From positions 2,790,001 to 2,854,000 of the forward strand of contig NZ_CP071870.1 of assembly GCF_017569205.1 (NCBI RefSeq): a DNA stretch of 64,000 bases, given 5' to 3'. Shown one piece after another: positions 1 to 64,000 of the stretch. Position numbers and translations under genes: made by a program. Within the stretch, counting starts at the first letter, position 1; each line of letters starts with the position of its first letter. The notes beneath the pieces are model-generated. The model was not told the DNA's origin. It ran no database searches and was given only the letters and a program-made list of their open reading frames with translations. This DNA comes from Propioniciclava sp. MC1595. GTDB taxonomy: Bacteria; Actinomycetota; Actinomycetes; Propionibacteriales; Propionibacteriaceae.

Positions 1-79
1 CACTCTCGGTGCGGGTGCGCTCGACCGGGGTGACCAACGACGCCGCCAGGAAGGCGCGGAACTCCGCGATCGCCGCCAT
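1..79 (-). CDS. 5' fragment of an unidentified gene divergent from crtY
   Basis: Only the first 26 codons are inside the window; the peptide begins MAAIAEFRAFLAAS and continues off the left edge. I do not recognise the family from so little. It reads away from crtY, and the shared 117-bp gap holds a good -10 box for this strand (TAGTGT, 132-137 on the minus strand) and an inverted repeat, so the gene is probably controlled together with the carotenoid genes. The ATG at 79 is chosen because the minus-strand ATG further upstream, near 118, runs into a stop within about 15 codons. Coding status is an inference. Confidence 0.4.
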   Translation of the reverse strand, partial: MAAIAEFRAFLAASLVTPVERTRTES

Positions 80-120
80 CTCAGCAGCCCTGCCGGGGTG
101 TCTGGGTGCGGGGCGCCATG

Positions 121-190
121 GTCATGTCCCCACACTAGGCGTGATCGGCATCGCGACCCAACCACCTTGGACATGACGCGGGGCTAGGGT
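121..190. promoter_or_regulatory. Divergent promoter with 9-bp inverted repeat upstream of crtY
   Basis: GTCATGTCC (121-129) and its exact reverse complement GGACATGAC (169-177) lie 39 bases apart between the left-edge gene and crtY. A -10-like TAGGGT at 185-190 sits six bases before the crtY GTG, and TAGTGT on the minus strand (137-132) faces the other gene. The repeat could be two half-sites for one regulator. No regulator gene is visible inside the window, so its identity is unknown. Confidence 0.45.
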
Positions 191-196
191 GACCGG

Positions 197-1309
197 GTGT
201 TCGATGTCGCGATCGTGGGCCTGGGCCCGGCAGGCAGGGCCCTCGCGTCGGCCTGCGCCAGCGCGGGCCTGCGGGTGCTCGCGGTGGATCCCCACCCCGA
301 TGCCGTGTGGGCTCCCACGTTCGGAATGTGGGCGGACGAGTTGGGCGACCTCCCCACGACCGTGGTGAGAGCGCGCGTGGATCACCCCGAGATCCGGGGT
401 CGAGCGGCATACGACCTGACGCGCACGTACGTGATCCTGGACAACCCAGCCCTCCAGGCGGCCCTCCCCCTCACCGGCGTCGAGATCGAGCGGTCGAGGC
501 TGGACGACGACGACGTGTTGGCCCTGTCGGGGCGCGCACGCGTCGTCGTCGACGCGCGGGGCGCCCGGCCGGACGGCAGGGTTCGGGACGACCTCACCCC
601 CCACCAGACGGCGTACGGCATCGTCCTCCCGAGCGCTCTGGCCGCCCCCGCCCTGGGCCACGCCGAGGGGTTCCTGATGGACTTCACCCCGGACTGGGCG
701 GCCGACCCCGACCGCCCCGAGGATCCTGCGTCGTTCCTGTACGCGCTGCCGTTGGGCGACGGTCAGGTGCTGCTGGAGGAGACCTGTCTCGCCGCTGCCC
801 CGGGCGTCCCGATCGACACGCTGAAGGTTCGGCTGGGGCGACGGCTCGAGCGTCGCGGCGTCGACCCCGCAGCGATCGCCACCCCGTTGGGCCGCGAGGT
901 CGTGCGCATCCCCATGCTGGGCCGCGGCGCCCCTCCCCCGCCGGGGGTGGTCGCGATCGGCACGGCGGGGCGCGGAGGCCATCCGGTCAGCGGGTACTCG
1001 GTCGCGCACGCGCTGGCCAGCGCCCCACGCCTGGCCTCCGCCATCGCTGCCGGTCGCACTCCTGTTCCGGATCCCACGCGCGCCGGCGACCACGTGCGGT
1101 CCCTCGCGTTGCGGGCGCTGCTCCGTCTGGATTCCGACACCACCATCGAGCTCTTCGACGCCTTCGGACGGCTACGTCCCGGCCAGCAACGTGCGTTCCT
1201 GTCCCGCCAGAGCAGCGCACTCAGCGTCCTGGGGGCCATGTGGGGCATCTTCCGGCGCATGCCCGGGAAGGCCCAACGTCGGCTGGTGGCGGCGACGTTC
1301 GGGCGGTGA
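197..1309 (+). CDS. crtY: Lycopene beta-cyclase, CrtY type
   Basis: A 370-residue FAD/NAD(P)-dependent cyclase that should close both ends of lycopene to give beta-carotene. The Rossmann dinucleotide motif GLGPAG is at residues 8-13, with an acidic turn (AVDP) near residue 30. A late segment has the family-like GTAGRGGHPVSGYS stretch. Length fits bacterial CrtY. The GTG at 197 is chosen because a TAGGGT -10 box ends six bases before it, which predicts a leaderless mRNA. It stands apart from the crtI/crtB operon, with the P450 gene convergent to it. Confidence rests on the cluster as well as the sequence; another FAD-dependent cyclase subtype is the main alternative. Confidence 0.88.
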   Translation: MFDVAIVGLGPAGRALASACASAGLRVLAVDPHPDAVWAPTFGMWADELGDLPTTVVRARVDHPEIRGRAAYDLTRTYVILDNPALQAALPLTGVEIERSRLDDDDVLALSGRARVVVDARGARPDGRVRDDLTPHQTAYGIVLPSALAAPALGHAEGFLMDFTPDWAADPDRPEDPASFLYALPLGDGQVLLEETCLAAAPGVPIDTLKVRLGRRLERRGVDPAAIATPLGREVVRIPMLGRGAPPPPGVVAIGTAGRGGHPVSGYSVAHALASAPRLASAIAAGRTPVPDPTRAGDHVRSLALRALLRLDSDTTIELFDAFGRLRPGQQRAFLSRQSSALSVLGAMWGIFRRMPGKAQRRLVAATFGR

Positions 1310-1337
1310 ATGGCGGGCCCGGCCGCTGCGTGCGGCG

Positions 1338-1361
1338 GCCCCGCTCGCCCCCGTGCGGGGC
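1338..1361. terminator. Hairpin between convergent crtY and P450 genes
   Basis: GCCCCGC (1338-1344) pairs perfectly with GCGGGGC (1355-1361) over a 10-base loop, in the 53-bp gap between two convergent stop codons. There is no long T-run, as is usual in high-GC actinobacteria, so this is a likely bidirectional terminator. Confidence 0.5.
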
Positions 1362-1362
1362 T

Positions 1363-2559
1363 TCACCGCACCTGGAGCTCGAAGTCGCGCAGCATGTAAC
1401 CCTCGATCAGGTCGTCCCACTCGATCGAAGGTTCCCGCACGATCCGGACCTCGCGCGCCAAGAGGCGCACGAGCAGGGCATCGGCCTCCAGCAACGCGAG
1501 TGGTTGGCCAGGGCACTTGTGGGCCCCGTCACCGAACGTCATCCCGGCCGGGTCGACGCCGCGGGCCCTCTGTCGATCCGGACACACGTTCAACGGCTGG
1601 TCGCCGACCGCGTCGAGGTCGGTGTTGGTGCTGCGGACGTGGACGTCGACGAGGTCCCCGGGCTCCAGCGCCACCTGGGTGTCCCGGTCGCGGATGGTGA
1701 AACCCTCGTGGACACGGCGGTACAGGTGGCCGACGACGGGCTCCAGCCGGATGACCTCGTTCAGGATCGCAAGCCTTTCCTCCTGCTCGCCCTCGAGGAA
1801 CCGGCCCCGAAGGGAGTCATCGGTCAGGAGGTGCCAGGCAGCCATGCAGATGAACTCGCGCGTGGTGACCATGCCTGCGGTCCCGTAGGTCACGGACTCG
1901 ACAAGGATGTCGGTGTCGGTGTAACCCTCCGCGATGAGGTGGCTGATGACGTCGTTGGCGGGCTCCCGGCGGCGAGCCCGGACGGCGGGCCGGACGTCGG
2001 CGACGTAGAAGCGGACCAGCGGCACGAGACCGTTGACCGCCGCCTGCATCCACTGCCGGCGGGTACGCCCCAGGCCCGGTTGGTCGAGGTCGAAGGGTGG
2101 CTGGTTGAAGAACGTCACCAGGCGACGCGCCATCGAGCGCACGTCGGAGCCGGTCAGCCCGACGACCTGGGCGGTGACCTCCACGGAGTAGAACAGGGCG
2201 AGGTCGTCGAGTCGGCACCGAGGTGAGGACACGGCCTCTGCGACGATCCGCTCGGCGCACGACTCCATCAGGCCGGTGTACCGCTCGCGCACCACGGAGG
2301 GGGCGAAGAAGCGGGCCACCTTCGTGCGCTGCTGGTCGTGGAGCGGACCGTCCGACATCAGGATGGGATGGTGCTTCAGGACGCCCTGCGGGATGGACTC
2401 GGCGGTGAACCCAGCTTGGGTCGTGCGCTGACGCGCCCGCAGCACCTGTCTGGCGGCCTCGAGCGATCGGACGCGAACGGTACGGCCCCGGCGCTCGATC
2501 CGGGGCCCGGCGCTCTCTCCGGGGCGGTGCGCCTTGCGGTGGCCAGGGTCCGGCTCCAT
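1363..2559 (-). CDS. Cytochrome P450, putative carotenoid hydroxylase
   Basis: A 398-residue heme monooxygenase. The heme-ligand motif FGDGAHKCPG is near residue 342-351 (Cys349), and the K-helix ExxR is Glu268-Arg271 (EVIR). The I-helix reads AGMVTTRE (about 228-235), so the acidic residue usual before the catalytic threonine is replaced by Val/Thr, which suggests altered proton delivery. The ATG at 2559 follows a strong GGAGGAG site; the open frame runs further upstream but without family similarity. Its promoter carries the same 11-base element as the carotenoid operon promoter. P450s in Brevibacterium-type crt clusters are thought to hydroxylate carotenoid rings, so I infer a role in 3-hydroxylation of the aromatic carotenoid. 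Confidence 0.88.
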   Translation of the reverse strand: MEPDPGHRKAHRPGESAGPRIERRGRTVRVRSLEAARQVLRARQRTTQAGFTAESIPQGVLKHHPILMSDGPLHDQQRTKVARFFAPSVVRERYTGLMESCAERIVAEAVSSPRCRLDDLALFYSVEVTAQVVGLTGSDVRSMARRLVTFFNQPPFDLDQPGLGRTRRQWMQAAVNGLVPLVRFYVADVRPAVRARRREPANDVISHLIAEGYTDTDILVESVTYGTAGMVTTREFICMAAWHLLTDDSLRGRFLEGEQEERLAILNEVIRLEPVVGHLYRRVHEGFTIRDRDTQVALEPGDLVDVHVRSTNTDLDAVGDQPLNVCPDRQRARGVDPAGMTFGDGAHKCPGQPLALLEADALLVRLLAREVRIVREPSIEWDDLIEGYMLRDFELQVR

Positions 2560-2581
2560 CACACTCCTCCATGGGTGTCCC

Positions 2582-2685
2582 CGCCACTCTAGGTGATCTG
2601 ACCCCAGACCCAGCCGCACCCGAGCGCTGTCGGGCGATCCTTCTTTGGAGGGGTCATTTCCTTCATTGTCTGAACTAGAGTGGCG
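2582..2685. promoter_or_regulatory. Symmetric divergent promoter for P450 and idi-crtE operon
   Basis: The 11-base element CTAGAGTGGCG occurs on the plus strand at 2675-2685 and, inverted, at 2592-2582 on the minus strand. In each direction it contains TAGAGT, a good actinobacterial -10 box. Transcripts would start near 2688 (plus) and near 2579 (minus), which leaves a 20-base leader with a ribosome site for the P450. No shared -35 box is obvious. Similar boxes precede crtY (TAGGGT) and its divergent neighbour (TAGTGT). Confidence 0.55.
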
Positions 2686-2780
2686 ACGCGGGGGGTGGAG
2701 TGGACAGGGTGCTTTCTGCAACGATTTGGTGTTCCCCCGGACAGCGACCGCGCACGATTGGACGAACCTTGGAACTTCAG

Positions 2781-4433
2781 ATGCCCGTCCGGCAAGACTC
2801 TGCGCCGCGCGAACCCGACGTCGCCGTCGCCGACGAAGTCGTGCTTCTCGACGAGCAGGGCCAGCCCGTCGGCGCCGCCGACCGGCGTAGTGTCCACACG
2901 CGCCAGACCCCGCTCCACCTCGCCTTCTCCACGTACCTGTTCGATCCCGAGGGCCGGGTGCTGATCACGCGGCGTGCCCTCCACAAGGCCACCTGGCCGG
3001 GCGTGTGGACCAACAGCTGCTGCGGGCACCCGCTTCCGGGCGAGGACATCGAGGCAGCGGCCCGGCGGCGCGTGAGGGAGGAACTGGGCCTGGAGGTCAC
3101 CGAGCTGCTCCCGGCGGTGCCCGACTTCCGCTATCGGGCGGTGGACGCCAGCGGAATCGTGGAGAACGAGTTCTGCCCCGTCTTCATCGGCCACGTCTCC
3201 TCCTCCCGCGTCGCCCCCGACCCGGACGAGGTCGCTGAGCACGCTTGGGTGAGGTGGGAGGACCTGGTGGCCGCGATCACCGCCACCCCCGCTGTGTACA
3301 GCCCGTGGAGCGTCCTCCAGGTGCCCCGCGTCGCGCTCGCGCTCGAGGGCGCCTCGTGCGCCCCGGCCCCTTCGCCCACGGATTTCGTCGACCGCGTGGA
3401 CGGGCTGCTGACCACCACCTTGCGCGACCTGGCCGGCACCTGGGAGCGGACCAACCGTGCCGAGGGCGTCGAGGTGCTCCCTGACGACCTGCCGGCCTGG
3501 CTCGAACGCCTGCTCGTGGGGCGCGGCAAGCGCCTGCGCGCCACCATGCTCCACTGGGCCTTCGTGGCGGCCGGCGGTGACATCGCCGGCCCCGACTATC
3601 CGGGGCTGATCCGGATCGCCGCGGCCCTGGAGACCCTGCACCTGTTCGCCATGGTGCACGACGACATCATGGATGAGTCGGGGTCACGTCGCGGGATGCC
3701 AGCCGCACACGTCGAGGCCGCCGAATGGCACCGGCAGGCGGGGGCCGCCGGTGAGCCCAACGCCTTCGGGGTCAACCTCGCCATGCTCTTGGGCGACTTG
3801 GCGCACACGCTGGCCGACAGCCTCGTCCAGCCGCTCCCCCTCCGACTGCGCCGCCTGTGGTTCGAGCTCTGCGTCGAGCTGATGGTCGGGCAACGCGCCG
3901 ATCTCACCGGCGCCGCGGCAGGTCGACGTGACCTTGCCCACGCCGAGCACATCGCCCGGCTCAAGTCAGGCATGTACACCATCGAGCGCCCCCTGCAGCT
4001 TGGCGCGCTCGCTGCGGACGCCGCGGAGGGCACGTGCGCCGCACTGCAGCAATGGGGAGAGCACATCGGCCGCGCCTTCGCCCTGCGTGACGACCAGCTG
4101 GGGATCTGGGGCGACCCGGCGCTCACCGGGAAGCCGGCTGGCGACGATCTGGCCGAGGGCAAGGCCACGGTGATCCTCGCACTGGCCTTCGAGCGCCTGG
4201 AAGGTCCCGCCCGCGAGGCACTCACCCGCCTCGGGACCGTGGATCTTCGCCCGGGCGACGTCACCGTGGTGAGTGATGCCCTGGTATCCACTGGCGTCCG
4301 CGACGACATCGAAACCATGATTGAGGACGCCGTGGCACGCGCCGACGCCTGCCTCGCCCACGGCCAGCTCACCGAAGCCGGCATCGAGGGGCTGCGATCC
4401 GCGGCCCGCGCCATCGCCTGGAGGGACGCATGA
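2781..4433 (+). CDS. idi-crtE: Fusion of IPP isomerase (type I) and GGPP synthase
   Basis: A 550-residue two-domain protein. Residues about 15-185 are a Nudix-type isopentenyl-diphosphate isomerase, with the catalytic cysteine motif NSCCGHP (Cys81) and the glutamate motif ENEFCPVF (about 128-135). Residues about 205-550 are an all-helical trans-prenyltransferase, with the first aspartate-rich motif HDDIMDE (294-298) and a shortened second motif RDDQLGIWGD (437-438 Asp-Asp). The isomerase makes DMAPP from IPP, and the second half should extend it to geranylgeranyl diphosphate. An in-frame GTG at 2700 lies closer to the promoter; ATG 2781 is preferred because it matches the usual isomerase N-terminus. 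First gene of the crt operon; it overlaps crtI by four bases. Confidence 0.9.
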   Translation: MPVRQDSAPREPDVAVADEVVLLDEQGQPVGAADRRSVHTRQTPLHLAFSTYLFDPEGRVLITRRALHKATWPGVWTNSCCGHPLPGEDIEAAARRRVREELGLEVTELLPAVPDFRYRAVDASGIVENEFCPVFIGHVSSSRVAPDPDEVAEHAWVRWEDLVAAITATPAVYSPWSVLQVPRVALALEGASCAPAPSPTDFVDRVDGLLTTTLRDLAGTWERTNRAEGVEVLPDDLPAWLERLLVGRGKRLRATMLHWAFVAAGGDIAGPDYPGLIRIAAALETLHLFAMVHDDIMDESGSRRGMPAAHVEAAEWHRQAGAAGEPNAFGVNLAMLLGDLAHTLADSLVQPLPLRLRRLWFELCVELMVGQRADLTGAAAGRRDLAHAEHIARLKSGMYTIERPLQLGALAADAAEGTCAALQQWGEHIGRAFALRDDQLGIWGDPALTGKPAGDDLAEGKATVILALAFERLEGPAREALTRLGTVDLRPGDVTVVSDALVSTGVRDDIETMIEDAVARADACLAHGQLTEAGIEGLRSAARAIAWRDA

Positions 4434-5896
4434 ACGTAATCGTCATCGGAGCCGGCCTGTCCGGCCTGTCCGCTGCGCTGCACCTGCGGGGGCAGGGTCA
4501 CCACGTCACGGTGCTCGAGCGTGCTGCTGTGCCCGGGGGGCGGAGCGGCCGCATCGAGCGCGACGGGTTCACCTTCGACTCCGGCCCGACCGTGTTCACC
4601 ATGGTGGACCTGCTCGACCAGGCCTTCCGTGCGGTGGGTCGCCGCGCGGACGACTACCTGACGATGCAGCTGCTCGACCCGGCCTACCGTGCGTGCTTCG
4701 ACGACGGCTCCACCCTCCACGTGCGCCACGGAGTGGAGGCGATGCGCGCCGAGATCGCCCGCGAGTGCGGGTCGGTCGACGCCGCCGCCTACGAGGAGTT
4801 CGTCGTCTGGCTGCGCAAGCTGTACCTGGCTGAACTGCCCCACTTCATCGACGTGAACTTCGACCGCCCGACCGACCTGCTGCGCAACCCGGTCGCGGCC
4901 GCCCGTCTGGTCGCGCTGGGCGGCTTCGACCGCCTCGGTCCCGCCATCGAGCGCCGTTTCTCCGACCCGCGCCTCCACCGCATCTTCAGCTTCCAGGCGA
5001 TGTACGCCGGCCTCGCGCCCGCCCAGGCGCTGGCGCTGTACGCCGTCATCACCTACATGGACTCGGTCGAGGGCGTCTGGTTCCCCGAAGGAGGCATGCG
5101 CGCGGTCCCCGATGCGATGGCGCAGGCCGCCATGGACGCCGGGGTCGAGTTCCGCTACCGGGCCACGGTGGACCGCATCACCTGCGCGCAGGGGCGAGCC
5201 ACCGGCGTGCGGCTGGCAGGTGGAGAACGCCTGAACGCGGATGCCGTGGTCTGCACGCTGGACCTCCCGGTCGCCTACGAAGAGCTCCTTCCCGAGGTCC
5301 CCACACCCCGCGTCGCCGCGCGGGGGCGCTACTCCCCCTCGTGCGTGGTGTGGCACCTGGGCGTCAAGGGCGCCCCACCGCCGGAGGCCGCCCACCACAA
5401 CATCCACTTCGGGCAGCAGTGGCACGACGCCTTCGACGACCTGCTCCGGCGCGGGCGTCCCATGGCCGACCCCTCCCGCTTCGTGGCCGTCCCGTCCCTG
5501 CACGACCGCGACGCGGCACCCGAGGGCTGCACCAGCCTCTACGTCCTGGAACCCACCCCCAACCTGGAGGTGGGCCGGCTCGACTGGCCCAGCGAAGGCC
5601 CCCGCCTGCGCGAACGCATGCTCACCGACCTGCAACGCTGGGGCTACCCCACCGACATCGTGACCGAGGAGTTGGTCACTCCCCAGGACTGGCTGGCGCA
5701 GGGCATGGCAGCGGGAACCCCGTTCGCGCTCGCCCACACGTTCCGCCAGACCGGCCCCTTCCGCGCCAAGAACGTCGACAAGCGCGTGAAGGGCCTGGTC
5801 TTCGCCGGGTCGAGCACCACCCCCGGTGTGGGTATCCCCATGGTGCTCATCTCCGGGAAGCTCGCCGCCCGACGCGTTGCGGAGATGACCAGGTGA
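4430..5896 (+). CDS. crtI: Phytoene desaturase
   Basis: A 488-residue FAD-dependent desaturase that introduces the double bonds converting 15-cis-phytoene to lycopene. The N-terminal dinucleotide motif GAGLSG is at 7-12, followed by the acidic end of beta-2 (TVLE) and a PGGRSGR-type loop. The C-terminal carotenoid-oxidase signature GSSTTPGVGIPM starts near residue 460. Length and both signatures fit CrtI rather than the plant-type PDS. Its ATG overlaps the idi-crtE stop (ATGA), and its stop overlaps the crtB start (GTGA), so the three proteins are probably translationally coupled. Confidence 0.95.
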   Translation: MNVIVIGAGLSGLSAALHLRGQGHHVTVLERAAVPGGRSGRIERDGFTFDSGPTVFTMVDLLDQAFRAVGRRADDYLTMQLLDPAYRACFDDGSTLHVRHGVEAMRAEIARECGSVDAAAYEEFVVWLRKLYLAELPHFIDVNFDRPTDLLRNPVAAARLVALGGFDRLGPAIERRFSDPRLHRIFSFQAMYAGLAPAQALALYAVITYMDSVEGVWFPEGGMRAVPDAMAQAAMDAGVEFRYRATVDRITCAQGRATGVRLAGGERLNADAVVCTLDLPVAYEELLPEVPTPRVAARGRYSPSCVVWHLGVKGAPPPEAAHHNIHFGQQWHDAFDDLLRRGRPMADPSRFVAVPSLHDRDAAPEGCTSLYVLEPTPNLEVGRLDWPSEGPRLRERMLTDLQRWGYPTDIVTEELVTPQDWLAQGMAAGTPFALAHTFRQTGPFRAKNVDKRVKGLVFAGSSTTPGVGIPMVLISGKLAARRVAEMTR

Positions 5897-6822
5897 GCAC
5901 CCTGCTGGAGGACGGGTACCGCACCGCCGCACGCCTCACCCGCGAGCACGGCACCACGTACTACTGGGGCGCCCTGCTCCTGCCCCCACCCCAGCGCCGG
6001 GACGTGCACGCGGTCTACGCGCTGTGCCGACTGGCCGACGACATCGTCGACGAGCCGGACAAGACCCCCCACCCTTCGGTGCCGGCCCACGGCACCCCGA
6101 CGGAGCGTCTCGACGCGTTCCGCGCCTGGTTCTTCGCGGCATTGGCCCGCGGCACCTCGGACGAACCGGTGATGGCCTCGGTGATCGACAGCTTGCGGCG
6201 ACGCGGCACCGACCCCGAGTGCTTCGAGCGGTTCTTCAACGCCATGGCGCTCGACCTGACCCACTCCACCTGGCCCACGTGGCCCGCGCTCCGCGACGGC
6301 TACATGGAGGGCTCGGCGGCCGTCATCGGAGAGATGATGCTGCCCGTCCTGGAACCCACCAGCGACGCTGCCCGCGACCACGCACGCTCTCTGGGATTGG
6401 CCTTTCAACTCACCAATTTCCTGCGTGACGTCGACGAGGACCTCAGCCGTGGCCGCGTCTACCTACCCCAGGACGAGCTCGCCAGGCACGGCGCCGACCC
6501 CCACCTGCGCCAGGTGACGCCGCAGTGGCGCACGTTCATGGCCGAGCAGGTCGCCCGCAACCGCACGCTGTACGCCCACGCAGCCGATGGCCTGCCCTAT
6601 CTGCCCGAAGCCTCGCGCCGCTGCGTTGGCACCGCCCTGACCCTGTACCAACGGATCCTCGACCGGATCGAAGCAGCCGACTACGACGTCTTCAACGGAC
6701 GCATCCGGGTACCCGCCCACGAGAAGCTGGCCCTGTTCGGTCGCCAAGCCGCAGTCGGCGCGCTACGCCCCTCGCGTTGGACCGGCGTCCGAGGCCGCGT
6801 GGACCGCCACCAGCAACCATGA
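5893..6822 (+). CDS. crtB: Phytoene synthase
   Basis: A 309-residue squalene/phytoene synthase family enzyme that condenses two GGPP molecules to phytoene. The first Mg-binding motif is DDIVD at 49-53. The second is the RDVDED segment at 178-183 within NFLRDVDEDLSRGRVYLP, which is characteristic of the family. GTG 5893 overlaps the crtI stop; the frame is open further upstream, but only as an out-of-frame reading of crtI. The stop overlaps the next start (ATGA at 6819). Confidence 0.95.
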   Translation: MSTLLEDGYRTAARLTREHGTTYYWGALLLPPPQRRDVHAVYALCRLADDIVDEPDKTPHPSVPAHGTPTERLDAFRAWFFAALARGTSDEPVMASVIDSLRRRGTDPECFERFFNAMALDLTHSTWPTWPALRDGYMEGSAAVIGEMMLPVLEPTSDAARDHARSLGLAFQLTNFLRDVDEDLSRGRVYLPQDELARHGADPHLRQVTPQWRTFMAEQVARNRTLYAHAADGLPYLPEASRRCVGTALTLYQRILDRIEAADYDVFNGRIRVPAHEKLALFGRQAAVGALRPSRWTGVRGRVDRHQQP

Positions 6823-7541
6823 GCACCCGAGCAGCGTTCGACCGCGGGGCGCGGCACTACGACCTCATGGTCGCCCTCAACCCCGGCTACCACGCCCATC
6901 TGCGCAGGGCAGCCGCATCACTGGTGGACACGCTGCGCGGCCAGCCCGGACCATGGCGCCTCCTCGACCTCGCCTGCGGTTCGGGAGCATCCACCCGAGC
7001 ACTGGTGGACGCAGCCCCACCCGACACCCACATCCAAGGGTTGGACGCCTCCCCCGGCATGCTCAGCCGCGCCCGCGCCAAACACTGGCCTGCGTCGGTC
7101 ACCTTCGCCGAGGCCACCGCCGGCTCGCTGGACACCCAAGCGTGGCAGCCCGGAACCCACCACGGCATCCTGTCGGCCTATCTCTTCCGCAACCTCACAC
7201 CCGCTCAACGCCGAGACTCACTGGCGGAGATCCAGGCGCTGCTCACACCCGGCGGCACCCTGACCGTCGTCGAGTACTCCGTGCGCGAGCGATTCCGCGC
7301 GCAACTGGTGTGGAGCATCGTGAGCTGGCTGGTCATCATCCCGCTCGGAGCCCTGCTCGACCGCAACCCCTCGCTGTACACCTACCTCTGGCGCAGCGTG
7401 ATGGAGTTCGACACACCGACGCAATTCATGAAGCAGCTCCACACCGCCGGCTTCGTGGACATCGCCACCCGGAGTGTGCCCGGCTGGCAACACGGCATCC
7501 TCCACCTCTACATGGCCCGCAAGCCCCAGGAGACCGCATGA
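6819..7541 (+). CDS. crtT: SAM-dependent methyltransferase of the carotenoid cluster
   Basis: A 240-residue class I methyltransferase with the SAM-binding motif LLDLACGSGAST at about 48-59 and a hydrophobic segment near 165-182 that may dock it to the membrane. Its place between crtB and crtU matches crtT of the Streptomyces griseus isorenieratene cluster (crtE-I-B-V / crtU-T-Y), from which I take the name. The substrate of CrtT has not been clear to me from known work; UbiE-like quinone methylation is the other possibility. It overlaps both neighbours by four bases. Confidence 0.75.
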   Translation: MSTRAAFDRGARHYDLMVALNPGYHAHLRRAAASLVDTLRGQPGPWRLLDLACGSGASTRALVDAAPPDTHIQGLDASPGMLSRARAKHWPASVTFAEATAGSLDTQAWQPGTHHGILSAYLFRNLTPAQRRDSLAEIQALLTPGGTLTVVEYSVRERFRAQLVWSIVSWLVIIPLGALLDRNPSLYTYLWRSVMEFDTPTQFMKQLHTAGFVDIATRSVPGWQHGILHLYMARKPQETA

Positions 7542-9043
7542 AGCGACCCGCCCGCCCCGGCCGCGATCGGCGCGCCGTCCACCACCCCGGTCCCTCCGGT
7601 GCCGAGCGCCTGACGGGCGAAGCGAAGGTCGTCGTCGTCGGAGGCGGCATCGCCGGCCTGTCGGCCGCCACGATCCTGGCCGAACGCGGAGTCCGAGTGA
7701 CGCTGGTGGAGGCATCACCCCGACTCGGCGGACGCGTCGCCGCGTGGCCGCTCGAGGACGGACGCACCATGAGTCGCGGCTTCCACGCCTTCTTCCGCCA
7801 GTACTACAACCTACGAGCGGTGCTGCGCCGACCCGACCCCGACCTGGCACGGCTGATCCCGATACGCGACTACCCACTGCAGCGTCCCGACGGAATGCGG
7901 GACTCCTTCAACAACATCCCCAGGACGCCACCGTTCAGCGTCATGGGGTTTGTCGCCCGGAGCCCCTCATTCACACTCGCGTCCCTGGCGAAGGTCGACG
8001 TACCCGCCGCCCTGGAGCTGTTGCGCGTCCGCTTCCCCGACACCTACAGCCATTACGACGGCGAATCGGCCGCCGCGTTCCTGGACCGACTGCGCTTCCC
8101 CGCCGACGCACGCGACCTCGCCCTCGAGGTGTTCGCACGCTCCTTCTTCGCCGATCCGAACGACTTCGCCGCCGGCGAACTGGTCGCCATGTTCCACACC
8201 TACTTCATGGGCTCGGCCGAAGGACTCCTGTTCGACGTCCCCGACGACGACTACGACACCGCCCTGTGGCAACCCCTCGGCCACTACCTGGCCCGACTCG
8301 GCGTGGAGGTACGCACCGGCGTCCGCGTGAGCACCATCGGCCCGACCGGAGCCCGGACCAACCACGGCGAGCTCATCGAGGCGGACGCCGTCGTCCTGGC
8401 CACCGACCCCCGCACTGCCCGCTCCCTGGTGGCCGGCATCGGCGACCCCTCTGGGCCGATGGACGCGTTCACGCGCCGGGTCGCCGAGACGGTCAACGCA
8501 CCCCCGTTCGCCGTGGTGCGGCTGTGGCTCGATGCGCTGGTCGCCCCCCAGCGCCCCGCCTTCCTGGGCACCAGCGGCTACGGCGCGCTCGACAACGTTT
8601 CGGTGCTGGAACGCTTCGAGGCAGGAGCCGCCGCCTGGAGCCGGACACACGGAGGATCCGTCGTGGAACTGCACGCCTACGCGTGCGACCCGGACGTTCT
8701 CGGGAACGAGGGCTCGACCGAACGCCTGGTCCAGCACCTGACCAGCGAGATGCACCGGGTCTTCCCCGAAACAGCGCACATGCGGACGCTGCACCAAGAG
8801 GTGCTGGTTCAGGACGACTGCACCCTCATCACCCCATCCCCGTGGAACGACCGTCCGGGGGTGGAGACACCTGCCTCCTGGCTCGTCCTGGCCGGGGACT
8901 GGGTACGCAGCGATTATCCCGTGGCGCTGATGGAGCGCGCCGCAACGACCGGGATCCTCGCAGCGAACGCGTTGCTCCAGCGATGGGGAGTCCAGGGCGA
9001 GGGCCTGTGGACCGTCCCGACCCGCGGACTCCTGGCCCGCTGA
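7538..9043 (+). CDS. crtU: Beta-carotene desaturase/methylase (isorenieratene synthase)
   Basis: A 501-residue FAD-dependent enzyme expected to aromatise the beta-rings of beta-carotene, with methyl migration, giving isorenieratene. The dinucleotide motif VVGGGIAGLSAA is at about 33-44, after a 30-residue basic N-terminal extension. It is followed by VEASPRLGGR and the FHAFFRQYYN segment seen in CrtU proteins. It lacks the GSSTTPGVG signature of CrtI, which argues against a second phytoene desaturase. Last gene of the operon, with ATG overlapping the crtT stop. Confidence 0.87.
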   Translation: MKRPARPGRDRRAVHHPGPSGAERLTGEAKVVVVGGGIAGLSAATILAERGVRVTLVEASPRLGGRVAAWPLEDGRTMSRGFHAFFRQYYNLRAVLRRPDPDLARLIPIRDYPLQRPDGMRDSFNNIPRTPPFSVMGFVARSPSFTLASLAKVDVPAALELLRVRFPDTYSHYDGESAAAFLDRLRFPADARDLALEVFARSFFADPNDFAAGELVAMFHTYFMGSAEGLLFDVPDDDYDTALWQPLGHYLARLGVEVRTGVRVSTIGPTGARTNHGELIEADAVVLATDPRTARSLVAGIGDPSGPMDAFTRRVAETVNAPPFAVVRLWLDALVAPQRPAFLGTSGYGALDNVSVLERFEAGAAAWSRTHGGSVVELHAYACDPDVLGNEGSTERLVQHLTSEMHRVFPETAHMRTLHQEVLVQDDCTLITPSPWNDRPGVETPASWLVLAGDWVRSDYPVALMERAATTGILAANALLQRWGVQGEGLWTVPTRGLLAR

Positions 9044-9070
9044 GGTCCCGACCCCCGGCCGGTTCCGTTG

Positions 9071-9086
9071 CCACCGTGCACGGTGG
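9071..9086. terminator. Perfect 16-bp palindrome after crtU
   Basis: CCACCGTG (9071-9078) is followed directly by its reverse complement CACGGTGG (9079-9086). It lies in the 58-bp gap between convergent crtU and the luciferase-like gene. It may act as a short bidirectional terminator, although the lack of a loop and T-run makes that uncertain. Confidence 0.35.
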
Positions 9087-9101
9087 GCTCGTCGCCGAGC
9101 G

Positions 9102-10130
9102 TCAGGCCAGCATCTCCCGCACCAGCGGGACGACGCGCGTGGCGTACAGCTCGATGGACTTCATCAGCTGGCTGTGCGGCATGGGCCCGTTGGCGTACTT
9201 CAGGTCGAACTGGTCGACCTTGAGTTCGCGCACGGTCGCGGCGATCTTGGCCGCCACCGTCTCCGGCGACCCGACGTACAGCGCCCCGTGCTCGATCTCA
9301 TGGGTGAACTCGTCGGACCCCATGGCTCCCCAGCCCCGCTCCCGGCCGATGCGGTCACGCTGGGCCTTGAAGTGGGGGAACAACTGCTCGGCCGCCAGCT
9401 CGTCCGTCTCGGCGACGTGGCCGGGGCTGTGCACGGCGACGGGCATCTCGGTCGTCACGCCGAACTCGTCCACCGCGCGGCGGTACAGGTCGGCGAACGG
9501 CTTGAAGCGCTGGGCGGGGCCGCCGATGATCGCGAGCTGCAGCCCGAACCCGCGGTGGGCGGCGCGGACGACCGACTGCGGCGATCCGCCGACCGCGACC
9601 CAGGAGCGCATGCGTCCGCCCTCGGTCTTGGGGAACACGTCGACGTCGGCAAGGGGCGTCCGGTAGGTGCCCGTCCAGGTGACCGGGCCCTCCTCGCGCA
9701 GCAGCGAGAAGACCTCGAGCTTCTCCTCGAAGAGCTTCTCGTAGTCGGCCAGGTCGAAGCCGTACAACCCGAAGGACTCGATGAAGGACCCGCGGCCCAG
9801 CACGGGCTCGGCCCGCCCGCCGCTGAGCGCGTCGATGGTGGCGAAGCGCTCATACACGCGGATCGGGTCGTCCGACGACAGCACCACGACGGCCGACCCG
9901 AGGCGGATCCTCCCGGTCGCGGTGGCGAGGCCAGCCAGCACCGTGTCAGGCGCGCTGACGGCGAAGTCGGGGCGGTGGTGTTCCCCGATGGCGAAGTAGT
10001 CGACGCCGAGGGAGTCGGCGAGGACGCCCTGGGCCACGACGTCGCGGATCACCTGGGCCTGCGTGACCGGCTTGCCCGCGCCGTCGACGGTGACGTCACC
10101 GAAGGTGTCGAGCCCGAACTGGAGATCCAT
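9102..10130 (-). CDS. LLM-class flavin-dependent oxidoreductase (luciferase-like)
   Basis: A 342-residue TIM-barrel protein of the bacterial luciferase-like monooxygenase family. It uses reduced flavin (FMN or F420) to oxidise an unidentified substrate. Family features are FAIGEHHRPDF near residues 47-57, IRLGSAVVVLSSDDPIRVYE near 74-95, DALSGGRAE, and GSPETVAAKI near the C-terminus. It is convergent with crtU, so probably not in the crt operon. A 16-bp palindrome lies 18 bases before its ATG and is likely its operator. The substrate cannot be read from the sequence. Confidence 0.87.
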   Translation of the reverse strand: MDLQFGLDTFGDVTVDGAGKPVTQAQVIRDVVAQGVLADSLGVDYFAIGEHHRPDFAVSAPDTVLAGLATATGRIRLGSAVVVLSSDDPIRVYERFATIDALSGGRAEPVLGRGSFIESFGLYGFDLADYEKLFEEKLEVFSLLREEGPVTWTGTYRTPLADVDVFPKTEGGRMRSWVAVGGSPQSVVRAAHRGFGLQLAIIGGPAQRFKPFADLYRRAVDEFGVTTEMPVAVHSPGHVAETDELAAEQLFPHFKAQRDRIGRERGWGAMGSDEFTHEIEHGALYVGSPETVAAKIAATVRELKVDQFDLKYANGPMPHSQLMKSIELYATRVVPLVREMLA

Positions 10131-10147
10131 GACGTGCCTCTCAAAGT

Positions 10148-10163
10148 AGTTGATTCTTCAACT
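10148..10163. promoter_or_regulatory. Palindromic operator upstream of the luciferase-like gene
   Basis: AGTTGA (10148-10153) and TCAACT (10158-10163) form a perfect inverted repeat around TTCT, 18-33 bases upstream of the minus-strand ATG at 10130. The form is typical of MarR-family operators, which often control flavin oxidoreductases. No marR gene lies nearby in the window. Confidence 0.5.
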
Positions 10164-10214
10164 CACTGGGCGGCCGGTTCATTCCCGCCCGCCCGGTTGC
10201 CTGAAACGCCGGAC

Positions 10215-10250
10215 GCCCCCACCCAGCCACCCGAGGGAGCGGGTGGGGGC
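10215..10250 (-). terminator. Terminator hairpin downstream of the thioredoxin gene
   Basis: GCCCCCACCC (10215-10224) is exactly complementary to GGGTGGGGGC (10241-10250), giving a 10-bp GC stem over a 16-base loop. It starts 22 bases after the minus-strand stop codon at 10272, with no T-run. Confidence 0.6.
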
Positions 10251-10271
10251 GAGGGGCGTCGGACCGGTGAC

Positions 10272-10685
10272 TCAGTGCTGATGGTCGCCGTGGTCGTGGT
10301 CGGCGTGGTCGCCGGCCTCGTGGGCGGCCTGCGCGGCAGCGGCCTGCTGGCGGACCTCCTCGACGTCGAGGGCCTTGACGGCCTCGACGAGCTGGTCGAA
10401 GCCCGCGGCGTTCATGGCGCCGGCCTCGCGGTAGACGAGGACGCCGCCGCGGAAGGCCATGAGGGTCGGGATCGACTGGATCTCGAGCGCGGCCGCGATC
10501 TCCTGCTGGGCCTCGGTGTCGAGCTTGGCGAAGGTCGCGTCGGCGTGCTTCTCCGCGGCGCCCTCGAAGACGGGGGCGAACATGCGGCACGGGCCACACC
10601 AAGCGGCCCAGAAGTCGATGAACAGGGTGTCGGAGTTCTCGATCGTGCTGGCGAAGTTCTCGGCGGTCAGCTCGACGGTGGCCAT
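10272..10685 (-). CDS. Thioredoxin with histidine/aspartate-rich C-terminal tail
   Basis: A 137-residue protein. Residues 1-105 form a complete thioredoxin fold with the redox site WCGPC (Cys30, Cys33) and the cis-proline segment SIPTLMAF. An Ala-rich linker follows, and the last 16 residues (HEAGDHADHDHGDHQH) contain six histidines and four aspartates, a probable metal-binding tail that ordinary TrxA (about 105-110 residues) lacks. There is no signal peptide, so it is cytosolic. It may deliver or sense Zn, Ni or Cu as well as reduce disulfides; that is inference. Confidence 0.88.
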   Translation of the reverse strand: MATVELTAENFASTIENSDTLFIDFWAAWCGPCRMFAPVFEGAAEKHADATFAKLDTEAQQEIAAALEIQSIPTLMAFRGGVLVYREAGAMNAAGFDQLVEAVKALDVEEVRQQAAAAQAAHEAGDHADHDHGDHQH

Positions 10686-10759
10686 GGGATGTTTCCTCTC
10701 GTAGGTACGCGCTCCTCAACACCGTGGGCGCGCGAGGCATTCCCCGACAGGGCCGACCC

Positions 10760-11560
10760 CTACAGCTCGGCGTCCCGCGTCGCGACCGGTTGCTTGAGCA
10801 CGACGAAGCGTCGCATCGCGATCGAGATGCGCACGGGGCCCTCCTTGATCGTGCGGTCCACCAGCCAGTTCACCGCGGCGTCCCGGCGCTTCTGGGACGT
10901 GGTCGGCAGGTACAGGGCCCCCACGATCAGCTCCGCGTCCTCGGGGGAGGAGACCTCGAAGTGGTAGCGCTCCCGGGCGTCCTCGACCTTGCGCAGGCCG
11001 GTGCCCACGAGCGCGTCGACGTACCCGGTGACCTCCGTGGGCCCGGGGAACCGCGGCAACGAGCGCAACCGGGTGACCACGCCCAGCGACGTGGCGAAGT
11101 CGCGCGGGTGGAGGGGCAGCACGGTCGGCGCGGTGAACGCGAAGATGCCGCCCGGCTTGAGCACGCGTCCGACCTCGGTGAACAGGGCACGGGCCGGCTG
11201 GATCACCACCGCCCCCATCGACGAGACGACCGCGTCCACCGACGCGTCGGCCAACGGCAGGTTCAGCGCGTCCGCGCAGATGAACGGCCCGTCGCCGCGC
11301 GCGTCGGCCAGCCGCAGCTCGGACTCGGCGAGGTCGACGCCGAGCACCGTGCGGTCCGCCAGGGCGAGCTCGCGGCCCATCGCGCCGGACCCGCACGCCA
11401 GGTCGACGACGACCTGCGCCCGCGGCGACACCGCGCGGGCGAGCCAGCGGTAGGAGGTGTGGCCACCCGACAGCGTGCGCGACAGCACCTCCTCGGTGAT
11501 GCCCGGCCTCGCCGCGTGGAAGGCCGCCAGGTAGGCGCCCCAGTCGAAGCCCTTCTTCAC
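10760..11560 (-). CDS. Class I SAM-dependent methyltransferase
   Basis: A 266-residue methyltransferase with motif I VVDLACGSGAMG (about 51-62), an acidic motif II (GVDLAES) and a post-I VLKPGGIFAFTAPT segment. The substrate is unknown. GTG 11560 overlaps the stop of the upstream gene (GTGA) and follows GGAGGGGGC. It is the third gene of an apparent operon led by the DtxR-type regulator, so it may take part in metal- or heme-related modification, but nothing in the sequence proves that. Confidence 0.8.
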   Translation of the reverse strand: MKKGFDWGAYLAAFHAARPGITEEVLSRTLSGGHTSYRWLARAVSPRAQVVVDLACGSGAMGRELALADRTVLGVDLAESELRLADARGDGPFICADALNLPLADASVDAVVSSMGAVVIQPARALFTEVGRVLKPGGIFAFTAPTVLPLHPRDFATSLGVVTRLRSLPRFPGPTEVTGYVDALVGTGLRKVEDARERYHFEVSSPEDAELIVGALYLPTTSQKRRDAAVNWLVDRTIKEGPVRISIAMRRFVVLKQPVATRDAEL

Positions 11561-12624
11561 GATGCCCCCTCCAGTGACCCGATCGAGTGGCCGATTTCGA
11601 GCCCGATGTCGCGCAGCAGCCGTCCCGGTCCGATCGTGCGCCCGGCGACGGCCGAGACCAGCGCGGACAACCCGGGCAGGGCCTCGGTGTCGTCCGGGCG
11701 GCCCGGCACGGCGTCCGGCAGCAGCAGCGGGTTGCTGCCGTCCGGCCACGGCGTCGCGAGCCGTTCCCACGTGGCCAGCCAGGCCGCCGAGATCTCGGAC
11801 GTGCTGGGCACGCCGAAGAAGTGCCCGACCGGCGCGTGGTGGCGCAGGGCGACGATCGGCGACTCCTCGTACAGCAGGGCGAGGCGGACGCGGGCGTCGA
11901 GGTCGCGCTGTTCCTCCCGCGTCCCACGCAGCGCCCAGCGGCACGGGTTCGGGCAGGTGTCGCCGGCGTCCGGTCGTTCGCCCGCCTCGGTGGCGAGGTG
12001 GTGCATCGCGCAGATCGCGAGCGCGGTCCCCTGCCGGCTGTGGAAGCGGTCGAGGTAGGCGGTGTAGCCGGCCAGGTCGCCGGAGCAGGCGTGGAAGGCC
12101 CGCCGCGCGGTGGTGCGCAGGGGTGCCGAGTGGGCGCACGCCGGGTCGTCGGACCCCCAGCGCTCCCCCACGTCCTCGCGCAGGCGGAGTGGGTCGCCCG
12201 CGTGGCCGAGCGTCGACTCCCAGGCCAGCTGGGGCAGGTACTCGGCCATCAGGTGCGCCGTCACGACGACCTGCAGCGGCTCGTGGCGCAGGGCCCGCAG
12301 GTCGAGGACCTCGAGCATGAGTTCGTACAGGGGCACCAGCGAGCCCAGGGCGCCCCGTTCGGGGCTGCGCGGCTCGGCGGGGAAGCAGGCCCCGTTCAGC
12401 TCGTCGCGCCACTCGGCCCGCGGGAAGGCGGCGGCGATGGCGCCGAAGTCCTCGGCGTCCAGGTCGAGCACCCGCTTGGCCGCGGTCGCCAGGTCGCGCG
12501 CGCGGATGAGGTCGGGGGTGCCGTGGCCGGCCCGGACCTCGGCGTCGAGCACCGCCGACAGCGCGTCGTACCAGTGCCCGTCGAGGAGCGGGCGCAGGAG
12601 CGCGGCGTCGAGCAGCGCGGACAT
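11557..12624 (-). CDS. Unrecognised protein encoded between dtxR-like and methyltransferase genes
   Basis: A 355-residue soluble protein with no signal peptide or membrane segment. I do not recognise a family. It has scattered cysteines and histidines, including DPACAHS, AFHACSGD, AICAMHH and DTCPNPCRW, in a region (about 170-230) that could bind metal or a cofactor. Its ATG overlaps the stop of the DtxR-type regulator (TGATG), and its stop overlaps the methyltransferase start, so the three are co-translated. The context points to iron or metal physiology. Confidence 0.75.
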   Translation of the reverse strand: MSALLDAALLRPLLDGHWYDALSAVLDAEVRAGHGTPDLIRARDLATAAKRVLDLDAEDFGAIAAAFPRAEWRDELNGACFPAEPRSPERGALGSLVPLYELMLEVLDLRALRHEPLQVVVTAHLMAEYLPQLAWESTLGHAGDPLRLREDVGERWGSDDPACAHSAPLRTTARRAFHACSGDLAGYTAYLDRFHSRQGTALAICAMHHLATEAGERPDAGDTCPNPCRWALRGTREEQRDLDARVRLALLYEESPIVALRHHAPVGHFFGVPSTSEISAAWLATWERLATPWPDGSNPLLLPDAVPGRPDDTEALPGLSALVSAVAGRTIGPGRLLRDIGLEIGHSIGSLEGAS

Positions 12625-13304
12625 CAGCTGCGGACGAACAGGTGGTGGGCCACCTCGGCCTCGACGGTGTGGGGCACCCCGCCCTCGCCCACCAGGCGCA
12701 GGACGGTGCCGTCGAGTTCGGCGTTGACGGTGCGCCCGGGTCGGACGCCGGCCTCCTGGAGCAGCGCGATCAGCTCGGCGTCGGACTGGATGACCTCGGT
12801 GAGGCGCTCCACGACGACCGAGCCCTCCCCCGTGCCGGCGAGCGCGGACGCCAGCGTGCGGACGCCGTCGGCCTCCGGCCCCGAGGGCCCGATCGCCCCC
12901 CGGCCGGGGATGGGGTTGCCGTAGGGCGAGCGCGAGGGTGCGTCCAGGATGGCGACGATGCGCTCCTCGACCGCGTCGGAGATCACGTGCTCCCACCGGC
13001 ACGCCTCCTCGTGGACCAGCTCCAGCGGGAGGCCGATGACCTCGGTGAGCAGCACCTCGGCGAGGCGGTGCTTCCGCATGACCGACGTGGCCTTGGCCCG
13101 ACCCACCTCGGTGAGCTCGATCGTCCGGTCGTCGGCCACGCGCAGCAGGCCGTCGCGCTCCATGCGCTGGACGGTCTGGCTGACGGTGGGGCCGCTCTGG
13201 GCCAGGCGCTCGGCGATGCGCGCGCGCAGCGGCGGGACGCCCTCCTCCTCGAGCTCGTACACCGTGCGCAGGTACATCTCGGTGGTGTCGATCAGGTCGC
13301 TCAC
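12624..13304 (-). CDS. DtxR/IdeR-family iron-dependent transcriptional regulator
   Basis: A 226-residue repressor. The N-terminal winged helix begins SDLIDTTEMYLRTVYELEEEGV and contains the recognition segment SGPTVSQTVQRMERDGL. The dimerisation/metal domain has KHRLAE, VHEEACRWEHV and EERI, which match the His79, Glu83, His98, Cys102, Glu105 and His106 ligands of DtxR. The cysteine argues for the iron-sensing DtxR/IdeR branch rather than MntR. An SH3-like C-terminal domain is present. GTG 13304 is chosen over the longer frame because family alignment starts there and GGGAGGGGG precedes it. It leads a three-gene operon. Confidence 0.9.
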   Translation of the reverse strand: MSDLIDTTEMYLRTVYELEEEGVPPLRARIAERLAQSGPTVSQTVQRMERDGLLRVADDRTIELTEVGRAKATSVMRKHRLAEVLLTEVIGLPLELVHEEACRWEHVISDAVEERIVAILDAPSRSPYGNPIPGRGAIGPSGPEADGVRTLASALAGTGEGSVVVERLTEVIQSDAELIALLQEAGVRPGRTVNAELDGTVLRLVGEGGVPHTVEAEVAHHLFVRS

Positions 13305-13374
13305 CCAGCGCCCCCTCCCAGCTCCGCCGGCCACGCGACGACCGCGCGGACGCCCACCACCCTATCCGCGATCC

Positions 13375-14340
13375 TCAACGGCGGAACAACACCACCACGG
13401 CCGCCAGCCCCGCCAGCACGAGCGCCGCGGTCATCGCGGTCGTGGTGCCCGTCTGCTCGAAGGTGCGGGTGGGGTCGGGCGTGCCGGCCTCGGCGGGGGG
13501 CGCGACCGTGCGCACGGGGCGGGCCGTCGGGGACGCCGAGGGCGTCGGACCGGGCACCGCGGTGCTGGTCACCTCGCCGGCCGGGCCGAGCGCGGTCAGC
13601 ACCGAACCCAGGGTCAGGGACTCGGTGACGCTGCGCCCCCGCTCCTCGACCCCGATCGCGGACTCGTCGACGACCGCGAGGGACGCCGGGTCGAGCGTGT
13701 AGAGGGTCGTGGCGTCGCGCAGCACCCAGCGACCGTCCTGGAGGACCACGCCGTCGGTGATCTCCGCCGACGGCGCGTCGGCGACGCGTTCGAGGGCGTT
13801 GGGACCGCTCGACGAGGGGTCCGCGGGCGCCCGGTAGACGCCGGCGCCCTCGCCCCGGGTGACGACGTGCAGGCGGTGGTCCCCGTCCACCAGCAGCGCG
13901 GCCGCGTCGTGGCGGCCGTCGGGGTAGGTCAGCGCGTAGGGCACGGCGTTGCGGATCTCGGTGCCCGGCCACGGCTCGGTGATGCGGAGGACGACCACCT
14001 GTTCGCGGCGCCCGCCGATGTCACCGACCCACGCCTCGCCGTCCCAGAAGGCCAGCCCCTGCGCGCTGGACACCGTGTCCCGGGAGCTCATCCGGCCCTG
14101 GACCATGCCGTCGGCGCCGATCGCGGTGATCTGCAGGCGCCCGGAGGCCCTCTCCAGCACCCAGTAGCGGTCGCGCGCGTGGTCGGTGGCCATACCGAGC
14201 GGCGCGGCGCGGCCCTCGAGGGTGAACGCCTCGGCCGCGCGGGCGGGCGGGGCGCCGCTGAGCAGGGCGCCGAACACCACGAGCAGGACCAGCAGCAGCA
14301 ACGCGCCGGTCACAATGCGGTTGCGCGCCTTGAGCCTCAC
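13375..14340 (-). CDS. Secreted, membrane-anchored protein with beta-propeller-like repeats
   Basis: A 321-residue protein of unknown function. Residues 8-37 are a signal sequence (basic start, LLLLVLLVVFGALL, then APPARAAEA). The body has repeated strands such as RYWVLERASGRLQI, GEAWVGDIGG and HRLHVVTRGEG, suggesting a small beta-propeller. A Pro/Thr/Ser-rich stalk (about 245-290) leads to a C-terminal membrane helix ending in FRR, which looks like a cell-surface anchor. GTG start; it is separate from the dtxR-like operon, which lies upstream on the same strand. Confidence 0.7.
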   Translation of the reverse strand: MRLKARNRIVTGALLLLVLLVVFGALLSGAPPARAAEAFTLEGRAAPLGMATDHARDRYWVLERASGRLQITAIGADGMVQGRMSSRDTVSSAQGLAFWDGEAWVGDIGGRREQVVVLRITEPWPGTEIRNAVPYALTYPDGRHDAAALLVDGDHRLHVVTRGEGAGVYRAPADPSSSGPNALERVADAPSAEITDGVVLQDGRWVLRDATTLYTLDPASLAVVDESAIGVEERGRSVTESLTLGSVLTALGPAGEVTSTAVPGPTPSASPTARPVRTVAPPAEAGTPDPTRTFEQTGTTTAMTAALVLAGLAAVVVLFRR

Positions 14341-14407
14341 CCGGCCAGTCTATCCGCGCGGCCCCGCCCCCCTTGCCCATCGCGGCCCCATGGCCAAGGC
14401 TGGACCC

Positions 14408-15064
14408 ATGGGCACGGTGAGCCTCCACGCGATCGGGATCGACGAGCTGCGGGACGCCTTCGCGGGCACGGACGCCGCGGTCGGGCGGCTGCGGTCGCTC
14501 GCCCTGGCGACGTGGCCGCCCGAGGACCGGCCGGGCCGGGGCAGCCTGCTGTCGAAGCTGGGCCCGTTCAGCCGCCAGGCGGTCGGCGCCCCCGTCGTGC
14601 GACCCGAGATCCCCACCGGTCGCGACGTCGACGACGTGGCCCACGGGCGCGAGGTCCCGCCCGACCGGCGCACCGCGGCGTGGGCGCTCGTGAACGCCGT
14701 GATCGCCGACACCGCCTGGGACAGCCTGGCGCTGCCCGCCGACGACCGGACGATCGACGACCTGGACTTCGCGCTCGCCTCCGCGGGGCTGCCCAGCCGC
14801 TTCGGCCTGCGCCAGCTGTTCGACCGGCCCACCGGCATCCCGGTGAAGAAGCTGCCCGGCATGGCCGACGGGTATGTCCGCCGCGACCGGGCCGAGGCGA
14901 TGGCGTCCGCGTGGACCGCGGCGCTGCCGGATCTGGCCCCGTCCGCGGCCCCGCTGGCGCGGCGCATCACCCAGTGGCTGGCCGGGTTCCCGGTCTGGGC
15001 CGCAAGCGCCGACGAGGCCGGACGCCCCGCGCCCGACCTCGTCGTGTGGTACCGCCCCGACTAG
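14408..15064 (+). CDS. Conserved hypothetical protein
   Basis: A 218-residue soluble protein that I cannot place. It starts MGTVSLHAIGIDELRDAFAG and has no signal peptide, membrane helix or clear catalytic motif. Another in-frame ATG lies six codons upstream (14390). It is divergent from the secreted protein at 14340. Its TAG stop and the TAG of the convergent permease gene interlock in the four bases CTAG at 15061-15064, so the two transcripts must overlap. Confidence 0.65.
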   Translation: MGTVSLHAIGIDELRDAFAGTDAAVGRLRSLALATWPPEDRPGRGSLLSKLGPFSRQAVGAPVVRPEIPTGRDVDDVAHGREVPPDRRTAAWALVNAVIADTAWDSLALPADDRTIDDLDFALASAGLPSRFGLRQLFDRPTGIPVKKLPGMADGYVRRDRAEAMASAWTAALPDLAPSAAPLARRITQWLAGFPVWAASADEAGRPAPDLVVWYRPD

Positions 15065-16545
15065 CTGATCAGCGCGCCGATCACGCCCTCGGCGAAGAAG
15101 AGCACGAAGGCGGCCGCGACCACGTAGAGCAGCGGGTGCACCTCGCGCGCCTTGCCGCGGGCGAGCTTGATGAGGACGTAGAAGATGAAGCCGGCGCCGA
15201 TGCCCACCGTGATCGAGTAGGTGAACGGCATGGCGATCAGCGTGATGAAGGCGGGGAAGCCCTCCTCCGGGTCGGTCCAGTCGACGTGGATGACCTGGCT
15301 CAGCATCAGGAAGCCGACGAACACCAGCGCGGGCGCGGCGGCCTCGGACGGGACGAGCTTGACCAGCGGCGCGAGGAACAGGCTGAGCAGGAAGGCGATG
15401 CCGGTCACGACGGACGCGAAACCGGTGCGGGCGCCCTCACCGACACCGGCGGCCGACTCGATGTAGGAGGTGTTCGACGAGACCGAGCCCAGGCCACCGG
15501 CGATCGCGGCGACCGAGTCGACGACGAGGATCTCGCGGGTGCGCTCGGGGTTGCCGTCGGAGCCGAGCAGGTTGCCCTCGGCGCCCACCGCCACGATGGT
15601 GCCCATCGAGTCGAAGAAGTCGGCCAGCAGCAGGGCGAAGACCGTCATCAGCATGGCGATCGTCACCTCGGGGCCGACCGTGAACGCGCCGAAGAGGTCG
15701 ACGCGGCCGAGCAGCGAGAGGTCCGGCAGGCTGAAGAAGGAGCCCTCGATCGCCGGGACGTTGAGCATCCACCCGGTCGGGTTGGTGCCGTCGGGGAGCT
15801 TCGCCCCGATCTTCAGCACGGCCTCGAGGATGACGGCCACGACGGTCATGCCCACGATGGTGATCAGCATGGCGCCGGGCGTGCGGCGCACGAACAGCAG
15901 CACCAGCACGATGAGTCCGAGCACGAACACGGCCATCGGCCAGCCGAGCAGGTGGTTGTCGACCCCCAGCTGCAGCAGCGGGTTGCCCGGGCGGACGATG
16001 CCGGCGTCGGCCAGGCCGACCAGCGTGATGAACAGGCCGATGCCGACGGCGATGCCGGTGCGCAGCGGGCGCGGGACCGCGCGGAAGACGGCCTCACGGA
16101 ACCCCGTCAGCACCAGGACGAGGATGATGATGCCCTCCCACACGACCAGGCCCATGGCCTGCGGCCAGGTCACCTGCGGGGCGATCACGTAGGCGAGCAT
16201 CGCGTTGAGGCCGAGGCCGGTGGCGAGCGCCAGCGGGAACCGCCCGACGACACCCATGAGGATCGTCATGATGCCGGCGATCAGGGCCGTCGCGGCCGCG
16301 ACCATGGCGATCGTGGGCCCGATGTTGGCCGGGTCGGCGGCCGACAGGCCGCTGACGAGGTTCCCGTCCTTGTCGGGCGTGGTGCCGATGATCAGCGGGT
16401 TCAGCGCGATGATGTAGGCCATCGTGAAGAACGTGACGAGGCCGCCGCGGACCTCTTGGGCGATGCTCGACCCGCGGCGCGAGATGCCGAAGTAGGAGTC
16501 GAGCCCGGACCGCGCAGGTGCCGGGGCTGTGGTGCTGGAAGACAT
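15061..16545 (-). CDS. NCS2-family purine permease (AzgA/PbuG-like)
   Basis: A 494-residue polytopic membrane protein with about 12-14 helices. It belongs to the AzgA-like branch of the NCS2 (nucleobase-cation symporter 2) family, as shown by VTFFTMAYIIALNP near the start, ATGLGLNAMLAY, the DFFDSMGTIVAVG segment, and SSNTSYIESAAGVGEGARTG. These proteins import adenine, guanine or hypoxanthine with protons. ATG 16545 is chosen because an upstream in-frame start lacks family sequence. Monocistronic as far as I can see. Confidence 0.92.
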   Translation of the reverse strand: MSSSTTAPAPARSGLDSYFGISRRGSSIAQEVRGGLVTFFTMAYIIALNPLIIGTTPDKDGNLVSGLSAADPANIGPTIAMVAAATALIAGIMTILMGVVGRFPLALATGLGLNAMLAYVIAPQVTWPQAMGLVVWEGIIILVLVLTGFREAVFRAVPRPLRTGIAVGIGLFITLVGLADAGIVRPGNPLLQLGVDNHLLGWPMAVFVLGLIVLVLLFVRRTPGAMLITIVGMTVVAVILEAVLKIGAKLPDGTNPTGWMLNVPAIEGSFFSLPDLSLLGRVDLFGAFTVGPEVTIAMLMTVFALLLADFFDSMGTIVAVGAEGNLLGSDGNPERTREILVVDSVAAIAGGLGSVSSNTSYIESAAGVGEGARTGFASVVTGIAFLLSLFLAPLVKLVPSEAAAPALVFVGFLMLSQVIHVDWTDPEEGFPAFITLIAMPFTYSITVGIGAGFIFYVLIKLARGKAREVHPLLYVVAAAFVLFFAEGVIGALIS

Positions 16546-16602
16546 GGCACGCAGCCTAGGGCCCATCGCCACCGATGGATCGCGCCGTCTCGCGGCCGGC
16601 GG

Positions 16603-17406
16603 TCAGTCGAACAGCAGGTCGTCGGTCGTGATGGTGTCCCACACCGGACGCGGCAGGTCGACCCCGCGCTGGGGCTCGACGACGTCGGAGTGGGCGCCGC
16701 AGCCGTGGTCGACCGTGACGACCTGGGCGTCGCGCTGGGAGAACTCGTTCGCGCACACGCCGAACTGGCGGCCGAGCGAACCGGTGAGCCGCACGAAGTA
16801 GGCGCAGTCCAGGCAGTTGCCGGGCGCCTGCTTGGTCATCGCGTTGTGCGGGCCGCCCTCGCCCTCGACCCAGCGGTCGGCGGCCTCGTCGCGCCCGTAG
16901 ACGCTCAGCACGCGCTCGCGGCCCAGGCCGAGTTCGGCCACGACGGCCCGGGTGGCGGCCCACTCGGCCGGATCGGCGTCCCGCGCGGTGTCGCCGCCGG
17001 TGAAGCCGGCCTCGACGCGGGGGTCGTTGTCGGACGTCGGCATGAGCACGCCAGGGCCGACGTCGCCCGCCTGGATCCGGTCGGACCACGGCACCCACGC
17101 GGGGGCGACGAGCGCGCCCTCGCCGGGCAGCATGACGACCTCGCTGACCGTCACGACCCGGGCGCGCGAGGCGCGCGCCACGGACACGGCCCAGCGCCAC
17201 CCGGTGTAGCCGGGGTGCAGGACCTCGAAGTAGTGGGTGGCCACGCGCGCGCCCTCGGCGACGACGCCCAGGTGGTCACCGACCCCCGCCACGTCGGCGC
17301 GGCCCTCGGCCGCGGCCCGCGCGAGGTCGACCGCCTCGGCGCACGCGGCGTCGAGTTCGGGGGCCTTCGCCCGGGGCGCCTTGACGGTGGGGACGGTCAC
17401 GCTCAC
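16603..17406 (-). CDS. DUF3027 family protein
   Basis: A 267-residue actinobacterial protein of the DUF3027 family, function unknown. It has a conserved HPGYTGWRWAVSVAR segment and a cysteine cluster in the C-terminal third (CLDCAYF, then GVCANE, then HGCGAHS) that looks like a structural zinc site. GTG 17406 overlaps the stop of the cold-shock gene, and this pairing with a CspA-like gene is common in actinobacteria. A nucleic-acid or translation role would fit the partner, but this is inference. Confidence 0.85.
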   Translation of the reverse strand: MSVTVPTVKAPRAKAPELDAACAEAVDLARAAAEGRADVAGVGDHLGVVAEGARVATHYFEVLHPGYTGWRWAVSVARASRARVVTVSEVVMLPGEGALVAPAWVPWSDRIQAGDVGPGVLMPTSDNDPRVEAGFTGGDTARDADPAEWAATRAVVAELGLGRERVLSVYGRDEAADRWVEGEGGPHNAMTKQAPGNCLDCAYFVRLTGSLGRQFGVCANEFSQRDAQVVTVDHGCGAHSDVVEPQRGVDLPRPVWDTITTDDLLFD

Positions 17407-17789
17407 AGCTCCAGTTCGTCGGCGACGGCGCGCAGGACCTGGGCCGTCTTCGCGGCGTGCTTCGCGTCGGGGTGCCGGTGGTGGCGGTAGCCGTTGCCGA
17501 TCGAGTCGAGCATCTTGATCAGGTCCTCGACGATGACGGCCATCGTGTCGGGCGACTTGCGCTGCGCCTTCGACAGCGACACGGGGGCCTCCAGGAGGCG
17601 CACCGAGATGGCCTGCTCGCCCCGGCGTCCGTCGATCACCCCGAACTCGACGTGCTGGCCCTTCTTGAGGGTCGGCACGCCCGCGGGCAGCGCGGAGGCG
17701 TGCACGTACACCTCGTCGCTCCCGCCATCCTTCGCGATGAACCCGAAGCCCTTGTCGGCATCGAAGAACCGCACGCGGCCGGTCGGCAT
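17403..17789 (-). CDS. Cold-shock domain protein with C-terminal extension
   Basis: A 128-residue RNA/DNA-binding protein. Residues 1-65 are a cold-shock domain with RNP1-like KGFGFIAK and RNP2-like VYVHASAL. Residues 70-128 are a helical extension ending LRAVADELEL, typical of the longer actinobacterial Csp. ATG 17789 follows AGGAG eight bases upstream. It overlaps the DUF3027 gene and is divergent from the Pro-rich membrane protein. Confidence 0.93.
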   Translation of the reverse strand: MPTGRVRFFDADKGFGFIAKDGGSDEVYVHASALPAGVPTLKKGQHVEFGVIDGRRGEQAISVRLLEAPVSLSKAQRKSPDTMAVIVEDLIKMLDSIGNGYRHHRHPDAKHAAKTAQVLRAVADELEL

Positions 17790-17916
17790 CTCACACACTC
17801 CTGGCAGGTCACACTCTCGGACCGTGCCAGCGTACCGGACCCCCGCAAGTCGGCACCCGTGTCCACCGCTCCGCCTCGGGTAACCTGTGGGGGCACCGCG
17901 CGGAGGGAGGGAAACC

Positions 17917-18849
17917 GTGGCCCACTGGACCGACGGCCCCGAGTACGCGCCCACCGAGCGCCCCGACGTCTTCGTCGAGCCGGACGCCCCGCAGTTGGGT
18001 CACGCGGACCCCGAGCCCGACGCGGCGCCCCGCCCGCCGCGCGCCGAGGTCGCTCCCCCGCCCCACGGCTTCTCCGCCCCGGACGCCCCACCCCTCGACG
18101 CGCTCGTCCCGGCCAGTGCCCCCGAGCGGGATCCACACGAGGCCTTCGACGTGGCCGCGACGCCGATGATGTCGTGGTCTCCCGCAACGCTCCCCCCGCC
18201 CGAGGGCGACCCGGTGCCCCTCGAGCCGCCGCCGATGGGGCCGGACGGCTTCCCCGCGCTGCCGGCACCCACGCCGTCCGCATGGGGGCACGCCCACGCG
18301 CCGCAGGGCCTCGGCCGGCCGGCCCCGCCCGCCTGGGCGCCGGACCAGCCGTTCCCGCCCGGCGTGGCCCCCGCGCCGAGCAATGTCCCGGGTCCTCCCC
18401 CGGCCTGGCCGCCGCCGCAGGTGAACCCGGGCGGCTTCCCCCAGGCCGGCCCGGCCCCGTGGGAGCAGCCCCCGCCGCAGCGTGCCTTCGAGCCGGTGAC
18501 GCTGGGCACGATGCTGCGCAACACGACGCCCGCGGTGCTGATCTGCCTCGGCCTCGGGGCGATCGTCTTCCCCTTCTCGATGGCGATGCTCGTGCTGGCC
18601 TCGGTGCTGGCCACCCGGATCCGGTACCGGCGGCGCATCGTCGGCCGGATGTTCACTGGCTCGATCCTCCTCAGCTTCCTGCTCGGGATGGCCGGCATGT
18701 TCGACTACCAGGGCGCCCTCGACCCGCTGGGGTGGTACGACGCCTCGACCGGGTGGGCGCAGCTGGCGTGCCTGATCCTGTTCGTCGCGGTCCCGCTCGT
18801 GGTCGGCGACGCGATGCGCCGCGGCGAGGAGCCGGAGCAGTTCCTGTGA
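17917..18849 (+). CDS. Proline-rich membrane protein
   Basis: A 310-residue protein. Residues 1-195 are extremely Pro/Ala-rich, low in complexity and probably disordered. Residues about 200-300 hold three membrane helices (VLICLGLGAIVFPFSMAMLVLASVL, the FTGSILLSFLLGMAGMF region, and LACLILFVAVPLVVG), a DUF4190-like layout. GTG 17917 follows GGAGGGAGG. Its stop overlaps the Nudix gene start (GTGA). The function is unknown. Confidence 0.75.
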   Translation: MAHWTDGPEYAPTERPDVFVEPDAPQLGHADPEPDAAPRPPRAEVAPPPHGFSAPDAPPLDALVPASAPERDPHEAFDVAATPMMSWSPATLPPPEGDPVPLEPPPMGPDGFPALPAPTPSAWGHAHAPQGLGRPAPPAWAPDQPFPPGVAPAPSNVPGPPPAWPPPQVNPGGFPQAGPAPWEQPPPQRAFEPVTLGTMLRNTTPAVLICLGLGAIVFPFSMAMLVLASVLATRIRYRRRIVGRMFTGSILLSFLLGMAGMFDYQGALDPLGWYDASTGWAQLACLILFVAVPLVVGDAMRRGEEPEQFL

Positions 18850-19433
18850 GCGAGCCTTTCCGCTCACGCGACTTCACCCCCGTCCCGGCCGAACTGCGGC
18901 CGCGCAAGACGCGCCGCGGCGTCCGGGTCGTCGTGACCGACGGGACGCACGTGCTGCTGTTCGCCGACACCGACCCCGGCGTCCCGGGCTCGCGCTGGTG
19001 GACGACGCCCGGCGGCGGGATGGACCCCGGCGAGACCGAGGAGCAGACCGCGATCCGGGAACTCGCGGAGGAGACCGGGCTGGTCGTCGAGGCGTCCGAC
19101 CTCGTGGGGCCGGTGCTGCGCCGGGTCGCGGCGCACGGGTACTCCGACCAGGTGTGCGAGCAGTCCGAGTGCTTCTACGTCGTGACCACCCCCCGGTTCG
19201 AGGTCGACACGGCCGGGCACACCGCTGACGAGCAGGTGACCCTCGACGGCCACGCCTGGGTGCCGCTGACCGGGCTCGACGACCTGCCCGAGCCGGTGTG
19301 GCCGGCGTGCCTCGCGGGGATCGTCGCCGCCGCCACCGGCGACCCGTCCGCGTGGCCGGGCGACGTGGGCCGGGTCGAGGAGTCCACGGTCCCGATTGGC
19401 AACCTCGTGGACCCGGCTTCCCGGCAGGACTAA
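18846..19433 (+). CDS. Nudix hydrolase
   Basis: A 195-residue Nudix-fold protein. The Nudix box (G-x5-E-x7-RELAEETG) spans about residues 58-80, with GGGMDPGE and RELAEETGL giving the metal-binding glutamates. It should hydrolyse a nucleoside diphosphate linked to another moiety; the substrate cannot be told. GTG 18846 overlaps the previous stop, so it is co-translated with the Pro-rich membrane protein. Confidence 0.9.
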   Translation: MSEPFRSRDFTPVPAELRPRKTRRGVRVVVTDGTHVLLFADTDPGVPGSRWWTTPGGGMDPGETEEQTAIRELAEETGLVVEASDLVGPVLRRVAAHGYSDQVCEQSECFYVVTTPRFEVDTAGHTADEQVTLDGHAWVPLTGLDDLPEPVWPACLAGIVAAATGDPSAWPGDVGRVEESTVPIGNLVDPASRQD

Positions 19434-19487
19434 CCTTTTCGAGGCTCGGCCCCCAGCGGCCCCGCCGCGAGGAAGGAAGAGTCCCCC

Positions 19488-20456
19488 ATGCAGAGCAATG
19501 TGTCGACACCCGAGGAGACGGTGTCGACGAAGTTCCTGATGAAGTTCGTGATGCTGTCGGTCGTGACCGCGGTGCTCACGGTCGCCATCAAGGCCTCGGC
19601 GGCCTGGATCACGGGCTCGGTCGGCTTCCTCTCCGACGCGCTGGAGTCGATCGTCAACCTCGTGGCCGCGCTCGTCGCGCTGTGGGCGCTGGCCGTCTCG
19701 GGCAAGCCGGCCGACCACAACCACGACTTCGGCCACGGCAAGGCCGAGTACATGAGCTCCCTCGTGGAGGGCGCCCTCATCTTCGTCGCCGCAGCCGGCA
19801 TCATCGTCTCGGCGATCAACCGGTTCGTGCACCCGCAGCCGCTGGAGGAGATCGGCATCGGCCTGCTGCTGTCGGTCCTCGCCACCGTGCTGAACCTCGT
19901 CGTCGGCCTCGTGCTGATCCGCCAGGGGCGCAAGCACCGCTCGATCACCCTCGAGGCCGACGGCCACCACTTGATGACCGACGTGTGGACGACCGTCGGC
20001 GTCATCATCGGTATCGGCCTGCTGCTGCTCTTCCCGACCCAACTGTGGATCGACCCGCTGGTCGCCCTCGTGGTGGGCCTCAACATCCTGTGGACCGGCG
20101 CGCGGCTCGTCCGCCGCTCCGCGGTCGGCCTGCTGGACGCCGCCCTCCCCGCCGACGAGGTCGCGGCCATCCGCGCCGCCATGGACGGGGTCATCGGCGA
20201 CGACCGCGTCACGGTCAGCGACCTGCGCACCCGCGAGTCGGGGCGCCAACGGTTCGTCCAGACCACCGTGGTCGTGCCCGGCCTGTGGACCGTCGCCCGC
20301 AGCCACGGGCTGGCCGACGACATCGAGGCCGCCATCGCCCGGGTGTTCCCCGACACCCAGACCGTGGTCCACATCGAACCCGGGCCGACCGCGCACCCGC
20401 GGCCCCAACCCGCCCCGCCCCCGCCGGAGCGGTACCCGGACCACCACTCGATCTGA
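19488..20456 (+). CDS. Cation diffusion facilitator (CDF) metal exporter
   Basis: A 322-residue divalent-cation/proton antiporter with six predicted helices. TM2 carries SDALES, where canonical CDF proteins have Asp-x3-Asp, so one ligand is shifted to Glu. The loop HNHDFGHGKAEY and TM5 HHLMTDV (His-x3-Asp) are conserved. A cytoplasmic C-terminal domain (about 210-300) ends in a Pro/His-rich tail. It probably exports Zn, Fe or Co. The ribosome site is AGGAAGGAAG. Convergent with the CutC-like gene. Confidence 0.92.
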   Translation: MQSNVSTPEETVSTKFLMKFVMLSVVTAVLTVAIKASAAWITGSVGFLSDALESIVNLVAALVALWALAVSGKPADHNHDFGHGKAEYMSSLVEGALIFVAAAGIIVSAINRFVHPQPLEEIGIGLLLSVLATVLNLVVGLVLIRQGRKHRSITLEADGHHLMTDVWTTVGVIIGIGLLLLFPTQLWIDPLVALVVGLNILWTGARLVRRSAVGLLDAALPADEVAAIRAAMDGVIGDDRVTVSDLRTRESGRQRFVQTTVVVPGLWTVARSHGLADDIEAAIARVFPDTQTVVHIEPGPTAHPRPQPAPPPPERYPDHHSI

Positions 20457-20466
20457 CGCGCCCCAC

Positions 20467-20871
20467 TCAGCGGCGGGCGTGGGCGACCTCGGTGTCGACC
20501 AGGCGCCGCCAGGAACGGACGAGGCCCTCATCGACGTAGGCCTTCCGCGAGCCACCGGGGCGCACCTGGTCTGCGACGTGGAACTGGCGGACGCCCGCGC
20601 GGGCCAGCCAGGGCACGTGGTCGGGGTGCAGCTCACCGTCGGCCACGACCAGGGCCGCGACCCGGGCATCCGCCCGGGCCCGCCGGACCAGGTCGTCCAG
20701 CCCGTGCTCCAGCGCACGGGCCGAGCCCGCCGTCCGGACGCCGTCGATCCCCGGCAGCCGCGCCACGGCCCGCCAGGCCTCGTCGGTGTCCAGCACGGTG
20801 TCGAACGCGCGGGAGAAGGTCCACGGGCAGGTGAAGCCGTCGAGCAGTGCGCCGATGACCTCGGCGTCCAC
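20467..20871 (-). CDS. CutC-like protein lacking its N-terminal half
   Basis: A 134-residue protein resembling the second half of the CutC copper-homeostasis TIM barrel. WTFSRAFDTVLDTDEAWRAV corresponds to the FHRAFD segment, GIDGVRTAGSARALEHGLDDL to the LTSG segment, and AGVRQFHVADQVR to the EVHAS segment. CutC is normally about 200-250 residues, so roughly the first 100 are missing. No in-frame start exists upstream before the DedA coding region. It begins 10 bases after that stop, with no good ribosome site. It may be a decayed gene or a half barrel. Confidence 0.5.
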   Translation of the reverse strand: MDAEVIGALLDGFTCPWTFSRAFDTVLDTDEAWRAVARLPGIDGVRTAGSARALEHGLDDLVRRARADARVAALVVADGELHPDHVPWLARAGVRQFHVADQVRPGGSRKAYVDEGLVRSWRRLVDTEVAHARR

Positions 20872-20881
20872 CTCGTCGAAA

Positions 20882-21361
20882 TCAACCAGCGGGCGTGGGC
20901 TTCTTGTCGCGCGACAGCACGGCCCAGGCGAGCGCGCCGACCCCGACGACGCCCACGACGATCACCGCGGCGGGGGAGCGGACCCACAGCTCCTGGAGGC
21001 CGACCCAGCCCATGAAGCCGACCGTGCCGTAGATGAACGCCCACGCGACGCACCCGACGGCGACGGCGGGCAGGTAGCGGCGCAGCGGCATCCGGGTCAC
21101 GCCGGCGGCGAGGTTCACCATGGTCTGGACGCCGATGGTGAAGAAGGAAAGCGACACGGCAGGCGCGCCCCAACGGTTCAGCCAGGAGGCGCCGCGTTCG
21201 TAGTGCTTGGATTCCAGGAGCCTCGCAGCCCTCGTCCTCCGCGCGCCTGCCGCGATCCCGCGGCCCAGCCAGTAGGTCCCGTTGGCGCGCAGCATCACGA
21301 TCACCCACAGCGCGGCGACGACGATGGCGTAGGGGGCGTCCCAGCTCGTGGGATCGAACAT
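20882..21361 (-). CDS. Small DedA-like membrane protein
   Basis: A 159-residue protein with about four membrane segments, similar to the VTT/DedA core. It has WLNRWGAPAVSLSFFTIGVQTMVNLAAGV, a proline-containing re-entrant-like segment, then MPLRRYLPAVAVGCVAWAFIYGTVG. DedA proteins act in membrane lipid translocation and membrane homeostasis. It is shorter than the usual 200 residues. ATG 21361 follows GGAG. Confidence 0.75.
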   Translation of the reverse strand: MFDPTSWDAPYAIVVAALWVIVMLRANGTYWLGRGIAAGARRTRAARLLESKHYERGASWLNRWGAPAVSLSFFTIGVQTMVNLAAGVTRMPLRRYLPAVAVGCVAWAFIYGTVGFMGWVGLQELWVRSPAAVIVVGVVGVGALAWAVLSRDKKPTPAG

Positions 21362-21435
21362 GGTGCTCCTTGCCACGAGGGTCTTCAGCGGGGGGCCAGT
21401 CTAGCCAGTGGCCACGGGGCGACGCGGTGTCCCGA

Positions 21436-22344
21436 TCAGTGGCCCTGCGAGAAGCGGATCGCCGCGCGGAACTGCGCCGCGATCCCGGCGCCCGGGCCAA
21501 GGGGCCAGCGGTGCATCACGTACTCGCTCGCGGCGTCGACGGCGAGCTGCCGCGACGAGTTCCCGGTGCGCACCCACAGCTCCGGTGCCGCGTTCTTGTT
21601 CGGGCGCAGGTACACCGGGCGCGGGGAGGCCGCGGCCGTCACCCGGCAGACGTCGCGGGCGACGCCGTCGCCGTCGGGCAGCGCCTCGAACTCGACGGCG
21701 ACCAGCGCGGCGGCGTTGGGGCCGAGTGTCGTGGTCAGCAGGTCGCGGAGCCAGAGCTGGAAGCGGTCGTGGTCGGGGGCCTTCATGGTCCCGAGGTCGC
21801 GGTCGAGGCCCAGCGGCGTGCCGGCGTCGTCGACGCCGATGATGAGCGTGCCGCCGTCGGCGTTCAGGAAAGCGGCAAGGGTCTTCGCCGTCACCTGCTC
21901 CATCTTGTCGTCCTTGGCTCCCGTGTGGAGGTTCACCCGCGCCGTGGACTTGAACTCCACCCGGTCTGACTCGCCCGCCCGCACCAGCTCGGCGGTGGTC
22001 GCCCGCAGCGGGCGCTGCAGGTGTGCCGCGACGCCGGCGTAGGCGGCGACCGCGAGCACCGAGGCGCCGAGGGCGAGGGCGATGGCCAGGGGGCTGGTCA
22101 GCAGGACGTCTGGCTTGATGGCCCAGGCGAGGGTGAACCCGACCGCCGAGCCAAGGATCGACATCACGACCGAAGCCGTCGTCGAGAGCGTTGCCCGGTT
22201 TCGCAGCAGCCAGCGCGCGATCGAACCGAACGCGAACGAGCCGACGAGGACGGCGATGAGGGAAAGCGACACAACCCAGAGGGGAAGTCCGAGGGAGGGG
22301 TTCAACGAGGCTCCAAGGGTGAGGACTCTCCTCAGTCTATTCAT
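21436..22344 (-). CDS. Membrane protein with AlbA_2 (Schlafen-like) putative DNA-binding domain
   Basis: A 302-residue protein. Residues about 15-110 hold three membrane helices with a GlsB/YeaQ-like look (LIAVLVGSFAFGSIARWLL, then VMSILGSAVGFTLAWAI, then ALALGASVLAVAAYAGVA). Residues about 125-260 form an AlbA_2/Schlafen-like domain: GESDRVEFKST, then TAKTLAAFLNADGGTLIIGVDDAG, which is the diagnostic pattern. ATG 22344 is divergent from the Pls-type NRPS gene across a gap with a palindrome. The membrane anchoring of this domain is unusual to me. The role may be regulatory or nucleic-acid-related. Confidence 0.8.
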   Translation of the reverse strand: MNRLRRVLTLGASLNPSLGLPLWVVSLSLIAVLVGSFAFGSIARWLLRNRATLSTTASVVMSILGSAVGFTLAWAIKPDVLLTSPLAIALALGASVLAVAAYAGVAAHLQRPLRATTAELVRAGESDRVEFKSTARVNLHTGAKDDKMEQVTAKTLAAFLNADGGTLIIGVDDAGTPLGLDRDLGTMKAPDHDRFQLWLRDLLTTTLGPNAAALVAVEFEALPDGDGVARDVCRVTAAASPRPVYLRPNKNAAPELWVRTGNSSRQLAVDAASEYVMHRWPLGPGAGIAAQFRAAIRFSQGH

Positions 22345-22460
22345 CGTTCGCGGCGTTCGGCCGCCGGCGACCCGCAGCGGGTGTGTAGGTTGGGGCCCCG
22401 GAGGTGACCAATGGCCCGGTTGCGGGCAGCCACGCTGGCCCGGGCTCCCTTGTGGGGTAG

Positions 22461-22482
22461 GATGCATCGCTGGCGATACATC
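22461..22482. promoter_or_regulatory. 22-bp near-perfect palindrome in the AlbA_2/NRPS intergenic region
   Basis: GATGCATCGC (22461-22470) and GCGATACATC (22473-22482) form an inverted repeat with one mismatch around TG. It overlaps TAGGAT (22458-22463), a -10 box for the NRPS direction, and lies 36 bases before the GTG at 22518. This is a strong operator candidate for a dimeric repressor. Confidence 0.55.
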
Positions 22483-22567
22483 TGTAGCGCTGCAATCCCG
22501 CCAGGAGACCCCCACCCGTGTCGCAGCTCCGCGCGCACCTCGCGCCCCCGCCCGCACGCTCGTCGAC

Positions 22568-25500
22568 GTGTTCCGGGCCACCGTCGAGACCTTCGGTGAC
22601 GCCCACGCGCTCGACAACGGCGTCGAGGTGCTGACCTACGCGGAGTTCGCCGACGCGGCCGAGGAGGTGGCCACCGAACTGGCCGCCCACGGGATCGGGC
22701 GCGGCGACCGGGTCGGCGTCCGCATCGCCTCGGGAACGACCACGCTCTACACCGCGATCATGGGCATCCTGCTCGCCGGCGCGGCGTACGTGCCCGTCGA
22801 CGCCGACGACCCCGACGAGCGCGCCCGCACCGTCTTCGACGAGGCCGGGGTGGCCGCCATCCTGGGCAACGGCCTGGCGATCACCACCCGGGGGGCCCGG
22901 CGCGCCGCACGCGCCCCCCTGCCCGACGTGCAGCTCGACGACGACGCGTGGATCATCTTCACCTCCGGCTCCACCGGCAAGCCGAAGGGCGTCGCGGTCC
23001 AGCACCGCTCGGCCGCGGCGTTCGTGGACGCCGAGGCGCGGCTCTTCCTCCAACAGGACCCCATCAACGAGACCGACCGGGTCATGGCCGGCCTGTCGGT
23101 CGCCTTCGACGCCTCCTGCGAGGAGATGTGGCTGGCCTGGCGCTACGGCGCCTGCCTCGTGCCCGCCCCCCGCTCACTGGTCCGCTCCGGCATGGACCTC
23201 GGCCCCTGGCTGGTCGCCCACCGGCTCACCATCGTCTCGACGGTGCCGACCCTGGTGCTGCTCTGGCCGGCCGAGGCGCTGGACCGCGTGCGGCTGCTCA
23301 TCCTCGGCGGCGAGGCCTGCCCGCCCGAGATCGGCATCCGGTTCGCGACCGAGCGGCGCGAGGTCTGGAACACCTACGGCCCGACCGAGGCCACCGTCGT
23401 CGCCTGCGCCGCGCAGGTGTTCGCCCACGAGCCCGTCCGCATCGGCTGGGCCCTGGACGGCTGGGACCTCGCCGTCGTCGACCCCGCCACCGGGGAGCCC
23501 GTCGCCGCCAGCGAGCCGGGCGAACTCGTCATCGGCGGCGTCGGCCTGGCGCGCTACCTCGACCCCGCCAAGGACGCCGAGAAGTACGCCCCCATGCCCT
23601 CGCTGGGCTGGGAGCGCGCCTACCGTTCCGGCGACCTCGTCGTCGACGACCCCGAGGGGCTGCTGTTCCTCGGCCGCGCCGACGACCAGGTCAAGGTCGG
23701 CGGGCGGCGCATCGAGCTGGGCGAACTGGACGCCGCGCTCACGGCCCTGCCCGGGGTCCGGGGCGCCGCGGCGGCCGTGCGCACCACGGGCGCCGGCACC
23801 CAGGTGCTGGTCGGCTACCTCGCCGCCGACTCCGACTTCGACATCCACGCCGCCACCGCGGCCCTCCGCGAGCAGCTGCCGGCCGCCCTGGTCCCCCGGC
23901 TGGCGGTCGTCGACGACCTGCCCACCCGCACGTCCGGCAAGATCGACCGGGACGCCCTCCCGTGGCCCCTCCCCGGCGGCCCGGCCGAGCCCGCGGCGTC
24001 CGGGCAGACCGCGGCGCTGACCGAGCACGAGGCGTGGCTGGCTGGCCTGTGGACCGACACGCTCGGGGCCGCCGTGGCCGACCCAGCGTCCGACTTCTTC
24101 GACCTGGGCGGCACCTCGCTGGCCGTGGCGCACCTGCTCGCCGCGATCCGGCGGCGGTTCCCCGAGGCCGGCGTCACCGACATCTACGACCACCCGCGCC
24201 TGGGTGCGATGGCCGCCCACCTGACCGCGATGGAGGCCCCCGACGTCCCGCTCAACGAGCGTGTCACCCCGGTGCGCCGCCGCACGAAGGTGGGCCAGCT
24301 GCTCGCCATCGTGCCACTGCGCACGATCGGGGCGCTGCGCTGGGTCACGCTGTTGGCGACCGGCGTGAACCTCGCCGGGTGGCTCGCGCTGCCCGTCTCC
24401 CCCGTGCCCTGGTGGCTGGTCGCGGTGGGCTGGGTCCTGTTCGTGCTGCCGCCCGGACGGATGGTCCTGTCGGCGCTCGGAGCGCGGCTGCTGCTCGCCC
24501 CGGTCGTCCCGGGTCGCTACCCGCGCGGCGGCCGCGCCCACCTGCGGCTGTGGCTGGCCGAGCGGCTCGCCGAGGAACTCGGCGCCACCTCGACCGCCTC
24601 GGCCCCCGGCATGACCTGGTATGCCCGCCTCCTCGGCGCGCGCATCGGCAAGGGCGTCGACCTGCACACCGTCCCCCCGGTCACGGGCTTCCTGACCGTC
24701 GGCGAGGGGGCCAGCATCGAGATCGAGGCCGACCTGGCCGGGTACTGGCTCGACGGCGACACCCTCGTCGTCGGCTCGGTCACCATCGGCCCGGACGCCC
24801 GCATCGGCATGCGCTCCACGCTCGGCCCCGACTCCGTCGTCGGTGCGGGCGCCGAGATCGGACCGGGATCGGCCGTGGTCGGCGAGGTGCCCGCGGGCGA
24901 GTACTGGACGGGCTCCCCCGCCCAGCCCTCCCGCGCCCGGGCGCGCGGCCCGTGGGAGGCACCCCCGCCCCGGCGTCCCGCTTGGTGGCTGGGTTACCTG
25001 CTCGCCTCGCTGGTCATCGCCGCGATCCCGCCGGCCGGGCTCGCCAGCGGCGCCGCGATCGTGCTCGCCACCGCCCCCACCGGGGTCGGCATCGCGGCCC
25101 TGCTCGGCCACGCGCTGGTCTGGCTGCCGCCGGCGGTGCTCGCCGGGTTCGCGGTGGTGGCCCTGCTCGTGCTCGGGTTCGTGCGTCTGGCCGGGCTGTT
25201 CGTGGTCGAGGGCCCCGCACCGGTGCACTCCGGCCGCGGGCTGGCCGCCTGGGCGACCGTCCGGGTGCTCGACGAGGCCCGCACCTGGCTCTACCCCCTG
25301 TACGCCGGCTGGTTCACCACCGTGTGGCTGCGCCTGCTCGGCGCCGAGATGGGCAAGGACGCCGAGGCGTCGACCGTGCTGATGATCCCGAAGCTGGCCT
25401 CGGTCGGCGAGGGCTCGTTCCTGGCCGACGACACCCTCGTCGGCGGCTACGAGCTCGGCGGCGGCTGGCTCCGCACCGGCCGCACCCGCGTCGGCAAGGG

Positions 25501-26365
25501 CGCCTTCCTCGGCAACTCCGGCATGGCCGCCCCCGGGCGCAAGGTGCCCGCGCGCGGCCTCGTCGCCGTGCTCAGCTCGGCCCCACCGCGGGACCGGGCC
25601 AAGAAGACCACCTCGTGGATCGGTTCCCCGCCCGCCCCGCTGCGCCGCGCCGTGCAGCAGGCCGACACCTCGCTCACCTACGACCCGCCCACCCGGCTCC
25701 GCGTGCTGCGGGCGCTGGTCGAGGCGTTCCGGATCGTCGCGGTGATGGTGTCCATGGCCCTCGCGGTGCTGGTGGTCGCCGCGCTGCTCGCGCTGGCGTC
25801 CGCGTCGTGGTGGTGGGCGGTCGGCCTCGGCGGGGTCGTCCTGGTCGCCACCGGGTACCTCGCGGCCTGGCTGTCGGTGCTGCCCAAGCGCCTGCTCGTG
25901 GGGCGGGTGAAGCCGGGCGAGCACCCCCTGTGGAGCTCCTTCGTGTGGCGCAACGAGCTGGCCGACCAGTTCGTCGAGCTGGTCACCGCGCCGTGGTTCG
26001 TGCGCTGGGCCACCGGGACGCCCCTGCTCAACGTCTGGCTGCGCACCATGGGCGCCCGCATCGGGAAGGGTGTGTGGTGCGAGTCCTACTGGCTGCCCGA
26101 ACCCGACCTGGTCGAGGTCGGTCCCGGCGCGACCATCTCGCGGGGCTGCGTCGTGCAGACCCACCTGTTCCACGACCGTGTGCTCGCCCTCGACACCGTC
26201 GTCATCAAGGCGGGCGCGACCCTGTGCCCCAACGGCGTCGTCCTGCCGGGCGCGACCGTCGGCCGGCACTCCACCATCGGCCCCGCCTCACTGGTGATGC
26301 GCGGCGAGTCGGTGCCGCGCCGCACGCGCTGGATCGGCAACCCCATCGGGCCGTGGACCGCGTGA
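22568..26365 (+). CDS. Pls/PosA-type single-module NRPS (poly-amino-acid synthetase-like)
   Basis: A protein of about 1,265 residues. Residues 1-470 are an adenylation domain (FTSGSTGKPKGV, YGPTEAT, SGKIDRDAL). A thiolation domain follows with DFFDLGGTSLAVAHL (phosphopantetheine Ser about 516). Three blocks of membrane helices then alternate with three left-handed beta-helix segments. This is the layout of epsilon-poly-lysine synthetase relatives, which polymerise one amino acid at the membrane. The acidic FDASCEEMW pocket suggests a basic substrate (inference). In-frame GTG 22568 has no ribosome site. The best start, GTG 22518 after CAGGAG, is in another frame and would join if the C-run at 22545-22549 had one more base. 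Confidence 0.85.
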   Translation: MFRATVETFGDAHALDNGVEVLTYAEFADAAEEVATELAAHGIGRGDRVGVRIASGTTTLYTAIMGILLAGAAYVPVDADDPDERARTVFDEAGVAAILGNGLAITTRGARRAARAPLPDVQLDDDAWIIFTSGSTGKPKGVAVQHRSAAAFVDAEARLFLQQDPINETDRVMAGLSVAFDASCEEMWLAWRYGACLVPAPRSLVRSGMDLGPWLVAHRLTIVSTVPTLVLLWPAEALDRVRLLILGGEACPPEIGIRFATERREVWNTYGPTEATVVACAAQVFAHEPVRIGWALDGWDLAVVDPATGEPVAASEPGELVIGGVGLARYLDPAKDAEKYAPMPSLGWERAYRSGDLVVDDPEGLLFLGRADDQVKVGGRRIELGELDAALTALPGVRGAAAAVRTTGAGTQVLVGYLAADSDFDIHAATAALREQLPAALVPRLAVVDDLPTRTSGKIDRDALPWPLPGGPAEPAASGQTAALTEHEAWLAGLWTDTLGAAVADPASDFFDLGGTSLAVAHLLAAIRRRFPEAGVTDIYDHPRLGAMAAHLTAMEAPDVPLNERVTPVRRRTKVGQLLAIVPLRTIGALRWVTLLATGVNLAGWLALPVSPVPWWLVAVGWVLFVLPPGRMVLSALGARLLLAPVVPGRYPRGGRAHLRLWLAERLAEELGATSTASAPGMTWYARLLGARIGKGVDLHTVPPVTGFLTVGEGASIEIEADLAGYWLDGDTLVVGSVTIGPDARIGMRSTLGPDSVVGAGAEIGPGSAVVGEVPAGEYWTGSPAQPSRARARGPWEAPPPRRPAWWLGYLLASLVIAAIPPAGLASGAAIVLATAPTGVGIAALLGHALVWLPPAVLAGFAVVALLVLGFVRLAGLFVVEGPAPVHSGRGLAAWATVRVLDEARTWLYPLYAGWFTTVWLRLLGAEMGKDAEASTVLMIPKLASVGEGSFLADDTLVGGYELGGGWLRTGRTRVGKGAFLGNSGMAAPGRKVPARGLVAVLSSAPPRDRAKKTTSWIGSPPAPLRRAVQQADTSLTYDPPTRLRVLRALVEAFRIVAVMVSMALAVLVVAALLALASASWWWAVGLGGVVLVATGYLAAWLSVLPKRLLVGRVKPGEHPLWSSFVWRNELADQFVELVTAPWFVRWATGTPLLNVWLRTMGARIGKGVWCESYWLPEPDLVEVGPGATISRGCVVQTHLFHDRVLALDTVVIKAGATLCPNGVVLPGATVGRHSTIGPASLVMRGESVPRRTRWIGNPIGPWTA

Positions 26366-26392
26366 CCCGGCCCCGTGTGGCAGGATCGAGTG

Positions 26393-27697
26393 GTGCGCGT
26401 CGTCCCTGATCCCTACCTGCCCGGCCACGGGGACCTCCGGTACACCGTCGAGCACTACGACCTCGCCCTCGACTACCGCCTGACCACCAACCGCCTGGAC
26501 GCGGTCGCCACCCTGCGCGTGGTCGCCCGGGAGGCCACCGACACCCTGCGCCTCGACCTGAGCGGGCTGCACGTCTCCCGGGTGCGGGTCGGCGGGGCGA
26601 AGCCGAAGAAGTACACCCACAAGGACCGCGTCCTCACGCTGAAGCTGGCCCACCCCTTGGCCGCCGGCGAGCCCACGACCGTCGAGGTCGCCTACGCCGG
26701 CAAGCCCGGCCCGGTGCCGGGAGCGCACGGCCCGGCCGGCTGGGAGGAGCTCACCGACGGCGTCCTGGTCGCCTCGCAGCCCTACGGCGCGCCGTCGTTC
26801 TACCCGTGCAACGACCGGGCCGACGACAAGGCCTCCTACCGCATCGCCGTGACCACCGACCCCGAGTACGCGGTCGTCGCGACCGGACGCCCCACCGGCA
26901 CGTCCACGCGCGCCGGCCGCACGACCTGGGTGTTCGAGGAGGCCGCGCCCACGGCGTCCTACCTCGTCAGCATCGTCATCGGACGCCTCGCGGCCGAGCC
27001 CCTGCCGGGTTCCGGGGGCCGGGTCACGCTCCACCGCCCGCGCGGACGCGCCGTGCCGCCGGCCTCGCCCCTGCTGCGCCTGCCGGCGATGCTGGACGCC
27101 CTCGAGGGCTGGTTCGGCCCCTATCCCCTGCCCGACTTCAGGGCCGTGGTGGTCGACGAGCCCCTGGAGATCCCGCTCGAGGCGCAGGGCATGGCCAGCT
27201 TCGGCACCAACCACCTCGTCGACGACTGGGACAACGAGCGCCTCGTCGTGCACGAACTCGCCCACCAGTGGTTCGGCAACAAGGTGACCTCCGGGCTGCT
27301 GCGCGACATCTGGCTGCACGAGGGCTTCGCCTGCTACACCGAGTGGCTGTGGTCGGAGGCCCGCGGCCTGCTGACCGCCGACGAGCGCGCGGCGCGGCAC
27401 CACAAGGCGCTGCCGATGCAGCAGCAGACCACCCCGCTGGCCGACCCCGGCATGCCGGCGATGTTCGACGACTGGGTCTACAAGCGCGGCGCGCTGACCC
27501 TGCACGCGTTGCGCGTGGCGCTCGGCGACGCGGCCTTCTTCGCCGTGTGCCGTTCGTGGGTCGCCGAGCACTCGGTCGCCTCCACCACGACGTTCGTCGA
27601 CCACGTGGCCCGCGTCACGGGCACCGACCAGTCCGCACTGCTGGCCATCTGGCTCGACGCGGTCAAGCTGCCGGCCTGCCCCCGGTTGCGGGCGTGA
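26393..27697 (+). CDS. M1-family zinc aminopeptidase
   Basis: A 434-residue gluzincin peptidase that removes N-terminal residues from peptides. It has a beta-sandwich N-domain, then the substrate-binding segment AQGMASFG (the GxMEN region, here modified). The zinc motif HELAHQWFGNKV starts at about residue 286, and the third ligand is in LHEGFACYTEW near 308. It lacks the long C-terminal helical domain of PepN, so it is a short actinobacterial form. GTG 26393 is chosen because CAGGAT lies six bases before it, suggesting a leaderless mRNA; in-frame GTGs at 26375 and 26390 are alternatives. Confidence 0.9.
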   Translation: MRVVPDPYLPGHGDLRYTVEHYDLALDYRLTTNRLDAVATLRVVAREATDTLRLDLSGLHVSRVRVGGAKPKKYTHKDRVLTLKLAHPLAAGEPTTVEVAYAGKPGPVPGAHGPAGWEELTDGVLVASQPYGAPSFYPCNDRADDKASYRIAVTTDPEYAVVATGRPTGTSTRAGRTTWVFEEAAPTASYLVSIVIGRLAAEPLPGSGGRVTLHRPRGRAVPPASPLLRLPAMLDALEGWFGPYPLPDFRAVVVDEPLEIPLEAQGMASFGTNHLVDDWDNERLVVHELAHQWFGNKVTSGLLRDIWLHEGFACYTEWLWSEARGLLTADERAARHHKALPMQQQTTPLADPGMPAMFDDWVYKRGALTLHALRVALGDAAFFAVCRSWVAEHSVASTTTFVDHVARVTGTDQSALLAIWLDAVKLPACPRLRA

Positions 27698-27701
27698 CTC
27701 G

Positions 27702-28565
27702 ATGACCCGCTCGCGCAGCCCCGAACCCGCCCGGCGGCGCCGGGCCGTCTTCCTCGACGTCGACGGCACCCTCGTCGGCTGGGACGGTCGGATCCCCGCG
27801 AGCACGGTGGAGGCCGTGCGCGGCGCCCGCGCGGCCGGCCACGCCGTGTTCGTGTGCACGGGCCGGTCGCGGGCCGAGTTGTGGCCCGACCTGCTCGACA
27901 TCGGCTTCGACGGGGTGATCGGGGCCTCCGGGGCATTCGTCGCGGTGGGTGGCGAGGTGGTCGTGCACCGCGCGATCCCCGAGGACGACCTGGCCTTCGC
28001 CCTGGCCTGGTTCGACCGCCACGACACCGGCGTCGTCCTGCAGGCCGACGACGCGATCCTCGCCCCGGTCGCCATCCGCGACCGCATGCGCGCCTCGCTA
28101 CCCGACCTCGGCCAGACCCCCGAGGAGTTCGCCCGGGGCTCGTTCGGCTTCATCGACCGGGTGCGCACCGACGGTGATCGCAGCGGGGTGCTGGTCACCA
28201 AGCTGGTCTACCTCGGCTGCCCGCTCCCGGTCGACGCCGTGCAGGAGGCCCTCGCGGGCCGGTTCGAGGTCGTGGCCAGCTCGGTCGAGGCCTTCGGCCC
28301 CGGCTGCGGCGAGGTCACCGTCGCCGGCCTCGACAAGGCCGCCGGCATGGTGGCCGCCCTCACCCACCTCGGCCTCGACCGCGCGGACTCCATCGCCATC
28401 GGCGACAGCTGGAACGACGTCGAACTGCTCCGCGCCGCGGGCGTCGGCATCGCGATGGGCAACGCCCCCGACGCCGTCAAGGCCATCGCCGACGAGGTCA
28501 CCGGCCGCGTCGACGAGGACGGCCTGCACGCGGCCTTCGTCCGACACGGCCTCATCGGGGCCTGA
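27702..28565 (+). CDS. HAD-superfamily hydrolase, Cof type
   Basis: A 287-residue phosphatase. Motif I is FLDVDGTLV (nucleophile Asp19, acid Asp21), motif II is VCTGRS, and motif IV is GDSWNDVELLRAAGVGIAMGNA. The middle cap is the Cof/IIB type, active on sugar phosphates or flavin mononucleotide. It starts four bases after the M1 peptidase stop, so it is probably co-transcribed. Confidence 0.9.
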   Translation: MTRSRSPEPARRRRAVFLDVDGTLVGWDGRIPASTVEAVRGARAAGHAVFVCTGRSRAELWPDLLDIGFDGVIGASGAFVAVGGEVVVHRAIPEDDLAFALAWFDRHDTGVVLQADDAILAPVAIRDRMRASLPDLGQTPEEFARGSFGFIDRVRTDGDRSGVLVTKLVYLGCPLPVDAVQEALAGRFEVVASSVEAFGPGCGEVTVAGLDKAAGMVAALTHLGLDRADSIAIGDSWNDVELLRAAGVGIAMGNAPDAVKAIADEVTGRVDEDGLHAAFVRHGLIGA

Positions 28566-28796
28566 CCCCGCCCGACCGCCGCCCCTTTCCCGATCGGAAA
28601 CGGATCCACCGCGCCGCTCGACGTCGGCCACGGCGAGACCTACGACGTGGCCTTCCTGGCCGACAACCCCGGCATCTGGATGGACCACTGCCACAACCTG
28701 CCCCACGCGGTGGAGGGACTGATGACCCACCTCATGGACGAGGGGGTGACGACGCCGTTCCTGCTCGGGACGGCGTCCGGGAACGAACCGGAGTGA
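28566..28796 (+). pseudogene. C-terminal remnant of a multicopper oxidase
   Basis: An open stretch of 76 codons without a start, beginning right after the HAD stop and ending at TGA 28794. It reads as the last domain of a laccase-like multicopper oxidase: LDVGHGETYDVAFLADNPG, then HCHNLPHAVEGLMTHL (the T1/T3 copper ligand motif HCHxxxHxxxGLM), then EGVTTPFLL and a GNEPE end. Homology seems to begin near 28610. About 85% of the gene is gone, so it cannot make an active enzyme. It shows a past deletion here. Confidence 0.75.
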
Positions 28797-28809
28797 TGCC
28801 CGCGCAACG

Positions 28810-28844
28810 CACAGGGCGCCCCGCGTGTGCGGGACGCCCTGTGT
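28810..28844 (-). terminator. Terminator hairpin downstream of groL
   Basis: CACAGGGCG plus CCCGC (from 28810) pairs with GCGGG plus CGCCCTGTG (to 28844), with one mismatch and a short loop. It begins 26 bases after the groL stop on the minus strand. No T-run. Confidence 0.6.
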
Positions 28845-28870
28845 GTGGTTCTCGACGGGGTCGAGCGTGG

Positions 28871-30574
<1,704 letters not shown>

Positions 30575-30592
30575 TCACACGGCCGGAACGAG

Positions 30593-30617
30593 TGGCACTC
30601 TCGACCCGAGAGTGCCA
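30593..30617 (-). promoter_or_regulatory. CIRCE element (HrcA operator), copy 1
   Basis: TGGCACTC, a 9-base spacer, then GAGTGCCA: a CIRCE inverted repeat with the standard spacing, 91 bases upstream of groL. It lies beside a second copy and is bound by HrcA, so groL is expected to be heat-induced. Confidence 0.9.
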
Positions 30618-30637
30618 GCTACATGTTTACCAGCCGA

Positions 30638-30664
30638 TTAGCACTCGAGACAAGCGAGTGCCAT
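30638..30664 (-). promoter_or_regulatory. CIRCE element (HrcA operator), copy 2
   Basis: TTAGCACTC, 9-base spacer, GAGTGCCAT: close to the TTAGCACTC-N9-GAGTGCTAA consensus. It is 21 bases upstream of the divergent gene at 30685, whose -10 box (TAGTGT, 30672-30677) is just beyond it, so HrcA might affect that gene as well. Confidence 0.92.
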
Positions 30665-30684
30665 CGCGCACTAGTGTTGGCGGC

Positions 30685-31239
30685 ATGCGTCGACGTGATC
30701 GCATCCGCCACCTCGCGAACTGGCTGAACCTGAGCACCCCGGTCGGGCTGCTGGTGGCCGGGGCCGGTGGCGCGCGGGTGCGACGCCGCCCCGACGGCAT
30801 CTTCGTCGCCGAGGGCTACCGGTTCGCCTTCCCGGTCGCCGGGGCCTTCACCATCGGCGACGTGGTGACCACGGCGTCCACGATGGACCGGCTCGAGGCG
30901 CGCGTGCCGGGGGTGTACGCCCACGAGGTGCGGCACGCGTGGCAGTTCGCGGCCACGGGGGTCTGGTTCCTGCCCGCCTACCTGGTCGCGTCGGCCTGGT
31001 CGCTGGCCCGGACGGGCAGCCCGGCCCTGCGCAACCCGCTGGAGCGCCACGCCGGGCTGGTCACGGGCGGGTACGCGCACGCGGACGGGGCCCCGATCGG
31101 GTCCATCTGGATGTTCCGTGGTTCGCCCGGCTTGACGGGCGTGCGTCTCGCGCGGCCGGTCAGACGGCCGCGGCGGCCGACAGCGGGCGGGCCGAACGGC
31201 GCTGCTGGCGGCTCTCGCGCTGGCGGCGGAGGCGCTTGA
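30685..31239 (+). CDS. Small conserved protein with an HExxH motif
   Basis: A 184-residue protein. The segment VYAHEVRHAWQFA contains HEVRH at residues 80-84, a zinc-peptidase-like HExxH, followed by a hydrophobic stretch (FLPAYLVASAWSLA). I do not know its substrate or whether it is catalytic. ATG 30685 lies seven bases after TAGTGT, which suggests a leaderless mRNA. The 3' end overlaps the convergent DUF3263 gene by about 80 bases, and its Arg/Gly-rich last 30 residues look like readthrough of the opposite gene. Divergent from groL. Confidence 0.65.
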   Translation: MRRRDRIRHLANWLNLSTPVGLLVAGAGGARVRRRPDGIFVAEGYRFAFPVAGAFTIGDVVTTASTMDRLEARVPGVYAHEVRHAWQFAATGVWFLPAYLVASAWSLARTGSPALRNPLERHAGLVTGGYAHADGAPIGSIWMFRGSPGLTGVRLARPVRRPRRPTAGGPNGAAGGSRAGGGGA

Positions 31240-31459
31240 CCAGCAGGGTCGCGTGGGCGAGCGCCTCGGGCTTGTCGATCAGGGCGTTGAGCTCCTGGTA
31301 GTACCGCGGCACCGACAGGTCGAAGCGGCGTAGGATCGCCGCCTCCTTGCCCTCGGGGGCGAGGTGCCCGGTCGCCTCGAACGCGAGCAGGTCGGCCTCG
31401 AACGCGGTGAGGCCGGACTCGGTGGTACCGGTTTCGGTGCGGGCCAGCGCGTCGGACAT
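31160..31459 (-). CDS. DUF3263 family protein
   Basis: A 99-residue actinobacterial protein of the DUF3263 family. Diagnostic segments are AFEADLLAFEATG, KEAAILRRFDLSVPRYYQELNALID, and LVKRLRRQRESRQQRR. It resembles a small helix-turn-helix protein (RFDLSVPRYYQ looks like a recognition helix) with a basic tail, so a DNA-binding role is plausible. ATG 31459 is seven bases after TACAGT, which predicts a leaderless transcript. Confidence 0.85.
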   Translation of the reverse strand: MSDALARTETGTTESGLTAFEADLLAFEATGHLAPEGKEAAILRRFDLSVPRYYQELNALIDKPEALAHATLLVKRLRRQRESRQQRRSARPLSAAAAV

Positions 31460-31601
31460 GCCGACCACTGTACGCCACGAATCACAGCCGTGTCATTCGC
31501 CCTCGGTGCCTCCCTGCTTGCCCGAACCCGTCCCGCCGAGTTGAATGGACGATGGACCACTCACCCACCCTGGTCCGAGATCTGAGGAGGACCGAGAGCT
31601 G

Positions 31602-32789
31602 ATGGAGCACCTGCGGGGCACGCTCATCCACTACCCGTGGGGCACGTTCGACACCATCCACGAGCTGCTCGGCACCGAGCCCGACGGGCGCCCCGTGGCG
31701 GAGTTCTGGCTCGGCGCGCACACCCTCGCCCCCTCGTCGCTGGCCGACGCCACGCTGGACCAGGCGCTGGCCCAGCGCCCGGAACTGCTCGGCGCGCGCA
31801 GCGTCGACGAGTTCGGCCCCTACCTGCCGTACCTGATGAAGGTCCTGTCCGCCCGCCACCCCCTGTCGCTGCAGGCGCACCCCTCCCGCGCGCTGGCCGA
31901 GGAGGGCTTCGCCGCCGAGGAGGCCGCCGGCGTCCCGTTGACCGCCCCGCAGCGGGTGTACAAGGACGACTGGCCCAAGCCCGAGATCCTCGTGGCGCTG
32001 GAGGAGTTCCACGCGCTGTGCGGGTTCCGCGACCCGTCGATCACGATCGCGTTGTTCGAGGCGCTGGAGGTGGGCCCGTCGATCGAGCGGGTCATCGGTC
32101 CCCTGCGCTCGCGCGGCGGGGAGGCCGGGCTGCAGGAGGTGTTCCTGCAGCTGCTCGCCATGAAGGAGCAGCAGGTCGACATCGTGGACGCCGTCCTGGC
32201 CGCCGCCGTCGAGCGCCGCGACGAGCCGGGCGAGCTGGGCGACTTCGCCCGCACCGCCCTCGAGCTGGACGACGTGTTCCCGCGCGACCCCGGCATCCTG
32301 GCCGCGCTCCTACTCAACCGCGTCACCCTCCAGCCGGGCCAGGGCCTCTACACCCCGGCCGGCGTCATGCACGCCCACCTCCGGGGCACCGGCGTCGAGG
32401 TGATGGCGTCCAGCGACAACGTCATCCGCGGCGGGCTCACGACCAAGCACATCGCCGTCGACGAGCTGGTCCGGGTCGTCGACTTCGGCTGGGGCGAGCC
32501 CGAGGTGATCGACGCCACCGAGACGGCCCCCGGCGTGTTCGACTACCCCACGCACTGCCACGAGTTCGACGTCTGGCGCCTGGAGCTGGCGGCCGACGCG
32601 CCGCTGGAGCTGCCCTCCCCCGAGGGGGCCCGGATCGTCCTGGTCACCCGCGGCACGGTCGTGCTGAGCGACGAGGAGCGCACCCTCGAGCTGTCGAAGG
32701 GGGACTCCGTCTTCGTCCCCGCGACCAACCCTGCGATCACGGCGTCCGGCGACGCCCAGGTCTTCCTCGCCGCCCCCGGGCTGGCCTGA
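31602..32789 (+). CDS. manA: Mannose-6-phosphate isomerase, class I
   Basis: A 395-residue type I phosphomannose isomerase that interconverts mannose-6-phosphate and fructose-6-phosphate and so feeds GDP-mannose synthesis. Zinc-site and family segments are PLSLQAHPS, KPEILVALEEFHALCGFRDP, and YTPAGVMHAHLRGTGVEVMASSDNVIRGGLT. ATG 31602 follows GAGGAGGACC. Monocistronic. Confidence 0.95.
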   Translation: MEHLRGTLIHYPWGTFDTIHELLGTEPDGRPVAEFWLGAHTLAPSSLADATLDQALAQRPELLGARSVDEFGPYLPYLMKVLSARHPLSLQAHPSRALAEEGFAAEEAAGVPLTAPQRVYKDDWPKPEILVALEEFHALCGFRDPSITIALFEALEVGPSIERVIGPLRSRGGEAGLQEVFLQLLAMKEQQVDIVDAVLAAAVERRDEPGELGDFARTALELDDVFPRDPGILAALLLNRVTLQPGQGLYTPAGVMHAHLRGTGVEVMASSDNVIRGGLTTKHIAVDELVRVVDFGWGEPEVIDATETAPGVFDYPTHCHEFDVWRLELAADAPLELPSPEGARIVLVTRGTVVLSDEERTLELSKGDSVFVPATNPAITASGDAQVFLAAPGLA

Positions 32790-32907
32790 CCGAGCGATCC
32801 ATGTCGGCCCCCGACCGGTGTCGGGCCCGGCCGCGACCCGTGCGCGGGCTGGGGTCCTCCCCCTACTCTGGTGGACGCGCATCACCGAGCGGAGAAGGAC
32901 AGACACC

Positions 32908-33999
32908 ATGAGCGGCGGCCTCGCAGCACTGCTGGACGACATCGCGGCGCTGGCCAAGCTGGCCGCAGCCTCGGTCGACGACGTGGCCGCGGCCGCCGGG
33001 CGCGCGGGCGCCAAGGCCGCCGGCGTCGTCATCGACGACGCAGCCGTGACCCCCCGCTACGTGACCGGCTTCAGCCCGGCGCGCGAGCTGCCGATGATCA
33101 GGACGATCGCGATCGGGTCGCTGCGCAACAAGTTCCTGTTCATCCTCCCGGCCATCCTGGTGCTGTCCCAGTTCGTGCCGTGGATCCTCACGCCCCTGCT
33201 CATGCTCGGCGGCCTGTACCTGAGCTACGAGGGCGCCGAGAAGATCTGGGAGAAGGTCTCCGGCCACGGCAAGGACAACCCCAAGAACAAGACGCCCGTC
33301 GCGCTGCAGGGCGGCGACCAGGAGAAGGGGATGACGTCGGGCGCGATCCGCACCGACTTCATCCTGTCGGCCGAGATCATGGTGATCGCGCTCAACGAGG
33401 TCGCCAACGAGCCGATCGTCTCCCGCGCCATCATCCTGGCCGTCGTCGCGCTCGCCATCACGATCGGCGTCTACGGCGTGGTCGCCCTCATCGTGAAGAT
33501 GGACGACATCGGCCTCCACCTCGTGGAGAGCGGTCGTGGGCCCGGCATCGGCAACGCCCTGGTCAAGGGCATGCCCAAGCTGCTCACCGCCCTCGGCATC
33601 ATCGGCACCATCGCGATGCTGTGGGTCGGCGGCCACATCCTGCTGGTCGGCGTCGACGAACTCGGCTGGCACGCCCCGTACGGTTTCGTCCACGACGCCG
33701 AGGTGCTGGTCGCCGGCGCCACCGGCCCGCTCGGCGGGTTCATGGGCTGGCTGACGAACACCTTCTTCTCGTTCCTCGTCGGCCTGTTCGTGGGCGGCAT
33801 CATCGTCGCGATCATGCACGTCATCCCCCGCAAGGGCGGCCACGGCGACGCGTCCGGCCACGGCAGCCCCGAGACCGCCCGCCCCGCCGACCACGACCGG
33901 ATGGTCCCGGGCTCGGCCCAGGGCAACTCCCTCGGCGGGCTCGCCGCCCTGCAGGCGGCCGAGCGCCGCGCGGAGCGCGAGGAGCACGAGGGCCACTGA
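32908..33999 (+). CDS. DUF808 (YedI-like) inner membrane protein
   Basis: A 363-residue membrane protein of the DUF808/YedI family, with the conserved start SGGLAALLDDIAALAK, then PARELPMIRTIAIGSLRNK, several membrane helices, KGMTSGAIRTDFILSAEIMVIAL, and a C-terminal helix FFSFLVGLFVGGIIVAI. The biochemical role is not known to me. It has a His-rich hydrophilic C-tail. Its TGA forms the left edge of a terminator stem shared with the opposite SMR gene. Confidence 0.9.
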   Translation: MSGGLAALLDDIAALAKLAAASVDDVAAAAGRAGAKAAGVVIDDAAVTPRYVTGFSPARELPMIRTIAIGSLRNKFLFILPAILVLSQFVPWILTPLLMLGGLYLSYEGAEKIWEKVSGHGKDNPKNKTPVALQGGDQEKGMTSGAIRTDFILSAEIMVIALNEVANEPIVSRAIILAVVALAITIGVYGVVALIVKMDDIGLHLVESGRGPGIGNALVKGMPKLLTALGIIGTIAMLWVGGHILLVGVDELGWHAPYGFVHDAEVLVAGATGPLGGFMGWLTNTFFSFLVGLFVGGIIVAIMHVIPRKGGHGDASGHGSPETARPADHDRMVPGSAQGNSLGGLAALQAAERRAEREEHEGH

Positions 34000-34026
34000 G
34001 CCCGCGGCGTCCGCCGTTCGGGCTCA
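33997..34026. terminator. Bidirectional terminator built from both stop codons
   Basis: TGAGCCCG (33997-34004) pairs exactly with CGGGCTCA (34019-34026), with an inner CGGCG/CGCCG stem. The outer bases are the DUF808 TGA stop on the plus strand and the SMR TGA stop on the minus strand, so the hairpin can end both transcripts. Confidence 0.7.
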
Positions 34027-34377
34027 GGCTTCGGTCGAGCCGGCCACCGGGTCGGGCGCAGCGGGCGTGGAGAACTTCAGGCCGATCACGCAGCCGATGA
34101 TCCCGGCCAGCAGCAGCACCTTGACCGGCGACAGCGGCTCGGCCCCGGTCGCGGCGGCCCAGGCGACGGTGAGCACGGCGCCGATACCGGTCCAGACGGC
34201 GTAGGCCGTCCCGGTCGGGATCGACTTCATCGCACAGCCCAGCCCGACGACCGAGAGCACGGTCGCCACGAAGAACACCACGGTCGGCCCCAGCAGGGTC
34301 AACCCGGCCGACTGCGCGAGGGCGGTCGCCCAGACGGCCTCGAGCACGGCCGACACGACCAACACGATCCACGGCAC
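34024..34377 (-). CDS. sugE: SMR-family exporter subunit, Gdx/SugE type (second of pair)
   Basis: A 117-residue four-helix transporter. The first helix carries VLEAVWATALAQSAGLT, with the essential Glu and the downstream Trp of the SugE/Gdx subgroup rather than EmrE. Gdx proteins export guanidinium in exchange for protons. GTG 34377 lies one base after the stop of the other SMR gene, a strict coupling that suggests a heterodimer. It has a hydrophilic 15-residue C-tail. Under the guanidine-III riboswitch upstream of its partner. Confidence 0.9.
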   Translation of the reverse strand: MPWIVLVVSAVLEAVWATALAQSAGLTLLGPTVVFFVATVLSVVGLGCAMKSIPTGTAYAVWTGIGAVLTVAWAAATGAEPLSPVKVLLLAGIIGCVIGLKFSTPAAPDPVAGSTEA

Positions 34378-34378
34378 G

Positions 34379-34693
34379 TCAACCCACCACCTTCAGGCCG
34401 ACGACGCAGGCGACGATGCCCATCAGCAGCAGCACGCGGCGCAGCGTGGCGGGCTCGACGCCGCGCACCATCGCCCACACCACGGTCAGGGTCGCGCCGG
34501 TGGCGGTCCAGACGGCGTAGGCGGTCCCGACCGGGATCGTGACCATCGCCACCCCCAGCCCGTACAGACTCAGCACGGACGCGACCACGAACGCCAGGGT
34601 CGGCTTCCACTTCCTCAGGCCGTCCGACGCGCCCAGCGCCGTCGCCCACACCGCCTCGAGCACGCCCGAGGCCAGCAGGATCACCCAGTCCAC
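34379..34693 (-). CDS. sugE: SMR-family exporter subunit, Gdx/SugE type (first of pair)
   Basis: A 104-residue four-helix small multidrug-resistance protein. GVLEAVWATALGASDGL holds the catalytic Glu (about residue 13) in a SugE/Gdx context, and GTAYAVWTATGATLTV is the conserved third-helix segment. GTG 34693 follows GGAGGAG; a longer reading upstream has no family sequence and would overlap the riboswitch platform. With its partner it should export guanidinium. Confidence 0.92.
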   Translation of the reverse strand: MDWVILLASGVLEAVWATALGASDGLRKWKPTLAFVVASVLSLYGLGVAMVTIPVGTAYAVWTATGATLTVVWAMVRGVEPATLRRVLLLMGIVACVVGLKVVG

Positions 34694-34751
34694 GAAGACT
34701 CCTCCACAAGACATCGGACGCCGTGGGCGTCCGTGAAGCGAACACACCGTT

Positions 34752-34791
34752 GGCCAGTCTTGTCGTCACCGGGTACTGAACCGTCGTCCGG
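34752..34791 (-). promoter_or_regulatory. Guanidine-III (ykkC-III) riboswitch
   Basis: On the minus strand, CCGGACGA (34791-34784), GTACCCGGT and GACAAGAC (34764-34757) match, in order and spacing, the conserved blocks of the ykkC-III guanidine riboswitch. It lies 58 bases upstream of the SMR gene pair, the known target class. The bases ACAAGAC of the aptamer are exactly complementary to GTCTTGT (34712-34706), which sits directly before the GGAGGAG ribosome site, so free RNA can hide that site and guanidine binding should expose it. Confidence 0.88.
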
Positions 34792-34872
34792 GGCTGGGAG
34801 CCGCCACCAGCCTAGCAACGCGCGCGACGGGCAGCGATTCGGGCACAATGGACCCCGGCCCACCCGGGCCAT

Positions 34873-34945
34873 GCCTCCGTAGCTCAGTTGGTAGAGCGCC
34901 CGCCTTGTAAGCGGATGGTCGCGGGTTCGAATCCTGTCGGAGGCT
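34873..34945 (+). tRNA. tRNA-Thr (anticodon UGU)
   Basis: A 73-base cloverleaf. The acceptor GCCTCCG pairs with CGGAGGC plus discriminator T; the D-loop is AGTTGGTA, the anticodon loop CTTGTAA (anticodon TGT), and the T-arm contains GGTTCGAATCC. One mismatch closes the anticodon stem (C27-A43). CCA is not encoded. A GTG start codon follows one base after its 3' end. Confidence 0.95.
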
Positions 34946-34946
34946 C

Positions 34947-35600
34947 GTGGACCCCAGCAAGCTCGCCCCGACCAACCTCACCGCCGCCATGCTGCGCGCG
35001 GCGCGGCGCAGCAAGTGGGCCGACGCCGTGGCCAACAACCCCAACCACTCGGCCTGGTACGTGCAGCGGTTCCGCGACATGGCCGCAGGCGGCACCGACC
35101 TGGTCGGCGAGGCGCGCCTGATCGACGCGATGGCCCCGCGCGGCGCCACGATCCTCGACGCCGGCTGCGGTCCCGGCCGCCACGCCGGCTACCTGCACGC
35201 GGCGGGCCACACCGTCGTCGGCGTCGACCTCGACCCGGTCCTCATCCAGGCCGCCGAGGAGGACTTCCCCGGCCCGCGCTACGTGGTCGGCGACCTCGCC
35301 GACGTCGTCCTGCCGGAGGACGCCCCCCTGCAGTTCGACCTCGTGTTCTCGGCCGGCAACGTGATGGGCTTCCTGCACCCCGACACCCGCCGCGACGTGC
35401 TGGCCAACATCGCCGGCTGGCTGAACCCGGAGGGCCGTGCGGTGATCGGGTACGGCGCCGGGCGCGGCTACGACTTCGACGACTTCGTCAAGGACGCCGC
35501 GAGCTCGGGCCTGCTGCTCAAGCAGGCCTTCTCGACCTGGGACCTCCAGCTCTTCACCGAGGACTCCCAGTTCCTGGTGGCGGTGCTGCACCGGGCGTGA
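34947..35600 (+). CDS. SAM-dependent methyltransferase abutting tRNA-Thr
   Basis: A 217-residue class I methyltransferase with motif I ILDAGCGPGRHAGYL (about 67-81), acidic VGVDLD, and a FSAGNVMGFL motif IV. The substrate is unknown. GTG 34947 starts one base after the tRNA-Thr 3' end, leaving no room for a ribosome site outside the tRNA. Processing of the tRNA 3' end would create a nearly leaderless mRNA. An ATG at 34989 is a possible later start. Confidence 0.82.
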   Translation: MDPSKLAPTNLTAAMLRAARRSKWADAVANNPNHSAWYVQRFRDMAAGGTDLVGEARLIDAMAPRGATILDAGCGPGRHAGYLHAAGHTVVGVDLDPVLIQAAEEDFPGPRYVVGDLADVVLPEDAPLQFDLVFSAGNVMGFLHPDTRRDVLANIAGWLNPEGRAVIGYGAGRGYDFDDFVKDAASSGLLLKQAFSTWDLQLFTEDSQFLVAVLHRA

Positions 35601-35624
35601 GCCCGGCCCCGCCACCCCTGCGGG

Positions 35625-36287
35625 CTACACCAGCCCCGCGTCGTGGACCCGCATCGCGACCTGGACGCGGTTGTCGACGCCCAGCTTGTAGAAGATGCGC
35701 GTGACGTAGGCCTTCACGGTCGCGATCGACATGTACAGCTCGCCCGCGATCTCGGCGTTCGACTTGCCCTGCCCGATGGCGACGGCGACCTCGCGCTCGC
35801 GCTCGGTGAGGGCGTCCAGCTGCTTCAGCGCGGCCTCGCCGCGGCCGTCGTCGACCGACTTCGTCGCCAGCCCGATGACCTGCGAGATGACCGACGGCGA
35901 CAGGGTGGTCTCGCCGGCATCCACGGCGCGGATCGCCTCGACCATCTTCGGCGGCGGGGTGTCCTTGAGCAGGAAGCCCGACGCCCCCGCCTGCAGCGCC
36001 TTCAGCACCATGTCGTCGGAGTCGAAGGTCGTCAGCACGACCACGCGCGGGGCATCCGGCCGGGCGAGGATCTCGGCGGTGGCGGCGATGCCGTCGCGCC
36101 GCGGCATCCGGATGTCCATGAGCACGATGTCGGGCTTGTGCTCGGCCACGACCTGCACGGCCTCGACACCGTCGGCGGCCTCGGCGACCACCTCGAGGTC
36201 GGGCGAGCCGCCGAGGATCAGCCCCAGCCCGGCTCGGACCAGCGGGTCGTCGTCGACCAGCACGATGCGGATGGTGTTCTCGGTCAC
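35625..36287 (-). CDS. NarL/LuxR-family response regulator
   Basis: A 220-residue response regulator. The receiver domain has an acidic triad start VDDD, phospho-acceptor Asp58 in VLMDIRMP, and LKDTPPP with the conserved Lys. The C-terminal LuxR-type HTH (LTEREREVAVAIGQGKSNAEIAGEL, about 153-177) binds DNA. GTG 36287 overlaps the kinase stop (GTGA) and follows AGGAGG, so it is translated with its kinase. The target genes are unknown. Confidence 0.95.
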   Translation of the reverse strand: MTENTIRIVLVDDDPLVRAGLGLILGGSPDLEVVAEAADGVEAVQVVAEHKPDIVLMDIRMPRRDGIAATAEILARPDAPRVVVLTTFDSDDMVLKALQAGASGFLLKDTPPPKMVEAIRAVDAGETTLSPSVISQVIGLATKSVDDGRGEAALKQLDALTEREREVAVAIGQGKSNAEIAGELYMSIATVKAYVTRIFYKLGVDNRVQVAMRVHDAGLV

Positions 36288-37567
36288 GGGGTCCTCCTGA
36301 AGTCCGTCTCCCACGGTAGCCATGCCTCGACCTCGAACCGGCCGCCTCTCACGCCGGCGTCGAGGCGCCCGCCCAGCATGTGGGCGCGTTCGGTGATGCC
36401 GACCAGCCCGAGCTTCGAGCCAGGGATCGCGGCGCTCAGGTCGGTCAGGTCGTTGCCGCACCGCAGGGTGATGCCCTCGCGACGGTTGCCCGACAGCTCC
36501 AGCCGCACCAGCGCGCGCGGCGCGTGCTTGCGGGCGTTGGTCAGGCACTCCTGCACGATCCGGTAGAGGTGGCGCTGCTGCACCAGGGGCACGGACGCCG
36601 CGTCCAGCGTGTCGACCACCTCGAGCCGCTGCCCCGAGGCGTGCACCTCCTCGATCAGGGCGGGCAGGTCGGCGAGCGTCGGCTGCGGCGCGGCGACCGG
36701 CCCGGACGCCGTGGCCCCGGCCCCGACCACCGCACCCGCGGCGTCCAGCGTCGGCACCTCGCGGAGGGTGGACAGCACCGACCGCAGCTCGGTGAGGGAG
36801 GCGTGCGCGTTCTCCTGGATGATCGCGGCGATCTCCTGGGTCTTCTCCGGCGGCAGGTCGCCGCGGTAGGCCAGCACGCCGGCGTGCATCGAGACCAGCG
36901 AGATGCGGTGGGCCAGCACGTCGTGCATCTCGCGGGCGATCCGGTTGCGCTCGGCGAGCACGGCGAACTGGCGGTCGGCCTCGGCCTGCTCGACGCGGCG
37001 CAGGAATCCGGCCGCGCGGTCACGACGGACGCCCAGGTACATCCCCAGCAGCGCCATCGCGGTGCTGAGGAGCGCCACGCCGACCAAGCTGGACCACGTG
37101 AAGGGCACCGACCACGGCAGGAGGAAGCCGGCCAGCGACGACGCCAGGGTGGTCGCCCACGCGATGAGCGTGTTGCGCAGGTTGCGGCGTGAGGCGTTGG
37201 AGATGAAGGCCCAGACCGCGACCGCCGCGATGGAGGCCGAAGCGAACGAGAAGACCGCGGTGCCGACGGCGAGGATCAGGGGGAATCGCCGGCGCAGGTG
37301 GATCGTGGCCAGCCCGATCGCGCCCAGGACCGGGTCCAGTACCGCCCACCAGACCGGGGGCAGGCTGCCGATCTCCTCGGGTGGGATCGGGACGTCGAGG
37401 ATCACCCCGGTCGTTCGGGCTTGGAACGCCAGCACCCAGACGGCTGCCATGGCGAAGAAGCACCCGATGGCGACCGCGTAGCGCCACGCGAAGCCGAAGC
37501 CGGTCAGCGGCGGGGGCGGGTACAGCTCGGGCTCGAACATCGCGGCCCAGGTGGGGCGGAAGGGCAT
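36284..37567 (-). CDS. DesK/NarX-type sensor histidine kinase
   Basis: A 427-residue membrane kinase. About six helices lie in residues 25-180. The HisKA_3 phosphoacceptor motif REMHDVLAHRISLV has His215, and a C-terminal HATPase includes LTNARKHAP and GLVGITERAHMLGG. There is no large extracellular sensor, so it may sense membrane state. ATG 37567 is used; ATG 37540 is an alternative. It partners the adjoining NarL-type regulator. Confidence 0.93.
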   Translation of the reverse strand: MPFRPTWAAMFEPELYPPPPLTGFGFAWRYAVAIGCFFAMAAVWVLAFQARTTGVILDVPIPPEEIGSLPPVWWAVLDPVLGAIGLATIHLRRRFPLILAVGTAVFSFASASIAAVAVWAFISNASRRNLRNTLIAWATTLASSLAGFLLPWSVPFTWSSLVGVALLSTAMALLGMYLGVRRDRAAGFLRRVEQAEADRQFAVLAERNRIAREMHDVLAHRISLVSMHAGVLAYRGDLPPEKTQEIAAIIQENAHASLTELRSVLSTLREVPTLDAAGAVVGAGATASGPVAAPQPTLADLPALIEEVHASGQRLEVVDTLDAASVPLVQQRHLYRIVQECLTNARKHAPRALVRLELSGNRREGITLRCGNDLTDLSAAIPGSKLGLVGITERAHMLGGRLDAGVRGGRFEVEAWLPWETDFRRTP

Positions 37568-37620
37568 GGGGTGAGCCTATGAGGCCGGGCGACCGGTCGG
37601 GACCGACCTTCGGCCAGCGA

Positions 37621-38367
37621 TCACCGGTCCTCGGTCGACGCCTGCTGCTGGGCCCCGCGCTGGCGGTACCAGAACACGGCGAACATGCCGACGAGGATCG
37701 CGATCGAGAGGTACCACAGGTAGCGGCCGTAGGTGTCGACGACCTGCACGGCCGGCTCGCCGATCCAGTAGCCCAGCGCCATGTAGCCGGCAGTGGTGAG
37801 CAGGGCGCTGCCGAAGCAGACGGCCAGGAACTTCCACAACCTGGTGCCGGCCGCGCCCAGGGCGGCGTACACCACGCCGGCCGGGATCGGGATGGGCAGG
37901 AAGGTCACGAAGATGGCCAAGGTCTCGAACCGGCGGGCGCCGTTCCAGATCTTCTCCCAGCGGCGCTGGGTGCGCTCCGACTTGTTGGCCGACCACACGT
38001 CCATGATGTTGCGGCCCCAGAGCTTGCCGGCCCACCAGTAGACCCAGTCGAACTTCATCGCCATCAGCGACCCCACGACCAGGACCAGCGGCCACCAGCG
38101 GTCCCCCACGGCGGCCAGCGCGCCGACCAGCACCAGGCCGGTGCGGTAACCGAGCGAGCCGAGCAGGTGCGGCGCCAGGCCCAGGATGATCGGGCGCAGC
38201 GGCAGCATCACCAGCGCGTAGATGGCCACGACCGACAGCGCGGACATGCAGATCAGGTCGGCGCGGCCCGGCTTGTGCTTCCACGGCAGGGCGGGGTCGT
38301 CCCACCACTCGGGCTCGGACGCCGCGGCTGCGGCGTCCGGGGTCTCGGGGGCGGGCTGCGAGGTCAC
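37621..38367 (-). CDS. DedA-family membrane protein
   Basis: A 248-residue protein of the DedA/VTT family with about five membrane segments. An acidic/hydrophilic start (about 40 residues) precedes them, and the conserved region has FETLAIFVTFLPIPIPAGVVYAALGAAG with the re-entrant-loop proline/glycine pattern. It probably acts in phospholipid or undecaprenyl-phosphate translocation. GTG 38367. Divergent from the ABC ATPase gene. Confidence 0.85.
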   Translation of the reverse strand: MTSQPAPETPDAAAAASEPEWWDDPALPWKHKPGRADLICMSALSVVAIYALVMLPLRPIILGLAPHLLGSLGYRTGLVLVGALAAVGDRWWPLVLVVGSLMAMKFDWVYWWAGKLWGRNIMDVWSANKSERTQRRWEKIWNGARRFETLAIFVTFLPIPIPAGVVYAALGAAGTRLWKFLAVCFGSALLTTAGYMALGYWIGEPAVQVVDTYGRYLWYLSIAILVGMFAVFWYRQRGAQQQASTEDR

Positions 38368-38481
38368 CCCGCGAGGATACCCAAGCGGACACCGCACTCG
38401 TTCGGCGGCTCAACGTTGCGACTAGGTCACGAAGGCGGGGCCCCAACTTGCAGGTCGGGCGGGGCGAGGGTTGAATGGGAG

Positions 38482-38503
38482 GCGGACCGCGAACGCGGTC
38501 CGC
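38482..38503 (+). promoter_or_regulatory. 10-bp perfect hairpin in the leader of the ABC ATPase gene
   Basis: GCGGACCGCG (38482-38491), AA, then CGCGGTCCGC (38494-38503), followed by GTTTCC, 54 bases before the ATG at 38558. It could be an attenuator, an operator or an RNA-stability element. The neighbour on the left is divergent, so it does not terminate a gene reading into it. Confidence 0.45.
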
Positions 38504-38557
38504 GTTTCCACTACGGATCGTCGGGCACGTACCTGCCCGTGGAAAGGATGTTGTGGC

Positions 38558-39655
<1,098 letters not shown>

Positions 39656-39670
39656 CGCCAGCCCCCGTCG

Positions 39671-39702
39671 CACAGGCCCCTGGCACCCGCCGGGGGCCTG
39701 TG
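39671..39702 (+). terminator. Terminator after the ABC ATPase gene
   Basis: CACAGGCCCC (39671-39680) pairs exactly with GGGGCCTGTG (39693-39702), followed by CCGTTGTG. It begins 16 bases after the stop codon. Confidence 0.7.
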
Positions 39703-39723
39703 CCGTTGTGAGAGGATCACCCC

Positions 39724-41103
39724 GTGCCTCGATTCCTGGCGGCCCAGCCGGACGCCCGCCTCCTCCCGCTCCCTTGGCACATCCCGCTGGCCGAGTGGCC
39801 GCACGAGCACCTGGTCGCGCTCCCCCGGGGCATCTCCCGGCACGTGGTGCGGTTCATCCAGGTCGGCGACGAGGTGTACGCGGCCAAGGAGGTCATCGAG
39901 GCCGCGGCCGTCCACGAGTACCGAATGCTCACCGACCTCAGCCGCCTCGACACCCCCGCCGTCGAGCCGATGGGCGTGGTCACCAACCGCCTGGACGCCG
40001 ACGGCGACCCCTTGGACTCGATCCTGCTCACCCGGCACCTGCAGTTCTCGTTGCCCTACCGCTCGCTGTTCTCCACCGGCGTGCGCCGCGACACCGTCTC
40101 CCGCCTCGTGGACGCGATGGTGGTGCTGCTGGCCCGCCTGCACCTGAGCGGGTTCCTGTGGGGGGACGTGTCCCTGTCGAACATCCTCTTCCGGCGCGAC
40201 GCGGGTGAGTTCGCCGCCTACCTGGTCGACGCCGAGACCGCCGAGCTGCACGAGCAGCTGTCCGACGGCCAGCGGCTGCACGACCTCGAGATCGCGATGG
40301 TGAACCTGTTCGGCGAGTTCTCCGACCTCGAGGCCGGCCGGATGCTCGACGAGTCCCTCGACCCGCTGCAGCTGGTGCAGCAGATCGAGTCCCGCTACCG
40401 CGACCTGTGGCGCGAGCTCACCGGGCTGGAGAAGTTCGCCGGCTCCGAGCTCGCGCGCATCGAGTCGCGCGTGCGCCGGCTCAACCAGCTGGGCTTCGAC
40501 GTCGCCGAGCTCGACATCAGCACCTCCCCCACCGGCGACTCGATCACCATCCAGCCGAAGGTCGTGGACGCCGGGCACCACTCCCGGCGCCTGCTGCGGT
40601 TGACCGGCCTCGACACTGAGGAGAACCAGGCCCGCCGCCTGCTCAACGACCTCGACACCTACCGCGCCCGCACCAACCAGGGCCACGTCGAGGAGTCCGT
40701 CGTCGCCCACCAGTGGCTGACCCACGCGTTCGAGCCGGTGATCACGGCGATCCCCGGGCACCTGGCCGGCAAGCGCGAGCCCGCGCAGATCTTCCACGAG
40801 GTGCTGGACTACCGCTGGTACCAGAGCCAGCGCGAGCACCGCGACGTGCCGCTGACCGAGGCGGTGCAGGGCTACATCCACGACGTGCTCAGCGCACTGC
40901 CCGACGAGGTGATCTCCCACGAGGCCTTCTCGCCGCTGGGCGAGCAGCGCCAGCTGGCCAACCCCCTCGACCCCTCGCAGGGGTTCGTCGAGGAGGAGGA
41001 GATGCCCGAGGACCCGTGGGAGGCCGAGGCGTTCGCCCCCGGCACCGAGGTGCTGCCGGACTTCCTCGACATCGAGGCCCTGCGGCGGCGCTCGCAGGGG
41101 TGA
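39724..41103 (+). CDS. DUF4032 protein with a lipopolysaccharide-kinase-like domain
   Basis: A 459-residue soluble protein. Residues about 35-190 resemble a small-molecule/LPS kinase fold, with EVYAAKEV (Lys near 59) and the catalytic-loop-like [18 protein letters not shown], then [10 protein letters not shown] (a DFG-like Asp). The second half is the DUF4032 region. It has an acidic C-terminus. The substrate is unknown. GTG 39724 is six bases after GAGGAT, consistent with a leaderless mRNA. Confidence 0.82.
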
Positions 41104-41137
41104 ACGGACCCGAGGTCGGCTTCGGTACGCTTGCCCG

Positions 41138-42574
41138 GTGAGCCTGCACCTGTACGACACCGCGACACGCACCAAGACCGAGTTCAAGCCCCTCGTCGAG
41201 GGCAAGGTCTCGATCTACGCGTGCGGTCCTACCGTGCAGAAGCCCCCACACCTGGGCCACGTCCGCAAGGAGGTCAACTTCGACGTCCTGCGCCGCTGGC
41301 TGGAGCACGCGGGCCACGAGGTCACCCTCGTGGCGAACATCACCGACATCGACGACAAGATCCTCGCGCTCTCGGCCGAGACCGGCGAGCCCTGGTGGGC
41401 GCTGGGCTACCGGGTCGAGGGGCAGTTCCACGAGGCGATCCGCGCCCTGGGCGTCCGCCCGCCGACCTACGAGCCGAAGGCGACCGGCCACATCCCCGAG
41501 ATGGTCGAGCTGATCGCCGAGCTCATCGATGCCGGGCACGCCTACGCGGCCGACGACGGCTCGGGCGACGTCTACTTCGACGTGGCCAGCTGGCCCGCCT
41601 ACGGGTCGCTGTCGGGCATGCGCGCCGACGAGATGGCGTCCGACGAGGAGGCCGACCTGCGCGGCAAGCGAGACCCCCGCGACTTCGCGCTGTGGAAGGG
41701 CACCAAGCCCGGCGAGCCTGCGACCGCGTCGTGGCCGGCCCCGTGGGGCCGCGGCCGACCCGGTTGGCACATCGAGTGCTCCGCGATGGCGGGCAAGTAC
41801 CTCGGCCCCGAGTTCGACATCCACGGCGGCGGCCTCGACCTGCGCTTCCCGCACCACGAGAACGAGATGGCCCAGAGCCAGGCGGCGGGGCGTCCGTTCG
41901 CGCGGGTGTGGATGCACAACGCGTGGGTCACCATGGCCGGCGAGAAGATGAGCAAGAGCCTCGGCAACACCGCCGACGTGGGGGACGCCGTCGCGCAGTA
42001 CGGCGGCCGCGCGGTCCGGCTGTACCTGGCCGGCCCCCACTACCGCTCGGCGATCGAGCTCTCGGACGCCTCGCTGGCCGAGTCCGCCGCCCAGCTGGAG
42101 CGCATCGACTCCTTCCTCGCCCGGGCGGGCGAGGTGCTCGGCGAGGTCGCGTACGAGGGCACGACGGGCGACCGGCGGGACGCCCGCGCGGCGTTCACCG
42201 CCGCCATGGACGACGACCTCGGGACGCCGGCCGCCCTGGCCGCGCTGTTCGGCCGGGTCAAGGACGGCAACCAGGCGATCGCCTCGGGCGACCGGGACGC
42301 CGTCGGTTGGGCCGCCGTCGACGTGACGTGGATGCTCGGCATCCTCGGCCTCGACCCGGCCGCGCCCGAGTGGGCGCACACCCAGGGTGCGGCGTCCGAC
42401 GACCTCACGGGCGTGGTCGACGCGCTCGTGGGCACGATGCTGGAGCAGCGTGCGGCCGCGCGCGCGAACAAGGACTGGGCCGCCGCCGACGCGATCCGCG
42501 ACTCGCTGGCGGCCGCCGGCCTGACGATCACCGACACCAAGGACGGGGCCCGCTGGTCCCGCGAGAGGGGCTGA
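41138..42574 (+). CDS. cysS: Cysteinyl-tRNA synthetase
   Basis: A 478-residue class I synthetase that charges tRNA-Cys. Zinc ligands include Cys28 in IYACGPTVQ, the HIGH motif is PHLGHVRK, the second zinc block is WHIECSAM plus HHENEMAQS, and the KMSKS motif is [12 protein letters not shown] 41138 lies six bases after TACGCT, so it is probably leaderless. It is not the mycothiol ligase MshC, because the C-terminal tRNA-binding part is complete and rlmB follows two bases later. Confidence 0.95.
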
Positions 42575-42575
42575 C

Positions 42576-43574
42576 ATGGCCGGCAATTCGCAGCGCAAGG
42601 GAGCCGTGCGCAAGCGCGGCAAGGGCATCGGCCCGACGGGCCGCACCGCAGGCTCGGGCGGGCGCGTCAAGCGCGGGCTCGAGGGCAAGGGCCCCACGCC
42701 CAAGGCCGAGGACCGCCCGTACCACAAGGCGTACCGCAAGCGTCGCCCGGAGGAGTCGCCGATCTCGGGGAACAAGCCGCGCGGCCGCCGCACGCCCCCC
42801 GGCGAGCAGCGTGTCCGCCAGGGCGCCGCGAAGGCTCCCGGGGCGGACTGGGTGATCGGCCGCAACCCCGTGCTCGAGGCCCTGCAGGCAGACCTGCCGG
42901 TGCGCCGCGCCTACCTGATGGAGGGCGCCGACCGCGACACCCGGATCGCCGACATCCTGAAGATCGCCGCCGAGAAGGGCATCACGCTGCTGCAGGCGTC
43001 CCGCTCCGAGCTCGACCGGCTGACCGCCGGTGCCGTGCACCAGGGCGTCGCGATCCAGCTTCCCGAGTACGAGTACGCGCACCCCGGCGACCTGCTCGAG
43101 GACGCCCTCGCCGATGACGACGCCCCCATCGTGGTGGCCTGCGACCAGGTCACCGACCCCCGCAACCTGGGCGCGATCATCCGCTCGGCGGCCGCCTTCG
43201 GCGCCGTGGGCGTGATCGTGCCGGAGCGCCGCTCGGCCCACATGACGGCCGCGGCCTGGAAGACCTCGGCCGGCGCCGCCGTGCGCGTCCCGGTCGCACT
43301 GGCCACCAACCTCAACCGCGTGCTGCGCGACTACGCCGAGGCCGGCTTCGTCGTGGTCGGCCTGGCCGGCGAGGGTGAGGTCGACATCGCCGAGATCCCC
43401 GGCGTCGACGGCCCGGTGCTGCTCGTCGTCGGCTCCGAGGGCGAGGGGCTGAGCCAGCTCGTGCGCAAGAACTGCGACGTGCTGGCGTCCATCCCGATCG
43501 CCTCCGAGGTCGAGTCGCTGAACGCGTCCGTGGCGGCGTCCATCGCCCTCTACGAGGTGGCGCGCAGCCGCTGA
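42576..43574 (+). CDS. rlmB: 23S rRNA (guanosine-2251-2'-O)-methyltransferase
   Basis: A 332-residue SPOUT methyltransferase (TrmH/RlmB). Residues 1-90 are a Lys/Arg/Gly-rich extension common in actinobacteria. The substrate-binding domain follows (VIGRNPVLEALQ), then the knotted domain with DQVTDPRNLGAIIRSAAAFG, VVGSEGEGLS and IPIASEVESLNASVAASIALYE. Starts one base after the cysS stop, a standard pairing. Confidence 0.95.
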   Translation: MAGNSQRKGAVRKRGKGIGPTGRTAGSGGRVKRGLEGKGPTPKAEDRPYHKAYRKRRPEESPISGNKPRGRRTPPGEQRVRQGAAKAPGADWVIGRNPVLEALQADLPVRRAYLMEGADRDTRIADILKIAAEKGITLLQASRSELDRLTAGAVHQGVAIQLPEYEYAHPGDLLEDALADDDAPIVVACDQVTDPRNLGAIIRSAAAFGAVGVIVPERRSAHMTAAAWKTSAGAAVRVPVALATNLNRVLRDYAEAGFVVVGLAGEGEVDIAEIPGVDGPVLLVVGSEGEGLSQLVRKNCDVLASIPIASEVESLNASVAASIALYEVARSR

Positions 43575-43584
43575 GCGGCGCGGA

Positions 43585-44823
43585 TCAGCCGCAGACCCCC
43601 ACCGTCGGGCCGTGCCAGGCCAGCGGGGTGGTGGGGTCGGTGCACATCTGCGCCGTGGCGCGGGCCGGCTGGCCACCGACCGGCTGGGCGGCCGGGGCGA
43701 CGCCCCACGGGCGGGCCTCGACGCCGAACAGGCTCGCCCACAGGCCTGGGGCCGTCGCCTGCACCAGCTTGGTGTCGGCCGGGTCGAGCCCGGCGGCGGT
43801 CGCGAAGTGGCGCAGCGCCTCGTCGCGGCCCATGACCTCGTCGATGTAGCCGACGTCCTTGGCCTTCTGGCCGGTGAACATGCCCGCGCCGAGCTGCTCG
43901 ACGATCACGGCGCGGTCGATGCCGCGCTTGGTCGAGACGTGGGTCACGAAGTCGTCGTACATCTCGTTGGCGATGTCGACCAGGTTCGCGCGCTCCTCGG
44001 CGGTCAGGTCGCGGAACGGCTGCCCGGCGTCCTTGCCCTTGCCGGCGGTGATGTACTCCTGGGTGATCTCGCCCGCCTCGACGGCGCCCATGATGCTGCC
44101 CATGCCGGTCACGTCGCGGTAGCGCTCGATCGGGCCCATGATGACGCCCACGCTGCCGACGGTGGTGCCGTGGTCGGCGACGATCTCGTCGGCGCCCGCC
44201 ATCGCGTACATGCCGCCCGAGGCCGACATCCCCTGGACGAAGGCGAACACCTTCTTGCCCGTGCGCTCGCGGTAACGGTCGACCGCGTCGGCGATCGCCT
44301 TCGAGCCGGTGACCGTGCCGCCGGGGGTGTCGAGCATCAGCACGATGCCGTCGGCGTCCTCGGCGGTGAGCCCGTCGAGCACGTCGGCGACCTCGTAGCC
44401 GTAGGTGCCCTCGGCGAGGGCGAAGCCGTCGGCGCCGCGGGTCTGGATGGCACCCGCGACGGGGATCGCGCGGAGCTTCTTGGTGGCGGTGTCGGGGCCC
44501 CACACGGTGGCCAGCGGCTCGACCGCGGTCTGCCCGCTGCCGGCCAGCGTGGACGCCGCACCGGCGAAGCCCATCAGCACCAGGCCGGTCAGCAGGCTGG
44601 CCACGAGGGAGAAGACCAGCATCGCCCCACCGAAGCCGAGGCCGGCGCCGGCGCCGAGCCCGAAGCCGCGCTTGAACGACGCCGGCCGCGCGGCGGGCGC
44701 GGGAGCCGGGGCGTACGGCAGCGGTGCGGGCTGCCGGTAGGGCTGGGTCGGGGGGACGCCGAACGTCGCGTCCGGCGGGGTGCCCGGGGCGGTCGTCGGG
44801 TCGGGGCGGGTGTTCTCGTCCAT
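43585..44823 (-). CDS. Membrane-bound S49 family serine peptidase (SppA-like)
   Basis: A 412-residue protein. Residues 1-55 are Pro-rich and cytoplasmic, residues about 60-90 are a membrane helix, and the S49 protease core follows. It has VLMLDTPGGTVTGSKAIADAV, nucleophile Ser in VQGMSASGGMYAM, and the region DEIVADHGTTVGSVGVIMG. The core resembles the short SppA that degrades signal peptides as an oligomer. ATG 44823; convergent with rlmB (10-bp gap). Confidence 0.9.
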   Translation of the reverse strand: MDENTRPDPTTAPGTPPDATFGVPPTQPYRQPAPLPYAPAPAPAARPASFKRGFGLGAGAGLGFGGAMLVFSLVASLLTGLVLMGFAGAASTLAGSGQTAVEPLATVWGPDTATKKLRAIPVAGAIQTRGADGFALAEGTYGYEVADVLDGLTAEDADGIVLMLDTPGGTVTGSKAIADAVDRYRERTGKKVFAFVQGMSASGGMYAMAGADEIVADHGTTVGSVGVIMGPIERYRDVTGMGSIMGAVEAGEITQEYITAGKGKDAGQPFRDLTAEERANLVDIANEMYDDFVTHVSTKRGIDRAVIVEQLGAGMFTGQKAKDVGYIDEVMGRDEALRHFATAAGLDPADTKLVQATAPGLWASLFGVEARPWGVAPAAQPVGGQPARATAQMCTDPTTPLAWHGPTVGVCG

Positions 44824-44880
44824 GGTGGCCTTCCTCGCGTCTGGGGTGCCCCCCACGCTAGCCGGGCCCGCGGCGTCCGC

Positions 44881-44899
44881 CATCGACACCTGGTCGATG
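44881..44899. promoter_or_regulatory. Inverted repeat between sppA-like and glyA genes
   Basis: CATCGAC (44881-44887) and GTCGATG (44893-44899) form a perfect 7-bp inverted repeat around ACCTG, in the 167-bp divergent gap before glyA. A possible operator or hairpin; weak evidence. Confidence 0.3.
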
Positions 44900-44990
44900 C
44901 CCCACCGTCCCGGGGCCAGACCAAGGTCGGTGCCCACCCGACCCGACGCGCTATCTTGAGGCGTACGCCGAACCCTCGAGGAGCCCTGTC

Positions 44991-46433
44991 GTGTCCGACC
45001 TCACCGCCACCGCGTCCAGCGCCTACCAGCAGGCCTTGTCCGTCATCGAGTCGGTGGAGCCGCGGATCAGCGGCGCGATCCGCTCCGAGCTCGACGACCA
45101 GCGCGCCTCGCTGAAGCTGATCGCGTCGGAGAACTACGCCTCGCTCGCCACCCTGCTGACGATGGGCAACTGGCTGAGCGACAAGTACGCCGAGGGCACG
45201 GTTGGGCACCGCTTCTACGCCGGCTGCCAGAACGTCGACACCGTCGAGGCCGTCGCGGCCGAGCACGCGCGTGAGCTGTTCGGCGCCGAGTACGCCTACG
45301 TGCAGCCCCACTCCGGCATCGACGCCAACCTCGTCGCCTACTGGGCGATCCTGAACACCCGCATCGAGTCTCCGACGCTGGCCCGCCTCGGCGCGAAGAA
45401 CGTCAACGACCTCTCGCATGAGGACTGGGAGGCGCTGCGCCGCGAGTTCAACTCGCAGCGCGTCATGGGCATGAGCCTGGACGCCGGCGGCCACCTCACC
45501 CACGGCTTCCGCCACAACATCTCCGGCAAGATGTTCGAGCAGCACAGCTACGGCACCGACCCCGAGACCGGGCTGATCGACTACGACCAGCTGCTGGCCG
45601 ACGCGAAGGAGTTCAAGCCGCTCGTCATCGTGGCCGGCTACTCCGCCTACCCGCGCCGGGTGAACTTCGCGAAGATGCGCGAGATCGCGGACGCCGTGGG
45701 CGCGACCCTGTTCGTCGACATGGCCCACTTCGCCGGCCTCGTGGCGGGCAAGGTGTTCACCGGCGAGGAGAACCCGGTCCCCTACGCCGACATCGTCGCC
45801 TCCACCACCCACAAGTCGCTCCGCGGCCCGCGCGGTGGCTTCGTGCTCGCCACCAAGGAGTACTCCGACGCGGTCGACAAGGGCTGCCCGATGGTGCTCG
45901 GCGGCCCGCTGTCGCACGTGATGGCCGCCAAGGCGGTGGCCTTCGCCGAGGCGCGCACCGAGTCCTTCCAGACCTATGCGCAGGACGTGGCCGACAACGC
46001 CAAGGCGCTGGCCGAGGGCCTGATGAAGCGCGGCGTGAAGCTCGTCACCGACGGCACCGACAACCACCTCGTGCTGCTCGACGTCACGACCTCGTTCGGC
46101 CTCACCGGCCGCCAGGCCGAGTCGGCCCTGCTCGACTCGGGCGTGGTCACCAACCGCAACTCGATCCCGCGCGACCCGAACGGCGCCTGGTACACCTCCG
46201 GCGTCCGCATCGGGACGCCCGCGCTCACCTCGCGCGGCTTCGGCGCCGACGAGTTCGACCGCGTGGCGGAGCTGATGGTGGACGTGCTCAAGCAGACGAC
46301 GCCGGTCACGGCGTCCAACGGCCAGCCCGGCAAGGCGAAGTACACCCTCGCCGACGGCGTGGCCGACCGCACCAAGGCCGCCGCGGCCGAGCTGCTGGAC
46401 GCCAACCCGCTGTACCCCGGCCTGGAGCTCTGA
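44991..46433 (+). CDS. glyA: Serine hydroxymethyltransferase
   Basis: A 480-residue PLP enzyme interconverting serine and glycine with tetrahydrofolate. The PLP lysine is in [13 protein letters not shown], and [24 protein letters not shown] and [15 protein letters not shown] are family motifs. It is about 50-60 residues longer than the common 420-residue form, because of an insert near residues 125-180 ([16 protein letters not shown] onward). GTG 44991 follows GAGGAGCCC. Confidence 0.95.
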
Positions 46434-46442
46434 GGCAGCCGG

Positions 46443-48116
46443 TCACCGCTGGAGGAGCGACCCCTCCACGGTGGTGATGAAGTTGCGCAGCGAGTCGGGC
46501 AGGTCGGCGAGGTGCCAGCCCTCGGGGCCGTGGTACCAGTCGAGCTCGGTCTCGTCGGGGGTGTCGTCGCGGTCCGTGGCGGCCAGCCCGTCCAGCCACC
46601 GGTCGGCGCCGCCGAGCACGATCGCGTAGGGCAGCACCTCCGACAGCTCGTGGACCTCCTGCCCCGGCGGCATCTCCTCGACCGGCTGGGTGAGCAGGTG
46701 GCCGCGCAGCAGGCCCAGCCCCGCGAGGACGCCCGCGCCCGCCTTCGTGCGGGCCGGGGTGTCCTGGGCGACGAGTCCGAAGCCGGCCGCCAGCGCGACG
46801 AGCACGAGCCCGGCCACGCCGAAGGTCGTGAACGCGACCAGCGCGAGGGCGACGACCGCGGCGGCGACGAGCAGGCCCCAACCGAGGCGGGTGAGGGCCG
46901 AGCGGGTTGCGTCCGGACGCCGCGAGAACCAGCCGCGCTCCACCACGTCGTCGTACAGCTGCGACTGCACGGTCGGGAGGACCTCCCCCACGTGCGGGCC
47001 GAGGTTGGCGCAGCACCCCGAGCCGTCGGCGGGGGCGATGGCGTCCAGGAGGGTCCGCTCGTAGGGGCGCAGCGGCCGGTCGGAGTCGCGGCGCTCGAAC
47101 TCCCACTCGGCGCGCGCGTAGGCGCTGCGGTGCGGCAGCTCGCGGATCAGGAGGTGGCCGTGGACGGCGAGGTCGACCACGGTGGCGGTCACGTCGACCG
47201 GGTCGACGGTGCCGTCGACCAGCGTGCCGATCTGGCCGGGCCGGACGCCTTCGCCCACCTCGAACGCGCTGTGGCCCGCACCGACGGGGCGGAAGGTGCC
47301 GACGATGGTGGGGGTGGCGTCCGCCTCGGCATCGGACAGGAACCGGCGGCGCAGCAGCCACAGGCCGGCCAGGCCGAGCGCGGCCACGCCCGCGGCGACC
47401 GCGAGCGGAACCGGGGCCAGCGAGAACGCGCGGTCGAGGGACCAGCGCTGGACGACGTCCTGGTTGCTGGCCACCGCGTCGCGCGGGAAGCGCACGACCA
47501 CCTGGACGACCTCGCCCGCACCGCGCGGCCCGTCGTGGAAGGTGGGGGTCGGGTTGTCGTGCGTGCCGCCGGCGTACCACCCGCAGGCGCCCGGGGCGCC
47601 GGGCGCGCCCGCGGCGCAGTCGACCATGGTGAACGGGCCGGGCACGGCGACCGTCGCCTCGAAGGTGCGCACCGGCAGGTTGAGCCCCTGCAGCAGGCGC
47701 CACGTGACGGTGGTGGTGTCGGCGGTCTCGATCGCGGCGCCGCGGACGGAGTAGCTGAGCACCACGGGCGCGTCGTCGACCGGGATAGTGACCACCCGGT
47801 AGGCGCCGTCGGTGGCGACCTCGACGGGCACGTCGGTCCCGGAGGCGCTGGCGCGCACGTCGTCGAGGGTGAAGCGGAACTCGCGCGCCTCGGAGGTGGG
47901 CAGGGTGGTGGCGAACCGCTGGACCAGCTCGCCCGGGCCGCCGGTGGGGGTGATCGTGGCGTCCACGTGCAGCGTGCCGTCGGCGTCGATCCGGGCGTCG
48001 ACCAGGTAGGACTCCACCTCGGTCACCGCGTGCGCGGGGATCGGCGCGGCCACGAGCGCCAGGGTGAGCGCGAGGGCGGCCGCGAGGCGTCCGAGGAGGG
48101 TGCGTGCGGTGGTCAC
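46443..48116 (-). CDS. Secreted/membrane DUF2207 protein
   Basis: A 557-residue membrane protein. A signal peptide (LLGRLAAALALTLALVAAPIPAHA) leads an extracellular DUF2207-type beta domain. A helix near residue 235 (LAVAAGVAALGLAGLWLLRR), a cytoplasmic winged-helix-like part (VDLAVHGHLLIREL), two further helices near 375-420, and a C-tail follow. The function is unknown. GTG 48116 lies seven bases after TAGGTT, so a leaderless start is likely. Convergent with glyA, divergent from the zinc peptidase. Confidence 0.85.
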   Translation of the reverse strand: MTTARTLLGRLAAALALTLALVAAPIPAHAVTEVESYLVDARIDADGTLHVDATITPTGGPGELVQRFATTLPTSEAREFRFTLDDVRASASGTDVPVEVATDGAYRVVTIPVDDAPVVLSYSVRGAAIETADTTTVTWRLLQGLNLPVRTFEATVAVPGPFTMVDCAAGAPGAPGACGWYAGGTHDNPTPTFHDGPRGAGEVVQVVVRFPRDAVASNQDVVQRWSLDRAFSLAPVPLAVAAGVAALGLAGLWLLRRRFLSDAEADATPTIVGTFRPVGAGHSAFEVGEGVRPGQIGTLVDGTVDPVDVTATVVDLAVHGHLLIRELPHRSAYARAEWEFERRDSDRPLRPYERTLLDAIAPADGSGCCANLGPHVGEVLPTVQSQLYDDVVERGWFSRRPDATRSALTRLGWGLLVAAAVVALALVAFTTFGVAGLVLVALAAGFGLVAQDTPARTKAGAGVLAGLGLLRGHLLTQPVEEMPPGQEVHELSEVLPYAIVLGGADRWLDGLAATDRDDTPDETELDWYHGPEGWHLADLPDSLRNFITTVEGSLLQR

Positions 48117-48152
48117 GATTGTGAACCTACCGCACCCGGCTAGGGTGGGCGC

Positions 48153-49379
48153 GTGAGCCAGACGCCCTGGGGAGCCCCGCCGCCACCGCGCCGCGGGCCG
48201 TCCGGGACGCCCCAGCAGGCCTGGCCACCGCCGCAGCAGTGGCCGCCGCGCCAGGTGCAGCAGTGGCCCCCTCCCCAGCAGTGGCCGGCCCCGCAGCGGG
48301 CGCCCCAGGGGTGGCCGCCGCAGGCCCAGCAACCATGGCCGGCACCGCGTCCGGCCCCCCGCCCGCCCCAGCGCCGCCGCAGCGGCCTGGGGAACCTCGT
48401 GCGGATCGTCATGGCCGTGGTGGCCATCCTGATGATCGCCTCGTTCCTGCGCGGGCTGATGGACGACGTGATGGGCGCCCAGCTCCCCGGCGTCCCCGAC
48501 GCCCCGGCGAACCCGACGCGACCGGACGCCCCCGCGCCCGCCCCGCAGGTGCCGGGCGACCCCACCTCGCCGTACCTCAACGAGGACTACACGCCGCCGC
48601 CCGCCGACCGGAACCCGCCCGCCGTGCCCGGCCCGCGCAACATGGACGCCGCGGGTCGCCTCGTACGGTCGAACCCGCTCTACGACCAGCAGGTCCCGAC
48701 CCCCACGAACTGCCGGATGGCCGCGGTGGACGTGCCCTCGGCGTCGGCGGCCGAGAAGCAGGAGCACTTCAACGAGCTGATGGGCTGCCTGATGACGGTG
48801 TTCGCCGAGCCCGTCGAGGCGGCCGGCTTCGAGATGCCACGGCCCCCGGTCGTGGTCTACACCCGGCCGATCAAGACCGCGTGCGGCGACTTCGCCGAGG
48901 TGAACGCCGCCTACTGCACCGGCGACCAGCGCGTGTACTACGCCAACACGCTGTTGCGGGCCTTCCCCGCCAACGTCGCCTCGGCCCCGTACGCGGCCGA
49001 GATGATCCTCGCCCACGAGTTCGGCCACGCGGTCCAGGCGCGGACCGCGATCCTGATCTCGGAGAAGTATCTCGAACAGGACGCCCGCTCCGAGCGCGCC
49101 GCGCAGGACCTGTCGCGGCGCACCGAGGTGCAGGCCGACTGCCTGGCCGGCCAGTACGTGCGTTCGGTGGCGCAGAGCCAGAACCTCGGCCCGGGCGAGC
49201 TCGAGCGGCTCAGCGGGCTGGCGTACAACCTCGGCGACGACGTGCTGTCCGGACGCCCCGGCTGGTCCGGCGGACACGGCACGGGGGCAGCCCGACAGGA
49301 CTGGTTCGACCGCGGTCTTGGCAGCGACGCCATCGCCGCGTGCAACGCGTTCGTGGCGAGCGAGGACGAGGTGCGCTGA
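48153..49379 (+). CDS. Neutral zinc metallopeptidase (YpfJ-like)
   Basis: A 408-residue single-pass membrane protein. Residues 1-75 are a Pro/Gln/Trp-rich cytoplasmic tail with tandem PPPQQW-like units, residues about 85-105 are the membrane helix, and then comes an extracellular peptidase domain. The zinc motif is ILAHEFGHAVQ (HEFGH at 288-292), with RRTEVQADCLAGQY as the downstream ligand block. GTG 48153 sits six bases after TAGGGT, the same layout as crtY. The substrate is unknown. Confidence 0.88.
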   Translation: MSQTPWGAPPPPRRGPSGTPQQAWPPPQQWPPRQVQQWPPPQQWPAPQRAPQGWPPQAQQPWPAPRPAPRPPQRRRSGLGNLVRIVMAVVAILMIASFLRGLMDDVMGAQLPGVPDAPANPTRPDAPAPAPQVPGDPTSPYLNEDYTPPPADRNPPAVPGPRNMDAAGRLVRSNPLYDQQVPTPTNCRMAAVDVPSASAAEKQEHFNELMGCLMTVFAEPVEAAGFEMPRPPVVVYTRPIKTACGDFAEVNAAYCTGDQRVYYANTLLRAFPANVASAPYAAEMILAHEFGHAVQARTAILISEKYLEQDARSERAAQDLSRRTEVQADCLAGQYVRSVAQSQNLGPGELERLSGLAYNLGDDVLSGRPGWSGGHGTGAARQDWFDRGLGSDAIAACNAFVASEDEVR

Positions 49380-49382
49380 CCC

Positions 49383-49850
49383 CTACCGGGCCACCACGAG
49401 GGCGGTGGCGACGGCGGCGACCCCCTCGCCGCGGCCGGTGAGGCCGAGCCCGTCGGTGGTGGTGCCCGACAGCGTGACCGGTGCGCCGACCGCCTCGGAC
49501 ATCACGGCCTCGGCCTCCGCCCGGCGTGCAGCGAGGCGGGGCCGGTTGCCGATCACCTGGACCGCGACGTTGCCGATCTCGAACCCGGCCGCGCGCACGC
49601 GGCGGGCCGCCTCGGTGAGGAACGCGACCCCGGACGCCCCGGCCCACTCGGGCTCGGACGTGCCGAAGTTGCTGCCCATGTCGCCCAGGCCGCTGGCGGA
49701 GAAGAGCGCGTCGCACGCCGCGTGCGCGGCCACGTCGCCGTCGGAGTGCCCGGACAGGCCGGCCGGCTCGTCGGGGAAGTGCAGGCAGGCGCACCACATC
49801 GGGACGCCCGGCTCGAGCGCGTGGACGTCGGTGCCGATCCCGACCCTCAC
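49383..49850 (-). CDS. ispF: 2-C-methyl-D-erythritol 2,4-cyclodiphosphate synthase
   Basis: A 155-residue MEP-pathway enzyme that cyclises CDP-ME-2-phosphate. The zinc/Mg ligands lie in GTDVHALE and [15 protein letters not shown], with [10 protein letters not shown] and a C-terminal [16 protein letters not shown] 49850 overlaps the ispD stop. Supplies IPP/DMAPP for the carotenoid genes in this window. Confidence 0.95.
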
Positions 49851-50566
49851 GAGACGCCCCACGCCACGAGGGCCTCGGCCAGGACCCGGTCCAGGGGTTC
49901 GGTGACCTTGAAGGCGTCGCGCGATCCCTCCACCAGCGTCACCGTGCAGCCGATGTACTCGGCGGCTGCGGCGTCGTCGGTGACGATCGTGTCGCTCTCG
50001 GCCAGAACCCGGTGGGCCTCCTCCAGCACGCCGCGACGGAACCCCTGCGGGGTCTGGACCGCTCGCAGCCGGGCCCGGTCGACCACCGTCGACCCGTCCT
50101 CGACCAGCTCGCGCACGGAGTCGGTGACGGGCACCACCGGCACGACGGCGTCGGCACCGGCGCGGACGGCATCGATCACGCGAGCGACCATGTCGGCGGG
50201 CAGGAACGCCCGGGCGGCGTCGTGCACGAGGACGACCTGGGCGTCGGCGTCCGCCGCGGGCAGGTCGGGCAGCACGCCCATGCCGTGGGCCACGGAGTGC
50301 TGACGCTCGGCGCCGCCGTCGGCCCACGTCACCGGGACGGGGGCGCCGGCCAGGGCGTCCACGAACGCCTCGCGGCCCTCGACGGGCGCCACAACGACGA
50401 CCTCGTCGACGCCGCCGGCGGCGAGCTGGGCCACCGCGCGGGTCAGCAGGGGGACGCCGGCCACCGGGACCAGCGCCTTGGGCACCTCGGCCCCCAGCCG
50501 GGAACCGGAACCGGCCGCCACCACGATGGCGACGACCGGTACGGGATTGTTGATGTGTTCACCCAT
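49847..50566 (-). CDS. ispD: 2-C-methyl-D-erythritol 4-phosphate cytidylyltransferase
   Basis: A 239-residue nucleotidyltransferase of the MEP pathway. The CTP-binding motif is [12 protein letters not shown] (P-loop-like G-x-G-x-R), with [23 protein letters not shown] and [13 protein letters not shown] also conserved. It lies between carD and ispF in the usual actinobacterial order. ATG 50566 is six bases after the carD stop. Confidence 0.95.
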
Positions 50567-50572
50567 GGGTGG

Positions 50573-51064
50573 TTACGAGGCCAGCACCTCGTCGAGCATG
50601 ACCTCGGCGCGGTCGTCGGAGACCTTCTCGGCCAGGGCGAGCTCGGAGACCAGGATCTGGCGAGCCTTGGCCAGCATGCGCTTCTCTCCCGCGGACAGGC
50701 CGCGCTCGCGCTCGCGGCGCCACAGGTCGCGCACGACCTCGGCGACCTTCATGACGTTGCCGGAGTGCAGCTTCTCGAGGTTGGCCTTGTAGCGGCGCGA
50801 CCAGTTCGTCGGCTCCTCGGCGTGGGGCGCACGCAGCACGCTGAACACGCGCTCGAGGCCCTCGGCGTCGACGACGTCGCGGACGCCCACCAGGTCGAGG
50901 TTGCAGGCCGGGACCCGCACCACCAGGTCGTTCTGCCCCACAATGCGGAGGACGAGGTAGAGACGTTCCTCTCCCTTGATCGTCCGGGTTTCGATGTCTT
51001 CGATGACGGCCGCACCGTGGTTCGGGTAGACAACCGTTTCGCCGACCTGAAAAGTCATATTCAT
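50573..51064 (-). CDS. carD: CarD-family RNA polymerase-binding regulator
   Basis: A 163-residue protein. The N-terminal Tudor-like RNAP-beta-binding domain has [22 protein letters not shown]. The helical C-terminal domain contains the WRRERE segment, whose Trp region contacts the promoter fork. It stabilises open complexes at rRNA and many other promoters. ATG 51064 follows GGAAAGGGG. A TATGAT -10 box lies at 51090-51085. It shares its name with the Myxococcus carotenoid factor, but the actinobacterial protein is a general factor. Confidence 0.95.
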
Positions 51065-51427
51065 TGACCCCTTTCCCGCCCACCATCATACCACGGGTCC
51101 TCAGGGGGCTGCAGGGGTATCACCCGTTGTCAGCGCCGCATTGGGGGTCTTGACAAGCGCTCAGGAGTGTGCTCCGCGCGCGGGCTGGGGGTAGGGTCCT
51201 CCCCATCCAAGCGGGTCATGCACACACTAGGCCGCAAGTGGCCCGGACGCCAACACGCGCGCCCGGTTGCCCCGGGTTTCCGGGCACGGAGCACCGCCGG
51301 GCCCGAGCGCCGCGACGGTCCCGTTTTCGCAACGTTCTCACCGCGGGCTGATGCGGCTAACCATCCGACAGCGGGTTTCGTTATTGTGTGCTGCGACACC
51401 AAGGTTTCGACCCAGGAGGCTCCTGCC
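51065..51427. other. 363-bp intergenic region between carD and a lipoprotein gene
   Basis: Divergent gap. It holds the carD -10 box (TATGAT, minus strand 51090-51085) and a CACACTAGGC block at 51223-51232 identical to one near 131-140, i.e. another minus-strand TAGTGT box. It also holds a small GGGG/TCCCC hairpin near 51187-51204 and the AGGAGG site of the lipoprotein gene. I see no convincing gene or structured RNA in it. Confidence 0.5.
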
Positions 51428-51952
51428 ATGGATTCCAGCACCCGTCGCCGTCGCCGGGCCGTCAGCACGTTCGCCGCCGGTGTGTGCGCCAGCCTGCTCC
51501 TCACCGGGTGCGGGTTCAACATGCAGACCCTCCAGCAGTACACGCCGGCCCACGGCGTCAACGTCGACCTGCAGGCCGGCGAGGGCAACCGCCAGCTCAA
51601 GGTGCGCAACCTGCTCGTCGTCGCCGACGAGAGTGGCAAGGGCGTGCTGTCCGCCTCCATCGTGTCGCCCGTCGCCGACCGCCTGGTCAGCGTCGAGGGC
51701 AACGCGCACAAGATGGACAACTCCGTGGGGGCACCCCTCACGGTCACGGGCAGCGGCGTCGACCTCGAGCCCAACCGGCTCGCCGTGCTGACCGACCCGA
51801 GCCCCGCCTTCACGGTCTCCAGCCCCGACCTCAAGCCGGGCCTGACCGTCGACCTGGTCCTGAACTTCGAGTCCGGCCTCCAGGCCAAGGCGATCGCCCC
51901 GGTGATGAGCGCCGAGGACCCGATCTACGCCTCGGCCAAGCCGACCTCCTGA
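51428..51952 (+). CDS. Putative lipoprotein
   Basis: A 174-residue exported lipoprotein. It has a basic N-terminus (STRRRRRAV), hydrophobic core, and lipobox LLTGC (Cys about residue 29). The mature part is beta-rich (LQAGEGNRQLKVRNLLVVADESGKGVLSA) and looks like a small immunoglobulin-type or copper-chaperone-like fold, but I do not recognise the family. AGGAGG lies 10 bases before ATG 51428. A strong terminator follows. Confidence 0.8.
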   Translation: MDSSTRRRRRAVSTFAAGVCASLLLTGCGFNMQTLQQYTPAHGVNVDLQAGEGNRQLKVRNLLVVADESGKGVLSASIVSPVADRLVSVEGNAHKMDNSVGAPLTVTGSGVDLEPNRLAVLTDPSPAFTVSSPDLKPGLTVDLVLNFESGLQAKAIAPVMSAEDPIYASAKPTS

Positions 51953-51958
51953 CCCAGC

Positions 51959-51995
51959 ACGAAGGGCCCCCTCCGCGGCGGAGGGGGCCCTTCGT
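51959..51995. terminator. Strong bidirectional terminator
   Basis: An 18-base arm (51959-51976) is the exact reverse complement of 51978-51995, with GGGCCCCC at its core. It lies between the lipoprotein stop and the convergent prs stop. Confidence 0.85.
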
Positions 51996-52008
51996 CGTGT
52001 CCGGGGGC

Positions 52009-52965
52009 TCAGGCGCCGTAGGTGTTCTCCTCCGAGAACAGGGTGCTGACGGACTCCCCGAGGTGGATGCGGCGGACGGCCTCGGCGAACAGCGGGGCCA
52101 CCGACAACGACACGAGCCGGTCGATGGGCTTGTCCTGCGGGACGGTGTTGGTGGTGACGATCTCGTCGATGTCGTCGCGGGCGTTGAAGGTCTGAACCGC
52201 GTTGCCGGTGAACAGGCCGTGGGTGCAGACCACCGACACGCCCTGGGCGTCGTAGCGACGGATGCAGTCGATGAGGGTCATGGTCGAGCCGCCGGTGGCG
52301 ATCTCGTCGTCGAGCACGATGCAGTCCTTGCCCTGCACGTCGCCGACGATCGCGTCGATGACGACGGTGTCGTCGGCCAGCCGTCGCTTCGAGCCCGCCG
52401 CCACCTCGACGCCGAGGGCGCGGGCGAACCGGTTGGCGGCCTTGGCGTTGCCGAAGTCGGGCGACACCACGACCGTGTTGGACAGGTCGCGGCCCCGGAA
52501 GTGCTCGGCGAGCACGGGCAGCGCGGTCAGGTGGTCGACCGGCATGGAGAAGAAGCCGTGCACCTGCTCGGCGTGCAGCGTCATCGTGAGCACGCGGGTG
52601 GCGCCGGCGGTGGCCAGCAGGTCGGCGACCAGCCGGCCGCCCAGCGAGATGCGCGGGGCGTCCTTCTTGTCCGAGCGCGCGTACGCGTAGTGCGGCATGA
52701 CGACGTTGACCTGGGACGCGGAGGCCCCGCGCGCGGCGTCCACCATCATCAGGAGCTCCATGAGGTTCTCCTGGGTCGGCGGGGCCACCGGCTGCACGAT
52801 GTACACGTCCCGCTGCCGGCAGTTCGCGCGCAACTGCACCTGCAGGCAGTCGTTGCTGAACCGCTGGACGCGGGCGGGCGACAGGTCGACGTCCAAGAGG
52901 TCGCACATCTCGCGGGCGAACTCGGGATGGGCCTGGCCGGAGAACACGACGACATCGTTGGTCAC
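52009..52965 (-). CDS. prs: Ribose-phosphate diphosphokinase (PRPP synthetase)
   Basis: A 318-residue enzyme making PRPP from ribose-5-phosphate and ATP. Conserved parts are RSDKKDAPRISLGGRLVADLL, catalytic LHAEQVHGFF, VVSPDFGNAKAANRFA and the PRPP loop IVLDDEIATGGSTM. The N-terminal FSNDCLQVQL replaces the usual FSDGE-type segment, so it belongs to a diverged branch, and a canonical prs may exist elsewhere. GTG 52965 lies six bases after TAGGAT, predicting a leaderless mRNA. Confidence 0.9.
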   Translation of the reverse strand: MTNDVVVFSGQAHPEFAREMCDLLDVDLSPARVQRFSNDCLQVQLRANCRQRDVYIVQPVAPPTQENLMELLMMVDAARGASASQVNVVMPHYAYARSDKKDAPRISLGGRLVADLLATAGATRVLTMTLHAEQVHGFFSMPVDHLTALPVLAEHFRGRDLSNTVVVSPDFGNAKAANRFARALGVEVAAGSKRRLADDTVVIDAIVGDVQGKDCIVLDDEIATGGSTMTLIDCIRRYDAQGVSVVCTHGLFTGNAVQTFNARDDIDEIVTTNTVPQDKPIDRLVSLSVAPLFAEAVRRIHLGESVSTLFSEENTYGA

Positions 52966-53006
52966 GACGGCATCCTACGGGCGGCCGTCCGGACGCCCCG
53001 GGCCAC

Positions 53007-53684
53007 TCACCCGTTGAACTTGTAGCCCAGCCCCCGCACGGTCACCAGCAGCTGCGGGTCGGCCGGGTCGGCCTCGATCTTGCCGCGCAGGCGCTTGATG
53101 TGGACGTCGAGGGTCTTGGTGTCCCCCACGTAGTCCGCTCCCCACACGCGGTCGATGAGCTGGCCGCGGGTCATCACGCGCCCGGCGTTGCGCAGGAGCA
53201 TCTCGAGCAGCTCGAACTCCTTCAGGGCCAGCCGCACGGGCTCGCCGCCGACCCACACCTCGTGGCGCTCGACGTCCATCCGGACGCCGGACTCCTCGAT
53301 CACGTCGGGCATCAGCTCGGTGTCGGCCCCGCGCCGCAGGACCGCGCGCACCCGCGCGAGCAGCTCGCGGTGGCTGAACGGCTTGGTGACGTAGTCGTCG
53401 GCGCCCAGCTCCAGGCCGACGACCTTGTCGATCTCGGCGTCGCGGGCGGTGACCATGATGATCGGCACGGTGCTGCGCTGGCGCAGCCGGCGGCACACCT
53501 CGGTGCCCGACAGGCCCGGCATCATCAGGTCCAGCAGCACGATGTCGGCGCCGTGGCGCTCGAACTGGGCCAGCCCCTCCTCGCCGTCGGCGGCCAGGAT
53601 GACCTCGAACCCCTCCTTGGCGAGCATGAAGCCCAGGGCGTCCCGGTAGCTCTCCTCGTCCTCCACGATCAGGACCACGCTCAT
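53007..53684 (-). CDS. regX3: Response regulator RegX3
   Basis: A 225-residue OmpR/PhoB-type regulator. The receiver has acidic VEDE, phospho-acceptor Asp52 in LLDLMMPG and Lys101 in VTKPFS. The winged-helix domain ends TLDVHIKRLRGKIE and TVRGLGYKF. With SenX3 and PhoU it forms the phosphate-starvation system of actinobacteria. The ATG overlaps the senX3 stop (ATGA). Confidence 0.95.
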   Translation of the reverse strand: MSVVLIVEDEESYRDALGFMLAKEGFEVILAADGEEGLAQFERHGADIVLLDLMMPGLSGTEVCRRLRQRSTVPIIMVTARDAEIDKVVGLELGADDYVTKPFSHRELLARVRAVLRRGADTELMPDVIEESGVRMDVERHEVWVGGEPVRLALKEFELLEMLLRNAGRVMTRGQLIDRVWGADYVGDTKTLDVHIKRLRGKIEADPADPQLLVTVRGLGYKFNG

Positions 53685-54823
53685 GCGACTTCCTCCTCTT
53701 CCTCGGCCGCGGCGGGCAGCGTGATCGTGAACGTCGACCCGCTGCCCAGCTTGCTCCACACGGTGACCTCGCCGCCGTGGCCCTCCACGATCTCGGCCAC
53801 GATCGAGAGGCCCAGCCCCGTGCCGCCGGTCTGGCGGCTCCGGGCGTAGTCGACGCGGTAGAACCGCTCGAAGATGCGCTTGGTGTCCTCCGCGCCGATC
53901 CCGATGCCGTTGTCGGTCACGGCGATCGCGACCCGCGGCTCGGGCCCGTCGGTCACCGCACGGGTCGTGATGACGACCCGCGCCTTCTCACCGGAGTAGG
54001 TGATGGCGTTGTGCACGAGGTTCACCACGGCGGTCACGAGCTGCTCGTGCTTGCCGCGGACGACCAGCCCCTCCTCCCCGCCGCGGGTGAGGCTGACCTG
54101 CCGCTGCTCGGCCAATTGGCGGCTGCGGTCGAGGGCCAGGCCGACGACCTCGTCGACCGACACCTCTTCGGCGTTGCTGACCGGCTCGCCCTGCAGCCGG
54201 GACAGCTGCACGATCTGGGTGACCAGCTGCGACAGCCGCGAGGACTCCGCCTGGATCTTGCGCGAGAAGCGCGCCACGGCCTCGGGGTCGTCCGCGGCCT
54301 GTTCGACGGCCTCCGACAGGAGCGTAATCGCACCGACCGGGGTCTTGAGCTCGTGGGTCGCGTTCGCCATGAAGTCGCGCGCGGACGCCTGCACGCGCAG
54401 CGCCGCCCCGCGGTCGTCGGCCACGACGAGGATGTTGCCGTCGTCGAGGCGCAGCACCCGGACGGCGAGCCGCTGCTGGGATCGCCCGACACCGCCGCGG
54501 CCGGCGCGGACCTGGTCGAGGTTGACCGAGGCCGACTCCCCGGTGCGGCGCACTTCACGGACGAGGTCCAGCAGGGCGGGGATGGCGACCCGGTTGCCGC
54601 GGATCAGCCCCAGCTCGGTGGCGAGCTCGTTGCTGGCGAGGATGTCGTCCACGTCGCCGATGAGCGCTCCCCCGGACCGCAGGGCGTCCAGGATGCGGCG
54701 GCGCTCCAGGTGCTGGTCGACCGGTTCGGGCTCGGCGCGGCGGCTCAGCACGAACCACGCCACGAGGTAGCCCGCGAACACCCCGGCGACGAGTCCGATG
54801 AGGGCGGCGAGAGCGGGCGACAC
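53681..54823 (-). CDS. senX3: Sensor histidine kinase SenX3
   Basis: A 380-residue kinase. One to two N-terminal membrane segments (about 5-27), a PAS-like region (about 45-145), phospho-acceptor His157 in ANATHELKTPVGAI, and a HATPase (LVHNAITYSGEKA, DNGIGIG, RQTGGTGLGLSIV). The acidic tail is EEEEEVA. GTG 54823. It has no large sensor domain, consistent with control through PhoU and the Pst transporter. Faces phoU across a PHO box. Confidence 0.95.
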   Translation of the reverse strand: MSPALAALIGLVAGVFAGYLVAWFVLSRRAEPEPVDQHLERRRILDALRSGGALIGDVDDILASNELATELGLIRGNRVAIPALLDLVREVRRTGESASVNLDQVRAGRGGVGRSQQRLAVRVLRLDDGNILVVADDRGAALRVQASARDFMANATHELKTPVGAITLLSEAVEQAADDPEAVARFSRKIQAESSRLSQLVTQIVQLSRLQGEPVSNAEEVSVDEVVGLALDRSRQLAEQRQVSLTRGGEEGLVVRGKHEQLVTAVVNLVHNAITYSGEKARVVITTRAVTDGPEPRVAIAVTDNGIGIGAEDTKRIFERFYRVDYARSRQTGGTGLGLSIVAEIVEGHGGEVTVWSKLGSGSTFTITLPAAAEEEEEVA

Positions 54824-54894
54824 GCCCTCAGCATAGGCCCGACACGGCCGCCGGGGCCGCGCGCGGAGGCCGTCTCGGCCGGGCGTCCCCGAGG

Positions 54895-54923
54895 GTTCAC
54901 CGAGTGTTCACCCGGCGTTCGCG
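54895..54923. promoter_or_regulatory. PHO box: three 11-bp direct repeats
   Basis: GTTCACC at 54895 and 54906 and GTTCGCG at 54917 are spaced exactly 11 bases, the form of PhoP/RegX3-type PHO boxes known from Streptomyces (GTTCACC repeats). It lies between the divergent senX3 and phoU starts, indicating phosphate-controlled autoregulation. Confidence 0.8.
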
Positions 54924-55010
54924 GGGAGGCACGCCTAAGATCGTTCGGGGGACGTAACGTGGCGCCCCGTGCCCGGAGGGCCACACCCCATCGAACGCGA
55001 AGGAGCGCAG

Positions 55011-55676
55011 ATGCGCGAGAGCTACCAGCAGGAACTCAGCTCGGTCGTCACCGACCTGATCACGATGACCGACCGGGTGCAGGTCGCGGTGACGGAGGCC
55101 ACGAAGGCCCTGCTGACCTCCGACCTGGCGGCCGCCGAGAAGGTCATCAGCGACGACAGCATCCTCGACCAGCTCCACGACGACCTCGAGCAGCGCTGCT
55201 TCGTCCTGCTGGCCCGCCAGGCGCCCGTCGCCGGCGAGCTCCGCACGCTCGTCGCAGCCCTGCGCATGGTGGCCGACCTGGCCCGCATGGGCGACCTGTC
55301 CGCCCACATCGCCAAGATCGCCCGCATGCGCTACCCCCGCGGTGCGGTCCCCGAGTCGATGCAGCCCAACTTCCAGCGCATGGCGGCGCTGGCGTCCGAG
55401 ATGGTCGAGATCGCCGGCCGCACCCTGCGCGAGCGCAACGTGCTCGACGCCGAGAAGATGGCCGACCACGACGAGGAGGTCGACGAGCTGCGCAGCCACC
55501 AGTTCCGCATCCTGCTCGACGACGCCTGGAGCCACGGTGTCGAGGCGGCCGTCGACTGCGCGCTGCTGGGCCGCTACTACGAGCGCATCGCCGACCACGC
55601 CGTGCTGATGGGCAGCCGCGTGATCTACATCGTCACCGGCCTGCACCCCGAGGGCGAGAACTGGACGATCGCCTGA
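55011..55676 (+). CDS. phoU: Phosphate signalling protein PhoU
   Basis: A 221-residue all-helical protein with two repeats. Each carries a metal-binding-like E/DxxxD motif (DLEQRCFVLLARQAPVAGELR; DEEVDELRSHQFRIL) and the arrangement ADLARMGDLSAHIAK / YYERIADHAVLMG. It transmits phosphate status from the Pst transporter to SenX3. ATG 55011 follows AAGGAG. Confidence 0.95.
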   Translation: MRESYQQELSSVVTDLITMTDRVQVAVTEATKALLTSDLAAAEKVISDDSILDQLHDDLEQRCFVLLARQAPVAGELRTLVAALRMVADLARMGDLSAHIAKIARMRYPRGAVPESMQPNFQRMAALASEMVEIAGRTLRERNVLDAEKMADHDEEVDELRSHQFRILLDDAWSHGVEAAVDCALLGRYYERIADHAVLMGSRVIYIVTGLHPEGENWTIA

Positions 55677-55774
55677 CGCCGACAGGCCGCCTTCCGAACG
55701 CCGACAGCCCGCCTTCCCGGCCCCCGGGAGCCTGAACACAGGCTCTCGGCGGGCGGAAGGCGGGCTGTCGGCGT
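55676..55774. repeat. Direct plus inverted 20-bp repeats between phoU and gpm
   Basis: The 20-base unit at 55698-55717 (starting ACGCCGACAG) is repeated directly at 55676-55695 with one mismatch, and its exact reverse complement lies at 55755-55774. The last arm can pair with either of the first two, giving two alternative long hairpins. It sits between convergent phoU and gpm and probably terminates both. Confidence 0.7.
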
Positions 55775-55778
55775 GTGG

Positions 55779-56528
55779 TTACTTCTTGCCCTGGTTCTTC
55801 ACGGCCTCGATGGCGGCCTTCGCAGCCTCGGGGTCGAGGTAACGGCCACCCTTGGTGACGGGCTGGAAGTCGTCGTCCAGCTCGTAGTACAGCGGGATGC
55901 CGGTGGGGATGTTCAGGCCCGCGATGTCGGCGTCCGAGATGCCGTCGAGGTGCTTGACCAGCGCGCGCAGCGAGTTGCCGTGGGCGGTGACCAGCACGAC
56001 CTTGCCGGCGGCGAGGTCGGGCTTGATGCTTGACTCCCAGTAGGGAAGCATCCGGACGACGACGTCGGCCAGGCACTCGGTCTGGGGGCGCTCGTCCTCG
56101 GGGATGTCGGCGTAGCGCGGGTCGTTGAACTGGCTGTACTCGTTGTCCTTGTCGAGCACGGGCGGCGGGGTGTCGTAGCTGCGGCGCCACAGCATGAACT
56201 GCTCCTCGCCGTACTTGGCCAGCGTCTCGGCCTTGTCCAGGCCCTGCAGGCCGCCGTAGTGGCGCTCGTTGAGGCGCCAGGAGCGCTCGACGGGGATCCA
56301 GTGGCGGTCGCAGCCGTCAAGGGCGAGGTAGGCGGTGTGGATGGCGCGGCGCAGCAGCGACGTGTGCAGCTTCTCGGGCAGCAGCCCCTCGGCCTTGAGG
56401 AGCTCCGCGGCCTTCTTGGCCTCGCCGACGCCCTTCTCGTTGATGTCCACGTCAACCCAGCCCGTGAACAGGTTCTTCTGGTTCCACTCGCTCTCGCCGT
56501 GGCGAAGGAGGATCAACTTGTACGTCAT
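55779..56528 (-). CDS. gpmA: 2,3-bisphosphoglycerate-dependent phosphoglycerate mutase
   Basis: A 249-residue glycolytic enzyme. The phospho-histidine motif is [10 protein letters not shown] (His about 10), with [14 protein letters not shown] and [15 protein letters not shown] also conserved. The gpm-phoU-senX3-regX3 neighbourhood is typical for actinobacteria. ATG 56528 is set by the family start [11 protein letters not shown]. The truncated P450 frame runs into its 5' end. Confidence 0.95.
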
Positions 56529-56679
56529 GGCCCGAGCCTATCGCCCGGGGGTCGCCCCGGGGCAGCCACGGCGTCCCAACCCACCCTCGTTCTGCGGACG
56601 CCACCGCTCGGGAACTTTCGCGGGCCGGCGTCCGACTACTGAGTAGCTTGGGTGGGCCCAACCGCGCGAGGATCCGAGG

Positions 56680-57330
56680 GGAGTTGACCAGGTGCGACAG
56701 CAGCGTGTGGTCGGGGTTGGCGCGGTAGTGGGGCGCGAGCTCGTCGATCATGGTCTCGACCTCGTCGCGGGCGGTGAGGGCGCGGGCCCAGACCTCGGGG
56801 TCGTCGGCGTAGTTGCCCGTGCCGTCGATCATGTGCTGGCTCCAGCGCTCCATGTCGTGCCAGTCGGCGCCGAGGGTGCCCAGGATCTCCACGAGGTTGG
56901 CCGCGGCGAACGGGGCCGCGAAGTGGCGGATCAGGTCGGCGCCCGAGCCGACCTCCTTGAGGTGCGCGATGTACTTCTCGGTGTTGGCCTCGAAGACCGA
57001 GGTCCAGCTCTCCTTGATCGCGCGGGGCTTCAGGACGCCCCCGTAGGCGGCGCGTTCGACGGCGTGCTCGGGGTCGTCCTTGCGCAGCATCGAGTGGCCC
57101 ATGGCCTTGTACATCAGGGAGCCCTGCTCGCGGGCGGTGAAGCGGTCGGGGTCCTGCTCGATGGTGTGGCAGGCGTCGTAGGACACGACCATGTAGCGGT
57201 TGACGGCGGGCACCCAGTGGACGGGGGCCTCCTGGCGCATCCGGCGGAAGATCGGGTACGGGTCGGCGTACAGGTCGTTGATGGTCACCCAGTCGGCGAC
57301 CGGGGCCGGGCGGGTCGTGGTGGTCGTCAT
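56680..57330 (-). pseudogene. Cytochrome P450 truncated after about 215 residues
   Basis: Begins like an intact P450: MTTTTTRPAPVADWVTINDL, PYPIFRRMRQEAPVHWV, DPDRFTAREQGSL and MLRKDDPEHAVERAA (C-helix). Similarity stops near HTLLSHLVNS, just before the I-helix. The frame then reads unrelated sequence into the gpm gene and ends at 56452. The I-helix, ExxR and heme cysteine are all absent, so it cannot bind heme. A 3' deletion has joined it to the gpm promoter region. Confidence 0.8.
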
Positions 57331-57426
57331 GGCTTCTCCTTCGAAGTCGTTGATTCCATGGTCACCCGGAGACATACATGACGTAAAGCACAGGTATTTA
57401 GGGAACTTCTTCACTAACATTGAGGA

Positions 57427-58338
57427 ATGGCCAAGGTCACGATCCGCCAGCTCGAGGTGTTCCTCGAGGTGGCGCGCCACCCAACCCTCTCGGCGGCGGC
57501 GTCCGCGCTGCACCTGTCGGAGTCGGCCGTCTCCCACGTCGTCACCGAATTGGAGCGCGCGTTGGGCGAGCGCCTCACCGTGCGCCGCAAGGCCAAAGGC
57601 GTGACGCTGACGGCGGCCGGCGAGCTGGTGGCGCGCCGCGCGCGCACGGTGGTCGAGGCCATCCACGAGATCCCCCACGAACTTGCCCAGGGGCGGGACG
57701 GCCGCCTCGCCGGGCCAGTCGCCGTCGGCTGCTACAACGGCATCGCCGACAGCGTCCTGCCCCCCGTCGTCCAACGGTTCGCCGAGGACTTCCCCGAGGT
57801 GCGGGTCGACATTCGTGTCGGCGACAACGACGAGCTCATCGAGGCCCTGCACGAGGGCTCCCTGGACCTCGCCGTGCTCTACGACGTGAACCTGCCCACC
57901 GGGCTGACGAAGCGGATGATCTACCCCACCGAGGTCGTGGCGGTTCTGCCGGCCGACCACCCCCTCGCCGCCGGACCTGACGTGGACCTGGCCGACCTCG
58001 TCGCTGAGCCACTGATCGTGCTGGACACCCGCCCGTCGCGGGAGAACACCCTGGAGGCGTTCGAGGCCCGGGGGCTCAGCCCGAACCTGCGCGCCGCGAT
58101 CCCGCAGATCGAGGTGGTGCGAGCGCTGGTCGGCCGGGGCCTCGGGTACACGCTGCTGAGGTCGCGGCCTGCGGTGATGCACCGTACGACCGAGGGGCGA
58201 CCGCTGACGGGCCTGCCGCTGCGGCCCCGGTTCGGCCGCTCGGCCGTCGTCGCGGCCTGGCCGAGTGCGCTGCGGCCGAACGCCCGTACCCTCACGGTGG
58301 CCGAGGTGTGCCGCGAGGAGTTCGCGGCCTTCCGGTGA
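57427..58338 (+). CDS. LysR-family transcriptional regulator
   Basis: A 303-residue LysR-type regulator. The winged HTH is at residues 3-60 (IRQLEVFLEVARHPTLSAAASALHLSESAVSHVVTELE pattern), and the effector domain starts near residue 90 (GPVAVGCYNG). It is divergent from the truncated P450, with 96 AT-richer bases between, and probably once controlled it. The effector is unknown. Confidence 0.93.
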   Translation: MAKVTIRQLEVFLEVARHPTLSAAASALHLSESAVSHVVTELERALGERLTVRRKAKGVTLTAAGELVARRARTVVEAIHEIPHELAQGRDGRLAGPVAVGCYNGIADSVLPPVVQRFAEDFPEVRVDIRVGDNDELIEALHEGSLDLAVLYDVNLPTGLTKRMIYPTEVVAVLPADHPLAAGPDVDLADLVAEPLIVLDTRPSRENTLEAFEARGLSPNLRAAIPQIEVVRALVGRGLGYTLLRSRPAVMHRTTEGRPLTGLPLRPRFGRSAVVAAWPSALRPNARTLTVAEVCREEFAAFR

Positions 58339-58368
58339 CCGCGCCGGCCGCCGTGCCATGATGGCCGG

Positions 58369-58713
58369 ATGACTGACTACGGCCCCGAGGACGCGGCGGT
58401 CGACCTCGCCGAGCGCGAGGCCGAGCTGCGCCGCAAGCTCGCCCGCCTCACCGCCCCGGTCGAGGAGGGCAGCACGATCGGCTTCGGCAAGCGCATCGGC
58501 GACGGGACGATCCAGGCGATCCAGCAGATGGAGGACGCCGGGTCGGCGCAGGTCATCGCCGACACACTCGACGAAGTGCTGCGCGCGCAGGCCCGGTTGG
58601 CCGACGGCACGTGGGGTCGCTGCGAGGTGTGCGGGATCGCGATCGACCCCGACCGCCTCGAGTTCCGGCCCTGGTCGACCACCTGCATCGACCACGCGGA
58701 CGCCCCGCGCTGA
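58369..58713 (+). CDS. TraR/DksA-type zinc-finger protein
   Basis: A 114-residue protein with a coiled-coil-like first half (LAEREAELRRKLARLT) and a C4-type finger remnant: CEVCG, then CIDHA. The fourth cysteine is missing, so metal may be held by Cys3 plus His/Asp. DksA-family proteins act on RNA polymerase secondary channels. ATG 58369 is six bases after CATGAT. Confidence 0.88.
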   Translation: MTDYGPEDAAVDLAEREAELRRKLARLTAPVEEGSTIGFGKRIGDGTIQAIQQMEDAGSAQVIADTLDEVLRAQARLADGTWGRCEVCGIAIDPDRLEFRPWSTTCIDHADAPR

Positions 58714-58797
58714 GACGCCGGGAACTTTTCGGACCCGCCGCACGACTGATGGGGTGAAGGGCGTCACCTGACGCCGACCCCAGCCGCAGGAGGCAGC

Positions 58798-59622
58798 GTG
58801 TTCTCGTTCGACGACGTCCCGGTGAAGTTCATCGGGCTCCTGGTGCTGTTCGCCTGGTGCACGATCTGGTGCACCTACGAGCTCACCCGCCCCCAGAACG
58901 GCCGGCAGCGCGTCTCGAACGTGCTGCACCTGGTCATGGCCGTGGTGATGCTGCTGATGGTGGCCCGCCCGACGTGGACGGGGCTCCTGTCGGTCGTCCC
59001 GATCGACGCGCTCACCGGCGTGTTCGCCGTCGGCACCCTGTGGTTCGGCTGGCTGGCCGTCACGGCGTCCGTGCGGCACGACCGTGCCGGGCGTTGGCAC
59101 GCGATCGGGCACGCGCTGATGTTCGCGGCCATGACGTGGCACGTGGCCGCGATGGCGGTGAAGCGGGCCCACCGCACGCCCACGGGCATGGACATGGACT
59201 GGATGATGGCCGCCGGCCGCCCCGGCGGCGAGCTGTGGCTGTTCGCGCTGGTCGGCGTCCCGCTGATGGCGTACCTGCTCTTCGCCAGCGTGGTCGGGTT
59301 GCGCGACATCCTCCGCCCTGCGGCGCCGGTCAACCACGCCTGCGCCTGCGGAACTGACTGCGCGTGTGGCACGGACTGCGGCTGCCCGGCCGCACCCGGC
59401 GACGCGCGCATCCAGCACCTCGAGCACGCCCAGGGCGGCACTACCGCGTTGCTGACCGCGCCGTCCACGATGGCGTGGACCTGCCACGAGGAACGTCCGG
59501 TCGGGTCGGTGCGCTACCGACTGGCCGCCCTGTCAGACGTCGCCATGAACTTCGGCATGTTCTGGATGAGCACCGGGATCATGGTCCCCCTGCTGCCGTT
59601 CTTCGCGCTGCTGGCCTTCTGA
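58798..59622 (+). CDS. DUF5134 membrane protein with cysteine-rich insert
   Basis: A 274-residue protein with about six membrane helices of the DUF5134 type. The loop after the fifth helix (about 181-198) reads ACACGTDCACGTDCGCP, with seven cysteines in a tandem CACGTDC pattern like a metallothionein. Flanking helices have Met/His-rich stretches (MFAAMTWHVAAM, MDMDWMM). Copper handling is plausible. GTG 58798 follows AGGAGG. Confidence 0.82.
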   Translation: MFSFDDVPVKFIGLLVLFAWCTIWCTYELTRPQNGRQRVSNVLHLVMAVVMLLMVARPTWTGLLSVVPIDALTGVFAVGTLWFGWLAVTASVRHDRAGRWHAIGHALMFAAMTWHVAAMAVKRAHRTPTGMDMDWMMAAGRPGGELWLFALVGVPLMAYLLFASVVGLRDILRPAAPVNHACACGTDCACGTDCGCPAAPGDARIQHLEHAQGGTTALLTAPSTMAWTCHEERPVGSVRYRLAALSDVAMNFGMFWMSTGIMVPLLPFFALLAF

Positions 59623-59773
59623 GGGGAGCGAAGGCGAGGCGGGCCTCATCCGGCCCGGGCCGCCCAGCACCTGCGGGCAGCGGCCCCGGCCGTGGGGCAC
59701 GGAGCGATCGCTCGCAGCGTGCGGGGGTGGGCAGGTTCACGGGGGGACCTACGCCCCCAGAATGTGGCAAAGA

Positions 59774-59786
59774 GTCACATGGTGAC
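59774..59786. promoter_or_regulatory. Palindrome at the start of the TetR-type gene
   Basis: GTCAC (59774-59778), ATG, GTGAC (59782-59786) lies four bases before the TTG start used below. A small perfect inverted repeat; a candidate autoregulatory operator. A further 12-bp palindrome, GAGCGATCGCTC, is at 59702-59713. Confidence 0.35.
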
Positions 59787-59789
59787 AAG

Positions 59790-60521
59790 TTGAAACATAG
59801 GTGCCGGCAACTGGGAACCCGGCACACCTACCACCACGGCGACCTCCCCGACGCGGTCATGGGCGCTGCCCTGGAGGAGATGGAGCGTGGGGACCGGTTC
59901 GCCGTCAACTTCAACCGCATCGCGCGCGAGCTCGGTGTCAGCCACAGTGCCATCTACCGGCACTTCCCCAACAAGCAGGCGTTGATCGACGCCCTGGCCC
60001 GTCGCGGGTTCGAGCAACTGGGCTCCGACCTCGGTGCAGCGCTCGCCGAGCTCGAGGGCAGCGGGGCCGGCGCCCGCATCCGGGCGCTGGCCCGCACGTT
60101 CGTCGCCTACGCGGTCTCGGAACCCATGATGTTGCGCCTCATGTTCTCGGGGGTGGCCACTGACCGGGATCGGGATCCGGACCTGCGGCAGGCAGCCCTC
60201 GCCACGATCGGGATGCTGCATCGGGAGGTCAAGCAGGCCGCGGCCGAGGGCTGGGTGCCACCCCACGAGGTCGGCGACGTGACCCGATTCTTCTGGGCCA
60301 GCATGTATGGCATCGCCACGCTCAAGATCGAGGGCCAGTTCGAGGGGATGCTGCCCGACGAGGCCGCCTTCGACCGTTTCGTCGAACGTTCAGCCGACTG
60401 GCTCGCCCTGGGCGTCGGTCACCCGCCCGACGACGAGCTCCCCGAGGAATGGCCCCCGTTGCCCGTCAGCGGGCAGCAAAGCGGGGCGCCAACAACTCCA
60501 TCTGTTCAAGGACCAGCTTGA
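59790..60521 (+). CDS. TetR/AcrR-family transcriptional regulator
   Basis: A 243-residue regulator. The HTH (about 30-62) has FNRIARELGVSHSAIYRHFPNKQALIDAL, and the C-terminal ligand domain is of the WHG type (AYAVSEPMMLRLMFSG). The start is uncertain: TTG 59790 gives the expected RHTYHHGDLPDAV lead-in, while ATG 59858 would cut it. The last 18 codons overlap the convergent hsdR gene. Confidence 0.87.
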   Translation: MKHRCRQLGTRHTYHHGDLPDAVMGAALEEMERGDRFAVNFNRIARELGVSHSAIYRHFPNKQALIDALARRGFEQLGSDLGAALAELEGSGAGARIRALARTFVAYAVSEPMMLRLMFSGVATDRDRDPDLRQAALATIGMLHREVKQAAAEGWVPPHEVGDVTRFFWASMYGIATLKIEGQFEGMLPDEAAFDRFVERSADWLALGVGHPPDDELPEEWPPLPVSGQQSGAPTTPSVQGPA

Positions 60522-63500
60522 CCGCACCTGGTTGCTTGTCGGGCGGATAGTTGTGCTTCACCAGCAGTCGCTTGATGGACGAACGCAGCTTTGCTCGCAC
60601 GTCGTCGCGCACCGTCCAGTCGGTCTTGACGTCACGCTGCATGATGGCGACGAGGTCGCGAGCGATCTGGCCGAGCACATCGTCGCCCATCACCTCCACG
60701 GCCGAGCGGTTCTCGGCTACCGCGTCGTACAGCGCCAACTCATCGGTTCCCAGCGGCGGCGTGAACCGCTCGCCACGCCTAGCCTCTGCGGCAACTTCCT
60801 GGGCCAGCTCGATGAGCGCTTCGATCACCTGGGCAGCCGTGAGCTGCGAGTTCGCATACCGCGCCATGAGTTCGGCGACGCGTTCGCTGAACGCGCGATG
60901 GCGCACGATGTTCCCCCCCGTGACCCGGGAGGCCTCCGACAGAACCGCATTGCGCAGGGCTTCCAGTGCGAGTTGGGCGTTGCTGGCCGTCCGTGCCGCG
61001 GCGAGCACCTCGGGAGTGAGGGCGTCCAGTTCGGGTTTGGGCAATCCTGCCGCCTCATACAGGTCGAGCACCTCACCTGAACTCGTGCTCCGCGCAATCA
61101 GGTCACCAAGCAGCCGGGCGATCTCCTCCGGCACGGGACGTCCGCTCGCCCGCCGCTCCTCGGCGTCGAACTTGGCCATGTAGACGCGCACCTCTTCGTA
61201 GAACCGCACGGTTCCCCGAAGCGGGGCCAGCGCCTCATCGCCCGACGCCAGCGCCCACGCGCGCTGCAGTTGGCTGGCCTTGCGCCGATAGGTGGACGCC
61301 GTGGGCTCAGCCTCGTCGTCGCCCGGCCGCTGTTCGCGTAGCCAGTTCACCAGGCCTAGTGCCACCTTGACGTACTTGACCCCCTTCGACAGCCTCTGCT
61401 GCCAGCCGAAGGGCGCCGTGAGCTGGTCAAGTTCACCGGCGAGCTGCTGAACCAGCGCCACCGCCTCCTCGTGGGGGCGTCCCATCGGTCGGCCCTCCTG
61501 GTCGGCCTTGGAATAGACGGCCAGGGCGGCTTGCAGGTTCTCGACCAGCGGGGCATACCCGACCAGCAGGCCGGCGTCCTTGCCGCGGAACGTGCGGTTC
61601 ACCCGCGCGAGCGTCTGCATGAGCTGGGCACCCTGCTGGGGCCGGTCGAGGTACAGGGTGTGGAGGGGCGGGCTGTCGTAGCCGGTGAGCATCATGTCCT
61701 TGACGATGACGAGTTGCAGCTCGTCATCGGGGTTGCGCAGCCGTTCCTTGATGGTGGAGTTCTGGCTCTCCGTGCGGACGTGGTCACTCACCGGCGGTTG
61801 GTCGGACGCCGACCCCGAGTAGACCACCTTGATGACGCCGGCCTCGATGGAATCCGAGTGCCACTCCGGGCGGCGTTGGACGAGCGCCGCGTAGAGGCGG
61901 GCGCAGATCTCGCGGGTCGCGCAGACGATCAGCGCCTTGCCGGGCACCTCGATCTGGGGGAGCATCGCGGTCGACCGGGCGTCCCAGTGCTCGAGGATGT
62001 CGTCGGCCAGCGTGGCGATGCGGGCGGGCGCGCCGTAGATGGCGTTGATCTTGGCGACACTGCGTTCGAGTTGGGCGCGCTCCACGTCGTCCAAGCCCTC
62101 GGTGATGCGGTCAGCGGCGTCGTCGAAGTCGTCCTGGGTGACCCCGTCGGCGAGCGCGACCTGCACGAGCCGGGGCTCGAACACCACGGGCACCGTCGCG
62201 CCGTCGGCGACGGCGCGGGAGAGGTCGTAGACGTCGATGTCGGGGCCGAACACGTTTCGGGTGTCGCGTTCGGGCAGGGAGATCGGCGTGCCGGTGAAGG
62301 CGATCAGGGTGGCATGCGGCAGGGCGTCGCGCAGGTGCCGTGCGTAGCCGTCGAGGTCGTCGTAGTGGCTGCGGTGCGCCTCATCAACGACGACGATGAT
62401 GTTCCGCCGGTCCGACAACAGGGGATGGGACGCCCCGGTGTCGCGCTCGGTCTGGGTGAGCCCGAACTTCTGCAGGGTGGTGAACAGGATGCCGCCGGTG
62501 CGGCGTCCGGTCAGTTCGGCGCGGAGTTGTGTTCGGGTCTTGACGGCGAGGGGGCTCTCGGCGAGCAGCCCCGAGCGCTCGAAGGCTCCGAAGAGTTGCC
62601 CGTCGAGTTCCTTGCGGTCGGTGATGACGACCACGGTCGGGTTTTCCAGCAGCGGGTGGCGTTGGACGAGGTGGGTGTAGAACTCCATCTCCAACGACTT
62701 GCCCGCTCCCTGCGTGTGCCAGACAACGCCGGCTTTCCCGTCCGTGCGGTAGGCGATGATGGTCGCTGCGATGGCCCGGGCGACGGCGAAGTACTGGTGA
62801 GGTTTGGCCACGAGCTTGGCGATGCCGCCGTCGGTGACGGAGAACGACACGTAGTTGCGGGCGAGCTGACCGAATCGGTCGGTCTGCAACAGCCCGGCGC
62901 AGAGTGCTTCGAGTTGCGACAGGGCCTCGCCGTCGACACCTTCAGCGTCGGGCGGGTAGGGCGTGCCGTCATCGTCGACGTACCACGGGGCGTAGTGGTT
63001 GAGCGGCGTGAACGGCGTCCCGTAGCGCGCGAGGATACCGTCGCTGATCACGGTCAGGACACAGAACCGGAACGCCAACGGGAACTCGCGCAGGTATGTC
63101 TGCAGTTGGGCGTGGGCGGCCGCGAGGTGCGCCTGTTCTGAGCCAGCCCGCTTCAGTTCGACGATGGCGACCGGCAGCCCGTTGCAGTAGAGCACGAGGT
63201 CGAACCGCCGCAGGCCCTCAGGGCGGCGGATCGTCACCTGGTTGGCGACCAGGTAGTCGTTGTCGGCCGGTTCGGCGCTGATGACACGCAGCGTGGGACT
63301 CTGCTCGACACCATCGTCGTCCACGTAGTCGAGGCGATAGCCAGCGGTCAGCCACGCGTGGGCGCGCATGTTCTCGGTGATGGCATCGGCCGAGGTGGGA
63401 GTGAGTATCTCCTCGCGTGCCTGCACCAACTGTTCATTCGGGACTCCGGGGTTGAGTTTGCGCAGGGCGTCTAGCAGGCGTCCGGGGATGGCGAGGTCCT

Positions 63501-63621
63501 CCCAGGTCTCACGTTCGCCCGATCCGGGCGCGATGGCCTCGCCGGTGACGGGGACCCACCAGTCGCCGATCCATTCAAGGGCATCAGCTTCGTGCATGGC
63601 TTCGGTGCCGTCGCGGGTCAT
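60466..63621 (-). CDS. hsdR: Type I restriction enzyme R subunit
   Basis: A 1,051-residue motor-nuclease. The N-terminal PD-(D/E)XK nuclease has Asp141 (FDLVLYC) and Glu155-x-Lys157 (IVELK). The SF2 motor has Walker A QGAGKS (304-309), DEAH (413-416), GTPIS, and motif VI QTLARVNRT. The C-terminal helical part should bind HsdM. It cleaves unmethylated DNA after translocation. ATG 63621 follows AGGAGG and overlaps the upstream nuclease stop (ATGA). HsdM and HsdS are not in the window and would lie beyond the right edge. Confidence 0.95.
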   Translation of the reverse strand: MTRDGTEAMHEADALEWIGDWWVPVTGEAIAPGSGERETWEDLAIPGRLLDALRKLNPGVPNEQLVQAREEILTPTSADAITENMRAHAWLTAGYRLDYVDDDGVEQSPTLRVISAEPADNDYLVANQVTIRRPEGLRRFDLVLYCNGLPVAIVELKRAGSEQAHLAAAHAQLQTYLREFPLAFRFCVLTVISDGILARYGTPFTPLNHYAPWYVDDDGTPYPPDAEGVDGEALSQLEALCAGLLQTDRFGQLARNYVSFSVTDGGIAKLVAKPHQYFAVARAIAATIIAYRTDGKAGVVWHTQGAGKSLEMEFYTHLVQRHPLLENPTVVVITDRKELDGQLFGAFERSGLLAESPLAVKTRTQLRAELTGRRTGGILFTTLQKFGLTQTERDTGASHPLLSDRRNIIVVVDEAHRSHYDDLDGYARHLRDALPHATLIAFTGTPISLPERDTRNVFGPDIDVYDLSRAVADGATVPVVFEPRLVQVALADGVTQDDFDDAADRITEGLDDVERAQLERSVAKINAIYGAPARIATLADDILEHWDARSTAMLPQIEVPGKALIVCATREICARLYAALVQRRPEWHSDSIEAGVIKVVYSGSASDQPPVSDHVRTESQNSTIKERLRNPDDELQLVIVKDMMLTGYDSPPLHTLYLDRPQQGAQLMQTLARVNRTFRGKDAGLLVGYAPLVENLQAALAVYSKADQEGRPMGRPHEEAVALVQQLAGELDQLTAPFGWQQRLSKGVKYVKVALGLVNWLREQRPGDDEAEPTASTYRRKASQLQRAWALASGDEALAPLRGTVRFYEEVRVYMAKFDAEERRASGRPVPEEIARLLGDLIARSTSSGEVLDLYEAAGLPKPELDALTPEVLAAARTASNAQLALEALRNAVLSEASRVTGGNIVRHRAFSERVAELMARYANSQLTAAQVIEALIELAQEVAAEARRGERFTPPLGTDELALYDAVAENRSAVEVMGDDVLGQIARDLVAIMQRDVKTDWTVRDDVRAKLRSSIKRLLVKHNYPPDKQPGAVKLVLEQMELLAPRFAAR

Positions 63622-64000
63622 GGCCCCTCCTTGGGGTCTGAAAGTTCGGCTTCGAGCTCTTCGATGCTGGGCAGGGACGCCGCCAGCTCGGCCGGCAGGT
63701 CGGTGGTGAGCTCGGACGCCCACTCGGCCACACCCATCGGGTGGGTGTGGCCGCGCAGCGCGTACTCGGCGACGACGCTGTTCTTGCTGCGGCACAGAAC
63801 GAGCCCGATGGTGGGGCCATCTCCGTCGGCTGCCAGCAGTTCGTCGGCAGCCGCGAGGTACATGTTGAGCTGGCCGAGATCACGGGGGTCGAACGGCGTG
63901 GCCTTGAGCTCGATGATGACGAAGCACCGCAGGCGGACGTGGTAGAAGACGAGGTCGCACACGAACTCGTCACCGCCGAGCACGAGCCTGACCTGCCGCC
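63618..64000 (-). CDS. C-terminal part of a DUF1016/YhcG-like PD-(D/E)XK nuclease
   Basis: The last 126 codons of a gene that enters from the right edge. RQVRLVLGGDEFVCDLVFYH followed by CFVIIELKATPFDPRDLGQLNMYLAAADELL is the DUF1016 (YhcG) nuclease pattern, with Asp in CDLVFYH and Glu-x-Lys in IELK. GLVLCRSKNSVVAEYAL and SIEELEAEL follow. Its stop overlaps the hsdR start, so it is in the same operon, as often seen in type I defence islands. Confidence 0.88.
   Translation of the reverse strand, partial: RQVRLVLGGDEFVCDLVFYHVRLRCFVIIELKATPFDPRDLGQLNMYLAAADELLAADGDGPTIGLVLCRSKNSVVAEYALRGHTHPMGVAEWASELTTDLPAELAASLPSIEELEAELSDPKEGP

Follow-up and report, generated by a model that had tools for sequence, protein, structure and literature searches.

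A full-length guanidine-III riboswitch before two coupled Gdx-type SMR genes in Propioniciclava sp. MC1595, and a survey of the genes behind its relatives

Two SMR genes lie one base apart on the minus strand of the window (the whole 64,000-nucleotide stretch of DNA that was analyzed), and the locus raises the question of whether guanidine controls them and whether their two products act together as one exporter. A sequence-only reading had proposed a guanidine-III (ykkC-III) riboswitch in front of these genes, on account of three conserved sequence blocks, and had suggested that the genes encode a heterodimeric guanidinium exporter of SugE/Gdx type. Here we followed up this proposal in the window, in the genome, and across the genomes of the same order and class.

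The aptamer and the two genes behind it

In order to place the riboswitch, the window was scanned against all of Rfam at gathering thresholds (cmscan). The guanidine-III family RF01763 matched at 34816-34749 on the minus strand with a score of 50.2 bits against a gathering threshold of 36, confirming the riboswitch assignment; the lack of any covariance-model hit, which had been named as one part of the refuting outcome, was looked for and this match was found instead. The match spans the full model (positions 1-67; E 1.9e-7 in the window search), and a search of the whole 3.43-Mb genome returned it as the single copy (E 2.5e-9). The three blocks, CCGGACGA ... GTACCCGG ... GACAAGAC, were all found by eye on the minus strand, for which the sequence-only reading had given no strand, and alignment to the Rfam consensus showed that the conserved central core of the family is present at 34752-34791. 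This interval, which had been given as the riboswitch, does hold the conserved core, but it is merely the 3' part of the aptamer, which extends over 34749-34816 and has its P1 arm outside. The aptamer is on the same strand as the first gene (gene A) and ends 55 nt before its start.

Gene A (34379-34693, minus strand) has a GTG start and encodes a protein of 104 amino acids, and gene B (34024-34377, minus strand) likewise has a GTG start and encodes 117 amino acids. As the sequence-only reading had stated, a single base separates them: gene A ends with its TGA at 34379 and the GTG of gene B is at 34377 on the same strand. Both proteins matched PF00893 (61 bits for A and 66.4 bits for B, cut-off 23.7), and they are the only two matches to this family in the genome. 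The closest solved structure to either one was Gdx-Clo (6wk5), with E 5e-17 and 65.2 bits for A and E 1.1e-16 and 64.2 bits for B, compared to 2e-4 (24.7 bits) and 4.2e-6 (30.2 bits), respectively, for the best EmrE entry. Alignment to Gdx-Clo showed that E13, W16, S42, Y59 and W62 of its binding site are retained in both subunits; according to PMC7695847, any change at one of these five positions lowers or abolishes exchange by Gdx-Clo. The SugE equivalog model (NCBIfam PRK11431, NF008512; cut-off 126) was reached by neither protein (A 65.1, B 78.4), and we therefore describe the proteins as Gdx-type by residues instead of SugE-type, so that the Gdx half of the original label stands and the SugE half does not. 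In length, family, binding-site residues and closest structure A and B thus resemble Gdx-Clo, from which they differ in that the window has two subunits of biased charge where Gdx-Clo has one near-neutral subunit, in that subunit B has Ala at position 10, and in that the GXG motif of subunit A begins with Ala instead of Gly. In this subunit, the TM3 fulcrum motif, G-x-G, is replaced by A-T-G (TATGA, compared to TGIGA in Gdx-Clo); Thr at the middle position of this motif was seen in 8 of the 18 first subunits of riboswitch-linked pairs.

Around the locus, a DUF808 family protein (PF05661, 413.7 bits) is encoded on the plus strand at 32902-33996; its gene runs towards gene B, and about 25 bases separate the ends of the two. 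On the same strand as the DUF808 gene, an msiK RNA (RF01747, 59.9 bits against 33) lies at 38497-38553, and the gene directly after it reads by eye as an ATP-binding protein of an ABC transporter.

The arrangement of riboswitch and SMR pair is ordinary in this order. Across its 196 genomes, RF01763 gave 125 matches in 122 genomes (the window and 124 others, three of the matches being below the cut-off), with 120 genomes over the cut-off; in the class it was found in 175 of 394 genomes, 168 of them over the cut-off. An SMR pair follows the aptamer at 18 of the 125 loci and one SMR gene at 72, giving 90 loci with at least one SMR gene, and no SMR gene follows at 35. Two of the 18 pair loci (L125 and L126) have riboswitch scores below the cut-off, and one locus of ambiguous orientation (L108) was re-oriented by hand. 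The 35 SMR-free loci include L127, where the match (28.5 bits, below the cut-off) lies inside a reading frame and is probably false. At two further SMR-free loci (L039 and L117) a riboswitch over the cut-off is followed by neither an SMR nor a CBU_0592 gene; by eye, the downstream genes of L117 and L039 resemble an isochorismatase-type hydrolase and an aminotransferase-type protein. A tRNA-Thr(TGT) gene (34873-34945, plus strand; Rfam tRNA, type from the anticodon) is the divergent neighbor of the switch in the window and lies outside it; linkage to a tRNA was rejected as a general feature, a tRNA being found within 500 nt upstream at 3 of the 125 loci.

A proposed pairing of the aptamer with the start region

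Guanidine-III riboswitches are ON switches in which guanidine stabilizes a pseudoknot and exposes the ribosome site (PMC5696562 and PMC12186494), and the latter source describes an action on translation and RNA stability. In the window, the Shine-Dalgarno sequence GGAGG of gene A was read at 34701-34705 (minus strand). We propose that, when guanidine is absent, ACAAGACU at the 3' side of the aptamer would pair between the Shine-Dalgarno sequence and the GTG of gene A and so hide the start, and that the guanidine-stabilized pseudoknot would draw this strand back from the start region; we give such masking of the gene A start about an even chance. The candidate partners, all on the minus strand, are the aptamer strand ACAAGAC at 34757-34763, proposed from the free-ensemble fold and from cis complementarity, and AGTCTT at 34695-34700, which is the complement of the aptamer AAGACT and lies between the Shine-Dalgarno sequence and the start codon. 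In the free-ensemble fold of the window leader, five of the six pairs of the AAGACU:AGUCUU helix have probabilities of 0.76-0.87, and the remaining pair has 0.20. A perfect complement of ACAAGAC, GTCTTGT, is also present directly before the Shine-Dalgarno sequence (34706-34712), and it may be there by chance; this 7-bp match was rejected as significant by itself, since a complement of at least 7 bases to the aptamer tail occurred in 2514 of 20000 leader shuffles.

In order to examine this complementarity across loci, the last 20 aptamer bases were compared with the 14 bases before their own start codon and with those of other loci; of 122 loci, three that duplicated another in both tail and leader had been removed. 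The cis helix score was 12.98 against 11.76 (sd 0.22) for permuted leaders at the 71 distinct single-SMR loci (0 of 2000), 13.32 against 12.03 at the 17 distinct pair loci (9 of 2000), and 12.81 against 10.68 for shuffled leaders over all 119 loci. The excess was kept in sets of 79, 62 and 22 SMR loci thinned by protein identity (0, 0 and 6 of 5000, respectively); in both the test and its thinned repeat, one locus (L009) was given an ad hoc start. It is a modest excess, in that the leader belonging to a locus stands at a median of the 57th percentile among all leaders, and it was absent in the 31 distinct CBU_0592 loci (1770 of 2000). Overall, the cis complementarity at SMR loci fits a masking of the start site.

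The leader of the window folded no better than its shuffles (z 0.54, with 137 of 200 shuffles equally or more stable), and minimum-free-energy folding was accordingly rejected as evidence for a switch. To imitate the guanidine-bound state, the aptamer was blocked in the fold model; the pairing of the GGAGG bases then went from 0.67, 0.73, 0.57, 0.40 and 0.44 in the free fold to 0.79, 0.86, 0.95, 0.70 and 0.30. Four of the five bases thus gain in pairing, and this simple model therefore shows no release of the ribosome site. In the same fold model the start codon was freed at its first and second base and paired at its third.

Subunit topology and competing readings of the locus

The suggestion of a heterodimer was supported by the charge bias of the subunits. 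The Arg/Lys bias, taken from the alignment to Gdx-Clo with loop limits that we set ourselves, was -5 for gene A and +1 for gene B, from which A is predicted to be N-out/C-out and B N-in/C-in. Among the 18 riboswitch-linked pairs the mean bias was -4.1 for first and +1.8 for second subunits; the first subunit was the more negative in 18 of 18, and the signs were strictly opposite in 15, the second subunit having a bias of 0 in the other three and a weak +1 in the window. The single-SMR proteins were near-neutral, with a bias of -1 in 68 of the 71 that were scored (one of the 72 loci, L009, was left out for its misassigned start). E13, W16, S42, Y59 and W62 were found in 18 of 18 first, 18 of 18 second and 71 of 71 single subunits, and the two genes of a pair, their start codons having been chosen by a script, are spaced by -4 to +2 bases in 18 of 18. 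At position 10, every first subunit (18 of 18) and every single one (71 of 71) has Gly, and all 18 riboswitch-linked second subunits have Ala. Ala10 was nevertheless rejected as a mark of every second subunit: seven riboswitch-free Gdx-like pairs, read by eye, have Ala (4), Gly (2) or Ser (1) there, and one of the two with Gly is from the same genus as the window (L231).

In a tree of the SMR proteins (73 rows, with 36 of the 71 singles kept), the second subunits formed one group (SH-aLRT 85) and the first subunits needed two changes; 41 of its 70 inner branches lacked resolution, and a single duplication as the source of all pairs was set aside. According to PMC9574504, more than 95% of adjacent SMR gene pairs are oppositely biased and such subunits assemble as heterodimers, and about 20% of Gdx proteins in GEBA genomes occur as pairs; PMC12186494 also has adjacent SMR genes specifying heterodimers. 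The window genes resemble these paired SMRs in being adjacent and oppositely biased and are in principle the same, differing in that the bias of B (+1 within our loop limits) is below the +4 center given in PMC9574504. The features of the pair fit subunits that insert in fixed and opposite directions and form an obligate heterodimer, the arrangement that PMC9574504 describes for paired SMRs.

Several other readings of the locus were weighed against these data, two of them concerning the RNA. If transcription termination controlled this leader, the hairpin CGGACGCC-CAC-GGCGTCCG at 34733-34715 (minus strand) would be the terminator. It is a terminator-like site on the correct strand with 8 pairs, 7 of them G-C, and it is the one such site in the leader, compared to a mean of 0.0 (sd 0.1) in shuffles. 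The aptamer of the window resembles the known RF01763 riboswitch in its full-length covariance match, its conserved core and its position in the 5' leader of SMR genes, and it differs in having 55 nt and this extra hairpin before the start, where 68 of 72 single-SMR loci have 8-16 nt; a distance of 27-44 nt was found in 8 of the 17 other pair loci (in one of the eight, L112, the start was set automatically to a CTG and an in-frame ATG lies upstream). Against termination, the hairpin has ATGTCTTGTG as its tail, which makes a poor T run; in the riboswitch locus L120 of the same genus the start follows after just 13 nt, and the distance is 10-19 nt in 9 of the 17 other pair loci, so that a terminator has no room there. 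We therefore regard termination as unlikely to be the control, while the hairpin leaves room for a transcriptional contribution. That the aptamer is a decayed relic is a reading that draws on a second locus of the same genus, L231 in genome G086 (L231:960-1250), where a tRNA-Thr and an SMR pair are arranged as in the window and no riboswitch was found. In an alignment of the window with L231, the tRNA and the gene start were conserved, the aptamer core was not, and ACAAGAC and the leader hairpin were missing; the pair thus occurs there without an intact aptamer, and the aptamer may therefore be dispensable in the genus. In the window, however, every conserved block is intact and the score is well over the cut-off, and we consider a relic extremely improbable. 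Ten same-family genomes, picked from among those with two SMR matches and no riboswitch in the order survey, gave no RF01763 match over the cut-off in a looser search (0 of 10), and Gdx-like pairs were recognized by eye in seven of them; the pair is therefore independent of the switch. The genus holds the pair with and without an intact switch, which makes for a natural comparison of what the switch contributes.

The remaining two readings concern the proteins. The two SMR proteins could be separate dual-topology homodimers, given that the near-neutral single-gene relatives behind the same riboswitch presumably form homodimers, and that both subunits carry the full set of tested residues, so that each could act alone. 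This is hard to reconcile with the opposite bias in 15 of 18 pairs and with a lower first subunit, a fixed order and tight spacing in all 18, or with the heterodimer assembly of adjacent, oppositely biased subunits in PMC9574504, and homodimers without any heterodimer are improbable. It is more improbable still that the main substrates of the pump are drugs or quaternary ammonium compounds (Qac-type) and not guanidinium. Many NCBIfam Qac models were listed below their cut-offs for both proteins, and both missed the SugE cut-off; but W16, which is reported in PMC7695847 to be conserved in Gdx and replaced in Qac and to separate the two subtypes, is kept in both subunits, Gdx-Clo is ahead of the best EmrE entry by about 40 bits for A and about 34 bits for B, and a guanidine riboswitch precedes the genes.

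The reading that we prefer, and hold to be highly probable, is that the locus is a guanidine-detoxification operon encoding a riboswitch-controlled Gdx heterodimer. Guanidine binding to the aptamer would turn on translation of gene A, and translation of gene B would be switched on through its coupling to gene A; A would insert with both ends outside and B with both ends inside, and the two would form a single antiparallel heterodimer that carries guanidinium out in exchange for protons. A genome-wide search gave no guanidine-I riboswitch, and for urea/guanidine carboxylase the genome gave partial matches only, none over the cut-off; our guess is that export is the only guanidine response of this genome. 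In essence, the locus is known in kind, being one more clean guanidine-III switch on a paired Gdx exporter.

CBU_0592 proteins behind guanidine-III riboswitches

The survey of the order also brought up a different protein behind the same riboswitch. At 32 of the 35 SMR-free loci (e.g., L007, L048, L062 and L119), the aptamer is directly followed by a gene for a mini membrane protein of the CBU_0592 family, as at L048:1501-1850; the family call rests on NCBIfam NF047864, which matched for the two examples scanned. We know of no assigned function for this family. No Pfam family matched for the three CBU_0592 proteins scanned, so that no relation to SMR proteins emerged. The genome of the window itself gave no NF047864 match. 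Among the 196 genomes of the order there were 46 CBU_0592 matches, 32 of them at guanidine-III riboswitches (positions compared by hand), with 29 of the 32 in one large-genome family (f2) and one in each of three others (f1, f3 and f4). One genome (G160) has the riboswitch with a CBU_0592 gene and no PF00893 match.

The riboswitch-linked and unlinked proteins differ at one residue. The Glu of a WGF(L/I)LLE(G/S)xW motif was found in 32 of 32 riboswitch-linked copies of the order, and the 14 unlinked copies have Asn (13) or Gln (1) in its place; within about 500 bases on either side of these 14, there were no Rfam matches at gathering thresholds. The 32 linked copies had first been chosen by a pattern that contains the Glu, and a model built from only the 14 Asn/Gln copies recovered the same 32 loci, all with Glu. 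At the level of the class, 20 of 50 CBU_0592 matches were fetched, four of them for an adjoining riboswitch, and among the 19 readable ones there were 7 with Glu and 12 with Asn. Five of the seven Glu copies are behind guanidine-III riboswitches (L242, L243, L244, L261 with 36.9 bits, and L251 with 34.8 bits, just below the cut-off), and none of the 12 Asn copies had a guanidine-III match at E up to 1. For the two other Glu-type copies (L256 and L258), the 200 bases fetched on each side contained no guanidine-III match, and the unreadable copy, L245, is interrupted by an in-frame stop and does have a riboswitch. In total, a riboswitch was present in the stretch fetched for 37 of the 39 copies with Glu and for none of the 26 with Asn or Gln (Fisher 3.8e-16, for sequences that are related and not independent).

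The CBU_0592 proteins occupy the same place behind guanidine-III riboswitches as the SMR pair of the window, and they share with Gdx an E-x-x-W in a hydrophobic stretch, with the spacing of E13-x-x-W16. They differ from SMR proteins in having about 80 amino acids and, by eye, three apparent membrane helices. From these comparisons we infer that the Glu branch of CBU_0592 may handle guanidinium. Among the paper titles and abstract openings searched, none named CBU_0592 together with guanidine-III. Our tentative proposal, to which we give a little less than an even chance, is that across this order guanidine-III drives three interchangeable exporters, namely a single Gdx, a Gdx pair and a Glu-type CBU_0592 protein, and that the last would be a new, non-SMR guanidinium exporter whose E-x-x-W is convergent with that of Gdx. 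This by-product of the survey outweighs the window locus in importance: the split between Glu with a riboswitch and Asn or Gln without one points to a candidate new family of guanidinium exporters of about 80 residues.
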